From Rhizophagus irregularis (taxonomy: Eukaryota; Glomeromycota; Glomeromycetes; Glomerales; Glomeraceae), in NCBI RefSeq assembly GCF_026210795.1, contig NC_089456.1, positions 312,501 through 376,500 of the forward strand: DNA of 64,000 bases. Direction: 5' to 3'. Of this stretch, positions 1-64,000 are shown piece by piece. The notes beneath the pieces were generated by a model. The model was not told the DNA's origin, searched no databases, and worked only from the letters and a program-made list of their open reading frames with translations. Each line of letters begins with the position of its first letter. Position 1 is the stretch's first letter. The position numbers and the translations under genes were made by a program.

Positions 1-888
1 AATGAATCACTTTTAGAGTATTATATAAAATGGTATGTCAGAATGGATTGCTAAAACGTGCCAACGGCATTACAGATACTTTGTGTCCTTCATTCCTCTG
101 GCACTTATAAAGGCAATCTGATATAGCATAAAATCATAATACTCTATGAAGAATTCTGATATGGTAAAAAGACCCTGTAATGCTACTCATTTTACATAGC
201 AGGAATGCCTTAATAAAATACTCAATTAAGCTATCTTAGGAATACCTAATGTTAATTTATATTAGAATACAAGGTGAAAGGGTCTAAGGTCAAAATTAGC
301 ATAATAATAACATATAATAGAAAACAGGGTAAGGAGGACTGGAAAAGAAATCAGTATGGTATTATATTTGCTGCACCAGGTCCCCTAAATCTGTCTATAT
401 TGATTTTTGATTTTTTTTATAGAAATTTTACATTATAATAAATAAGATAGAAATAAAAAAAATTATTTTTTTAAGTTTATATAATGCAAATATAAAATAA
501 AATTTTTATTAAAGCTCTATATAAAGTCAAAATTCCACTTCTAAACATTAAAAATTATAACAATAAAAATTGTTCTTCATAACAAATTATACATATTTTA
601 TTAAACTTTTCAAAGTTAAAGTACAAAATTTTTTAAATTTTGTAGTTATATTGAAAATGCAACTTATATGAGCTGATTTGTCTACTCTGCATTAAAAAGA
701 GTTATTGATTGATTTTCACAATTTTTGTTACTCAAAATTGTTTTGTAATACCAAAAAATCATCTTATTGATAATCACTTGACTAAATAATAAGTTGAACA
801 AAAATTTACATTTGCAAAACTTAAATTATTAAATGTAAAAGAGCTGTGAAAAAACCCATTTCACTAATAAAAAACCCATTTTTCATAT
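1..888. other. AT-rich non-coding stretch
   Basis: I see no credible coding exon, RNA gene or complete transposon. A 20-base stretch at about 665-685 (GCTGATTTGTCTAC core) recurs in the same orientation near 63294, so part of this is probably old dispersed-repeat sequence. Confidence 0.5.
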
Positions 889-983
889 ATATGGAATTTT
901 TAACATATATTATTAAAAAGTAAGTATATTTTAATAAAATATAAAGTAAAATAAAAATTTATATAGCCTTAATAGCTATAAAT
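889..983 (+). repeat. 95-bp dispersed repeat, left copy
   Basis: This sequence is almost identical, in inverse orientation, to 63906-64000 at the other end of the window, with only a few mismatches near its inner end. The left copy stops where the TIR element at 984 begins, so that element may have inserted into it. The repeat is non-coding and its class is not recognisable. Confidence 0.8.
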
Positions 984-1733
984 ATCAGGAAATTTGTTTA
1001 GGCATAATTTAGTGTAATATTTCGGAGGTGGTGTAAAATTTCGGAATATTACACTAAAAACGTAATATTACAAAAGTTTATGCTTTTAAATTTGAATAAT
1101 TATAGTAATTTATGAATATCTTGCTATTTACTGATCCAATCAAGATGACCTATAGCTCATTGGAATCAACTCATTAAGACGAATCGAATTAAGGTTGCTT
1201 GCCGAAACCTTCTTAATAACTGCCGAAACCTATACGGAAAATGCTGAAACTATATTAAATCATATTAAAAATCCTGCCAAAACTTTGCCGAAATGCCGAA
1301 ACCCCCATTTGCCAAAACTGCTGAAACCCCTGCCGAAACTATAGTAAACATATAGTAAAATCTTGCCGAAATTTATCGCAGGATTTTGGAGAGGTTTTGG
1401 CAAGCAACCTTAAATCGAATGGTAGTAAATTCGCATTTATACAGTTGATAGAACGTTCTATAGTATGCAATAAAGTTTTAAATTAATAGAAAGTCATCTA
1501 TCAAACATAGAGATATGATTTACTACCATTTGATTCGTCTTGATGAGCTGATTTCAATGAGCTATAGATCGTCTTGATTGGATCAGTAGATAGCAAAATA
1601 TTCTTAAATTACTATTATTATTTAAATTTAAGAGCGTAAACTTTTGTAATATTATGTTTTTAGTGTAATATTTTGAAATTTTACATCACCTCTGAAATAT
1701 TACACTAAATTACGCCTAAACAAATTTCCTGAT
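984..1733. mobile_element. Non-autonomous DNA element with about 200-bp terminal inverted repeats
   Basis: The left arm (984-1185) is matched by the reverse complement of 1520-1733, starting ATCAGGAAATTTG at both ends and including the run AGTGTAATATTTC. No open reading frame is present. No target duplication is evident at the outer ends. The centre is occupied by a second element at 1190-1412. The inner arms contain the palindromic GATTCGTCTT/AAGACGAATC module seen at several other loci here. Long TIRs around a short core indicate a foldback or MITE-type element mobilised in trans. Confidence 0.8.
1190..1412. mobile_element. hAT-type MITE (TAAGGTTGC family), nested copy 1
   Basis: It begins TAAGGTTGCTTGCCGAAACC and ends with the inverted form, flanked on both sides by the 8-bp duplication AATCGAAT. 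An 8-bp TSD is the hallmark of hAT elements. The interior is largely repeats of GCCGAAAC. The same octamer family fills the subterminal regions of the hAT transposon at 56786-59824. A second member of this MITE family lies at 55248-55491. Confidence 0.88.
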
Positions 1734-2259
1734 GATATACTTGTGTCCAAAATTATTTTAGTATTACGGAAATACGTAATTACATAATTCTGTAATTATT
1801 AAGTAATTCATTAGAAAACTCCGTATTCTGTAATTAATTTCAGACTCCGTAATTAATTTCGTATTACAAAAATATTTGGCCAGAATTAGCCTTAATTTTG
1901 GTTGATTTATACATAAAAACTTTAATAAATAATAACTCAGCACCCAGTGATCCGTTTTAGACGATCTTACTACCATTTAATTCGTCTCGATAAGACGATA
2001 CTAATGGTAGTAAGATCATTTAAATCCAATCACTATATCGCGCTCCAATACTAGTGTTCTGAACAGATCGGATTAGACTAGATTTGAGTTAAATCTGATC
2101 TGATCCGAATTCAAATCAAATTAAATCAGATTCAATCCGATCCGATTCAGATCCAAATTAGATTTGATTCAATTCGATCTGAATCTGAATTAGATTTGAT
2201 CTGATCCGATCCGAATCCCAACTGATTTGATTTGATCTGATCTGGATCTGAATCAGTTT
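1734..2259. other. Degenerate repeat sequence without genes
   Basis: At 1765-1870 there are many GTAATTA/TACGTAATT motifs like those in the element at 53924-54889. At 1970-2010 there is a hairpin with the core ATTCGTCTCGATAAGACGAT. At 2060-2250 the sequence is dominated by GATCTGATCCGAAT-type direct and inverted motifs, as at 9650-9830. These look like eroded ends of transposons. Short reading frames here are not credible genes. Confidence 0.5.
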
Positions 2260-4045
2260 TCATAATTAAAAACGTTTTTTGCAATGTTTTTTTATTAATA
2301 TTGTTAAAAGACGTTGCAAAACGACTTTTTATGGCAAATTATCAAACAAAAAAACGTTTTGCAACATTTTTATTAAACAATTGTGAAAATGATTTTTATT
2401 GGTAAAATTATTAAATAAAAAACGTTTTCACAACATTTTTTTTTTATATAGTTAAAATCCGCTGCGAAAAACGTTTTTATTTCGTTAAATTATCAAATAA
2501 AAAATGTTTCGCAACGTTTCTTATTAATACAATTAATAAATATTGCGAAAAATGTTTTTTTTGTTAAATGCATAAATAGAAATGTTAAACGGCGTTATTT
2601 TATGAAAAAAGATGCTGTTTTAGCATCTTTTTCATTTTTTTATCAAAAAAGGTGCTGAAACAGCATCTTTCGTATTATTTTATGAAAAAAAGATGTCATT
2701 TTAGCATCTTTTGTATTATTTTATCAAAAAAATACTAAAACAGCATCTTTTCGTAATATTTTATAAAAAAAAGATGCTGAAATGGCATCTTTTCGTATTA
2801 TTTTATCAAAAAAGATGCCAAAATGGCATCTTTTGTATTATTTTATAAAAAAGATGCTATTTTGGCATCTTTTTCATTTTTTTATCAAAAAAATGTCGAA
2901 ATGGCATCTTTTCGTATTATTTTATGAAAAAAAGATGCCGAAACGGCATCATTTATATTATTTTATGAAAAAAAATGCTGTTTCAGTATCTCTTTCATTT
3001 TTTTTATCAAAAAAATGCTGAAACAGTATCTTTCGTATTATTTTATAAAAAAGATGCTGAAACAGCATCTTTTCGTATTATTTTATGAAAAAAAAATGCC
3101 ATTTTTGGGGGCCCGTTAAAGCGAGGTAGAATTACGTGATTTAAAATTATTATAATTTGATAAATTTTTTATAAACTAAAATTAAAGTGAACTTGAAAAT
3201 CATTAAATAAGTGTATTTCAGCCTGCTCCACAAGTTTACTTAGGGAGAAAAAGTGGATTTTGAACAATGTTTTTAACTTTACATATGAGCAAACAAATTT
3301 TGCTAATCATACCCAAAAAAGGATAGATCAATTTTAACGAAATTGAAAAGTTGAATAAATCGAAAACGGTGTTCTAAACCTCATTTTGTGCTCTCTAAGT
3401 AAACTTGCAGAACAGGTCAAAATGCAGCTAGTATATGTTTATTTGGAAGGTTTTATATATAATAAAGAGTTTTATTTAAAAAAAAGAAAATTTCGAAAGT
3501 CACGTGATTCTACTCTGCTTTAACAGTCCCCCATTTTTGGCATGTTTTTCATTATTTTATCAAAAAAGATGCCGAAACAGTATCTTTCGTATTATTTTAT
3601 GAAAAAAATACTGTTTCAGCGTCTTTTTCATTTTTTTTATCAAAAAAGATGCTGAAACAGCATTTTTTCGTATTATTTTATAAAAAAAAGATGCCAAAAC
3701 ACATCTTTTAATATTATTTTATGAAAAAAAATGCTGTTTGGCATCTTTTTCACTTTTTTATCAAAAAAGATGCCAAAACAGCATCTTTTATATTATTTTA
3801 TGGAAAAAAATGCCGTTTCAGCATCTTACTCATTTTTTTTATCAAAAAAGATGCCGAAACAGCATCTTTTGTATTATTTTATAAAAAAGATGCTGTTTCG
3901 GCATCTTTTCATTTTTTTATCAAAAAAAATGCTGAAACAGCATCTTTTCGTATTATTTTATAAAAAAAAATTGATTCGCAACGGGTTTTAATCATTTTAA
4001 TAAAAATGTTGTGAAATGTTTTTTAACTTAATATTTCGCAACGTA
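2260..4045. repeat. Long tandem array of hairpin-forming units
   Basis: From 2260 to 2570 units of about 75 bp alternate AAACGTTTTGCAACATT with its complement. From 2585 to 3985 units alternate GATGCTGAAACAGCATC-type palindromes separated by ATTATTTTATGAAAAAA or its complement, so almost every unit can fold on itself. The spurious reading frames through this tract are low-complexity repeats. It is interrupted at 3108-3531 by a TIR element. Similar CGTTTTGCAACG hairpin units occur inside the elements at 15619-16438 and 16510-17235. Confidence 0.85.
3108..3531. mobile_element. TIR element inserted in the hairpin array (8-bp TSD)
   Basis: The ends read GGGGCCCGTTAAAGCGAGG and, at the far end, the inverse of GGGGACTGTTAAAGCAGAG. 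The 8-bp sequence CATTTTTG lies directly outside both ends; removing the element plus one copy rejoins the repeat array in register. Both subterminal regions carry ACGTGATT. No coding potential is visible, so this is a non-autonomous hAT-like element by TSD length. Confidence 0.85.
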
Positions 4046-4059
4046 CACAGGTCGAAATA

Positions 4060-5470
4060 TGAAAAATCAGTCATCAATCGGTCATATGACTGATTGGTGA
4101 CTGATTGGTTACCTATTAGTGACCGATTCTTTCAATCTGTTACCTATCGGTCACCAACCAGGCATAGATTGTCAATCAGTCACCAATCGGTCATATGACC
4201 GATTGGTGACTAATTGATTGCCGATTTGTTTACAATATTTGATTTACATATTAAAGTTAAAAAATTAGCATTATAGTCTTATAAAGCAAGTTAAATTATA
4301 CTTAATCTGAACTTTTGAGTTTATTTTGATAAATATATTAAGTTTATTATTGACAATCAGTCACCAATCGGTCACCAATCTGACATAACCGATTGGTGAC
4401 TGATTGGTTACTGATTGGTTTACAATATCTGATTTTTATATTAAAGTCAAAAAATTAGTATTATAGCTTTATAAAGCAAGTCAAGTTATGCTTAATCTGA
4501 GCTTTTGAGTTAGAGATGCGATCCGAAATCCGAAAATTCGGATCATCCGCCTATCCATCCGATCCGAACGGATAATGGATGCATCCGGATGGATTAAGGA
4601 TATCCGTTTTAATCCGAAACAGCATCCAACGATCATACAGAGATGCACAATAGCTCATTCGAATCGTCGTAATGAGACGATTTGAATGAGCTATTGTGCA
4701 TCTCTGTACGATCACTGGATGCACAGATATTCGGCAAACCGTCAAAAATCAGCATTTTTTATTTACGATACTACCGATTTTTGACGGTTTGCCGAATATC
4801 TCGGCATCAAACGATCGTACAGGGATGCACAATAGCTCATTCGAATCGTTGCACTTAGACGATTCGAATGAGCTATTGTGCATCTCTGTACGATCACTAG
4901 ATGCCGAGATATTCGGCAAAACGTAAAATTTTGCATGATCGTAAAATAAAAATGCCGATGTTTCACGTTTTGCCGAATATCTCGGCATCCAACGATCGTA
5001 CAGGGATGCACAATAGCTCATTCGAATCGTTGCACTTAGACGATTCGAATGAGCTATTGTGCATCTCTGTACGATCACTAGATGCCGAGATATTCGGCAA
5101 AACGTAAAATTTTGCATGATCGTAAAATAAAAATGCCGATGTTTCACGTTTTGCCAATTATCTCGGCATCCAGTGATCGTACAGAGATGTACTATAGCTC
5201 ATTCGAATCGTCTCAATGCAACGATTCGAATGAGCTATAGTGCATCCCTGTACGATCGTTGGATGCCGAGATACCCAAAATTTGAAGTTAATCTGGATTA
5301 TCCGAATTTAATCCTATGATATCACGGATTGTAAAATTTCATCTGGATCGCATCTCTATTTTGAGTTTGTTTTGATAAATATATTAAATTTACTATTGAC
5401 AATCGATCACCAATCGGTCACCAATCTGACATAACCGATTGGTGACTGATTGGTTACTGATTGGTTTGCA
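4060..5470. repeat. Tandem repeat rich in CACCAATCGGT / ACCGATTGGTGA
   Basis: Units of roughly 200 bp contain direct and inverted CACCAATCGG motifs followed by an AT-rich linker with TATAAAGCAAGT and CTTTTGAGTTT. Copies are visible at about 4060-4350, 4352-4510 (continuing after the inserted element at 5359) and 5395-5470. The motif recurs at 9340-9600 in inverse orientation with the terminal ACACCGGTCGAAA. It is probably the body of an old TIR element. Confidence 0.7.
4511..5358. mobile_element. hAT-like element carrying near-perfect palindromes (8-bp TSD)
   Basis: The TIRs are TAGAGATGCGATCC, and the 8-bp TSD TTTTGAGT lies on both sides (4503-4510 and 5359-5366). The interior holds a tandem repeat of about 180 bp. 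Each unit contains a long near-perfect palindrome with GAGATGCACAATAGCTCATT and a central GAATCGT..ACGATTC core, linked by CGTTTTGCCGAATATCTCGG and its complement. Reading frames on both strands in this interval are by-products of the palindromes. No transposase is present. Confidence 0.9.
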
Positions 5471-5930
5471 ATATCTGATAGTTTTCAAGAATTTAGGATT
5501 TTTATTTATTCTTTAATATGAAAATTGGCTACCAAATGAATAGCCAATTAGTGACTGATTGGCTTAAAAAAACATTCATTTAATAAAGATAAACAGCATT
5601 CCGATTTACAAATTTTTTAATTGTAAATATTGAGAAAAAAAATTATTTCCGGATCGTATTATTTGTCCGAAAACCTGTTCGTAGTCGGTAAATTGATAAG
5701 TCAAATAGTCAGCAATCGGGTAGCAATTGGTTAACAATATTGCTGATCAACTTCTTTTCCTGCAATTTGTGTCACTCTGAATTGAGTGAGATGTGATCCG
5801 TAATCTAGATCATTATCCGATTTGAAAAAAAAAATTCTTTTTTATGGACGAAAAAAATTGCCAGACTTTGAGAATTGAGGTAAGGGAGGGCTGAGCGAGG
5901 GAGAAGGTTTTTCTTTTTTTTTTAAATATA
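5471..5930. other. AT-rich non-coding stretch
   Basis: A few ATTGGCTACC and GCAATTGGTTA motifs resemble the preceding repeat, and GATGTGATCCGTAATC near 5790 resembles the terminus of the element at 4511. No gene is seen. Confidence 0.4.
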
Positions 5931-8340
5931 TTTTTTTCTTTTTTGTAGTGTTGCTATGGGAAGGGTTCGTATGAGATATCTGATAGAAAATTTTTTTTCA
6001 GAAATTTCCTAAGATTTGTATAGGATATTTTTGATAAATAGAGATTTTTTTTTTTTTTTTTTTTTTTTGATTTCTACGCATTTGTATGGGAAGAGTTCGT
6101 ATGGAATATTTTGAAAGATTTTCTAAGAGTTTGTATAGGAAGAATTTGTATGAGATTCTTTGATAGAAAATTTTTTAAGAGATTTTCTAAGAGTTCGTAT
6201 GGGAGGAGTTTGTATGGGATATCTGAGAGAAAATTTTTTTAAGAGATTTTCTAAGAGGTCGTATGGGAAGGGTTCGTATGGGATATCTGATAGAAAATAT
6301 TTTAAGAGTTTTTCTAAGAGTTCATATGGGAAGGGTTCGTATGGGATATCTGATAGAAAATTTTTTTAAGAGATTTTCTAAGAGTTTATATGGGAAGGGT
6401 TCATATGGGATATCTGATAGAAAATTTTTTTGAGAAATTTCCTAAGATTCGTATAGGATATTTTGATAAATGGGCGGACTTATAGCAAAAGGTGGGGCTC
6501 GGACAATCACGTGATTTCGAAAAAAATCGAACTTTAATATTATTGGTTAATTTAATAAATTATAATTTATTCCATCATTTTTAAAGATTTTTAAAATCAA
6601 TTTTTTGCAAACTAGGGTAAATTTTTGCAAGGAATTCATTAAAAGCATTAGTTTTTTTCTAAAGCATCTATATTATTTGTTAAATGCAATAATAGAAAAA
6701 TACAAAATTTGCAAATTCTTAAATAAAAAATTTTTTTATTAATATATTATAAACAAAAATTTTTTTTTTCTGAAAGGTTAAATAAAGTAATATATAATTA
6801 AAATAAAATTTCAAAAAAAAAATTTTGGCCAAACCCCCCCTTTTGCTACAAGTCCGCCCAAATAGAGATTTTTTTTTTTTTTTGAGATTTCTACATGTTT
6901 GTATGGAAAGAGTTCATATGGAATATTTTGATAAAGATTTTCTAAGAGTTTGTATAGAAAGAATTCGTATGAGATTCTTTGATAGAAAATTTTTTAAGAG
7001 ATTTTCTAAGAGTTCGTATGGGAAGGGTTCGTATGGAATATCTGATAGAAAATTTTTCTAAGAACTATGTAAAGATCATCAAAAATCGGAAAATTTTTCG
7101 TGATACTAATGCAGCATACAGTATAAAAAAGGATTGATAAAAAAAAAATTAAAAAAATTTTTTTCTCTGTTAATTTCAAATATGGTAATATATTTCTCTC
7201 TTTTTCACTTTCTTATTTGACCAATTTATTTTAACTATACATTAGATTCGTAGATTAATATGGGAAGAATTCGTATAAGATTCTTTGATAGAAAATTTTT
7301 TTAAGAGATTTTCTAAGAGGTCGTATGGGAAGGGTTCGTATGGGATATCTGATAGAAAATATTTTTAAGAGTTTTTCTAAGAGTTCATATGGGAAGGGTT
7401 CGTATGGGATATCTGATAGAAAATTTTTTTGAGAAATTTCCTAAGATTCGTATAGGATATTTTGATAAATAGAGATTTTTTTTTTTTTTGAGATTTCCAC
7501 GTGTTTGTATGGAAAGAGTTCATATGGAATATTTTGATAAAGATTTTCTAAGAGTTTGTATAGAAAGAATTCGTATGAGATTCTTTGATAGAAAATTTTT
7601 AAGAGATTTTCTAAGACTCATATGGGAAAGTGGTTCACATATGGGATATCTAATAGAAAATTTTTTGAGAAATTTCCCAAGATTCGTATAGGATATTTTT
7701 GATAAATAGAGTTTTTTTTTTTTTGAGATTTCTACGTGTTTGTATGGGAAGAGTTCATATGGAATATTTTGATAAAGATTTTCTAAGAGTTGTATAGGAA
7801 GAATTCGTATGATTAACTTTGATAGAAAATTTTTTAAGAGATTTTCTAAGAGTTCGTATGGGAAGGGTTCGTATGGGATATCTGATAGAAAATTTTTTTG
7901 AGATTTCTAAGAGTTCATATGGGAAGGGGTTCGTATGGGATATCTGATAGAAAATTTTTTTTGAGAAATTTCCTAAGATTCGTATAGGATATTTTTGATA
8001 AATAGAGTTTTTTTTTTTTGAGATTTACGTGTTTGTATGGGAAGAGTTCGTATGGAATATTTTGATAAAGATTTTCTAAGAGTTTGTATAGGAAGAATTC
8101 GTATGAGATTAAATTTGATAGAAAATTTTTAAGAGATTTTCTAAGAGTTCGTATAGGAAGGGTTCGTATGGGATATCTTTGATTGATAGAGATTTCTTTT
8201 TTGTAAAATTTTTTAGGGTGTTTTTGATGGAAATTTTTTTTTTTTTGAGATTTTCTAAGATTCGTATAGGAAATAGAGAATTTTTTTTGAAATTTTAAGA
8301 ATTTGTATGAGATATTTTTAATAGAGAATTTTTTAGAATT
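5931..8340. repeat. Minisatellite of about 60-bp GTTCGTATGGGATATC units
   Basis: Units read TTCTAAGAGTTCGTATGGGA, then AGGGTTCGTATGGGATATCT, then GATAGAAAATTTTTTAAGAG, with frequent small changes and poly(T) runs. A longer-period variant includes ATGGAATATTTTGATAAAGA. Reading frames on either strand reflect the repeat and are not genes. The array is interrupted at 6471-6860 by a TIR element, and a unique-looking gap lies at about 7070-7250. Confidence 0.85.
6471..6860. mobile_element. Short TIR element inside the minisatellite
   Basis: The ends are TGGGCGGACTTATAGCAAAA and the inverse TGGGCGGACTTGTAGCAAAA. The flanking minisatellite reads GATAAA before and AATAGAGA after, which restores the normal GATAAATAGAGA if two to four bases were duplicated. 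The target duplication is therefore short, unlike the 8-bp hAT-like elements nearby. An AATCACGTGATT palindrome lies just inside the left TIR. There is no coding capacity. Confidence 0.8.
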
Positions 8341-9129
8341 CATACCATTAATTAAAAAACAATATACTTTTTATTAAATTTACATTAAATAAATTAAACA
8401 ATTTTAAAAAAATTTAGGTCTCCGAAAGTCTAAGGTAAATTTTAATACAAATTTAAAAGTGAGAGACGGTAAAAATTGAAATTTTTTCTGGAGATGTGAT
8501 ATTTATCTATTATTAACCAATTAAAATTCGGTCTGATCTTTATGCACGTGACCTGATCTTAACATGCATATAAATTACCAAACTCGAGTTTGTTTATTTT
8601 TCAAAAAATATACACGCTCTTTCTTTTCTGTTTTGTTTTTTTCTTATTCTCTTTACATTTTACAGGTATATTAATTATTGTATTTTTGTCATTAAATTTA
8701 TTGTACTGACTATATTTTATTTTATAATATTAACTTTATCACTTTTTAATATTACTAATGTAATGTTATATTTCTTTATTTTTACTAACATCATCATGTA
8801 TTTTTCTTTTTTTTATATATTTTATCAAACTCTTCATAATACTAACTGTATTTATTATTTATTTGTACTTTACTACGGTTACTAACTTTTTATATTTACT
8901 CTTTACTATTTATTAAATATTACTAACTTTATCAGTTATATACTAACATCTGTTTTTAAAAAAGATTATGAATGGTTTTTATTTTAAATATTAATTATTT
9001 ATGTTTATTTACACTACTTATTAATATAAATAAATAAAGACACTATGTATTTTATTATTTGTAGAGTTTATAATTTTAATAAATATTATTATGTGCTGTA
9101 ATAAATTTTATTATTGGTTATATGATTAC
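8341..9129. other. AT-rich non-coding stretch
   Basis: At 8410-8520 there is some less biased sequence with no usable reading frame. At 8585-8665 a pyrimidine-rich tract ending TTTTACAG resembles the 5' end of a transcribed unit, but nothing coding follows. The rest is extremely AT-rich. Confidence 0.4.
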
Positions 9130-9604
9130 TACTAGAAAATTTTACCAATTGGTTATTTGACCATAAATTGACCTATAAATTGACCATAAATTGACCATAA
9201 AATTGACCATAAAATTGACCATAAATTGACCATAAATTGACCATAAATTAACCATAAATTAACTATAAATTGACCATTAATTTACCATTGATTGACTATA
9301 AATTGACCATCGATTGACCATAAAATTAACTATCATTTGTCACCAATCGGTCACCAATCTGTCACCAATCTGTCATCAATCTGTTACCAATCTGTTACCA
9401 ATCGGTTACCAATCTGTCATAAATCTGTCACCTATCTGTCAACAATCAGGCAGCCTGATAGGTGACGATTGCTGATTCATGGCGGAAATCAGGTGATCAA
9501 TCGGGCAGCCCGATTGGTATCGTATAGGTAAAATCAGGCATCAATGCAGGCACCCGATTGGCTGATCGATTGGTGACTGATTTGACACTTTTCGACCGGT
9601 GTTT
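9130..9604. repeat. TTGACCATAAA tandem array running into CACCAATCGG repeats
   Basis: About fourteen imperfect copies of an 11-12 bp unit (ATTGACCATAAA) occupy 9155-9330. Then come about ten CACCAATC(G/T)GT units to 9440, and then a mixed segment ending GATTGGTGACTGATTTGACA. The last 40 bases are the inverse of 4046-4085 (ACACAGGTCGAAAT), so this is probably one end of the element family whose other end is at about 4046. Confidence 0.75.
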
Positions 9605-10120
9605 ACTAATCTGCCATGCCGATCTAATTGACCAGACTTTGATCATCCTTAATCAAATCTGATCTGATCTGATTTGAATGAATTGTTAATCTGATTTGAT
9701 TCGATCCAAATCAGATCAAATTTTTTTGATCTGGATCAGATTACAGATCATAAAATCTATGATTTGATCTGATCTGTCTCAGATCAGATTCGTGGATACA
9801 AATCAGATCAGATTTTTTTTGGAACATTATCTGATACCAATAACTTTTAAATATTTATAGCATAATAGCTCCGTCAATTTAAATGCTAGAAAGATGATCT
9901 TACCGCCATTAGAATCGTCTCATAATGTCGAATCGAATAGTGGTAAATTCATTCAAATCTAATTACTAGATCATGCTCCGACACTAAAATTCATTAAATA
10001 TTTATAGTAAATTAACTCCATCAATATCGGTGCTATAAAAATGAAGCACATATCATTAGATTCGTCTCGATGAGACGAATCGAATGGTAGTAAAATTATC
10101 AAAATCTGATCACTACAATT
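9605..10120. repeat. GATCTGAT-rich tract and a two-copy tandem repeat with palindromic core
   Basis: 9650-9830 is dense in AATCTGATCTGATC and its complement. From 9846 to 10120 a unit of about 165 bp occurs twice, each beginning AAATATTTATAG and containing a hairpin centred on GATTCGTCTC-GATGAGACGAATC (10052-10074 is the cleaner copy). The same hairpin module occurs at about 1160, 1530, 1980 and in the element at 4511-5358. Confidence 0.7.
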
Positions 10121-10325
10121 TTGTAATTTCAGATTTCAGATTTGCCAATTGAATTTTGAAAACAACTATACTTGAGTATACTTACGTATAGGTAAATCAA
10201 GTAGATCATCACACATAAGAGTTAAAAAATGATTATTTTTTTTTCTCATATTCTAATATTTTTTTTTTCTTATTCTCACATTCTAATAATTAATTAATTC
10301 TCTCTTGCCAGTCATCTTTTTATCA

Positions 10326-12588
10326 ATGGATAACGATGACAACAAAAATAATAATAATAAAACCAGCAGCAAACGTTCTTTAGATTTTAATAATTTAAAA
10401 CGCCTAAAACCTACTACTAAATCTAGTACTAGGTCTACTAGATCTACTAGATCGTCAACAAGTATAAATACAGAAGTAATTATTTTAATTTTAAATTATT
10501 ATATATATTTGGTTGTAAATTATTATGATTGTATAAATATACTTATATAATTAATATCTTTTAGATCAACGAACAAAATAATTTGAAAGGTTTTATTTTA
10601 GTTTTTTTTTGAACTTGTGTGAACGAATATCTAAAAATACATTATAATTAACAGATACCAAAGCCAATCATCAAACAATTTCAGACGCTTCACAAATAGA
10701 GACTCCAAAAAAGACAAAAATTGCAAGGTTAGATTTGTTTCGTGATAGAGATATTGATGAGATTATTATCAGTACCAATAAAACTACCAAAGGATCTTCT
10801 CAAGTAATATCAGTTATCAATTTTGTTATTGTTTATATTATTCATTATTAGTTTATTAAATACATTTTATTGTTTTTATCAGGCAATAAATGAATCATCA
10901 ACAATATCCTCTTATATCCCTTTAGTGGTAATTTCTCCTCCTTCCTTCTCTCCTTCTTCTTCTATTAAAACAACGATATCTGATAAAGCAGCATCTGGTA
11001 ATAAGGCAGCATCTGGTAAAATATCCTCTTATATTCCTTCAGTGGTAATTTCTCCTCCTTTTTCAATTAAAACAACGATATCTGATAAAGAAGCGTCTAA
11101 TAAAGTAGCGTCTGATAAAGCATCTGATAAAGCAGCATCTGGTAAAACAGCATCTGGTAAAGCAGCATTCGGTAAAATAACATCTGGCAAAGCATCTGGT
11201 AAAGCAGCATCCAGTTCTAGTAAATCATCATCATCCAGCGTTAAGGCAGTGATTAGTAAAGAATTGCCATTAGATAATAATGTGACAACATCATTATTTA
11301 AAGTAACGGATCAAGGTTAGATATGATATATACTGTTTGTTCATTATTGTTTTGTTAATAAATTATCAAATTGGTTCTTATTATTCTTATTAATGATAAT
11401 TTATAGCAGTTAGTTCTGGTGAATTTGCCAAATTAATACAAATTAATCAAAAAACAGCATCAAAACTCAACACGATTATTAATAATCAAAAAAGGTTTAA
11501 AGCTATGTTAAATGAACAAAAAGACCAGATTTCAAATATAATGTCGGTATTAGATTCTCATCGCAACGTTGAAACTGAAGTCGAGGTTAAAAAAAAGGGT
11601 AAAACGAAAAAGAAAGACAAAAACTCAGATGAATTTTATCACGTAAATATATGATTTAAAGTTATGTATTTCTTTATATTATTTACTAAATATAACAATT
11701 TGTATGTATTAAGAATGCGATTAAAGATCTTTCTTATGAATTATTTCATGAGCATTGATGAGTAACCGACTGATAAATGAAAAATCGCTTTAAAGAAAAA
11801 TTAAAAAATGATGAAACATCTGCCAAAATACTCATGAAGTTGTTCAGAAAAGGAGTTTCGTTCGATTATTTGTGAGATGATAGAATACATTTATAAGTAA
11901 GTAATATTTGTATTATATATTAGTTATTAATTGCCAAATTTATAACAACTTATTTATTTTATTAAATATAGTTACTTGCCGCAAATTGCGTTAAAAAAGA
12001 TTACTACATTAGAAAATTGAAAGAAAGTTTATGGAGTACTTTCGGTATTAATAGAATAATGCCATTCAAAGATAATTTCAGCAAACAACAGATGCGAATA
12101 TAGAAAGCAAGTAAAAACATTTAACAGGTCCATGAAGATTTATACAAACCGAGCGACTCACATGATCTGTCATCTGATATTTATATTTCGTTAATAATTA
12201 AATCAGTTTTTGCATCTAATAAAGAGCATGCCATTTGGGTTCAGTCGGTATTAGAAGTTATATTTGATGAGGAACACCTTTCGTCAAAAATCGATACAGA
12301 CATTGTCGATTAATGGACTGAAAATATAACAGATACAGATGTGGTAAGTACTTAACTGAATTGTATGTAATGTTTTAAATTAAATTACTAGTAATATTAT
12401 ATTTCTTTATTTAGGATTCTGAAGAATGTGAATATGAATCTTCGCCCAAAACACCTATAACACCTATTGACGATGATGATGAAATCATTGAAGTTGATCA
12501 TCGTGTTGATGATGTTTATGATAAACATATGACGGATGATAATCAAGCAGCTGATTTAGAAATTGCTGATTTAGAAGGAGAGCAATAA
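10326..12588 (+). pseudogene. Decayed multi-exon gene of unknown function
   Basis: Start MDNDDNKNNNNKTSSKRSLD. Exons can be followed across introns with good GT..AG borders: after residue 48 (intron 10471-10563), near 10804-10882, 11317-11405 and 11643-11713. The product begins Asn/Lys/Thr-rich, has an Ala-Ser-Gly-Lys repeat region (10985-11240), a short helical segment with KLIQINQKTASKL, a lysine-rich patch, then a more conserved-looking part, and ends in an acidic tail (DDDDEIIEV, stop at 12586). In-frame stops at 11756, 11759, 11771, 11774, 11873, 12101, 12122 and 12311 break it. All are TGA, TAA or TAG that one C-to-T change would produce from CGA, CAA or CAG, and the frame stays open between them. 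I do not recognise the family. A lineage-specific repetitive gene family is my best guess. Confidence 0.7.
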
Positions 12589-12838
12589 AAGTTCACGTGA
12601 CTTTTATAATTTGATATTATTTGTTGTTGTCATTTTTTGTCTTCTAATCTATATGTATTATTCTAGTATGCATTATGTATCAATTGCAATTTAGCAATAT
12701 TATTAATAATATTAATATAATTATTTCGTTTCAGTTCGTAGAAAGATCAATCAAGTGATTCAGTTGTACAAATCATATTCCCACATTGTTATGGTTATGT
12801 CACCAGGGGGTCTTGTGTCTAAACGAGAAGAAATTTAG

Positions 12839-13385
12839 TATAGTTGGGGCACGAACAAATCATCAAGTTGTTTCAAATTGAGATTTTAAAAAATCACGTG
12901 ATATATATAACACTAATTTGCAATTGGTTAAAAATCAAACCATATCGGGAAATGTTTTACTTTATTAATCATCAATATTTTCAAAAATAAAATCTGGAAC
13001 AAATCTTTCACAGCTTTTTTTCTTTTTTTAGCTATTTTTTGACAGTGTTATGCTTGTCTCTTTAGTCGTGCCATGGGAAAAAATTCTATGATCTACATTA
13101 CCTCTCAGCCAGTCATAGTTCTGGCCTAAATTATAGAATTTTGTCAATTTCTGGCTGGAATTAGATGTTTCAAATCCTACTGTTTATTAAGAAAATACCG
13201 AACTTTGCAGGCTAATAACTTTTGATTTAGATCACCAATCAGGATAATCTCAACGTCATTTTGTAGTTTAAGTTAGTAACAATTAAACTATGTTGAGTTA
13301 TTTTAAATATATGCATCCAAAATATTTTTATTAAATTTCTAATTTGGACAATTTTATTTGATGAATTGTTGTGTCCCAAACCGTA
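12839..13385. mobile_element. Tc1/mariner-like non-autonomous element (TA target)
   Basis: The left end is TATAGTTGGGGCACGAACAA, and the inverse of the right end is TACGGTTTGGGACACAACAA. The imperfect TIR is at least 26 bp and is bounded by TA on both sides. An ATCACGTGATAT palindrome lies 50 bases inside the left end. No transposase is encoded in the 0.55 kb. Confidence 0.7.
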
Positions 13386-13607
13386 CATTGATCGCTTAAA
13401 AATCTGCGGCAATCCAATTATAACAAAAGGAATTTACATTAGATAATGTATTTGTATTGATATGTATTTATCATAAATAAATTTACATGTTTTATATAAT
13501 ATATATATTAATAATATACAATAAAATCATTGCTTTACGCATTTTTAATATCAATATACGCGTTTTTATACATTGTATACACGGTTTTAAACTATCATTA
13601 TTTTACT

Positions 13608-14878
13608 AGGACCCCGAATAATACTGATATAACTCACAAACGGGTTTGTGTAGAGTTTATATGAAATTACTTTTTAAACCCATAAATTGAGTTTGCGTAG
13701 ATCGGTCAATTTTGGAATAACTCACATATCACGTTTGCGTAGAGTTTATAAATATATTGCATTATATGTTGATCAATTGTATAATATTGATAAAAATTAA
13801 GTTGCGCAAAACCATTAAGGATGGGTCCGTAATATATTTATGAAATTTGCAATATTACGGATTTTGGTAATTAATTGTATATAGTAACAAAATGTAATGC
13901 ATTTCGCATTATTTTAATATTTTTTAATAAAAAAAAAGTGCGAAATGCACTACTTTAACAAAAAATGGTGAATTTCGCACCATTTTATTAACATTTTAAT
14001 AGAAAAAAGTGCGAAACGCACAATTTTAATAAATAATTGGTGAGTTTCGCACCATTTAATTAATATTTTAATATAAAAAAGTGCGAAACGTACCATTTTA
14101 TTAATATTTTAATAGAAAAAGTGCGAAACACACCATTTTATTAATAATTTAATAGAAAAGTGCGAAACACACCATTTTAACAAAAAAATCGGGAGTTTCG
14201 CACATTTTATTAATATTTTAATATAAAAAAGTGCAAAACGCACCATTTTAACAAAAAAATGGAGAGTTTCGCACCATTTTATTAATATTTTAATATAAAA
14301 AAGTGCGAAACGTACCATTTTGACAAATAAATGGAGAGTTTCGCACCATTTTATTAATATTTTAATATAAAAAAGTGCGAAACGCACCATTTTGACAAAT
14401 AAATGGAGAGTTTTGCACCATTTTATTAATATTTTAATATAAAAAAGTGCGAAACGCACCATTTTGACAAATAAATGGAGAGTTTCGCACCATTTTATTA
14501 ATATTTTATTATAAAAAAGTGCGAAACGCACTATTTTAACAAATAAATGGTGAGTTTCGCATGATATTATTAATATTTTAATAGAAAAAGTGCGAAATGC
14601 ACCATTTTAACAAATAAATGGTGATTTTCGCACAATTTTATTAATATTTTAATAGAAAAAAGTGCGAAACACACTATTTTAATATAAAATGGTGAGGTTT
14701 GCATGATTTTATTAATATTTTAATAGAAAAAATGTGAAATGAATTATATTAGTAACAAAAATTTTTTTGAACTAAGATTTGGATTTGCATAGCATTACTA
14801 TGAAAAAAAAGTTGCGTAGAGTTAATAGTAAATGCATGCCGATCATTTGTGAGTTATATTAGTATTATTCAGGGTCCT
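13608..14878. mobile_element. hAT-like element filled with GTGCGAAAC hairpin repeats (8-bp TSD)
   Basis: The TIRs are AGGACCC(C)GAATAATACT, and the TSD ATTTTACT lies at 13600-13607 and 14879-14886. The next 15 bases of both arms also pair (GATATAACTCACAAA). From 13895 to 14750 the interior is a tandem array of about 70-bp units, each containing GTGCGAAACGCACC and its complement separated by ATTAATATTTTAATA, so every unit is a hairpin. A 140-residue reading frame on the minus strand (14109-14531) is a translation of this repeat and not a gene. Confidence 0.92.
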
Positions 14879-15618
14879 ATTTTACTGTATGTTATTTTAC
14901 ATTTAAATTGGTGTTGTTTTACACATTTTTCAACGTTTTTAGGTGGCGTTGATTGACAAAGGGTTTGTTTTTCTACATTTTTTGGTGTTGAGTAACACAT
15001 GGCATTTTTAACACTTTATACATCTGTTTAAAACTTGCTGATAAAAAAGGAACTAAACATATCAATCGTAATTTGTGATAACAAAAAAAAATTGAAAATT
15101 TATTATGAATAAAATGAATAAAAATTATTTCACATCAAGAAAAAAAAATCAATTTAAATAAACCTTTAAAAAAATGCGGTTTTGTAAAATTTGCAAAAAA
15201 AAAAAAATACCTGCAAAACTCAATACGATTTGTTATGTACATAATATTGCTGAACGTTTAACACAAGACTTTACTGTGAAAGAAATTACTGGTATTACAA
15301 GAATTAAAGATGATGATCCAACTAAAGTTATTTATCTAAAGATCAAAGCCTTTATTCTGTCTGATTAAAATATTAAATCCAAAATTGAAGATTTTGAAAA
15401 TAGACAAATCGTTATAATCAAAGGAAAATTTATAGAATGCGATGGATGGTATACCGTATGTATTTCATATTTTATTATGTAAAAAAAAAAAATCGTAATA
15501 AGCTAAAAAATATATATTTTTTATATATATAAATATATATATGTTTTTTTTCTCAAATGATAAGGTAAATGCCATTTCGATCAAGTCATTACCAATTCTG
15601 GATTTTAATGATATCGGG

Positions 15619-16438
15619 TAGAGCTCCGAACAGGTCAGCCAAATTCAGGTAACCTGACCTGACCTGACCTGAAATTCAGGTCAGGTATGAGATTTTTAAA
15701 AAAAATTCAGGTCAGGTATAAAGATTGACCTGCCCTGATTGACCTGTTAACCTGTTGACCTGAAACTATTGATTCTACTATATAATAAAAGTGAGTTGCA
15801 GATTGATTTTATATAATAAAAGTGAGTTGCAGTATTGCGATTCACTTTTTTATATAGAATCTATATAAAAAAGTGAATCGCAATATCGCAACTCACTTTT
15901 TTTATATAGAATCTATATAAAAAAGTGAATCGCAATACTGCAACTCACTTTTTTTATACAAAATCAATATAAAAAAGTGAATTGCAGTATTGGGATTCAC
16001 TTTTTTATATAATTTTAATATAAAAATGTTGAATCGTAATATTTGAAAAAAACGTTGCAAAAACGTTTTTCTTTTTTCTAATATTATATTAAAAAAATGT
16101 TTCGTAACGTTTTTTTTTTGATATTTCAATAATAATGTTGTGAAAACATTTTTTTCATAATGTTATATTAAAAAAAATGTTTTGCAATATTTTTTTTCAA
16201 TATTTTAATAAAAAACGTTGCAAAAATGTTTTTTTTTCATAATATTATATTAAAAAAAAAAAGTTTTGTACTGTTTTTTTTAATACTTTAATAAAAATAA
16301 TCCTGAAATTTTTCAGGTTTCAGGTCAGGTCAAGTCAAACAGACAACCTGATATAACCTGACCTGACCTGACCTGAAAAAAAATTTCAGGTCAGGTTTAT
16401 CAATTAACCTGACCTGATCTGACCCATTTGGAGCTCTA
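15619..16438 (+). mobile_element. TAGAGCTCC element with hairpin cargo, copy 1 (8-bp TSD)
   Basis: The TIR is TAGAGCTCC followed by AACAGGTCAG/CTGACC-rich subterminal repeats. The TSD ATATCGGG flanks it at 15611-15618 and 16439-16446. Inside are about 55-bp hairpin units (AAAGTGAATCGCAATA with TGCAACTCACTTTTT), then CGTTGCAAAACGTTTT hairpins. No protein is encoded. It sits in the decayed gene at 15174-17716. Confidence 0.93.
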
Positions 16439-16509
16439 ATATCGGGTTAACGTAATACTAATAGGATTAACTACTAAGTCAGTCATGAATATTAACGGTT
16501 ATTTGACCC

Positions 16510-17235
16510 TAGAGCTCCAAATGGGTCAGGTCAGGTCAAGTTATATCAGGTTGTCTGTTTGATTTGACCTGACCTGAAACCTGAAAAATTTCAGGACTAT
16601 TTTTATTAAAGTATTGAAAAAAAACGGTACAAAACTTTTTTTTTTTAATATAATATTATGAAAAAAAATGTTTTTGCAACGTTTTTTATTAAAATATTGA
16701 AAAAAAATATTGCAAAACGTTTTTTTTAATATAACATTATGAAAAAAATGTTTTCACAACGTTATTATTGAAATATCAAAAAAAAAACGTTACGAAACAT
16801 TTTTTAATATAATATTATGAAAAAACGTTTTCACAACGTTTTTTTTCAAAATATTGCGATTCAACATTTTTATATTAAAATCATATAAAAAAGTGAATCC
16901 CAATACTGCAATTTACTTTTATTATATAAAATCAATATAAAAAAGTGAGTTGCGGTATTGAGATTCACTTTTTTATATTGATTTTGTATAAAAAAAGTGA
17001 GTTGTGATATTGCGATTCACTTTTTTATATTGATTTTATATAAAAAAAGTGAGTTGCGGTATTGCGATTCACTTTTTTATATAGTAGAATCAATAGTTTC
17101 AGGTCAACAGGTCAATCAGGTCAGGTCAATCTTCATACCTGACCTTAATTTTTTTAAAAAATCTCATACCTGACCTGAATTTCAGGTCAGGTCAGATCAG
17201 GTTACCTGAATTTGGCTGACCTGTTCGGAGCTCTA
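16510..17235 (-). mobile_element. TAGAGCTCC element, copy 2 in opposite orientation
   Basis: Termini and interior are those of the element at 15619-16438 in reverse. The flanking octamers are TTTGACCC and TTTGACTC (7 of 8 identical). Only 71 bp of host gene separate the two copies, so 15619-17235 forms an inverted repeat with arms of about 0.75 kb. Internal hairpin units differ in number and order between the two copies, so they are separate insertions or have diverged since. Confidence 0.92.
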
Positions 17236-17716
17236 TTTGACTCTCAATTTCTACATAGAAGAAAGCTTAGAAAATCTTGAACCGACTGAATTCTGGGTTG
17301 AAGCTAGACATGATCCTAACAATAGATATTTGGCCAATAAAACAAATTCAATTAACTAAAATATACGTTCAACAACTGCGATCTTAGTAGGTGTGATATA
17401 CTGACTATCTTCCACTGGTTATTAATGAGATTACATAAGAAGAAACCACTGAAGGAAAACATGTACTACCAAAATAACAACACCTCTCAACAATTCCCAA
17501 ATTTTCCTTAGATGAATCAACAAGTATCTAATAATAATAGATCTTACCATCCTTCTTGAGATGCGATGTCAAGGCGAAGAGGATGGATAAACCATCCTCA
17601 CTCAAATGGAATCAACTAATACCCAGAATCTATCTGCTGCTTTAGAAGTGAACCCTATTCCCACTAATATGAACCAGATTCCTAATAATGAAATTTCGGA
17701 AGAAAATGATAATTGA

Positions 17717-18834
17717 ATATTATCAATATTTTCTTTTTTTTTTCTCTTAACCCTTTTTTTCTTCCCTTTTTCAAATTTCATTCAAACAATACATCCTTAA
17801 TCAATTATTACTAAAATAAAAATAAATCAATCTATTCTGATATTTTCTGATATATTAATTTATTCTAAATAAACCATAAACTTTTTTTTCTAGTACAAAT
17901 TAAAAACAATTCAATAAAATTTCATTTTCAAAAGAAAGAAAAAATACTTTTCCCATGAATACTAAATAACGTAAAAATACTCTGTGTAACTAAAACTCGT
18001 ATATATGGATTATCTCATTGTATAGTATGAAACACCGAAAATGTCCAACAAACAAAAAAATGGTGGCTAATCTAAAAAATATACTGGCTAGTTTAGTAGC
18101 AATTCAAAGTTACTATTAAATTATATCACGTGATATAAATTGATATTTTAAATTTGCCCCGCTTAAAAATTTTTTGTTGTATGTAGTATAACAGAAATTT
18201 GATTATCAATAAGAATTCTGTTCGGCTAAATCAAATTTCATACGAAACAACTTCATCTAACCTTGCTCACGCAAATATAAAGGGATTTTTTGTAAGAAAA
18301 AGACCCAAGTTTCATTAATATTTTGGCCTTTAAAGGGTATAAAACTAATATACTGACTTTGTATAACATATTTGTAATTCTAAAGTTCTTCCTAGTTAAA
18401 TTTGATGGAAGTCTGTATTATTATATTAGAAAACCATCTATTATTAAAAAAACTTAAAAGGCCATATTAAGAAACAGAAAAACCAGGAGTACTTTGAAAT
18501 GCAAATGGTCAAATATGACGTATTTATAAATAACCAAAGTCATATATTAAAAAACTTTTCTAAATATTTTTAAAGAAGCATTGAATTTTTTACAGTTTTA
18601 AGAACATGCTGCTAATATAATAGTTCTTTTTTTCTACTATTATCTAGTGTTCATTTTTCTTATAAAATATAAGTGAAAGTAAAGAAAAATAAATAAATAT
18701 ATTTTATTAAAAATCACGATTTATATACAAAATTGTAATTATCAAGGACAAATGACATTCAACCAATGATATCTCCACCTCTAGGTAATACCTAAACAAT
18801 AGATTGATAACTATACTCCAAAATTCTTTTCAGA
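17717..18834. other. Intergenic region upstream of the MFS gene
   Basis: AT-rich, with no coding exon detected. The clearest site is an 18-bp palindrome at 18121. Poly(T)/poly(A) tracts near 17720-17770 and 18700 are typical of this genome. No TIR element was found. Confidence 0.4.
18121..18138. promoter_or_regulatory. 18-bp perfect palindrome with a CACGTG E-box
   Basis: TTATATCACGTGATATAA reads the same on both strands and contains CACGTG, the core bound by fungal bHLH factors such as Cbf1 and Pho4. It lies about 700 bp upstream of the transporter start. Similar TCACGTGA octamers occur inside several transposons in the window, so it may be either a regulatory site or a transposon relic. 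Confidence 0.4.
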
Positions 18835-20812
18835 ATGAACGCGTTTAAGAAGTGGCAGACTTTGTATATCCCCAGACGTTTAATTGTACTTGGTCTCTGT
18901 GCTCTCGCTATTTTAATTAATTATGCAGGTTAAAGATTAATATATCTAAATACTATGAATCAAACATGATATTCATAGCTTATTTACTCCAAAAGATCGA
19001 TCTAATATAGCTGTTGCCATTGTTTATATGGCCAAAGAATTTGGCTGGTCTTCCACGACTCAGGGACTAGTGTTATCTTCATTCTTCGTAGGTTACTTAA
19101 CAACTCAAGTTTTGGGAGGAGCGCTTGCGGATAAGTTCGGCGGTAAATGGGTGCTTGGAGTGGGTGAGTATTCTGAAGAACACTTTAATTGAGCAAGGAT
19201 GATTTGTTAGTTAAAATATTCTTCTTGGTGTCACGGGTTTACGGTAGATAAAAAATAAACTCGATAAACGGAACCTATCCTTTTTTTATCGGCACTTAGC
19301 TGCTGTTGGTTGGACAACTTTTACCTTACTTACGCCCAGTGCTGCCAAGTTAGGTTTGAATTACCTCCTATCGTGCCGAATTCTACTTGGCATTGCCGAG
19401 GGTGCTTGTTTCCCATCCGTTCATTCCTTAATTGCGTCTTGGGCTCCACTAGAAGAACGTTCTCGTGCTGTTGCAATTATAACGAGTTCAAATCACTTTG
19501 GCTCTATAATTGCTTTTCCTGTATCCACATGGTTAGGGTCCGGTCCTTGGGGGTGGGAAAGTATTTTTTGGGTGTTTGGGACTGTTGGGGTTATATGGTC
19601 ATTAATATGGCAAATCTATGGCGGAAGCGACCCGAGCACATACCCGGGAATTTCAAAAGAAGAATTGGATTTAATTTTAAAAGATAATCACAAAGAAAGT
19701 AGATCTTATTACTCTAGTTTACCTACTGATGAAGAAGAAGCGATGAATAGAAGTAGTGAAGATGTTATTAATGTTGCTGATGGTGATGACGATGACGATG
19801 TAATTTCTGAAGAAATTGATGAATCTTTTACAGCCATAAAAAATTCAAATCCTTCGCATATTCCATGGAGGTTAATTTTTTCTAGACGGGAAGTGTGGGC
19901 TATAATAAGTAAAATTTTTTTAAAAAAAATAACGTGTTTTTGTTATTTTTATTCTTATTCTTATTTTTAATTTTTATGTATCAAAATTTCCCTTAAAGTC
20001 GCTTACGTTTGCCATTCTGGAGGTTTCTTCATGCTGCTTAATTGGCTTCCTACTTATTACTTGGATCATTTCGGAGTTGATATAAAATATTTAGGATATT
20101 TTACAGGTAAATATTACATATGTAATATGAACAAAAACATAATAATAATATTTTTTTTTTTTATGTGTTGTACCCGCCAGTTCTTCCTTATATTGCTCAA
20201 GGAGTATCTGGATTTTTTGTTGGTATACTTGCTGATTATGTTATAAACAGACTTAAAGTTCGTGTTATTATTATAAGGCGAATTGCTCAGATCATTGGTA
20301 GTTGTGGCATTGCCATATTCCTTTTATTAGTAAGTAAACAAGTATTATTTTAGAGTTTGGCATAAAATATTTGTTTATTTATTTGTATTCCATACAAAAG
20401 GCGACACATGTAGCAAAGACTCCATTACAAGGAATTATCCTTATAACTATCGGAAATGGATTAAATTCCTTTACACTTGCAGGTTTAACCGTTTCCCAGG
20501 TGAAGAATATAGCCTGCATTTTAGTAAAGTTCACGGGTCAATATAATTTAACAAACAAACATTCTTTAATTTTATGTACGTTAAAAAAAATTATAAAAGT
20601 TGGATATTGCTCCACGATACAGTGGCTTAATTTTTGGTCTTGGCAATTCTCTAGGAATGATCCCAGTCATTGTAGGTTTGACATTAACGGGATGGGTCTT
20701 GGATTCTACAGGGAAAAACTGGAATATTATATGGAATACTGCCTCAGCTTTGTATTTTACAGGCGCTTTTGCATTTTCAATTTTGGCCGGAGAAAAAGTT
20801 GTTATTGAGTAA
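18835..20812 (+). CDS. MFS transporter, SLC17 (anion:cation symporter) type
   Basis: Seven exons (18835-18928, 18996-19163, 19300-19908, 19999-20106, 20181-20329, 20401-20499, 20600-20812) join in frame to give 479 residues. The start MNAFKKWQTLYIPRRL precedes the first membrane helix. Family signatures visible are DRSNIAVAI after helix 1, the RILLGIAEGACFPS block in exon 3, WAPLEERSRA after it, and LNWLPTYYLDHFG in exon 4. These match the SLC17 group (sialin, vesicular and phosphate transporters, plant PHT4), which move organic anions or phosphate with H+ or Na+. The substrate cannot be read from sequence. The central cytoplasmic loop is long and very acidic (residues about 210-260, including DGDDDDDV). 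It converges with the myosin gene, 451 bp away. Confidence 0.9.
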
Positions 20813-21263
20813 AAACAGTATTGCTATTGTAAAATGTTTTAATGCTTATAATGTAAAATACAATAAATATATAAATAAAAACTTTACATCAGTTGCAGAC
20901 AAATGCCTCAGTAAAAATCTTTCAGAAAGCTTATGCTAAGGTTTTAAAAACCTACTAAGATTCAAAATAGGTACAATAAACAGGACTTATTTACAATCTA
21001 AGTTTTGATTAATGTATTTTCCTCATTGTTTATTTTATTATTATAATAAAATTTTAAATGAATAATTTAATAATTTAAAGTATTTTTGTTTTATCATAAA
21101 TAAATTCATAACACTTTATAGTACTTACCTTATTAATTTATAACTATAATATAGATTATTAAAATTTCAACCAATAATTTATCTAAGACGTATTTAAAGG
21201 TTCTCATATATTATACAAAAACTACTTCGTGATATTGACGATATTGGTCGACTGTATATTTAT
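20813..21263. other. Convergent intergenic region
   Basis: AT-rich spacer between the 3' ends of the transporter and myosin genes. It presumably holds both 3' UTRs and polyadenylation signals; AATAAATATATAAATAAAAA near 20860 is a plausible A-rich signal for the transporter. Confidence 0.4.
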
Positions 21264-24200
21264 TTATGTTGCTAAAGTCCCAAGACGTTTTACGTGTGGC
21301 AAATTTAACCTAAAAAAATTCAATTGGAATTAGTTAAAATTACTGATTAAAAATATATATATATATGCATGTGATAAAATATACCATGCAGGCAAATAAT
21401 TATCAGGTGGTGCCACATCACGTGGTGAAGGTACTTCAAATGGGCCAGAATCCTCTAATGGAGTTGCGTCAAGCATTAATATATCTGTTTTATCATTTGC
21501 TACAACTCGACTAGCCACAGCTTTCAAAATTTCTGGACTTATTGGATTCTGTAATTATAAAAAGAATATTAAATATTACAATAAATTTATAGAATGAAAT
21601 TTTTAGTAAAGATTACCTCGTAATCGGCAACGAAATAATGACTTATAAGTTTTTGTATTTGTGTAGGAGTCAACATCCAACAAACATCGTATATGATCTC
21701 AATGTCCCCCAATGTTGCCTAGTATAATATAAAGTAAATATATGTGTATATATATAAAACTGAACTAAAAAGTATATTCATACCTTTTTAAGTTGTAATA
21801 ATTTAGTAGCTTGCATTAAATGTTCTAATTGAAGCGTGCCTTCAGGCATTTCATGACTCTTACACCACTCTTCAATTCTAGTAATATTATATTGTATTTG
21901 CATTGCTATTTTTATGATTAAAACAAATAAAAGTAATTTTTAAATTTCAAATTTTGAAGTAACTATAAATACCAAAGACAAACAATACCTCTTTTCCATG
22001 AACAGAAATTACGTCTAAAAGGAGAAAATATACATATATGATATAAAAGAATATAAAATATTTCAAAGAATAAGATTATTGGTACAATATTACATTACCT
22101 CATTAATAAATCGTTAAAAGAAGTTACTCCAATAAGTTTTAACAATTCTGTGACTACTTGCTGAATTACTGACATTTCAACATAATATGATTTCATAGCT
22201 TTCCACACTTTATTCAAAAAATTAAGAAGGTCATCCATACTGAAAGCAGGGGTTGTAGGCCCAGTAATGAATTTTGTAAGAAATCTGTTATTCTCATTAG
22301 TTATAAACCCAGGCAATGATTGACTTTCGATTACTGCAGGAATAACCATTTTGAATAGCCGTTTTTTAAGTTCCTTCATCCATGTGTGATAAATGTTATA
22401 TTCAAGACTTTCCAGATCATGTTTTACAATAGATACTAATCTTTCGTAATCGTGCCATTCAAACGCTTTTCCTCCTGATTCAGCAGCTGGATTTACTCCA
22501 CGCAACATATCCCTCTCAGCAGCATTAGCAAATGATAATAATTCATGTACATTAGAAAGCCAATATGCACCAGGAAGAATTGCTTCATCGCCTTCAAAAT
22601 CCTAAAGATTTAAAAAAATCTTAAATATTAAGATATAATATGTTTTTAATTAAAAAAATCTTTCTTTTCTAAAATTGATGCTTACCATTACATGTTCTTG
22701 AATAGTTTTCATTACATTAGCAAATAACCTTTCAGATTCTTTTATGAATCCGAATTTCCACATTTGTTTTGCCAAAAGACTAATGATTCGTGCCGGGAAA
22801 AGAATTTCTTTTTGTGATGGGGGATTTTGTAAACTTGGAAGAGGTATTTTCAGAGACTTAATTAACCCATTTATAATCTCTTCATCAAGAGTATCTTCAT
22901 CATCAAGAAGCTTCATAATCTGATAAATATCCAAATTTACAATATATTATTATATAATTAATTATTATAAAAAGTATAAAACCGCATTCTCCTACCTCTT
23001 CTTCTGGGTCATCTTCAACTCCTGGCAAATAAACACGGCCACCTGGAGATTTAATTTTTGGAACATTCATTTGAGTATATGATACGGTAACCGGTCTTAA
23101 TCCCGGTTTCTTTGCTTCAGCCATAACTAAATCAACTGATGTTTTGGGTTTACGTCTGGCCGCTTCATTTGGTCCCCAAGACTCGGCAGAACTGTGTCGT
23201 CGAGGTCTTCGTGATTGTGATGGAAGTTTCAGTGAAGAGGATCCAGCAGCTGTCAAGAAGCCATTTTCTTGGCGATGTGGTGGCGGAGGCGAAGTACCTC
23301 TAACACCGCTTTTAACTTTAGTCAATTGTTCTCTAAGAGTAGAGATCTCCTGTTTCAAAGCAAGCACTGTAGCAGGGTCTTCAGCTCCCTTATATTTAGC
23401 TGCAGTTGCACGAAGCCGTGCCACTTCGTCATCTTTTTTACTTATTTCACTTGTAAGACGTTGAATCTCCGTATCTTGCTTCTTGATGTTTTCAAGGGAA
23501 GTTCGATAACGGGATTCAAGTGTCTCCTTTTCAGTTTGAAGAGTCTTGAATTCATCGATTCCAATTGTACTTTGTTTTGTTGAACTTTTGAAATTATTAG
23601 AATCAGATTCCAACTTTTCATACCTTTCAATCCATGATTTAATTTGACTTTCTAAAGCTAACGTTTTAGTTTCTAAGGTTTTATTCTCTTGAGATTTTTG
23701 TTCCAAGTTCTGTGTAAGTTCAATAACTTTATTTTCAAGTTTATACGAAACTTCTTTATAGTGACTGGCAGAACGTGCTTCAACTTTCAACGCCTTAAGC
23801 TCAGCTCTTGCCAAACGACGACGAAGGCATGATTGAATATAAATAATACGTTTCAAAGTCATCTTATAATCACGGCGCGCAACCCTAACATTTTAGAAAA
23901 TAAATAGAAAAGCTCAGCGGAAAAAATTATTAAATTTTTAATTTAAATACTGAATTAGAAAAATTACCATCCACGGTAAACAGATTGAATTTTAGTAGAT
24001 GCAGCGTTGCGACACAAAACTTCAAATTTCTGTCGTGCAATAACACCTCGAACAACTATAATTTTAATGAATTATAGAAATGATTTAATTTACTTTTAAA
24101 ATGTGAAACAAAACTTAAAAGAATTATTTTTACCTGTTTGTAATTTATGTATAGCCTTCTTTGCACGTAAATATTGTTTTCGTTGAATATACCTTCTCCA

Positions 24201-27200
24201 ATTTTTCTGAATAGTAATAGCCGCTTTTTCTTCACGGAGACGTTTAAGCTCTGACATTGCAACACGTCTTCTATATAGCGCTTGAATTTTGATAGTGCTT
24301 GCTTTTAAGGCCTGATACCTCTTTTGGTGCATATGCCGTAACATATTCTTTTGCATAAGTGTTACGCATTCATTCAATCTATCTAAGCGGAGCCTTTCTA
24401 GGTAAGCCAACTAATATATGTATATATATATTTATGTCAGTATATAACTTAAATATATAATATTTTCTTTATTTAAACTTACCATGCCAGAACGGAAAAA
24501 AATTTTTGTTATGCCAACTTGATATTTATCAGGATCTTTAATAGAATCATCCAGAATAACAGAACATAACTTTTTGGTATCTGGGCCCCAATGTTTGGAA
24601 CGGACAAGCATATAATATCTAATCCAAATTTTCATATGTTAAGAGCTGATTAATTAAGTAAAATGAAGTTGAAAAATCAATACCTTTGAACAAATTCATC
24701 AAAAGTCCATCGCGACGGATAACCAGCACAACTAATGCGAATAGTTTCCAGTACACCACATGCACGTAATTGAGATAAAACCATTTGAGGTTCAAATTTC
24801 CAGGCTACTTTAACTTCATTAGGTTTAATACATCGAATATAATGAACATTTGTCGAATTAATAGTTTCCATGAGACTTATTAAAGAAGCCTAAAAATATA
24901 TCGAAATGATTTCACATTTAATAATACCCTGACTATAATAAAAAGCAAAAAAAAAAATCATTTAATTACTTTGAAGATCGAACCCAGTGTTGGCTTCTTT
25001 GCTATTACGCTAGAACGTTTAGCATCGGGCTAAGAAATGAAAATTTTATTAATGAAAATAAATCGCGGAGCATACGATTTGTTTAATTTAAGTAAATCAT
25101 ATCATTATACCTTAGCTGCAGGAGCTGCTATAGCGGATCCTTTAGTGAGAATATCATCCAAAAATTCAAAATCAGTATTCTTTAACAATGCGAGATGCTC
25201 ATCTGGAACGGTATCTTTATTTTTTTCCAAGAAATTTTCCACCTCGTATTCTACGTCGTGTGCATAATGACTAATTATAAAACTTGAATTTCCAAATCGA
25301 GGTTTCTGGAAATATTTTTTATGTGTAGGATTATCAAAATGTTGATATAGTTTATTACACCAAGAACTATCGGTACCGGCTGGTAAACGACTTTCCTATT
25401 TAAATAAATGTTTGAATTATAATAAACCCTTATAGATGAATAACCAAATTATTATACACTTTTGTACACGTATAAGTAAAATTAACAACTTTACCTCATC
25501 TAAAAGAGAAAGAATTCCTATTTTACCTTCAATCAATTCAATACATGGTTGATTATCACTGAATTCAATGAAGGTCCAATTGATTTTTTCACGTACATAT
25601 TCCTACGAGTTTAAATAACATTAATTAATTATAAAAATGAAAAAAGTCTATAAATTATTCCTACCTCTTGTTCTAATTTAAATACATGTTGATTGAACTA
25701 AACAATTGAAAAATTTATAAATAAATCAAAAAGTAGATTTAAAGACATGAAGCAAAATATTCACAATGTATATCTCCCAACCTGTTGTTGTAATTTTTCG
25801 TTCGCATAATTAATGCAAAATTGTTCAAAAGAATTTTTCTTAAAATGCTCAAAACCATAAATATCAAGAACACCAATAAAGCTTGAAACATTTTTAGCAA
25901 CTTCCTCATTAGACAAACTTTCATTTATTACATTAACTAACCAATCGAAAAGGTTGGCATAAATATATTTGGCAACAGAGTCTCTTACTACATTAGCTTG
26001 TTGCGCGTTGAGATCTTTAACGATTTTCTCAGACTTAGTAACTATTTGTTTTTTAACAAGCCATTTCCTGAAATCTGCCGTTTTTATACCAAGTAACTTT
26101 GTTGCAGTAACAAGTGCTTGATCTGTTTCAGAAACCATAGCTGTATTACGACTTTCCGTGATTTCAATATTACCGATATGTAGAAGAGCAGCACAAAGTT
26201 TAAAAATTTGCCATTGGGTTTGAATTGTTATCCCTATAACAGACAAGGCTTTCTGTGTGGTTTCAAATTCTGCCGCATCGTCAACACCCGGAATTGTACC
26301 TGAGCCACCTTGTTTCAGATAATGAAATTGGGTAAAATCACCGAGTTCAAGGTTCTTTTTTTCTGATGGTGGAGCACCAGCACAGAGCTAACAGTTGTGT
26401 ATTTTAAATAATTAATACAAAATAATTAATATGATAAAATAACACCAAATTTAAGCGAAGAGTAAATTTTCATTACCTGATAAAAAATATGATAATTTCT
26501 TTCGGTTTCTGGTTGATACACTAATCTTGACCGTTCCAATAAATAAGTTCTAATCCTGGCACCAATGATATTTTGATTTTTATCGAATTGAATCTAAAAG
26601 CAATATGTGATCAATAATAAATCATATTAACACAATTTCTATTGAAAATTTATTTACCTCAAGGTATTTGCCGAAACGCGAACTATTGTCATTTCTGGTC
26701 GTTTTTGCATTACCAAAAGATTCCATAATAGGATTTGTAGCTATAAAAATATATTTAAAAATTTTTAATATGAACTTATGCAACGTACTGTATTATAAAC
26801 TTAAATTGCAACAATAAACATATATTGTTAATAATATAATTATTGATAAGGATCTGTTATCATCATACCCATAATTTGCTCTTCGACTTCACTCATGCCA
26901 GAAGTCGTAGCATTTGATTTCTTTACATCTTGTGATCTGTCTTTGTCGTCAACTGACGCAAAATACCGCATAATAAATTTAGCACTAGCAGTTTTACCGG
27001 CACCACTGAAATTGTAAACAAAATTAGCACTAATTAGTTCATAAATTCATATACCGCATGAAATAATTAAATTACCTTTCGCCTGATACAACAATTGTCT
27101 GATTTTGTTCATCTCTAAGCATTGCACGATATGCATCTTCAGCGATAGCAAACACATGTGGTTCTAATTCTCCACGCCGTTTTCCGGAATATGCCTGAAT

Positions 27201-27920
27201 AATATCCTGCGTATATAGAGAAACAGATTGGAACGGATTTGTGGCAATCAAAACTATTCCGGAATATGTGTAAATATTTCGCTGTAAATAACGCGTACGA
27301 ATTGTGTGGAGTACTGATGAAATAGATAAAATTAATAAAATTAATATAATTTGCCTAACATGAACTTATATTTTATAATTTAATATGATAAAATGTCTAA
27401 TCATTAACAAAAAGTTGTCAAATACCTGCAGGTTCATTAAGATAACTTAGACTGGTCAAGTCATCAGCAGACTCAAGCATTGGAGGGTTACGCAGAGGTG
27501 GCAATTCGGCATTATTTGTTTTCGACAATTTGGTCAAAGTAGTTCCAATTACTACATCCTAACAAACACAAAGCAACGAGAAATTTGAACATAGATTGAA
27601 TTTAACTTTTTTATAAAATATATTCAATTTTATTATCTCGAAACACACTTAATCTTAACCAGAATCAAGAAAAAAACGCTTCAGATTTGAATTTCATATA
27701 AGAGCGAAGAATGGAAAAGAAATTTATTCCCGAGCATTATACACAACACGGAATTTGTGAATACGAAGATTACCTTTCCATCGTCTGTTAAAAATGTAAG
27801 TTTTACGTTATCACCAGATACATCCTTTGAAACCAGCTGTGCGCTTGTCCAGCCTTCTTTAACGTCTGGAAACCACACAGCTGTTCCCTTTCCATAAACA
27901 TCTAAAGAGTGCGAAGTCAT
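21264..27920 (-). CDS. Class V myosin heavy chain
   Basis: Actin motor that carries organelles and secretory vesicles. A single ATG at 27920 opens [20 protein letters not shown], the class V SH3-like start, followed by about twenty exons. The ATP site is intact: P-loop GESGAGKT split by an intron (27077/27004), switch [10 protein letters not shown] near 26685, switch [10 protein letters not shown] near 25860. The actin-binding and relay segments follow ([10 protein letters not shown] near 24840). Six IQ motifs for calmodulin-type light chains lie between 24410 and 23800, for example [13 protein letters not shown] and [12 protein letters not shown] coiled coil of about 170 residues (23780-23300), a Ser/Arg/Pro-rich linker and a dilute (DIL) cargo domain (22930-21850) follow. 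The last exon gives [17 protein letters not shown], stop at 21264. This is the architecture of yeast Myo2 and other fungal type V myosins. Exact borders of some middle exons are less certain than the identity. Confidence 0.95.
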
Positions 27921-29040
27921 CGTATAAGTGTATGATGAGTCGTCACCAAGAAGCAGTACCAGTCCCAGGTCGCACGAGACAAAGGTCTAGGTACAGTTGC
28001 GAATAAGCAACAAAGAGACTTTCGGACGCGAAATTAGATTTGTATACAACGTATCAAAGAAAATATTCTCCACAAGGGCAGGGGAGAATCCAGAAAAGGT
28101 GTCTCCAATACAATAGCCAATAAAACTTTTTATACTTTACCTGGCACAAGTAATAAAATTTGTGTTGATATGCAAATCTTGTACAAGGAAAGTATTACGG
28201 CGGATTTGCATTAGACAATAATTATTCTTAGCAAAATTTTAAACAAATTTGGAATTTAGTAATATAATTTCAACTTATTAATTAATTACTTTTTCCTTTA
28301 TATAATTTATATATTATAGTAATACTATTCGTATAAAAAATTTTTTATAATATACAAATCAAATTCCAAAATTTTTTCATAAGTACCAAATTCCAAATTC
28401 AAATAATAATAACAGAATTGGGCAGTATTTATTATAATTATAGCCATACCACTACTTTAATAATAAATTATTTTGTAAATAAAATATGTTTATAATTCAT
28501 TTTGATCAGTAAGATATAATAGATGAAATTAAAGTAATAATATTTAAATTATATAAATCATACTAATTAAAATTTTAAAATATATTTTTTTATAAGAATC
28601 AATTACATTTTTCACTTACTGATTGCTTGACCATTTTTTAGCAGAAGATAGCTAAAGAAAAAACTTGGTTTTTCTTAACTAAGTTTTTCTTAACTTATAA
28701 TATTTATAAGTTACAAAAACTCCTAATTTAAGGAAGCTACATATATCAGGAAGTTTGGGCAGACATATAATGTGTTAACAATACTATGTGTTACTCAATA
28801 CTTTTTGGTATTAAGTAATAAACTTTTTGTCAACTAATACCATTTAAAATATATAAAATAACATATAAAGCAATATATACAGTAAAACAATAGTAGCCAA
28901 TGACAGTAAAAAATGCATTTAATAATGTTAATTTAGTTGAAAAATACATATAAATAGTTGATATAATTAGTTGAAAAATACATTTATTTTAATTGAAATA
29001 AATTTATATATATTGTATTTAATAAATGAGTAGTATATAT
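27921..29040. other. Upstream region of the myosin gene and AT-rich spacer
   Basis: 27921-28200 has more balanced composition and probably holds the myosin promoter and 5' UTR. Beyond that the sequence is AT-rich with no coding exon. Short palindromes such as AACTTATAATATTTATAAGTT at 28691 are present. Confidence 0.4.
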
Positions 29041-29227
29041 TCCCTATAAAAATGAAATGAGTTAAATTTGTTTAATATTTGTGCTCATGTGTAATAAATG
29101 TCTAAAAAAGCACCATTTTGTTTAATTTTTGTTTTTTTGTAATAAGACATAAATTGGACAAAATGGTGCTTTTTTGGACATTTTTTATATATGAACACAA
29201 ATTTAACACATTTCATTTTTATAGGGA
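29041..29227. mobile_element. Palindromic MITE of about 187 bp
   Basis: The arms TCCCTATAAAAATGAAATG and the inverse copy at 29209-29227 pair, and the pairing continues through TTAAATTTG and the inner AAAAAAGCACCATTTTGT. Nearly the whole element is one foldback with a loop near 29130. The target duplication is not clear. No coding potential. Confidence 0.75.
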
Positions 29228-29829
29228 TTGTTATCCTATCAACAATTAAAGCTGACTGAAAAACTTTAACACTTTAACAAGTTAACTGGAATTTAACTTA
29301 ATAGGAGAGTTTTAAGTTGATCACAAGTAGTCATGTAAAATAACATTGGATGTTCAGTTAAAGAAAATAGGTTTTTATTAAAATAATATAAGATTTTAGA
29401 TACGATAAAAAATATAGATAATCTCTTGGTTGCAAAATTAACTATTTTGAATTATACTACTGGAAATAATGCTCTTTTCATATAACTCGAATACTACAAT
29501 ACAATTCTTAACTATCTGTGAAATTAACTGATTTATTACCTCAACTTAGTAAAATCCTAACACTATTTATAATAAAATAAAAATTAAGAATATTTGATAA
29601 AATAAATAAAATAAATATAACAAATAAATAAATAAATCAAATAAATCAAATTTATCAGATTTATCAAATAAATCAAGAAAATCAAGAAAATCCAAAAAAT
29701 CAAGGGATCTACAAAATGATCTACAAAATGATCTACATAAAATTACTGTACTACATTTCTACTTTAACAATATTATTAATTATATATCAAATTTGTTTGA
29801 TTTAAAAATTTAAATATGTAATAATTATA
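29228..29829. other. AT-rich non-coding stretch
   Basis: Contains A-rich simple repeats (AAATAAATAAATAAATCAAA, 29580-29700) and a triplicated GATCTACAAAAT at 29705-29735. No gene is seen. Confidence 0.4.
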
Positions 29830-30845
29830 TAGTAACATCTTTATAAGTGCATCCTCTATAAGTGCATTCCCTCTCTATATGCACTCCATAGCTTGGTCCT
29901 GAGCTCGGGACTTAAAGCTAAGTGCACTCCCTCTATGTTTTGCACGTGCAAGCAAATCTGAGTCCCGGGGTATATTAGAATACCTAGAATACCCTCCATA
30001 AATGCATTCACGTGACTATTGCAAAATTTTGACCAATCATTGATAACGGTTAATTTTTAAATTAATTTAATTTATCAATTTAGAAGTGAAATCACGTGAA
30101 CTATATAACAGTAAACTTTTATTTTGTAGCTTACAAGCAATTACATTTGACTACGAAATTCGTTAGCATTAACTACTATAACATCATCAATTAAATTATA
30201 GATGAATTGAGTAAATTACAATGCATGAATATATTACGAAAAACTACTAATAAAGGTCACCGGTTTTCTGATTTCGAACCCATATTTAATTTTCAAAAAG
30301 GTCACCGTAAAAATAATTAATAAAAGTCACGTGTTGGTTCGCAAGAATAAGAAAATTGAGCAAGATCTTTCCTTTTTCTGTTTTTGGAGTGAAAACATGT
30401 GAATAAATAGCCAATTGACCAATCATAAGATGGTTCACATATATATGATTTTCTGATTTTTTTCCGGTGACCTTTATATATAGTTTTTCCGGTCCTGTGT
30501 GAACATCTTACTTGATTAATTATCCCAAATTAGTATAGTAAGAAGATTTTTTTTTAAGGAAACAGATAGTGGGAAAGATTGAAAAATTTTTTAGAGCCAA
30601 AAAAAATAGTTTAATGCGGCAAACTGACATTAATACATATTTTCACTAAATTTTCGCAAAATATGTTGTTTTATTTGGATTTGAGCTTAATAAAAAAATT
30701 TAAAACTTATAAATAAAAATTTTTGTCGAAACCTAATCGCGTAACAAAATCTATTTTTCTATTGGCTGTTCTATAAATACACACTCTCCCTAAGTACACG
30801 TGCATAGTCAGTCCTGAGGTGCGTGCACTTAGGGAGGTGTTACTG
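29830..30845. mobile_element. Tc1/mariner-like TIR element, non-autonomous
   Basis: The left end is TAGTAACATCTTTATAAGTG, and the right end inverted is CAGTAACACCTCCCTAAGTG. TA dinucleotides lie outside both. CACTCCCT and AAGTGCA motifs recur in both arms, and the subterminal blocks contain GTCCTGAG and its complement. No transposase is present. A second foldback lies inside at 30238-30489. Confidence 0.7.
30238..30489. mobile_element. Foldback element nested in the mariner-like element
   Basis: GAAAAACTACTAATAAAGGT pairs with the inverse of the right end (GAAAAACTATATATAAAGGT), followed by CACCGG in both arms. The 250 bp between have no coding capacity. The target duplication is not resolved. 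AAAGGTCAC also appears in the TIR of the unrelated short element at 60377-60602. Confidence 0.65.
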
Positions 30846-31670
30846 TATTTTTAAATCATTATTCAACTTGTTCAAAGATAAAAAGATGTTATTTAAATAT
30901 ATATTAGAATTAGACAATATAAATAGCAAATATTTTATAGAATTATTTATTTGAATCCTGAATATAAAGATATTTTAAACATTAGTAATTAACTTTAAAA
31001 CTATCATATAAATTTATTCAGTATTCACCATTTTTGTATAAGTAATTATTAGTTCATATATTTACAATGTTTATGAAAAGATATTTAATATCAAATATAG
31101 TTTCAAGAATTGATTAAATATATACTTCATTTAAAGCTGTATATTTTTTTTTAATTGTAAAAATAGATTTATAATAAGTATAAAATATATATTTACCTTT
31201 TCATTCTTAATAGTATTACTTAATTTATAAAGATTTTTATAAACTTTTCATATTATTATAGAATCCTTTAGGCTGAATGATAGATTGTAACTGTACATAA
31301 ATTTCATCTAATATTACTTGATTTATTGTATTATTAACATTTTAAAAATCAAACTGCAATAATTTTTTTCTATTAATATTATAAGTAGGAGATTTAATCT
31401 CTTATCTTTATAAACATTTTATTTATTTATTTTTTTTTTATTTATTTATTATAGATGTGATCTTGTCTTAATATAACTACGCTTACTTATATATATTAAA
31501 TTTATAACAATAAGAAAAATAAAATATATATAAAAATTAAGCATTATGAAATAAGATTACTTTTTCAAAAAAAGTCAATCTGTCACCTAAATGATTATAT
31601 CACTATTATTAACAATGATACAACCAAAATTTTTAGGTGACTGTCAAAATCTGCCTAAAAATTTGCCCAA
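30846..31670. other. AT-rich non-coding stretch
   Basis: No exon or RNA gene is visible. At 31585-31640 GTCACCTAAA and TTTTAGGTGAC form the arms of a small foldback. Confidence 0.4.
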
Positions 31671-32646
31671 TAGAGGTGTGTTCTGGATGAATCTGATCAA
31701 TCCGTCATCTGAATGATCACGTGACAAATCAATCTGGATTAAAAAAATCAGATCATTGGATTATCTGTGGATTGATCAAATTGATTATAATTTCAGCCAG
31801 AATTAAGTAATCGCCATGGAATTATCCTTTTTAGGGTATGAGTAACATTACACAAAAAGCAATTTTATTTCTTTTCTCAGCAAAAATGAAATTTTGGATT
31901 TCACAAGAATCCAAAAAGGAAATTTTTTCACTGATCATTTAATTTCAGCCAGAATTTATGAATAGGTATTTAATTGTTGTCACATGACACACTGGTATGT
32001 TGATCATTTCCATTTATAGTAATACCCATTCCATAAAAACCAGTTTTTTCTAAATTTAATTTCTGGTCATGTAACATAAAATTTCCTAAAAAAGAGGTTG
32101 TCTAAAGTGAGGCAAATCACATAACTTCGAAAAAAATTCTTTTCATAAAATAAAACTTTTTAACATATATTTAACCATTCTAAATACATATTTTAAATGC
32201 ATTTTTGCTTGCTTTGCAGGTTTACTTAAAGCACAGAGTAGGGTTTTAAATGCTATTTTTACTTTTTCAATTTCGTTATTCATTTTTGGATATACTAATC
32301 GGTAAAGTTTCATTCATTCATATGTAAAGTTAAAAACAATATTCAAAATCCACTTTTTTTTTCTTAAGTAAACTTGCAAAGCAGATAAAAATATGCTTAT
32401 ATTATGATTTTAAAGTTTCTATTAATCTTTCTTATAAAAAATTAATCTAATTAAAATTATACTGAATCACGTGATTTACCCTCACTTTAGATGACCTCCT
32501 AAAAAGAAAATTTTTTTGTCAATCCCATATAATATCTGGTTATCCATCCGGTCTATTTGACGGATTTATCTGATCAATCCAAATCTGCCTATTTGACGGA
32601 TTGATTCTAAGATAACCAGATTGACCAGATTCAGAGTCTACCTCTA
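31671..32646. mobile_element. TIR element with GATCAATCCGTC subterminal repeats
   Basis: The ends are TAGAGGTGTG and inverse TAGAGGTAGA, followed by TCTGGATGAATCTGATCAAT and related motifs in both arms. The flanking octamers TTGCCCAA and CTTCCCAA match at 6 of 8 bases, suggesting an old hAT-like insertion. Another TIR element sits inside at 32093-32497. No coding potential. Confidence 0.65.
32093..32497. mobile_element. Nested TIR element (CCTAAAAA duplication)
   Basis: AGGTTGTCTAAAGTGAGG at the left pairs with the inverse of the right end (AGGTCATCTAAAGTGAGG), followed by AAATCAC(A/G)TGA in both arms. CCTAAAAA lies at 32085-32092 and 32498-32505. The element is about 0.4 kb and non-coding. 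Confidence 0.8.
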
Positions 32647-33012
32647 CTTCCCAATGAAATGTAAAATCATTTCATTTGTTCTAATTAGTCTTATTAGTAA
32701 TGAAGTTTGCTAATTTTATATTATTCTTATTACATTTTTTACTATTTGACTTCATTTTTTTATCTTTACTATTGATATTCCATTTTTTTTTCTTCTATTT
32801 GTTTTTCATTTCAACACTTTTAAAGCAATATTTTAAAATCTAGAATTAATTTTCTAATTATTAATTTTAACATCTTTAGTATCATATTAATATTTATTAA
32901 TTTATAAAATTTAAATAAATTGATTATTTTATAACTAATTTGATTTTTTAATATAAATGTGAAATTATAAAGATAATTAACATCCCACATTTCTAAATCT
33001 TTAACTTTATCT

Positions 33013-35304
33013 CACTGGTCGAAATCAAAACTTTTGACCGTTAAGAGCTTTCGGCATAATTTTTGCCGATTGGTCATGTGATTCGTCACATTTTTTGACC
33101 AATGGCAAAAATCGGTAAAATCAATAAAAAAATCGACCAATAACTTTTTGGTCAATATTTTGTAATTATGTATCACATGCATTACGCGATACTACTATAT
33201 ATTAACTTTATTTAAACTTTTTTTTTCTCACACTTTCGTCTCCCCCTTTCCACTCACTTTACTTTTCCACACACTCCTTCGTCACCCTTTCGTCTTCCCC
33301 CTTTCTACTCACTCTTTCGTCTCCCTTTCCCTCTCACTTTTTCGTCTTTCCCTTTCCCCTTTCTTTCGTCCATTCCCTCTTCCTTCTTTTTAGGTGACGC
33401 TTCACTCTTTGGATACGGTATTTTGGTAAGTTTTTAATTTTTTTTATTTCCCTTGTTTTTGCCTTAATAAACTAATTTCAAATTTTTTTTTTTAATTATT
33501 TGACTTTTAGACGCGTAGGAACTTCAGTAGGAGAGTTAGATTTTTTAAAAAAATTTTATTTAACGAAACGTTTGCTAACGTTTTCGTTCTTTTTTTTTTG
33601 TAGGTTCAAGATCACCTCCTCCTTTTGGTGCATCACCGCCCGCTTTTGGTGCATCATTCTCCTTTCGGTTCACCTCCATTCGCCCTTGAAGTATAATAGA
33701 TATTAGGGTTTAGGGCATGGATTGGTCGATGGTAAGTTTCGAAGTTGGGTTAATTTCGAAACTTTAAAAGAAACGATTTACTAATAATCGTTTCTTTCTA
33801 CTTTTTGTAGGCTCCCACTTCAGGCTGATGGATCGGGTAAGTTTCGATTTTGAAACTTTTCGAAATTTTTTTTTATAACAGAATCGGTTTGCTAACCGTT
33901 TCTTAATTTTTTTTTTGTAGGTTCTTCTTCGGACTAATATTGAATAGACGGATAAGTTTCGAAGTGTATTTCGAAACTTTATTTTTTATTATTGTTAAAG
34001 AAACGGACTAACCATTTTTTTTATTTTTTTTTTATTTGTAGGTTTCCATTATCGAATTGACGGGTAAGTTTCGAAGTATCGAAACTTTAATTTTTTTATT
34101 GAAGAAACGTTAAACTAATTGTTTCTTCTTTTTTTTTGTAGGTTTCCCCCCTTGGAACTTTATTGGATGGGCAGGTAAGTTTCGAATTTTTCGAAACTTT
34201 ATTTTTTTATTGAAGAAACATTAAACTAATTGTTTCTTCTTTTTTTTTGTAGATTTCCCCCTTCGGACTTTATTGGATGGGTAAGTTTCAAATTTTTCGA
34301 AACTTCATTTTTTATTATTATTAAAGAAATGAACTAACCGTTTCATTTTTTTTTGTAGGTTTCCATTATCAATTTGGGGGTAAGTTTCGAATATATTTCA
34401 AAACTTTGATTTTTTTTTTATTGAAGAAACATTAAACTAATTGTTTCTTCTTTTTTTTGTAGATTTCCCCTTCGGACTTTATTGGATGGGCGGGTAAGTT
34501 TCAAATTTTCGAAACTTATTTTTTTTATTAAAGAAACGAACTAACCGTTTCTTTTTTTTATTTGTAGGTTTCCATTAAAGAATTGGTGGTAAGTTTCGAT
34601 ATTTCGAAACTTTGATTTTTTTTTATCGAAGAAATATTAAACTAATTGTTTCTTTTTTTTTTGTAGATTTTCCCCTTCGGACTTTATTGGATTGGTAAGT
34701 TTCGAATTTTTCGAAACTTCAGTTTTTATTATTATTAAAGAAATGAACTAACTACCGTTTCTTTACTTTTTTTTGTAGGTTTCCCCTTCGGATTTTATTA
34801 GATCGAGTAAGTTTCTTTTGAAACTTCAATTTTTTTATTTAAAAAATAGGTTACTAACCGTTTTCTCTTTTTTTTTGTAGATTTTTTACGGATTTTTATC
34901 AGGTTAGGTGAGAATGATGGGTAGATGATGGATAATGGATAATGGATGGTGGATGGTGTATATAGATGATAGATAGCTATATATTAATTTAATATGTAAT
35001 TTTTAATAAAACGAATTAATAAAATTTAATTAATAAATTATTATAAAATTTAAATCAGTAATCAGTTAAATGTACAAAAATCGGTAATAAATTATTAGGT
35101 TTATTAACAATTGTCAATTTGATTTTACCGATTTGTTGCCAATTTCTACTGATCGATTTGTTGACAAGTGGCAGGCGTTACGGTACAAATCATTTATAAA
35201 ATTAGTTGCCGATTTTTTTGGTACTGATCGGCTAAAGTTAGACCAAATTTCGTCCAACATTCGGCAATTTAAAATTTTGCCGAAATGGACTATTCCAACC
35301 AGTA
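33013..35304. mobile_element. Possible CACTA-like TIR element enclosing the intron array
   Basis: The left end CACTGGTCGAAAT and the right end (inverse TACTGGTTGGAAT) are flanked by TCT on both sides, a 3-bp duplication as in EnSpm/CACTA elements. Further in, GGCAAAAATCGGTAAAATCA (33104-33123) pairs with the inverse of 35113-35136, so the arms are long but imperfect. No transposase is visible. The interior holds a pyrimidine-rich stretch (33225-33390) and the splice-signal array at 33426-34880. The boundaries are tentative. Confidence 0.5.
33426..34880 (+). other. Tandem array of intron-like units and microexons
   Basis: After a first intron-like segment (33426-33510), eleven units of 74-91 nt follow: 33732-33810, 33837-33920, 33951-34041, 34064-34141, 34175-34252, 34281-34358, 34380-34462, 34494-34567, 34589-34666, 34695-34778, 34807-34880. 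Each starts GTAAGTTTC (one has GATAAGTTTC) and ends in a T run plus GTAG or TTGTAGG. Each has a branch-like ACTAA about 20-25 nt from the 3' end, and an inverted pair AAGTTTCGAA/TTCGAAACTT near the donor. Exon-like pieces of 21-33 nt alternate mainly between GTTTCCATTATC.. and TTTCCCCTTCGGACTTTATT types. No long conserved protein frame runs through the pieces. Upstream, 33608-33660 encodes an FG-like SPPPFGASPPAFGASF before a stop. It could be a non-coding transcript or a decayed gene. Confidence 0.75.
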
Positions 35305-35307
35305 TCT

Positions 35308-37366
35308 ACAAGCTGATTTTTATTTATTTCATTTTATAAACATCTTATTTTCAACCAATTAATTTCAAATAATAACTTTATTTCCTCTAAACATTATTAA
35401 TTAAGTATTTTTCATAATAAATTCACAATGATAACTTTTCATTAACAATTAATATTTTATTATACTTTTCATTATAAAAAAAAGTTGAAAAATCAATAGT
35501 TTATAATTTAATTATAGTGTTAAAAATATTTTTATTATTTTTATTTTCCAATTAGTTTTTTTTAAATTAATTTAAATTACCATTAATATCTATTACCAAT
35601 TCAAATTGCTTTGAAAATCAAATATAAAAAGCCTCCTATTTAAAGTTTTTTTGAAGTTTCACTAGACTATTAATTATCTATCTAACATCTAATTATAATT
35701 CATTATAACTTGTTATGACTCATATAATACTGTATTATTTGTACTACTATGTTACTATATCACTTATACTATCTTATTATATGACTTATTTAACTAAATA
35801 TAAATATGCAAAATCAATTTCCTATTTATAAATATGAATTATATATATTCTTATTACTTGATATTAAATATAAATAAATATTAAATATAAAATAAATGTT
35901 ACTATTAATAAATATTATAATTATTATACTATTTTATCATTATCTTTTAAAATCTACAGATATAATATATTTAGATTCTACTTTTATTTTTGCATTTGAT
36001 ATTTTATAAAATTATTTTTGAATGGTTTAATTTAATTTATACTAAATATAAACTATAAACTATTTTTAATACATCTAATATAGTATCCTTTTTTAAATGA
36101 ATTGCATTAAATAGTTAATTAATTTATTAAATTAGTATATTTTTATTAATTAATACAATATAATACAAATTGAAATATTATTTACAGCAGTTTTCTCACA
36201 ACTTGTCAAACATTAAACTTTTACTTCAGGTTTCTGAAGAATACTAACACATTGTTTATTAGCATCCAATTTTTCTTTAATATGGGTTTTTATTTGACTT
36301 TTAGTCACTTGTTTCTACTCATGATATTTTATAAGCAAGCTTTTTGACTACGTCCTATAATATAAGTAATTAATTACAAGTGAATATAAATAATATAAAG
36401 AACCAATTTATATTTACTTGATAAAACTTATCTGCTTTTTTAATTTTGTTTTATTCTTTGTTTTTCTGTCCATACATCAATAATTTTCTTATAATATTTT
36501 GAAAAAATATTTTTTTGTACATTCTCTATTATTTTTTTTAAGTTAAAATGATAGTAAAATATGTTAGAAAGTGGATAAATAATTGTTTTTATATCTGTTC
36601 AGAGATTTTCAGTAAGTTTAAAACCAGATTTTTAATCTTAATATTTTTAATGATTTTAATACAAATGATTTCATGTTTGATAAAAAATTAACTAAAAAAG
36701 AAAAGTCTGAAAAATGAAGTATATTTGTTTATTATAATCCTAAATTCAAAATCATATGATTCATATTATACAATATAGTAATTTATATAATTTCATATGA
36801 AATTTTAGAAAAATATTATTAAAAAATGGTAAATTAAAATAAATTCTATTTTTTCACATTAGTATTTAGTTTTATAAATAATATATAAAAATAATGATAA
36901 AATAATTTATAACTTAATATCTAAAATTTTATTTGCATATTTTTGCAGAATTTTTAATATCAGGTATCAATTAAAAAGTCTTTGTATACATTTACCAGAT
37001 TTTATAAAATTTACTTAGTAATATATAGTAAAATTAAATTTTTAATAAAGTTAGTCAAAAAATTTATTATTTAAAAGTCAATCAATTATAGTTATAAAAA
37101 TATGATCAGAAATATCCAATTTTAAAGAATGCAGAAAATGATTTATTTATAAAATAATAGACAAGATAATTTCATATATAAAAGGAGAAAATACATATAA
37201 AAAGATACTTTGCAATAAGAGAATTTTTTTACACTTTAAAAATTTTTCTTTTTTTTATTTTAATATATAAAAACTAGAAATAATTGGCTATTAAATAAAA
37301 AAAAATTTGGCTAGGTTTATTGAAAATTCATAAACTTTTATGCAACATAAAAATCTTCAATTTTAC
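35308..37366. other. Very AT-rich region
   Basis: Nothing definite beyond a possible protein remnant at 36196-36350. At 37000-37060 a segment with AAATTTACTTAGTAATATAT is the inverse of sequence around the insertion site of the MITE at 37367, so 36950-37640 may be the two arms of an older element. Confidence 0.4.
36196..36350 (-). pseudogene. Possible short coding relic
   Basis: On the minus strand one frame reads KQVTKSQIKTHIKEKLDA followed by NKQCVSILQKPEVKV before a stop, with one internal TAG upstream. Composition differs from the surrounding AT-rich DNA. It is too short to assign; a transposase or a lineage-specific gene fragment are both possible. Confidence 0.25.
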
Positions 37367-37532
37367 TATATGGGCGCTTTGTAGTAAAAAAGGATAAAAC
37401 TACTGAAAAATTTAAATTTTCTTTTATATGCCAAAAATATTCTAAATGCTATAATTTGTTCAGACTTTATATTAACTCATTTTTTATTTTTTTTAGTAGT
37501 TTCGTCCTTTTTTACTGCAAAGTGCCCATATA
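37367..37532. mobile_element. Stowaway-like MITE with TA duplication
   Basis: The TIRs TGGGCGCTTTGTAGTAAAAA and inverse TGGGCACTTTGCAGTAAAAA extend through GGA(T/C)(A/G)AAACTACT. TATA flanks both ends. An inverted copy of the flanking sequence at about 37020-37060 lacks the element and has TATATA where the filled site has TATA on both sides, which is consistent with a TA duplication. Confidence 0.8.
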
Positions 37533-38140
37533 TTACTAAGTAAATTTTATAGAATTCAGTAATTTATTGTAGTTTAGTGTAGTAAAAAAATTTTTTTGCC
37601 ACCTGATCTTTGTATATATATTTTTATTATAAGTAAGTGGAATCCTATTACAGTATTACTATCCTAATAGCTAATGGTTAAGATAAATACTTTTGTATAT
37701 AATAAATAAATTTTAAAATTCATAAATTACTTTTAAATGCAACCCAAACTTTTATTATAAATCTAAAAAAAAAATAAAAAAAATAAACTTTAATTTCTTT
37801 CTTAAAATTTCAATTTTACATATATTTTAATTAAAATTTTATTGTAAACTCATGAATTAGCATATATATGACATCATTATCATTAAAGTATTTAAAAATT
37901 CTAATGAACTGGCTTATTATAATTTTTATAATTGTTTATTTTACTTTGTTACTAAACAATATGGATGGAATTTTTTTTAATTAGACAGTCTCTAACTTGT
38001 CATTTAAGATAAAATCTATTGCAATAATTTTATCCGTGTAGTTAGCTAAATACTTAAATACTTTAAATACCAAAACATAAATAAATTAAATGCAAAGTTC
38101 AATAATATTAATGTAAATGCATAAATTATCATAACAAACA
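37533..38140. other. AT-rich spacer downstream of the RBR ligase gene
   Basis: It contains the likely 3' UTR of the minus-strand ligase. No further gene is seen. Confidence 0.4.
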
Positions 38141-39815
38141 TCAGATAAATATAAAATCATCCGCTACAAATTCATCAACATTCACTCCATCAAATAATCG
38201 TTGATTACAAGAAGAGTTTGGAACGTTAAAATGTCTATAAGGTTCTTCTGGATCTATCCAACTTCCACATAAATAACAAAAGTGTGTTTTACAACGTGTG
38301 CATAACATATGATTACATCCCATAGATTTCTCAATAGCGGTTTCACATTGAGGGCATTTTTGTGCGTTTGATTTTATCCATTTATCTGACTCCATTTCTT
38401 CTAGAGTATCTCTGACCAATTTTTCCATATTCTTTGTTCCATACCGAAGTTCAAGCATAGATTTGGTAGCTTCATCGGCTACCATATATTCTTGAACAAC
38501 CTTTTTGATATTATTTATCGCACATGGTACACCGACTCCGTGCCTATTATTTATCAATAAATAAAAATGAATTAAAAAGAATCTTAGTAAAACAAACAGG
38601 TAAAATTACATACCAGGTCCGTTGACAAAACCAACAAAAAGCAAATGTACACTTTGTACAAACACATAATTTTTCAATAGCAGAATCTTTTCTTACAGGT
38701 GCTTGACATATTTTACGAGGACAATAAGTCACTAGAGGATCTGTCTCTAGTTTTTGTTTTTCTAACAATTCAGTATATCTTTGTGACATTTCATGACCGA
38801 CAATTTCTGTTATTTCTTCTTTAGCCAATTTATTCTGTGACTTACAACTAGGATCAGGACATTTAACTTGTATGACAAACCCTTCTCGAATTAGCATCAT
38901 AAAATATTCACGAAGACAGATTTGACAAAACACATGTTGACATGAATTAAGTCGATAACATTTATCACCATGTTTCTCTTCAAGGCATATTCCGCATGTA
39001 AAATGCCCATTAACAAAGTCCTGATTTTTAGCCTGCTGATCATAGGTACGTAGTAAGGCTTTAAGCGTTGTTTGACCAACGTTATCTATGAATGAACATA
39101 ACAGAAATATCATAAGAATAGAGCGTTCTTCATCGTTACTCATTCTTTCCTCATTGAAAGATTAAAGTATTTATAATAAACGAACTAATGACATACCATC
39201 ATAAATTCTCAAAGGGTACGATACTTGCAAATAATCCAAAGTGTTATTCTGTAAAAATTCGGCAAACCGGAATAAAATCTATTGAATGAAAAGATTAGTA
39301 AATTAATTGTTTTATAATTCCATAGTTTTTATGTCGAAGCAAGACATACAACGTCTCTTTCTTCTTCCCAAATTTTCAAAAGTCTTTTTTCTAATCTCCT
39401 TATCCAATCCCGTTGCATCCAGCAACATTCAAGTTTGAATTGCAGACATTCCTCTGTCGGATAATTGCTTGGCATCGAAAAAATGAGTTTAACTGGTGGC
39501 AAATGTCGAACTTTAAGTGGTAGATCGCTAATTAAATTATTGCCTCCAGTAAAATATATCATAATTTCATGTGGAATGGATATTTGAATCGTGAGAGATC
39601 CTTCGTAACGTGAAGGATTTTCGTCGTTTTCTGTGTATGTGAAATCTTGAGGGTAAATTGCCTGTTACATTACAAGAGTTTATAGGAACGTGATACTATG
39701 AGCATGTCACATATACATCCTATTATTAACGCATATAATATTTTAACGGGTTTACCTCAAGTGCCAAAATTTCATTTTCTTGTTGTATACAACAATCTTC
39801 TGTTGAAAATAGCAT
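38141..39815 (-). CDS. RWD-RING-IBR-RING (RBR) E3 ubiquitin ligase, RNF14/ITT1 type
   Basis: Five exons (39756-39815, 39350-39661, 39197-39278, 38614-39085, 38141-38543) join in frame to 442 residues. The N-terminus MLFSTEDCCIQQENEILALE and AIYPQDF starts an RWD domain (residues about 8-120). RING1 begins CGICLEEKHG near residue 185 and includes CQHVFCQICLREYF. The IBR follows with CPRKICQAPVRKD and CTKCTFAFCWFCQRTW. RING2 is CPQCETAIEKSMGCNHMLC, where the Cys of MGCNHM is the position that forms the ubiquitin thioester in RBR enzymes. RWD plus RBR is the arrangement of human RNF14 and yeast Itt1, linked to translation-termination and ribosome quality control. It is divergent from the MPP gene with 182 bp between the start codons. 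Confidence 0.92.
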
Positions 39816-39868
39816 TATAAATGTTTGAAGTTAATTTTCCCCAAAAAAAGTTTAATATACATAAATAA

Positions 39869-39876
39869 TGACGTCA
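39869..39876. promoter_or_regulatory. TGACGTCA (CRE-type) site in a bidirectional promoter
   Basis: A perfect ATF/CREB consensus palindrome lies 54 bp upstream of the RBR ligase start and 122 bp upstream of the MPP start. In fungi this octamer is bound by bZIP factors. Function here is inferred from position only. Confidence 0.5.
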
Positions 39877-39997
39877 TACAATGGATATAGGTTTTCCATA
39901 TAAGATTAATCATTAATACAAGATTGATAATTAGATGATGCATTAACAAAAAAAAAAATCAGATATTAAGAATTACCTCATTGTTTTTCTCCAGTAA

Positions 39998-41853
39998 ATG
40001 GCATCTCGGTTCATATTTTCTAACATATTAAGACGTCAGACTAGCCGTGAGTTGGCGAGAAAGGTATCAGTATATTAAGGAATTCGAACTTTATTTAGAA
40101 TTTCGAGTTATGTCTAAAGTATTAATAGTTTAATGAATTGAACTATTGAGCAAAAAAAAAAGATATGCCTGAGTTACTATTTTAATTTTGGGATATTAAT
40201 TTTAAATTCTAGTTTACCCGCCCGTTTGCCTCTGAAACCTCTTTCCCTAAACCAATAACACATTCTTCAGTACTTCCAAATGGGTTGACAGTTGCAACTG
40301 AAACTAATGAGTTTGCACAAACAGCAACTGTTGGTGTATGGATTGATGCTGGTAGTAGAGCTGAAAATGCGAAGAATAATGGAGCGGCTCATTTCTTGGA
40401 ACATATGGCATTTAAGGTAGAGATTTATTAAATATATATATTAATGTATTTAATTTATTAAGATAATTTTTTTTTTAAGGGAACAAAATCTCGTAGTCAA
40501 CATCAATTGGAACTTTTTATTGAAAATATTGGTGCACATTTGAATGCTTATACATCTCGTGAACAAACAGTATATTATGCTAAAACTTTTAAGGATGATG
40601 TTAATATAGCTGTTGAAATTTTATCTGATATTTTACAAAATTCTAAATTGGATTCACATGCTATTGAGCGTGAACGTGATGTTATTTTAAGGGAACAGGA
40701 AGAAGTAGATAAGTTACTTGATGAAGTGGTCTTTGATCATTTACATGCTACTGCATTCCAAGGTTAGAATTAAGCTAATTCTTTCATTTTATAGAATCAT
40801 GTTTAATTAAAAAAAAATGGTATATTACATAGGTCATTCATTGGGTCGTACTATTCTTGGCCCAAAAGAAAATATTCTTTCTCTTAAACGTGATGATCTT
40901 ATAGATTATATCAATAAGAATTATACAGCGGATCGTATGGTATTGGTAGGAACTGGTGGTATTCAACATGATAAACTTGTAGATTTGGCCAAAAAACATT
41001 TTTCTTCTTTACCAGCTTCACCAAATTCTTTATTACCTCGTAGTTCTCATGGTGAAAAACCAACTTTTACAGGATCAGAAGTTAGAGTAAGGAATGATGA
41101 ATTACCTCAAGCTCACATAGCTCTTGCAGTTGAAAGTGTTGGATGGACTTCGCAAGATTATTATCCTATGTTAGTTGCTCAAGCCGTAATTGGAACTTGG
41201 GATAGATCTCTTGGTTCTGCTGCACATTCATCATCTCGTCTTTCTCAAATTATTCATGAGAATCATCTTGCAAATTCTTTCCAAGCTTTTAATACAAGTT
41301 ATAGTGATACCGGATTATTTGGTGTCTATCTCATATCAGAAAACAAGGAACAGTTAGATGATCTAGTACATTTTACTTGTAAAGAACTTTGGAGGTAATT
41401 TTTTAATTCATTTATTATTTTTTCTAATGTTAAAAGTTTGTGATTACTATAATTATTATTTTTAAGGTTACACACATCAGTTACAGAGGCTGAAGTTGAA
41501 CGAGCTAAACAACAACTTAAAGCTTCTCTTTTGTTAAATCTGGATGGTACAACGGCAGTTGCTGAAGATATTGGACGTCAGTTAATAACAACAGGAAAAA
41601 GACAAAGTCCTCAAGAAGTCGAAGCTATTATTTCCAAAGTCACAGCTGATGATGTACGCAGAGTTGCTGGAGAATATTTGTGGGATCAAGATGTTGCTGT
41701 AGTTGGAGTTGGCCCAGGTATATACAATATTATTTTATATCTGATCTTTTAAGACAAATATAATTTTTTTAAGATTCAACTTTGATTATCTTAGTTGAAG
41801 GACTTCCAGATTATAACAGAGTTCGTGGGGACATGGCTACCAACAGATTTTAA
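39998..41853 (+). CDS. Mitochondrial processing peptidase, beta (catalytic) subunit
   Basis: Six exons (39998-40063, 40213-40416, 40480-40762, 40833-41394, 41467-41717, 41795-41853) join to 474 residues. The N-terminus [19 protein letters not shown] is an arginine-rich presequence without acidic residues until E18. The M16 zinc site [10 protein letters not shown] (HxxEH) is intact, followed 70-80 residues later by the acidic ligand region [14 protein letters not shown]. The intact HxxEH favours MAS1/PMPCB over the related, usually inactive, complex III core protein 1. With the alpha subunit it removes targeting peptides from imported precursors in the matrix. The C-terminal [13 protein letters not shown] is family-like. 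It converges on the fimbrin gene, with 191 bp between stops. Confidence 0.94.
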
Positions 41854-42044
41854 ATATTAAAAAATACAAGATCATCAGTCATTAAAACAAAATTAAAAAG
41901 TTACAGCAAGCATATCTTATTTATTTTGCAGTGAGGTTCAGATTTGCCAAACAGAATTACATGTTTATTACAAGTATAATAATAAATATGTTAAATACTA
42001 AATTTGCAATCATATGGGTCATAAGATCCAAAAAGAAATGATGC

Positions 42045-44586
42045 TTATTTCAGTGCCATTAAAGAACCAATAAACGTTAGGATCTAAAGTAAAATAAAGT
42101 TAATCATAAAGTTAATCATAATTGAAATCGTAAAAAAAAAAATAAAATTGAAAAACTTATTACAAGTCGAGGTCTAACTTCAACAATATCTTCTGGCAGT
42201 AAAAATATGGTAGCGCCTATCTTCCTCGCAATAGAAATTGCGTATCTAGCATTCAGCGTAGCATCATCATCTAAAAACATTTTAATGAATATTTTAGAAG
42301 TTAATCATATGTATAATTATAGAACAAACTTAAATTGATGAATTACCAGAGACTCCTTTCGTTACTAAGGAATAATCTACAATTCCTGGCTTAATACTGT
42401 CCAACAAGTCAATCAAGAATATACCATTTCTTAATGCTGGATCCTTAAAACTACTTATTTTTGAGGATTTACCACCACGAGATACAGTATCATTGGCCCA
42501 CTTGATTAAATCATTATCAGTAATATCTCGGCCGCCTTTGGATAAACTTGTTAAAGTCTGAATAATATTCATACGCATCATCTGCCAGACAAGACCAAGG
42601 ATTAAAGTTTTCGTTCCGTCACAAATATCGGCTCCTTGGATATTAACAAGTGTAAACCGTAGATCTTTACCGATTGTAATCGCATAATTTGTGTTTTCCA
42701 CTTGTTTGAATCTTGATAAATTTGATGATTTATTAACTTTTTTCCAATTAACTGTGTTTGGAACAATTTTATCAAATGCTTGAAGAAGAATTAAACCATC
42801 CTAAAATAAAAATTCATAAAAATTAAATAATGTAATACATAAGTTAAATCAAGAATCTTTAGATAAAGACCTTCACATCTTCATATAGATTATTTACTGC
42901 CGGTGTAACATCCAAACTATTAAGCCAGAGTGCAAATACTGTAATGAAATCGACAATGAGTTTTAAATTTTAAGAAATAATAATTTTTAAAATATGAATA
43001 TTTTCTACCTCTTGCTTCTCTATCATCACTATCATCAAATTCTTCAAGTTCTGCCTTTTCTTCTTCATCAAGTGGGTCCAAGCAGGGATGAGTATTAAAT
43101 AAATGTGCAACAAAGGCCAAATTTAATTTTGGATTTCCTGTGACAAGGGCTTTTGGAGTCAAGTATTTTCTGCATCCTAATTTCTCGGCATTTTGTAGAA
43201 CCTGTCATAAGATCGAGATCAGCGAATATAAAAATTGTTGTGTACATACTTTACTTTACTCAAACTTACCTTTTCAGCACGTTCTAGGAGATCAGGCTCA
43301 TTTAATGGTTCACGTGAACAAATTTCGGGTTTAAGTTGATTTAAAAGTACTGTATAATTTTCACCATCTTTGACATCTGTGCTAAAGTTCGTAACCCTAT
43401 ATAAATAATAATTTTAAAATTAATCAAAGAAAAGAAAAGGAAAGGAAAAGCCACTTGAAGAAAGAAACAACTATATGTTATATAAAAATAAAGATTACCT
43501 TCGATCCCATTTGGCAGCCTTCAAATGATAATTGAACCATCTTAATAAAATCTGATCCGGAGGTAATTTTAAAAATTGCTCAAGAGTTTCATCATCTTCC
43601 AGAAGACGATACAACTCTGGGTGAAGCTTAATATCTATTTTGTTTAATAATCCAATTTTGATAATTTGCCAGATAAGGCCCAAAATTAAATGTTCTCTGC
43701 CTTCAATTAAGTCAGCTGATCCAATATTTACAACATTACAGCCGATTCCCTTTGCAGAAAAAATTACTAGATTATTATTTTCTGTCATCTTGAACTTATT
43801 GATCTTCTTTCCTTTTCCAGGTACATTTAAGACTCGTTCATCAATTGTGTCCGAAACAGAGTCATTGATAAGTTTTGCAAGGATTAATCCGTCTTATTAA
43901 TAAAGAATTTTGCATTAAAATTGATACATATATTTATTTTTGTTTTTACGAAATCACTAACAAGCTATATTTACCTTTACATTCATCGAACAATTGCATA
44001 GTATTTGTGTCGATTGGAATTTTATCACTAACATGAGGGTCACCAGCTAATGCCTGATTAATATGTCTGGTAAATTCGGTTCTCTCATCCTCGTTGATAG
44101 TATGAGAAACATTCCGACTAGTACCATGAACGGTAATTTTGTGTTTGTTGACCGCAAAAGCACTTTTGTTACGACCTTCCCTGAGTTTTACAATGAGCTG
44201 ATTATGAATGATTATAAAAAAATTATTATAAATTAAAGCAAAAATTAACGAAATATTTAAATTATACTTACCTCAACGAATTCGTCAAGCTCAACATTAC
44301 CAGTTGAGCTCAAGTTAATTTCTTTCAGCGTGGCCCGAATTTCATCGTATGAATTGCTCTCACCCATTTCTTGTAGAGCCTTAACAACTTCTTTTTGTTC
44401 GAGAGCACCATTGCCATCAAGATCAATTTTGCTATATGGACGCGACAGAAGTTAGTATTAAGACACGTAAAGTACACTCGATTCGTGCAAAATCAAAAAA
44501 ACAGCATACTTGAATTGTGCAACGAGATCGAAAATCCCTTGTTGCGATATTTGAGGGTATTTTTTCGCTAATTGTATTGCATTCAT
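42045..44586 (-). CDS. SAC6: Fimbrin / plastin, actin-bundling protein
   Basis: Ten exons (44510-44586, 44272-44431, 43975-44197, 43892-43499, 43396-43270, 43201-43009, 42938-42871, 42800-42347, 42270-42164, 42083-42045) join in frame to 613 residues, the usual fimbrin length. The N-terminus has an EF-hand region, with the loop [12 protein letters not shown]. Four calponin-homology domains in two actin-binding pairs follow. Visible landmarks are [63 protein letters not shown], then in the second pair [16 protein letters not shown] and [15 protein letters not shown]. It cross-links F-actin in patches and cables (yeast Sac6). It is divergent from the DUF1764 gene with a 219-bp shared promoter. 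Confidence 0.95.
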
Positions 44587-44805
44587 TTTATTAAAAACTT
44601 CAAATTATTAAAAAGATGTATACGAGCCAAAATATGATGAAATGATGATTTATATATATTTAAATTTGCCAAGTAAAAAATTCGGCTTGGCCCAAGAATT
44701 TGGCAAGCTCGGCAGGAATATACATAGCTTGGCAGTTGAAATTTCACAGTTACACAACTGATTTTAACTAAAGCCGAAAAAAACTATTTTAGCAAATTTT
44801 GAACA

Positions 44806-45500
44806 ATGTCTTCTATAAAATCCAAAGTTGATAAAAAATGCAAAATCGAAAATAAGGTATCCTCTACACCCACAATAAATAAAAATAATGAAAAATTAAT
44901 GGTGGATAAAAATAATAAGAATAAAAAAGTTATAGAAAATAGTAAAAGCGAAATTGATGATATTTTCGCGTCTGCGAAGAATAAAAAAGTGTCTACAGAT
45001 CCTCAATTACAAGAATTGTCAACAGCATCATCATCATCGTCGCTCTCCTCTTCCACAATAAAACAAAAAGTAGAAGAATTTGTTTTCAAAGTTCCTGCAA
45101 TTCCTGATAAATCACAAGCTACAAAACGAAAGTTAAAATTGAACGACGATAACGGATTTAGCGATACTCGAGGAACAAAAAGCCGTATATCATTTAATAT
45201 TTAATTTGTATTACAAGCTTTACCATTTTTAATTCTAAATCTTCCTTCATCTAGGAAAAACTACGGAAGATGGACTGCCGATATTTGATATTAAAGAATT
45301 GAATGTCGGTAACGGAGAAGGTAATTTCAGTCGAACTTGTCTTAATTGAACAATGTTTAAACGATCCTTTCTTTTCTTTTTTAAGACACGCCGCTGTGTC
45401 CATTTGATTGTGATTGTTGTGAGTGTTCATTCAAAAAATTAAAAATTACTTTATTTTATTTATTATAAATGATACTAAAATAAATTTACTAGGTTTCTGA
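44806..45500 (+). CDS. DUF1764 family protein
   Basis: Four exons (44806-45184, 45255-45320, 45386-45418, 45493-45500) join to 161 residues. The N-terminal part is Lys/Asn/Ser-rich with IDDIFASAKNKK, typical of this small eukaryotic family. The conserved C-terminus reads KTTEDGLPIFDIKELNVG and GEDTPLCPFDCDCCF, the family hallmark. The final exon supplies only the end of the last Cys codon, Phe and the stop, so the last intron is easily missed. The function is not established; the lysine-rich, nuclear-type composition is the only hint. Confidence 0.9.
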
Positions 45501-45703
45501 TTCAGAATTATCACAAGAAGTGACAATGGTGATTGTCACGCCTTACCGTCACCACCGGTGGCACCTACAAAAATATCTTAAATAATATACAATTGTATCA
45601 ATTTTCGCATCCAATAATATTTATTTATGTTCTTATTTGAATGCTGCGCTGCAGTTTAAAAATTAAATAAAATTTGGCCCTTCATTTTTGCGGTATTTCA
45701 AAA

Positions 45704-47647
45704 ATGTCCAGTAAAAATTCTAAATCTTCAGCTAAACCTAAGAAACTTAAGTCTAAACGTGGATATGGCAAAAATGTAACGAAAACTAAAGTTGTCGTAC
45801 GTCGTTTACCACCTCTTATTCCTGAATCTTTATTCTTTGAATCTGTCAAACAATGGGTAAATGAAGAAACTTGCACTTGGTCACGTTTTCACCAAGGTCG
45901 AATTAGCAAAAGGTAGGTAATTGCCTTGTTGTTTGGTAAGTAAGATCAAAAAGAAAGTATTCTAAACACATTTATATTCGTAGTAAGAATAAAGAAAGTA
46001 TATTTTCTCGTGCTTATTTTCATTTTAAGACTGTTGAGCAAGTTTTAGAATTTCATCGCGGTTATGACAACCATTTGTTTATAGACAAACAAGGTAAATT
46101 ATTATGTTGATAATTATTTACTTTATTTCAAAAATATATTAAATTCTAAACCTTAATAGGCAACGAGAATAGAGCTGTGGTAGAGTTCGCTGTATATCAA
46201 AAACTACCGAAAGAACACAAGAAACCAGATCCTAGACAAGGAACAATCGAAACCGGTATGAAAATTTATTACATAATTTAATAAAAATAATAAAGTGAAA
46301 ATGCTCCTATTAATCTCTTTTTTTATAGATCCCGATTATCTCGCATTTCTTGAATCTTTGAAAATGGAAGAAATTCAACAGGCTACTGCAAAAGAACCAG
46401 GCGTAGTATTAGAAAGTGGAGCAACGCAATTGGAAAGATTGGAAGCACGTTTGGCAAATGCTGGTGAGTGTTATAATTACATTTAATACCTTTTTTCATG
46501 TAATATCATTCATAACACACTTGTTTAATATTTATATAGTAATCAATGCTGCTAGTGTTGTTGAAAAGCCAACAACCACCCCACTTCTTGAGCACCTACG
46601 TGCGTTAAAATTAGGTCCGAAATCGAAACCACCACCATTAAAACATGCTCAGGTTGCTATTCTTTCATCATCCGGCTTGTCTACAAAAGGAACTGGTTCT
46701 AGAGCCGCAAAACAATCATCGCAACAGACACGAGCTAATGAATTTCCTCAAAGTACAAATAGACCTAAAAGGGAACGTAAAAGGAGAGAAAGGGGGGGGG
46801 GGAGGGGGGGGGGGAGAGAAGGGAGAAACGAGAAAAGGATAAAGAGAAAGATAAAAGGGATGAAGAGGAAAATAACAAGTATATTGAAAGGGTAAAGGAA
46901 AAAGAGTCTGAAGTTGTAGACGAAAAGTTGAAAGAAAAAACTAAGGAGCAAGTTAAAGAAAAAGAGAATTATCGTAGACGTGATAAGAAACAGGAAAGAC
47001 AAAAATTAATGAGAGAAAGAGAGAAAAAAGCTCAAGCAACAGAAGCCAATAAATCTGAACTTCCTACTATTACTATTGTGCCTAGACCACAAACAGAAGA
47101 GTCGAAAGTTGAAGCTAAAGAGAAAGAGAAGGAAAAGGATAAGGAAAAAGAAAAAGAAACCAAGAGAGCACCTGTCAAAATTACAATTCAACAAAGACAA
47201 AAAGAACAAATTCGTCAATTTATTCAAAAAACTAGCCCTTCACCGAAAAAGGAAATAAATACAGCAGAAAATGATTCAAAAGAAACAGCTTACCAAGAAT
47301 CATTTGCCAAGGACTCTACGGGGACAGTTCAAAAAGATACGCGAAAAGAAGAAAGTAAAGATACCTCTGAGGCTCCCGTAACGTCATCAAGCTCGAATGT
47401 TCCATCAAATGAAAATCATTATCGTCGTCGAGATCGAAGTAGAAAGCATAGCACTGATACTAAAACACCAGTACAAATTCAAATCTTGACAAAACCACAA
47501 ACCCAATCGACCAATACTTCTGAGTCTAATGTTTCGACTAGTACTTCATCGGCTGCTGTAAGTTCTTCAGGCTCTGCTGCAACTACTAACACGCCGTCTC
47601 CAATCAGGCGTAGAGGTTATTACGGAAAACGTGGAGGAAGATGGTAG
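45704..47647 (+). CDS. UPF3: UPF3 (SMG-4) nonsense-mediated decay factor, frameshift at a G tract
   Basis: Exons 45704-45912, 45984-46093, 46160-46255, 46329-46463 and 46540-47647. The UPF3 domain starts TKVVVRRLPPLIPESLFFES (RNP-like fold) and includes FSRAYFHFKTVEQVLEFHR, followed by AVVEFAVYQKLPKEHKK and DPDYLAFLESL. The rest is a highly charged Lys/Glu/Arg tail ending RRRGYYGKRGGRW. UPF3 links the exon-junction complex to UPF2/UPF1 in mRNA surveillance. The exons sum to 1658 nt, not a multiple of three. The break is in 46792-46814, eleven G, one A, eleven G; on both sides the charged frame is otherwise open. Either the homopolymer length is misread or the allele is truncated after about residue 210. 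Confidence 0.88.
46792..46814. repeat. Poly(G) tract (G11-A-G11)
   Basis: It is the only long G run in a very AT-rich window, inside the last UPF3 exon, encoding a glycine run between two charged segments. The upstream frame and the downstream frame (starting at REKREKDKEKDK) differ by one register, so the number of Gs decides whether the protein is complete. Confidence 0.9.
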
Positions 47648-48780
47648 ATTTGAATAATACTTAAAAATGGACGCAATGTATATATAAAAATTTTCCTTTT
47701 ACACTATATAATTTAAAAAAAAAAGGTAACAAAATTTAATCTGTTTCACGTGATCGACAAATTCTAAACCAGAATTTTGGTAAATGTAACATAGCAACAA
47801 GGAATTGCGTACTCTGTTTGTAGTTGCAGTGGTTGAAGATTTAAAGGTGTATTAATATCAAATTGTGCAATATTTTCAATTAATTATTATTATACAAAGG
47901 TAAAAAAATTTAAGATTCTTTAGTTTATTTATTTTATTCTTTATGTAAAGATATTGATATTTATTTCACTTATAATGATGATCTGAAATTGAAGATTGGG
48001 ATATAGAGAGAATGATTCCAAGTCGAAATTTTTGTTGGACAAAACAAAATTATTGTTATAATTGTTCTTGAAAATCAGTGCGGTGATTTATTAATTAATT
48101 ACATAGTTATTATGATAATAAGAATGTAGTGATTTTTGTTTAAAAAAAGTTAACAATATTTCACTTGTATACCTAATTGTAGTACAATTCAATATTTGTT
48201 ATGTCATATAGTTAATTACTATTATGGGTATTATGAGTTAAATTATTACTTTGGATGTGTAACATTTCTTTAAAATCATCGGCATCGGCATTTTGCATTG
48301 AATAAATCCTCTTCGAAACCAAAGAAATTATTACAATTTTTTGTACTATTTGTGTACTTTATAATTTTTTTTTTTTGTATCATTAATTCATTACTACAGT
48401 ACAAATTATAAACATTATAAAATATCTTCGTTTTTATAAGCTATTCTTTTTTACTTCTCTTGACTTTTCACTTAATGTACAATACATGACCATTCAATTA
48501 TTATGTAAAACTCGTTGACTTATATATAACTTTATTTTTTTCAAACAGTATACCATCTTACCATCTTTATCTTTATAAACAATATTTTTTTTTTTCATTT
48601 TCATACACGATAACGTTTCTTAAACATTATTATTACGTATCAATAACAACGAAAAAAAAAACCCAATTAAGGTATAATTTTAAAGTTGGGTATTTCTGTT
48701 TTCGCTTTAGTTTTTCTACCCGTAAAATTTTTTAGAACCTCTTTCGTCTTATACTTGTTTATGTTTATCTTTAAGGTACA
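47648..48780. other. Intergenic region
   Basis: UPF3 3' UTR, then AT-rich sequence. A TTCACGTGATC E-box lies at 47745. Just before the next start codon, TTATCTTTAAG|GTACAATG looks like an acceptor site, so a non-coding first exon of the next gene may lie around 48690-48720. Confidence 0.4.
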
Positions 48781-51700
48781 ATGCGCGAACTTTTACTAGT
48801 GCGAAAGCTGCAAGAAGAAAACGCAAAAAAGAACAAACTAAGTGAAAACATAACTTCTGAAAACTCGAACACTTCTATAAAGGGTCACCATGAAACTGCG
48901 GATTCTTCAGTAAATAATATTACATTAAATACAACAGATATTACTAACCATAGAGAAGTTCAGATTGAAAACATAAAGTCCCATGATATTGACGATAACG
49001 TTAAAATATCTACACCTGACGACAAGATAAATCCAACCCATCAATTAAATACTTCCGACGTAGATAAAATATCTGAACAAGTTAGATCTGAACGTACTTC
49101 TACTAATGACAGCAATAGTAATCAATTTATGGGCAAGATATCTTTTAATGAAAAAACTGAATATAGTCAAAATGTACAAACCGTCGAAGAGAACGCCCCG
49201 GTAATTTCGGAGCATGATGGAAATGATCTAATAGATTCAATGTCAGAAGAGGAAAAAAAACAAAATGAGGCGGTATCACTTGCTCTTCAAACAAAAAGAG
49301 AAAGTTTGAAAGAGTTCTTTTTACAGAAACAACCTTATATTCACAAAGACACTTTTACAGACAATCAAATAGTATTAGACTCAAATTTTACTGATGATAA
49401 AAAATCGGTTGCTTTAACAAATTTAAAGGACGAACCCACAAAAGAGAATTCAAAGGACGAAATTCCTACCCAAGGATCATCTGAAACTATAAATTCCAAA
49501 GATATTACTAGTACTGATAAACTTTCACTTACCTCACCTCCGGATAACTTAAGTCCTGATGAAAAACGTCAAAAGGCTGCTGCAAATCGAAGCATGCAAA
49601 GGAAGGACTTGAAGAAATTCTTAAAACAGAAAAAACTTCAAATGGAGCAAAAATTAGACGAAACTACAGACATAATTATAATGGGTTCAGAAGAAATTAA
49701 AACATCTTCAGAAACTAAAAATGTTGAAAATTCTGATGAAAATTCTATATTAAATGGATTAAATGAGGACGATAAAATTGAATCAGATACAAGAAGTAAA
49801 GGTGAAATAAAGTGAGTTCTTATGATAGAAATCTCTATCCATTATTTAATAATATGTTTAATTATGTTGTATTAATTGTATTATTATAATATTTTCATTT
49901 TATAGCAACTCTATACATATAAAACAAGCAAAGAATAAAGCATCATACGAAGATACTGATTCTGATGGATCAATAGATTTGGATGCGATAATAGCTAATG
50001 GTAGTGATTTAGAGTCTGGTGAAATTCAACTAACTGATGACGGATTGGATGATGGAGATGAAAATTTTTGGAGTGTTGATCCTGCAGAGGTATAATAAAT
50101 TCATTACAAAATCGTTGATTATAACGATTACTTATTTATTCAAATTCATTCGGCAAAATCAATTAGCTTGAAAGACATATTACACCATCAACATCTCCCT
50201 TACCTCCAGACCTGCATAGCACTCCAATATTGATTAGCATGATTGCTGAAGAAGATGAGAATTTAAGTGATACACCACTTGAAGTTGACGGCCAAGAAGC
50301 TGATGATATTAACGAGAATGGATTTGATGTAAGGTTTTCTGTTGTTTATAAATGAAATTTAACCAAATTATATTATTTTACATTATTAACATCATTTATA
50401 ATAGATGGGCTCAAAAGAAGCAGAATATGAAGATGATGAGATAAATGAGATTGACATGAGTCTAGACACACAAATAACTCCTATTATAAAACCAGTTTCA
50501 CCTTCACCTGTTCCTTCACCATATCCTACTCTTTCTGGAGGAAAATCTGGTATCCCGGCGGGTTTGCCTAAAACAGCATTTAGCGCTCATTTTGGATCGC
50601 CACTTTCTCCCACATCCTCACGAGCTTCATCAGTGGGAGATCCAGATGAGTATGAAACAATGTCAAATGGTTCATATACTTCTGTGCGTTCAACTGGTAG
50701 TACAAAGTCTGGTGCTTCGGGAATAAGAAGACCGTCAACTATAACCGGTTTGCGATCTCCTAGTAGAGTTGGTTCTCATGTTACTTCACCTTCTAGAATT
50801 GCAGCCCCTGGTAGGGTTGATTCTCACTCGTCTACTTCGACTCCGCAAAGATCAAGATCTATGAGTGCTGTTAGCGATAGTTCTACCGAAGAGAGTACTA
50901 CATCATCTGTAGGCGCTATATCACCCTCGAGAATTGCTTCTCCAACTCGAGGACTCCACATGTCAATGTATAATATGTCACAATCTATGACAAGTGGTAC
51001 TCGTCCAAGATCAATGAGTCGTGTGAGTAATAGTTCTGCTGATGATGTTTTGGCTAGGTCTTCTGCATCACATATTGCAGCTCCAAGAGCCCGACCTTTG
51101 AGCAGAGCTGGGTCACACATCGGTACACCAAAATCTTCCAATATTTCTACCGGTTCACAAAGTCGAATTCGAAATAGTGTGCCGCCATCAAATGTTAATT
51201 CAACAAAGTCTAAATATGCCGAGTCACAATTGCACACACCTACTTCTAACTCTGAGCTAGCAAAAAGACCGGCAAGTCGTGCTGGCATTGCTAAACCTTC
51301 ATCTGCATCGACAACCTCTGTGAGACCATTGAGTCGGCTTGCTAGTTTATCTGAACCATCTAAGACATCGGCTCTTAAAAAACCTCGACCTCAAAGTATT
51401 GCGGTTGGAAACACGTCTACTAACAATACCAAAATAACTCATTCAAATATCGCTACACCAAATTCAAATTCCGGTATTCGATCTCCTTCCGTCCTTCGAG
51501 CTCCGTATTATGGTGGTCGACAAAGTACTGATAGCTTGTCTTCTCATGATGAATACTCGGCTTCGAGTATGATTTTTACTCCTCCGGAATCGCCTACTGG
51601 CGCTTCCGAAACCGATTCACTTACTTCTCTGACGAGTTCGGTCTCTTATGGCTCTTCACCTGGTAGAGGAACATCTCCCATACCTCCCCATAATACATCA

Positions 51701-51853
51701 ATGCTAGCTACTCCTACTAGACTTTCAAAACCTAGTACTCGGACGTCTATAAGTAAATTGCCTGCTTCTTCAAGAATGGTCCCTTCAAAACTTGCAACTC
51801 CTAGTGGCCAACCAGTTTCTGGGTTAAGAAAACCTAAAATGACGAAAGAATAA
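48781..51853 (+). CDS. Large low-complexity basic protein, possible microtubule plus-end tracker
   Basis: Four exons (48781-49811, 49906-50089, 50167-50328, 50405-51853) give 941 residues. I do not recognise a named family. The N-terminal half is hydrophilic and acidic with two related helical segments, SEEEKKQNEAVSLALQTKR (near residue 153) and SPDEKRQKAAANRSMQRK (near 255), each followed by LK(E/K)F and a QK-rich end. The middle is acidic (DSDGSIDLDAIIANGSDLES). From about residue 480 it is Ser/Pro/Arg-rich and basic, with repeats like SGIRRPS, SGIRSPS, SGLRKPK and SPSRI, and one KSGIPAGLPK. SxIP in a basic Ser/Pro region is how many proteins bind EB1-type plus-end trackers, so a cytoskeletal role is a reasonable guess only. 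Many SP/TP sites suggest phosphorylation. Confidence 0.8.
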
Positions 51854-53483
51854 TCGGCATTGTAATAACTGAATCCAAAATTCAGAAATTATTGATACCA
51901 ATTCAACAATAAATACCAAAGAAGAAAATGATTACAGTTTGTCAATAACATTAGTTTGAATTTATTAACAAACTATTATAGATTTTATTTTATTCCACGT
52001 TTTTCAACAAAAATGACTAATTATAAATTTTAAATTGGGCTGTAAAGGTTAATTGTTAATTCATATGGTACTTTGAATTCTTGATTTTGGTTTATTGATG
52101 TCGATTGATTTTATTTTTTTAAATTTATTATTTGATCTTTTATTTAAAGTTCGTTTCTTTTCCCGCTCTATATTTACTCAAGTGTGATGTTCAAATAATA
52201 GGTGATAAACTCACATCACATATCACACTTAAGATACAGCGATATAAGAGAGAATTTTTAATTTCTCCGGTTTTTAAAGGTCCTACATAAGAACACTTTA
52301 GAGTAGAGTATATAAAAGTTTCAAATGTCAAAATTTTAGTACATTTTTTTTTTTTTTGGATATACTATTATTACAACAAAAATATTTGACTTTTAAAATA
52401 GTTAAATAATATGTTAAATTTTGTAAAATAAAGTTTTATATTTAGTATAAATTTTTAAAATTACATAATCTTTATGCTACTAATTATTAATATTACAAGA
52501 ATAATTAGCTGTAATTTAACAAATATAATTTAATTAATTTAATTTAATAATAGCAATTATATCATTAGGTATTATCAATAAGTAAATAAAAAATCCATAT
52601 AACATTATTAATATATATCCAATTTGCCAAATTTAAAAAAGAGAAATCTTAGTTAAATAACAAAATAATAATTTGCTTAAAGATATACTTTTTATTTTTT
52701 TTATTTTTTAAAAAATTTATTTTATTTTTTTGAATATATTTTTACTTTACTTTCCTAATAAACAAACTTTGAAACAATAGTATTAAAATCCATTTTCAAT
52801 AACCTTAAATTTGAACTATATTATTAAAAAATAAAAGTAAATAATATTAATACAAAAAGGTTTGCTAGTTTATTTTCTGGGTTAAATAATTTGTCTTTTA
52901 AAAATTTATATTTTACATTAAAAAAATTTCAAAAAAAAAAATTGTTTGTATTATTTTACTTATATCAATTTTATTTATTTGGATATATACAATTATATAA
53001 AAGTTACTAGTAGGTTAAATCACTTGAATTAAATCACTCTGGATTAAAATTAATCTAAAATATTTTATAAAAAAAAATAAAAAAAAATACAATTTAACAA
53101 ACAAAAATAATACAAATGTAATATTATTATAATTATGTAATTAACAAATAACCCTTATATATTAATTTATATAGTTACATTATTAGAATTACTAAATTTT
53201 AGTTATGTAAATATTAGCATTTTTTCCTTATCTATATAATTAATAAATTTGTAATGTTTAAATTACCTGTATAAATTTTAAATTGTGCAACTTTACTTCT
53301 ATTAACCAGTTTATTATGTAACGTTAAACAAATTTAAAAAAGTGAAATTTATATGATGATTATATAATTCTAGCTAGTATTATTACAATTCTAATATGAA
53401 GCAATAGGGTTACAACTAATCATATATAAATAAATTTTTTTACAAATTATTTCTAAAAAAGAAATATAAAGAATTATTGGTAT
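51854..53483. other. AT-rich non-coding stretch
   Basis: After the 3' UTR the region becomes extremely AT-rich. At 52175-52225 TCAAGTGTGATGTTC and TCACATATCACACTTAAGA form a loose inverted pair. No genes are seen. 53484-53500 is the left copy of the 17-bp target duplication of the next element. Confidence 0.45.
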
Positions 53484-53514
53484 ATATTTGTCTAATATTA
53501 GGGTTGATCACCCT

Positions 53515-53581
53515 TGGCTCATTGATTAGTCCGTGAGTCTCCTCATGAAGCCTGAGTATGGTGAGGTCGCAGGTTCGATTC
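53515..53581 (+). promoter_or_regulatory. Internal Pol III promoter (A box and B box) of the retroelement
   Basis: TGGCTCATTGATTAG at 53515-53529 resembles an A box, and GGTTCGATTC at 53572-53581 matches the B box. GCAG..CTGC around the B box can form a T stem. The acceptor stem is not well paired (GGGTTGATCA against CTAATCACGG), so it is tRNA-derived rather than a functional tRNA gene. Confidence 0.7.
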
Positions 53582-53923
53582 TGCTAATCACGGAAATTAA
53601 AAGAATTTTACTGCGAACACTACTACCAATAGTGTGAAGGTACAGGAATAAGTGTAGGTTGGACTGCATCATGGTGAATTAGTATGTACCAGTTGGCGGC
53701 ATATTTCAACAAAGGGTCATGATGTCCTCCTAGCGTTCCCTATGAGGCTATTAGGAAGCCTATTGTCCTGTCTGGATGGTCACTGCTTGCATACCATCTG
53801 GGTGAGCTCTTATCTTAGTGGTCACTCTACAATACCACTAAGGGTGTGGTAAACTTTACTGTGGAGTTTACTACGCTAGATGGTCCTCATAGTCTTAAGT
53901 GCAATGTCTTAGCAGTAGTTTAT

Positions 53924-54889
53924 AAAAATGTTAGCCGTAATTGATTGGCCGATGCCGTAATATTACAGCATACAGCATTACAGTTATGACACTTTTCGTA
54001 ATACTGTAATTAGGCCGTAATGCTGTAATTGGGTTGTAATGCTGTAATTAGGTCGCAATGCTATAATTAGGCTGTAATGTCGTAATTTTTAATGGCATAA
54101 AAATTTAAAATAAAAGTAATGAATTATAAAAGTAAATTACAATAGTTTATATGTCGTATAATTTTAATTTTTAGGGAGTACATAAGACGCGTCGCGTTTT
54201 TTTTTGTATTTTGTATACGCGTTCATGTAAAGAAAAAAATTATATAATGAACTAAAATCCCTAGGGGTGGGTGGAAAATATTAAGTTTTTTTCAAAAAAT
54301 TTATATTAAATTAGCATAATATCTTTAATAATTAGATGATTTTATGCATAATTTACATATAAACTTTTTTACAAAAAAAAATTATTATTATTATTATTTT
54401 TGATATTATTTACCCCTTAAAATTGAAATTACACGGTCACATATTTCCTAAAATCCGAAATCCGAAATCCGAAATATAATTCCGGCCGAAATTAACGTAA
54501 TTTCACTTAAACATGTAATTTCAGCCGAAAATCATAATTCAGCCAAAACGGGAATGCAGATCTTTCCTTTTTTGGCGATAGCCGTTCCACAAAATTGATT
54601 TTAGTGGGAACGACACTGGAATTTTGTGTAACAACACTTTCCTTTTTAGGATATTTGTTAATTTCTGCTAAAATTAAGTGCATAATTCTGGCCGAAATTA
54701 CATACGTAATTTCGGAATTACGGCATTACGGATTAGTTACGGCATTAAGACCTAATTACAGTATTACGACCTAATTATGGCATTACAACCTAATTACAGC
54801 ATTACAACTTTTGCTTTTTAATGTAGATAGGTTGCAACCTATTACATACGACACTGTGTCTTAATATTACAGTTACGGCTAACATCTTT
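53924..54889. mobile_element. TIR element with GTAAT(T/A)AC subterminal repeats, 10-bp duplication
   Basis: AAAAATGTTAGCCGTAA pairs with the inverse of the right end AAAGATGTTAGCCGTAAC. AGTAGTTTAT lies at 53914-53923 and 54890-54899. Both arms carry many copies of GTAATGCTGTAATTAGG. A 10-bp duplication does not fit the 8 bp of hAT; 9-11 bp would suit a Mutator-like group. No transposase is visible. Confidence 0.85.
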
Positions 54890-55247
54890 AGTAGTTTATC
54901 TTCTAATAGGTTTAGGCTGATTGGAAACGTTCATAGGCTTACAGGTATATAAGGTTCTAAAGTGAAGTTCGATTCTTCAGTGAATTTGACGTATTGGTGG
55001 GTGATCCCTGGGTAACGGTTGGTTACTTATAATAAAGAGGTGATCCGTCTGTTAGTAGGCTTACTGTTCATGGTAAGTTCAAAACGCTATACTTACTGAG
55101 TTTACAACTATGGTGGGCTGGTATGATAATCGCGACCTGTAGTGGGCTTTGAGTGAGGCCATATTAGTAGTTTTAGTATTGCAGTACCTCTAAGCTAACC
55201 ATTATGGAAGGACTTCTAGATATCTGCTCCATTATATCTGCCATACG

Positions 55248-55491
55248 TAAGGTTGCTTGTCTAAACCTCTTCAAAATCCTACGATTAGTTTTGTCAAAAT
55301 TTTACTATAGATTTATTATAGTTTCGGCAGAGTTTCGGCAGTTTCAGCATTTATAATAAGTTTCGGCAGTTTCGCCTTTCTCCAAAGTTTCACCAGTTTT
55401 TTGATATAACTTTAATATAGTTTTGGCAGAATTTCGCTTTTCGGTGAAATGCCATCTTGCCTAAACCCTTAGGTTTCGGCAAGCAACTTTA
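55248..55491. mobile_element. hAT-type MITE (TAAGGTTGC family), copy 2
   Basis: It begins TAAGGTTGCTTG and ends CAAGCAACTTTA, with the TSD GCCATACG at 55240-55247 and 55492-55499. The interior carries GTTTCGGCAG repeats like copy 1 at 1190-1412. It is inserted in the tRNA-headed retroelement. Confidence 0.92.
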
Positions 55492-55714
55492 GCCATACGT
55501 GGGTGGTTGCTTACTTCTGACGGGCGCTAGTGGGTAGCATAACTGTGTCAGAAACCCTGCTACACTACGATCATCCTTGTGTGGGTATAAACTTGGGTCG
55601 TCTTTCTAGTGTGGTATATAGGGGTAAAGGGGATGAACATCTGGTTACTTCTAAATAATTAGAGTAGGTTGCTTGGTTATCTGTTGCTTAACGGTAGGAG
55701 TATATTACTGCAAC

Positions 55715-56146
55715 TAGGGATGGGCGTTAATTAACCATGGTTAATTAACTATGGTTAATTAACCGTTAATTATGTTACTTATAATTAGTTTAAAATGGTT
55801 AATTAACCATTACTTTAAATCAACCAATAAAAATGCAGAATTTAAGTCATGTGATTTTAATTATAATTTGATAATTATTGGTAAAAAATGGTATAGTCTG
55901 TAATAGTGATAATAGTACTATACTTGAATTTGAATCAAATGTAATAAGTTTAGATGATGAAGAATAAATAAAATATATAAGATTTATTATAATCATTTTA
56001 ATAAATAAATAAATTTCATTGTTTTATTTTATTATTTATAAAAAATTAATATATTAGTTAACTATAAGTTAATTAACCGTTAATTAACCGTTAATTAACC
56101 AGTTAATTAACCAAATTTATAATTAACCGTTACTTTCCCATCCCTA
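55715..56146. mobile_element. hAT-like MITE with TAGGGATGG ends and GGTTAATTAACC repeats
   Basis: TAGGGATGGGCGTTAATTAACC-type ends: the left end TAGGGATGGGCG pairs with the right CCCATCCCTA, TSD ACTGCAAC at 55707-55714 and 56147-56154. Subterminal regions are palindromic GGTTAATTAACC repeats. Nine bases of the terminus are shared with the otherwise unrelated element at 61297-62117. Confidence 0.92.
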
Positions 56147-56252
56147 ACTGCAACTGGTGTTGTAATGCTTCCTCCACGTAGCTTTGGTAAGCCGGCTATA
56201 CTAATATCTCCTAAAACATAAAAAAAAAAAAAAAAATATTTGTCTAATATTA

Positions 56253-56604
56253 ATAAGCAAATAATAATACTGTAAATAATATTATAAAAAGATATAAAAA
56301 ACAGATTTTGCAATATTTAGTTATATTAAAACTTTTATTTAATATAATAAATAAATTTTACAATGTATTATTTGCAATAATCAATTTTTTTCTTTAGTAA
56401 TGTTATAAGTAAACTAAACTCTAACTTTAATATCATATTACATAATAATATAATAAGAAAATACTTTATAATAAAGGTTTTAATAGTTATATTTATATAT
56501 GAAACTGAAATTAAAATCTAAAAGTCAAAATATTTTGGTCTAAAAGGCTTAAAAATTAAAATTAAAGTCAAAATTAAGGTTATTTGCCAAAACTAGAGGA
56601 TTTT
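56253..56604. other. AT-rich spacer between two composite transposons
   Basis: No gene. It includes AAAATTAAAATTAAAGTC-type simple sequence. Confidence 0.4.
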
Positions 56605-56785
56605 CATTGGTAAAAAAATGATCTATCCTACACATATCTTACACATATCTTATATATATCAGGTATTTAAAATGTAGAAAATCTTATACAAATAATACAC
56701 ATATTATATACATATCAAATATTTATATATATCATATATATCTATCAGGTATCTAATATGTATATGATATATATATAAGTATCTA

Positions 56786-59700
56786 TACTTGTAGCCGAAA
56801 TCCCTCTAGTTTCGGCCTAGTTTGATTTCGAGTTTCGGACGTAGTTATTGGTATTAAAAAACTGCTTTCCGAAATTGAAAGCCTTTTTAGCGAAAATCAA
56901 GTATGTAAACATATTATTATAAGTCTGAAACCTAAAAATAGAAATATTGATGATTGATCATTAAATCGATCAACTGATCGATCTAAAATCTAAATCTACA
57001 TAAAAATTTTCTCACGAAACATTTTTTTTTGTAGTTTGTCATTTGTCCTATAACCTATAAACCCACATACTTTCTTTATTTTCTACAGTCTTTTTTTCTT
57101 TTACTCATCTTTTCCACCTTATTCTCTTATAATAAACAGTTAAACACTATAACTGTATAACAATATAACCTATTAAAAATTTTAAATAAATGTCATCCAG
57201 TTCTTTAAGGAAAGTAGGCGGGCGTCCTATTAGTAAGATATGGGAGTGGTTTGTAAAAGGTGATCTAGTGCCTAATTCCCCAAAGGATATTATTCGACGA
57301 CGTGCTCGATTTTGTGAATATCATTGGTTTACAGCTAAGGTGGCAAAACTTAAGAAACATCTCGCATATGAATGTACCAAAGTTGATTCGATACCAAAAT
57401 CAGCATTTTAATGATCTATAACTAATAACTGTGATGATTCAGAAGATGATAGTTATGATCTTCTACGAACGTCACCACTAAATCTAAGAAAGCAAAAATC
57501 AAATGATAGATCACAAACTCATATTGATGACCATTATGAAAATTTTCCTACTCCACTGGGTAAAGAAGATCAAATTAACAAAGCATTGGCTAAAATGTTT
57601 GTATGTTGCAACTTACCGTTTGCTCTTATTGAACATCCTTTTTTTATCAAATTTGTTAAAACTTTACGTGCTACCTATAATCTTCCAAGCCATTGGATCC
57701 TAACAGAAACTCTTATTATTCAAGAAATTTCTAGAATTAACCTCAAAGTAAACAGAATAATTAATGAAGAGAATAATATGACCATTGCTTTTGATGGATG
57801 GACCAACCCCACTGGACAATCAATATATGATTATTGTTTGATTACTGAAGATCGTAAAGAATATTTATGGTGTTCAAAGGATTATTCTAATGTTCCTCAT
57901 CACACTGGTGCATTTCTTGAAGACGAAATTCTTAAAATTGTGGATAATATTGGACCTGAAAGATTGGCAGCTGTAGTTTCAGATAATGCACCAAATGCGT
58001 GTGTTGCACAAAGAATTCTTTGTGCAAAATATTCTCACATTTTAAATATCCGTTGTATGGCTCATTGCATTAACTTGATTACAAAGGACTTGTGTAAACA
58101 TTCATTTGTTGTAGATACAATTCGAAAAGTTGGCATTGTTCACCAGTATTTTACAATGTCTCATGCTCCATGCCAATTCCTTAAAGATTCTGTCAAAATT
58201 TTACAAATTAAAGGAGGAGGATTAAAAAGTCATACAAAGACATGGTGGTCTACAATGTGGGATTGTGTTAGCTCTATTGTAAGACTTGAACTTGCTTTTG
58301 CAAGGGTAAGTGATTAATTAATGTAATTTATGAATTATGGTTTTATAATTTATTAAGATATTTATTTTATTATTATAATATTATATTATTTATTTAGGTT
58401 CTTTCGGAACATGAAAATGATATTAAAAATCAGGTAAAAGATATTCTTCATGATCGAAATTTTTATGAAAATTGTCGAATAATTGCATCCATTCTTCATC
58501 CCCTTAAGGTGACTGTAGGATGCCTAGAGTCAAGAACTTCAACGCTTGCAAACTGTTATGTTCATTTATTGTTATTAACAGGTGCTATTTATCGAATGTC
58601 AAACCAAAACATTCAATTTAAAAATCATTGTATAATTAAATTTAACGAAAGATTTCATGAATTTTCTGATGATCTTTTTCTATTGGCTTTTTTTTGCATC
58701 CTCATTATCATGGTAAGTTGAGATTCAAAATTTGGTATTTAAATTAATTAATTTAATATTTTAACATAATTTATCATTTTATTTTAGGAAATGGTATAAA
58801 TCCGAACCAATTTCATAATATCACTCTCAAAGCAGCTCGATTTGAGGATGATGGGCCATAATCAAAACTCATGTGCAAAGCTACTTACTCAACTGCGAAA
58901 ATATATGAAAAAGAAAACGCCATTTAACCAAAATTATAATTATAAATCAGATACACCTACTATTTGATGGGAGACAGCTCAAAATTCAAAAAAAGAATGG
59001 GAGTTACAAGCTTTGGCACTTCGACTGTTTGCCGTATCTTCATATAGTGCTTTTTGTGAGCGCTCATTTTCAGTTTTAGAGTGGTTTTATAGTCAAAGAC
59101 GTACAAAATTAGCTGCAGATCGGGTAGAAGGCATGTGCAAATTGCATACTTATTACATTACAAATGCCAAACGTGAATTACCTTACTATGCTATTGATAC
59201 TTCAGAAAATTCTACGCGCGAAAAAATGATTAATACTATTGTTGAAATTAGCGATGAGTTGGAAGTCAATGATTTTGATTTTTTATATAATGAAAATATA
59301 ATTGATATGGTTATTGATATGTCACAATCATATGATCTAGATGTTACTTTAAATATAGATATTGAATCTCAGATTTTTAATATGGAACGAAGAGAACCTG
59401 AGAATAAGGTAACAGTCGATCAAAATAGACAAACTGTTGTATTGGCTCCAGAACGTGAAGATTTTGATATTGAGGCATTAATAGCCAAAGAAATTGATGA
59501 TAATGAAAACTGATTTTTTTTAAATTTTTTTTTTTTTTGCAATTTAACATTTTAGCGTAATAATAATAATAATTAGGTATGGTAATGATTATAAATTTAT
59601 AATAATGATAATAAAATTTAAATAATATAATATAAAAAATAAATAAATGCCAATTTTTTATAATAAAATAAGTAAATACATAATAAAAAATGGTTTCGGA

Positions 59701-59824
59701 CTTTCGGCCTATAGTTTCAGCCTATATAAAGTTTCGGCTATAGTTTCGGATTTTAGCACCAGTTTCGGACTTGGGTTTCAGAATTTCAGATTCGGCTACA
59801 CCTCTGGAAGGTTTCGGCCACAAG
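56786..59824 (+). mobile_element. hAT transposon with broken transposase
   Basis: The ends TACTTGTAGCCGAAA and the inverse of the right end CTTGTGGCCGAAACC are followed in both arms by many (A)GTTTCGG motifs: left 56792-56890, right 59690-59820. A 14-bp direct repeat TATATAAGTATCTA lies outside both ends (56772-56785 and 59825-59838), longer than the expected 8 bp and possibly helped by AT-rich target sequence. It carries the transposase pseudogene at 57190-59513. Confidence 0.8.
57190..59513 (+). pseudogene. hAT family transposase, inactivated
   Basis: Starts MSSSSLRKVGGRPISKIWEW; residues 35-62 look like a BED zinc finger in poor condition (CEYH where C..C is usual, then H..C). Two adjacent stops (TAA TGA at 57409-57414) follow, after which the frame stays open. 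The DUF659/RNase H-like core includes AFDGWTNPTGQSIYDY and RLAAVVSDNAPNACVAQR, and an intron runs from about 58304 to 58398. Near 58688-58695 an eight-T run shifts the frame just before what should be a LHPHY-type motif. A further TGA lies at 58965. The C-terminal hAT dimerisation region is clear (ALRLFAVSSYSAFCERSFS, WFYSQRRTKLAADRVE), with an acidic tail to 59513. Full-length activity is not expected. Confidence 0.88.
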
Positions 59825-60376
59825 TATATAAGTATCTAATATATACAGTCACCCTCTTTACAGCGAACCTCGATATAGCGAATAACACAATATAACAGAT
59901 TATCTGTGTGGTACCAATTTTAAATATGAAAAAAATCTTGATATAACAAAGTTTACTATTTATTTACTGTATAATGTAATATGAAGTAAAGTATATGAAT
60001 TGTCATATACAAAATGAACCTTTTTATAACGAATTTTTTTTATACCAAATTTTTTTTTTAGTAAAATGAATTATTAAATTTTCTTAAAGTAAATTTGCTT
60101 TACACATTTACTACATGTTTCACCTATATTGTTTTTATACTAAATATTAATAAAACACTCTTGAAATCGCCTAGAAGCTATAACCAAATAGTCTGTTCCT
60201 ACAAAAATAAAAAAAAAATCGTTAGCAAAATGTTCTTATACTAAATTATCAAACACAATACTCTCCTTATGACCTACCTTTGAAATCGCCTAAGAATCAT
60301 GCCAAATGGTTCATTCCTACAAAAAATAAAAAAGGAAAAACGTTAATAAAATGTTCTTATACCAATATACTAAACA

Positions 60377-60602
60377 AGGATCCCACTTACTTATAATAAA
60401 GGTCACTGTAGAAAATTGGCCATTTACTAATAGTTTTTACTTTACTTTTTTCTTAAATTCTATTGGTTAATTAGCTAAAAAGGAAAAAAATCATAATAAT
60501 GTAACATAAGATTTCCTTTTATAATAGAATCTGCAAAGAATTTTATATATGATTTTTACCTTAGGTCTGAAGGTGACCTATCTTATAAGTAAGTAGGATC
60601 CT
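60377..60602. mobile_element. 226-bp hAT-like MITE (AGGATCC ends)
   Basis: AGGATCCCACTTACTTATAA and the inverse of the right end AGGATCCTACTTACTTATAA form the TIR, continuing to AGGTCAC. TSD ACTAAACA at 60369-60376 and 60603-60610. No coding potential. Confidence 0.95.
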
Positions 60603-60831
60603 ACTAAACACTATCACTACACTACTTCACTCACCTTTAGGAGCTGTACCAAATGGTTCATTCCTACGAAAATAAAAAAAAAAGAACGTTAGCAAAATGT
60701 TCTTATACTAAATTATCAAACACAATACTTCCACTCATAACCCACCTTTGAAATCGCCTAGGAATCATGCCAAATAGTTCGTTTCTACAAAAAATAAAAA
60801 AAGAAGAACATTAATAAAATGTTCTTATACT

Positions 60832-61114
60832 TAGTATTCCGCATGAATTGATTCGTGACATGATGTGATCCTGATCACTCCTGAATAATAAAAACGTATT
60901 TTGCGAATAATTTTTGATCTAGCAGTCTGATTTCGATAATCTTTTTTTATTTTGATCAGGGCAACGAGACCTATCGATTAAAAAAATGATCATTGAAATT
61001 GGATCACTACTCACTAGATCTTGAGATAATAATTTTTGGAGGTCAAATCAAGTCCAAATCAAGTCTGAATCGAATCGAATTTCAGAGGAGAAATTTGATT
61101 CATGCGGAACACTA
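60832..61114. mobile_element. 283-bp hAT-like MITE (TAGT(A/G)TTCCGC ends)
   Basis: TAGTATTCCGCATGAATTGA pairs with the inverse of the right end TAGTGTTCCGCATGAATCAA. TSD CTTATACT at 60824-60831 and 61115-61122. The interior has GTGATCCTGATCACT and AAGTCCAAATCAAGTC motifs and no gene. Confidence 0.95.
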
Positions 61115-61296
61115 CTTATACTAATATATTAAATACTACCACTATACTACCCCACTCACCTTTAGAAGCTGTACCAAATGGTTCGTTTCTACAAAAATAA
61201 AAAAAAAGAACATTAGCAAACTGCTCTTATACAGTTATACTAAATTATCAAACACAATACTCCCACCCATAACCCACCTTTAAAATCGCCTAGAAA

Positions 61297-62117
61297 TAGG
61301 GATGGTAAAGTCCTAGGTCCTGGACCTAAAGACCTGGTCCTAGGACCTGGTCTGCAGATCTTTAGGTCCAAATTTTGGACCAGAAGCGGACCAGGTCCTA
61401 AAAAGTCCTAGCCAATAAGGTTATAAGAGATCTATATGTTTAAATTATATATGTATAATTTGCTGTAAATTTGATTTTAAGTAATTATAAATTATAAAAA
61501 AGTGCACTGCAATATTGCAATACAATTTTTATATTATTAAAATCATATAAAAAATGAGTTGCGATATTGCGATTCACATTTTTATATTAAAATCAATATA
61601 AAAAAGTGAATCGCGATACCGCAACTCACTTTTTTTATATAAAATCAATATAAAAAAGTGAATCGCGATACCGCAACTCACTTTTTTTATATAAAATCAA
61701 TATAAAAAAGTGAATCGCGATACCGCAACTCACTTTTTTTATATAAAATCAATATAAAAAAGTGAATCGCGATACCGCAACTCACTTTTTTTATATAAAA
61801 TCAATATAAAAAAGTGAATCGCGATACCGCAACTCACTTTTTTTATATAAAATCAATATAAAAAAGTGAATCCCGATATCGCAACTCACTTTTTTTATAT
61901 AAAATCAATATAAAAAAGTGAATCCCGATATCGCAACTCACTTTTTTTATATTTAATTATTACTAAAATTCATAAAATCTATAAATAACTTAGTCAGGAC
62001 CAGGTCCTGGGACCAGGTCCAGGACTGGTCCTAACAGGACCTGGTCCACAGGTCCGTTCAATAGGACTTATAGGTCCCAGGACCAGGACCGGACCAGGAC
62101 CGACCTAACCATCCCTA
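61297..62117. mobile_element. hAT-like element with TAGGGATGG ends and hairpin cargo
   Basis: TAGGGATGGTAAAGTCC at the left; the right end inverted is TAGGGATGGTTAGGTCGG. TSD CCTAGAAA at 61289-61296 and 62118-62125. Subterminal regions are GGTCCTGGACC-type repeats. The centre (61500-61950) is a tandem array of about 58-bp units, AAAAGTGAATCGCGATACCG followed by CAACTCACTTTTTTTATATA. Essentially the same hairpin unit occurs in the TAGAGCTCC elements at 15619 and 16510, although their ends are unrelated. Confidence 0.95.
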
Positions 62118-62787
62118 CCTAGAAATTATGCCAAATGGTTCGTTCCTACAAAAAATAAAAAAAAGAACGTTAATAAAATGTTCTTATACCAATATATTAA
62201 ACACTCGGCTACCACTACACTACCTCACTTACCTTTAGAAGCTATGTCAAATGGTTCGTTTCTACAAAAATAAAAAAAAGAACGTTAGCAAAATGTTCTT
62301 ATATTAAATTATCAAATACAATACTCCCATCCATAACCCACCTTTGAAATCGCCTAGAAGCCGTGCCAAATGGTTCATTCCTACAAAAAATAAAAAAAAT
62401 GTTAATTAAACATTTTTATACTAATTTACTAAACAATACCATTACACTACCCCACCCACCTTTGAAATTGCCTAGGAGTTGTAGCCAAAAGGTCCGTTTA
62501 TACAAAAATAATAAACAATTGGTTAGTATATTAAAAATAAAAAAAATTTTTTATAAAAAATTGATCGGATCAGCGAATCACATAATTCACATATTCATAC
62601 CAAAAAATTCATTATAGCATTAACGAATTTACTTATAACAAAGCCCTGATCGGCTGAAATATAGAGTTCGTTATATTGAAAGGAAACTGTATATGATATG
62701 TGTATTATTTGTGTAAAATTTTTTACATTTTGAGTATCTAATATGTAGTATAAAATATGTGTAAAATAAATCATTTTTTTACCAGTG

Positions 62788-63472
62788 TTCGGTAGAATGA
62801 TGTACAAGAAACTGCTAAAATTAGTTTTGCAAAATTATTAAGAAATTCTGAAACTGCAAAACCTATTAAAATTGTGAAACTGCCATAATTTGTCAAAACT
62901 ATTTTAATGTTTCAGCAATACTTTCTATATGATTTAATTAAAGTTTCAGCATTTAAATAATTTATAAGAATAGAGACAATATGATTTTTTGTATGTAAAT
63001 ATTTAAAATAACTTTTTTCTTTATTTTAATTTTATAATATTTAATAATTCATTTTTTATTTCCTAATTAAACTAATAAAATATATGATTAATAATATAAT
63101 AAAAATTAAAATTTAATATTTGTATTTTCTATATGAAGATTTACTTCTACTTCTTCTTCTATCTCTACTTCTATTTCATCTTCTATCTCTACTTTTGTCT
63201 TGTCTTCTATTTCTACTTTTACTTCTACTTTTTAATCAAGACCTAGATCACAACTTTCTTCTTTCCCTTCACAATCTATATTCATATTAATCATATGGGC
63301 TGATTTGTCTACCTTTAATTAAAATATTGATTTTATTACATTTTTATTATACAAAATACTATATAATATACAGTAAATTGGGGATGAGTATTAAAAAATT
63401 TTTATTTAATGTTATTATACTATAATTTGGTAAATATTTCTTTTAAATTAATATAATTCTTAGCACTTACTA
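62788..63472. other. AT-rich non-coding stretch with a CTTCTA-rich microsatellite
   Basis: 62815-62950 carries eroded GAAACTGC/GTTTCAGCA motifs. 63135-63235 is a (TCTACTTCTA)-type array; on the minus strand it would read as Lys-Val-Glu-Ile-Asp repeats, but no flanking gene is visible. The rest is AT-rich. Confidence 0.45.
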
Positions 63473-63805
63473 TATATGTTAAAAATTTGTATTTCAACTT
63501 TAAACGTAAATATCTCCAGATCCAGTGATCCAATCGGCAAGCTCTTTTTTCGTTCATATAGACCAGATCAAGGGCTTTCCAAAGAGCCTAAATTTATAAA
63601 AAATGGATTAGTGGATCCCAAGATATTTGCATTTAAGTATGTTAAAAAGTTCGTACCTCAACTTTAAATGTAAATATCTCTGGATCTAATGATTCAATCG
63701 GCGAGTTCTTTTTTCGCCTATAAAGTCCAGAACAAGGGCTTTTCAACGAGCCTAAAATTATAGAAAACGGATCAGTGAATCTTGATATATTTGCATTTAA
63801 AGATA
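63473..63805. repeat. Tandem duplication of a 167-bp unit
   Basis: Two copies (about 63473-63639 and 63640-63805) share TATGTTAAAAA, CAACTTTAAA(C/T)GTAAATATC, AATCGGC(A/G)AG(C/T)TCTTTTTTCG, CAAGGGCTTT and ATATTTGCATTTAA(G), differing at about a fifth of the positions. The sequence is non-coding. Confidence 0.8.
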
Positions 63806-63905
63806 GTAATACAAACTCTGACATAAAATAATTATTTTTATTGTTTAAAAATATCTATTATGATACCATCTTTTATATGATATTTTTATTATATTTTTAT
63901 AAACA

Positions 63906-64000
63906 TTTATAGCTGCTAAGACTATATAAATTTTTATTTTACTTTATATTTTATTAAAATATACTTACTTTTTAATAATATATGTTAAAAATTCCATATA
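63906..64000 (-). repeat. 95-bp dispersed repeat, right copy (inverse of 889-983)
   Basis: The reverse complement begins TATATGGAATTTTTAACATA and matches 889-983 with only a few differences. It reaches the window edge, so the repeat may extend beyond 64000. Confidence 0.8.

Follow-up and report, generated by a model that had tools for sequence, protein, structure and literature searches.

The window, the whole 64-kb stretch of Rhizophagus irregularis DNA analysed here, contains eleven intron-like units in tandem, each of 74-90 nt and together covering positions 33732-34880 (Table 1). They lie within a larger element, the cargo of which reads from the left end as a TATA-like stretch and leader, an ordinary-looking intron, a degenerate unit, a longer exon, the array and a last exon. 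The units were located by direct reading of the sequence and by a parser that required a TAG acceptor; the segments between them measure, in order, 26, 31, 22, 33, 28, 21, 31, 21, 28 and 28 nt. The first-pass annotation had proposed eleven introns of 74-91 nt separated by segments of 21-33 nt. Parsing agrees with the spacing, and the eleven-unit array was borne out by reading, parsing and a scan against resampled sequence, with the unit size corrected as above. The start of the array had been placed at 33426, where an ordinary-looking intron without a hairpin is found; the first hairpin unit begins at 33732. Two alternating types of segment had also been described, and this alternation is present as a 205-bp higher-order period over only part of the array.

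The units have the anatomy of spliceosomal introns, with a donor, a branch site, a pyrimidine tract and an AG at normal spacing. Ten of the eleven begin with GTAAGTTT and carry a GT donor, all end in a T-run followed by TAG, and the branch motif is ACTAA in ten and GCTAA in the unit at 33837, so that CTAA is common to all; the ends and the branch motif had been recognised correctly in the first-pass annotation. The unit at 33952 begins with ATAAGTTT. Its donor had been read as GA at 33951 and is in fact ATAAGT from 33952, with the G at +1 changed to A; the same donor is GT in all five other aligned copies. The splice signals, which the first-pass annotation had described as usable throughout, are thus intact in most of the array, with this AT donor as the deviation.

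Units of this kind were also sought with a scanner that takes GTAAGT or GCAAGT as the donor and requires a stem of 7 bp or more, with a T-run and AG after it. It recovered nine of the eleven in the array, whereas 300 Markov resamples of the same stretch yielded 0.02 on average and never more than 1, and the array is thus not a product of chance. The two units missed were the one with the AT donor and one with a stem mismatch. In the rest of the 64 kb, on both strands, the scanner reported three sites with 7-bp stems, whereas resampling the 64 kb 20 times gave 0.45 on average and never more than 2. Ordinary GTAAGT sites in the window have a stem of at least 7 bp in 5 cases out of 31 (3.4 expected), a hairpin frequency not beyond chance. 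The 7-bp minimum applies to scans of the window and of the long partner elements described below; a minimum of 6 bp was used for stretches around isolated matches and for counts in the second transposon family.

The inverted repeat that had been noted near each donor corresponds to a predicted stem. From about position +3 onward the donor bases are paired in the minimum-energy folds of all eleven units and in the centroid folds of ten, with donor stems of 7-16 bp. A second stem holds the branch site in its loop in nine units; units 2 and 11 have this site partly within the stem. Fold z scores range from -1.4 to -6.1, against about -0.5 for the neighbouring ordinary intron, the weakest folds being those of units 11 and 3. 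The second hairpin rests on folding, the covariation tests given below covering the donor hairpin, and by eye it was not seen in several other array families. This second hairpin, the transposon and the arrays in another transposon family were all absent from the first-pass annotation.

Table 1. Features of the array-bearing element and its immediate surroundings (positions in the window).
Feature	Positions	Strand	Basis or remark
Left target duplication, TCT	33010..33012	.	sequence
Non-autonomous CACTA-like transposon with array	33013..35304	+	C28:345513-347804; 2.29 kb; similarity edges, ends, copies
Left terminal region common with long partners	33013..33136	+	124-bp shared segment in L021, L022, L023, L024, L027
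TATA-like stretch and CT-rich leader, putative start of a transcription unit	33197..33425	+	by eye
Ordinary-looking GT-AG intron, no hairpin	33426..33510	+	parsed; z -0.46, like chance
Degenerate unit (branch-point hairpin and TAG acceptor, no clear donor)	33511..33603	+	by eye
Hairpin intron 1	33732..33810	+	parsed; z -6.1
Hairpin intron 2	33837..33920	+	z -2.7; partner of donor arm farther off, not in centroid; branch site partly in stem
Hairpin intron 3	33952..34041	+	donor AT; z -2.1; 10/200 shuffles as good
Hairpin intron 4	34064..34141	+	parsed; z -3.7
Hairpin intron 5	34175..34252	+	parsed; z -5.0
Hairpin intron 6	34281..34358	+	parsed; z -2.4
Hairpin intron 7	34380..34462	+	parsed; z -2.9
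Hairpin intron 8	34494..34567	+	parsed; z -3.7
Hairpin intron 9	34589..34666	+	parsed; z -2.9
Hairpin intron 10	34695..34778	+	parsed; z -3.1
Hairpin intron 11	34807..34880	+	weakest fold, z -1.4; 17/200 shuffles as good; branch site partly in stem
Putative last exon, AATAAA-like signal near 35005	34881..35010	+	by eye only
Right terminal region common with long partners	35167..35304	+	131-137-bp shared segments in L021, L022, L023, L024, L027
Right target duplication, TCT	35305..35307	.	sequence

A search for further copies of the unit, suggested in the first-pass annotation, found them throughout the R. irregularis genome (146,748,485 bases in 32 contigs): the 205-bp double unit has at least 128 matches, 40 of 147 candidate stretches having been scored. 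The same unit gave no match in the PLSDB plasmids. Among 20 fetched array loci, similarity to the window begins at 33012-33014 in 12 and stops at 35301-35303 in 15, and at these edges most of the copies examined have the ends CACTGGTC and GACCAGTG, that is, terminal repeats of the CACTR type; the right end of the window element is CCAGT followed by A, the last base being G in other copies. Allowing up to 3 mismatches, the genome contains 66 copies of the left end and 116 of the right (reversed controls, 0). Both ends were tried in 11 array copies and were intact in nine, the right end being broken in L009 and L015; seven of these nine (L001, L002, L005, L007, L008, L019 and the window element) are flanked by a perfect 3-bp target duplication, which is off by one base in L004 and L006. 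Of the 13 places matching 33197-33420 in the leader, 11 are the window and fetched array loci, and the layout of the degenerate unit recurs in L002, L005, L006 and L009.

When the ends were paired by eye, short elements were obtained together with a group measuring 7.8-8.1 kb. To the latter belong five long partners (L021-L024 and L027), which share the ends of the window element over 124 and 131-137 bp and have reading frames on the minus strand; L023 has in addition an 81-bp stretch near its left end in common with the window element. Four of the five have perfect 3-bp duplications (that of L027 is off by one base), and the scanner found no hairpin introns in any of them. One frame, L021:1392-3332(-), matches PF02992 (Transposase_21) in a Pfam scan with 38.4 bits at a cut-off of 28.6. 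The other five of six frames taken from L021 and L022 had no Pfam match, so that a Tnp2-type transposase within identical ends was found through L021 only, the L022 frame tested being without a match. Two loci of about 8 kb, L025 and L026, combine array sequence with further inserts; the insert of L025 has a MULE-type frame, and many of the units parsed in L026 lack a GT start. The window element, L021 and L022 each have the hexamer TGCCGA or its complement TCGGCA at either end, and GACCAA with its complement is another candidate subterminal motif near the ends; both are few in number, and in L021 and L022 they are found in the middle as well. Given the ends, the 3-bp duplication and the long partners, one of which codes for a PF02992 transposase, the window element is a non-autonomous CACTA-type transposon with the array as its cargo. 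The test of the ends rejects an introner in the usual sense, which is bounded by the splice sites themselves and occurs as single copies dispersed over host genes: the element ends at 33013 and 35304, away from any splice site, and the hairpin introns sit within 33732-34880, in the middle of the transposon.

The copies have similar series of exon lengths, which indicates that the array predates their spread; the number of units nevertheless varies among them, the window element having one more than L005 and L006. L007 carries a second, different array upstream, and L011 and L015 have units in comparable positions. The first-pass annotation had regarded the introns as duplicated in tandem with their microexons, and the units do recur together with these exons. 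It had also considered a multi-microexon non-coding product, which is probably right: in each of nine copies, stops interrupt all three frames of the joined exons, five of these copies having been cleanly parsed (a unit was missed by the parser in L001, L002, L004 and L009). A protein-coding microexon gene was rejected on the same grounds. When GT or AT was allowed at the donor, 74 of the 78 units parsed had GT. Non-CpG divergence among six copies, measured on five introns and three exons that aligned cleanly and were picked by eye, is 161/5426 (0.030) in introns, 84/1095 (0.077) in exons and 88/4711 (0.019) in the 3' flank; class-wise divergences from the six-copy alignment of the whole array, which pairs non-orthologous middle units, were left out. 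The exons thus diverge more than the introns that separate them, whereas a coding gene would show the opposite. However, the low divergence of the introns is no proof of selection, because the 3' flank is even less diverged.

Within the CACTA array family the donor stem hardly varies. Its eight donor pairs did not covary more than shuffles do (94.6% of cells paired, 94.7% in shuffles), and two CpG pairs of the donor helix are in decay, 7 of 31 cells being unpaired at each, a loss as frequent as shuffling predicts; the dispersed CACTA copies are thus drifting. The comparison between array families gave a different result. The sample comprised 89 distinct sequences among 100 listed out of 974 genome matches to the donor hairpin, and scoring was confined to the 51 whose inner loops measure 9 nt or more. 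In these, the three stem pairs that come next after the searched motif are Watson-Crick in 43, 41 and 34 cases, where shuffling predicts 23.3, 15.4 and 17.8, and the observed level was reached in 0 of 5000 shuffles, under a null that exchanges partners among sequences and leaves their relatedness in. At the middle pair all four Watson-Crick types are present. Two Y-R pairs inside the motif are near chance (15/89 C-A and 17/89 A-C mismatches, with about 20 of each expected from the column totals). The support comes from the inner pairs, and it points to compensating stem changes between array families.

The 974 matches themselves are exact occurrences of a strict donor hairpin, GTAAGTTTYRAA-N(0-25)-TTYRAAACTT, against 2 for the control. 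Among the 100 listed, 67 fall into same-strand clusters with gaps below 1.5 kb, where a random distribution would give 0.9%. Gaps shorter than 400 bp number 36, and 22 of them measure 95-145 bp. Twenty stretches around palindromic matches, chosen for the palindrome and counted by eye with a loose pattern, contain at least one acceptor-closed candidate in 19 cases (the exception is L033) and at least two in 10; one of them, L038, may lie inside a CACTA copy. Where several candidates occur in such a stretch, the exons differ from those of the window array. Around isolated matches, six of 11 stretches had at least two hairpin introns, four had one and one had none.

Two loci, L048 and L049, have in common an element of 3.8-4.2 kb with CATCAGGAAA.. 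end repeats unrelated to CACTGGTC. The end of this second family (CATCRGGAAA) is present in 76 copies at up to 2 mismatches, against 0 for the control. Five members with such ends (L048, L049, L067, L068 and L069) contain 8-12 hairpin introns each; between these lie exons of 20-34 nt, in series that resemble one another from member to member and are interspersed with larger gaps. For L068 and L069 the spacing of the ends was the sole criterion of choice, the right end of L067 was taken from the list of end matches only, and longer end pairs were left out of the sample. The four members with both flanks printed have 2-bp duplications (tt, ta, ta and aa), which are weak evidence in AT-rich DNA. 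L054, with 8 hairpin introns, and L070, with 2, have no CATCRGGAAA end according to the script pattern and were left out of the family. Judged by ends and units, arrays with other exons are thus carried by a second, unrelated TIR transposon family, and their presence there marks the array as a module rather than a chance feature of a single element.

Taken together, these observations are probably best read as DNA transposons that carry a non-coding transcription unit composed of tandem, self-folding spliceosomal introns. According to this reading, the array would be transcribed from its own leader and spliced to a short non-coding RNA, and the longer elements would supply, in trans, the transposase that moves the window element. 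What the introns would be for is the least certain part. Dense self-folding introns might make the transcript look host-like and intron-rich, so that the surveillance of unspliced or badly spliced transposon RNA is evaded. Some plant elements are spliced, as insertions, out of the host transcript, and in the same way the many donors and acceptors of the array might allow the transcripts of a host gene reading through the insertion to remove it; this alternative use is equally among the least certain steps. The surveillance-evasion role is a guess, for which parts of the published record offer a background: in Cryptococcus, transposon introns that are spliced poorly cause the spliceosome to stall and trigger RNAi (PMC6232588), in C. 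elegans introns can be a barrier to nuclear RNAi (PMC5554785), and R. irregularis has 40 AGO-like genes (PMC11075540). It is a tentative further suggestion, to which we would give a minor share of belief, that unrelated transposons independently acquired or swapped the intron-array module, that its stems have long been kept working by compensation, and that the host spliceosome serves them as a shield or an exit route, through evasion of RNA silencing or self-splicing from host transcripts. The stem around the donor could aid splicing, but it could equally impede it.

Among the other explanations, the one that survives best, although we find it doubtful, holds that the array is non-coding filler, grown by unequal crossing-over in a non-autonomous transposon, transcribed or not, and without function. 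The drift of the copies, the uncompensated decay of the CpG pairs and the differing number of units between copies are what it would lead one to expect, and it is weakened by the compensated inner pairs among array families, by the retention of the GT donor in nearly all parsed units and by the occurrence of arrays in two unrelated transposon families. This last fact, the similarity of modules in different transposons, can be turned in favour of a captured host gene, namely a multi-microexon non-coding RNA gene family of the fungus picked up by both families. CACTA elements often capture host sequence. We nevertheless consider this origin rather unlikely, since the joined exons are not coding and since no array is established outside a transposon in this genome, L050-L054 and L070 being loci without mapped bounds.

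The first-pass annotation had offered, as one of two possibilities, an introner-like expansion, in which each unit of 75-90 nt would be a mobile intron multiplied in tandem and through host genes. It was right about the many related units, as the 974 donor hairpins attest, and the stretches with a single hairpin intron around four of the 11 isolated matches, a two-hairpin intron-like stretch in the DNA flanking L027 and the excess of scanner sites in the window outside the array all lean the same way. But the units are cargo of a transposon, the mobile unit ends off the splice sites, and the units recur in tandem together with their exons; even around isolated matches two or more hairpin introns are the commoner outcome, with one pair 345 nt apart. 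The expansion of single mobile introns is therefore, in our estimate, improbable.

Still less probable is a source of small RNAs, in which the hairpins of the transcript or of its lariats would be diced and the array would be a trigger or a target of RNAi, comparable to mirtrons or trap loci. The hairpins are indeed present in every minimum-energy fold. Stems of 7-16 bp, however, are short for Dicer, and Rfam at gathering scores had no match in the window. The large AGO family of the fungus and its small-RNA-rich regions with young genes (PMC10234402) would be congenial to such a source. A snoRNA host gene was likewise rejected, the intron hairpins being short and without an Rfam match; a tRNA scan of the window also gave nothing. 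Finally, the notion that the palindromes are subterminal DNA sites for a CACTA accessory protein, with the look of introns as a by-product, draws on the dense subterminal repeats of CACTA elements, which are able to form many stem-loops, such as the 12 at the right border of soybean Tgmt* (PMC2613891), and is highly improbable, because the array is missing from long partners that have these ends, hairpin introns of the same type are found in a TIR family with different ends, the inner stem pairs compensate although protein sites need no compensation, and the T-run is strand-biased with the branch site and AG at intron spacing; the presence of other candidate subterminal motifs near the ends (TGCCGA, GACCAA and their complements) is a weak argument against it, as these are few and lie in the middle of L021 and L022 as well.

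The preferred reading, of transposons carrying a transcription unit of self-folding introns, can be set beside several known systems. The window element resembles CACTA/EnSpm transposons in its CACTG-type terminal repeats, its 3-bp target duplication and a genomic partner that shares its ends and codes for PF02992; it differs from them in a cargo of eleven tandem hairpin introns and microexons with no reading frame. A plant CACTA gene such as the one in Tgmt* also has many small exons and erratic splicing, but it is a coding gene (PMC2613891). Introners (PMC9860276) are likewise many similar introns per genome with a tie to non-autonomous DNA transposons; there, however, the mobile element is the intron, whereas here the introns are internal to a larger transposon, and the tandem copying includes their exons. 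The symmetrical sister stwintrons of Hypoxylaceae (PMC8469720) are proliferated fungal introns too, with inverted repeats able to fold the intron. These are terminal repeats of 45-55 nt, found in introns at novel gene positions and with no flanking duplications; the present hairpins of 7-16 bp are at the donor, in tandem and inside transposons. The SP7-like effectors come from the same fungus and also combine repeats with a conserved intron, but as PMC11333574 describes them they are coding, with one conserved intron before the protein repeats and no microexon array, and on this comparison the SP7 family was rejected as the source of the repeated exons.

Our search of the open-licence literature found no description of such arrays (supplements, subscription papers and preprints lay outside it), and the tandem hairpin-intron array as cargo, in two unrelated transposon families, is to that extent a new feature. 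If the arrays are spliced, a non-coding transposon has eleven introns in 1.15 kb and two unrelated families do alike. The idea that introns protect transposon RNA from RNAi would then become testable through natural variants (full arrays, short arrays and broken donors such as that at 33952), in a fungus with a large AGO family. The arrays would also bear on the origin of new introns: were the module reading true, they would offer the genome a lasting supply of introns already made, and they may reveal a new way for mobile DNA to exploit the splicing machinery of the cell. For gene finders they are a warning, as they can be mistaken for genes or for plain repeats.

Three copies of the CACTA-type element, at loci L001, L004 and L008, carry a stretch of about 896 bp that has no counterpart in the window element (see table). 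A long reading frame runs through it on the minus strand, and the stretch is perhaps a nested retroelement piece. The window copy itself includes about 70 nt (33612-33680) covered by only two, L012 and L014, of the 20 genome loci fetched by match to the 205-bp double unit of the array. One frame of this segment resembles, by eye, a Pro/Phe-Gly-Ala-Ser repeat, and perhaps a piece of a host gene has been captured here.

Further hairpin introns or intron-like stretches were seen at other loci. At L007 a second array (564-2090 of that stretch), with a different exon type and several donors other than GTAAGT, lies upstream of a window-type array, both within one element. More than 5 kb is common to contigs C8 and C9 (stretches L051 and L052), and additional hairpin introns are found inside it. 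In the DNA flanking the long CACTA partner of L027, a two-hairpin intron-like stretch lies from 8182 on (reverse-strand count), about 10 bp from the end of the partner.

The broken right end of the element at L015 (contig C18) runs on, near 3445-3486, into TTAGGG-like repeats; TTAGGG is the telomere repeat given for R. irregularis in PMC10234402.

Elsewhere in the window, GC skew reaches 0.42 at 6001-8000, distant from all other 2-kb windows. Two reading frames are listed in the table, and the DUF659 domain in one of them is typical of hAT-like transposon remnants.

Coordinates of the extra stretch and of reading frames elsewhere in the window
Feature	Location	Strand or count
Stretch of ~896 bp, L001	1599-2493	counted on reverse strand
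Stretch of ~896 bp, L004	1467-2363	
Stretch of ~896 bp, L008	1669-2564	counted on reverse strand
DUF659-domain reading frame	57415-58317	
Reading frame built from a repeated unit of ~24 residues	14109-14606	(-)
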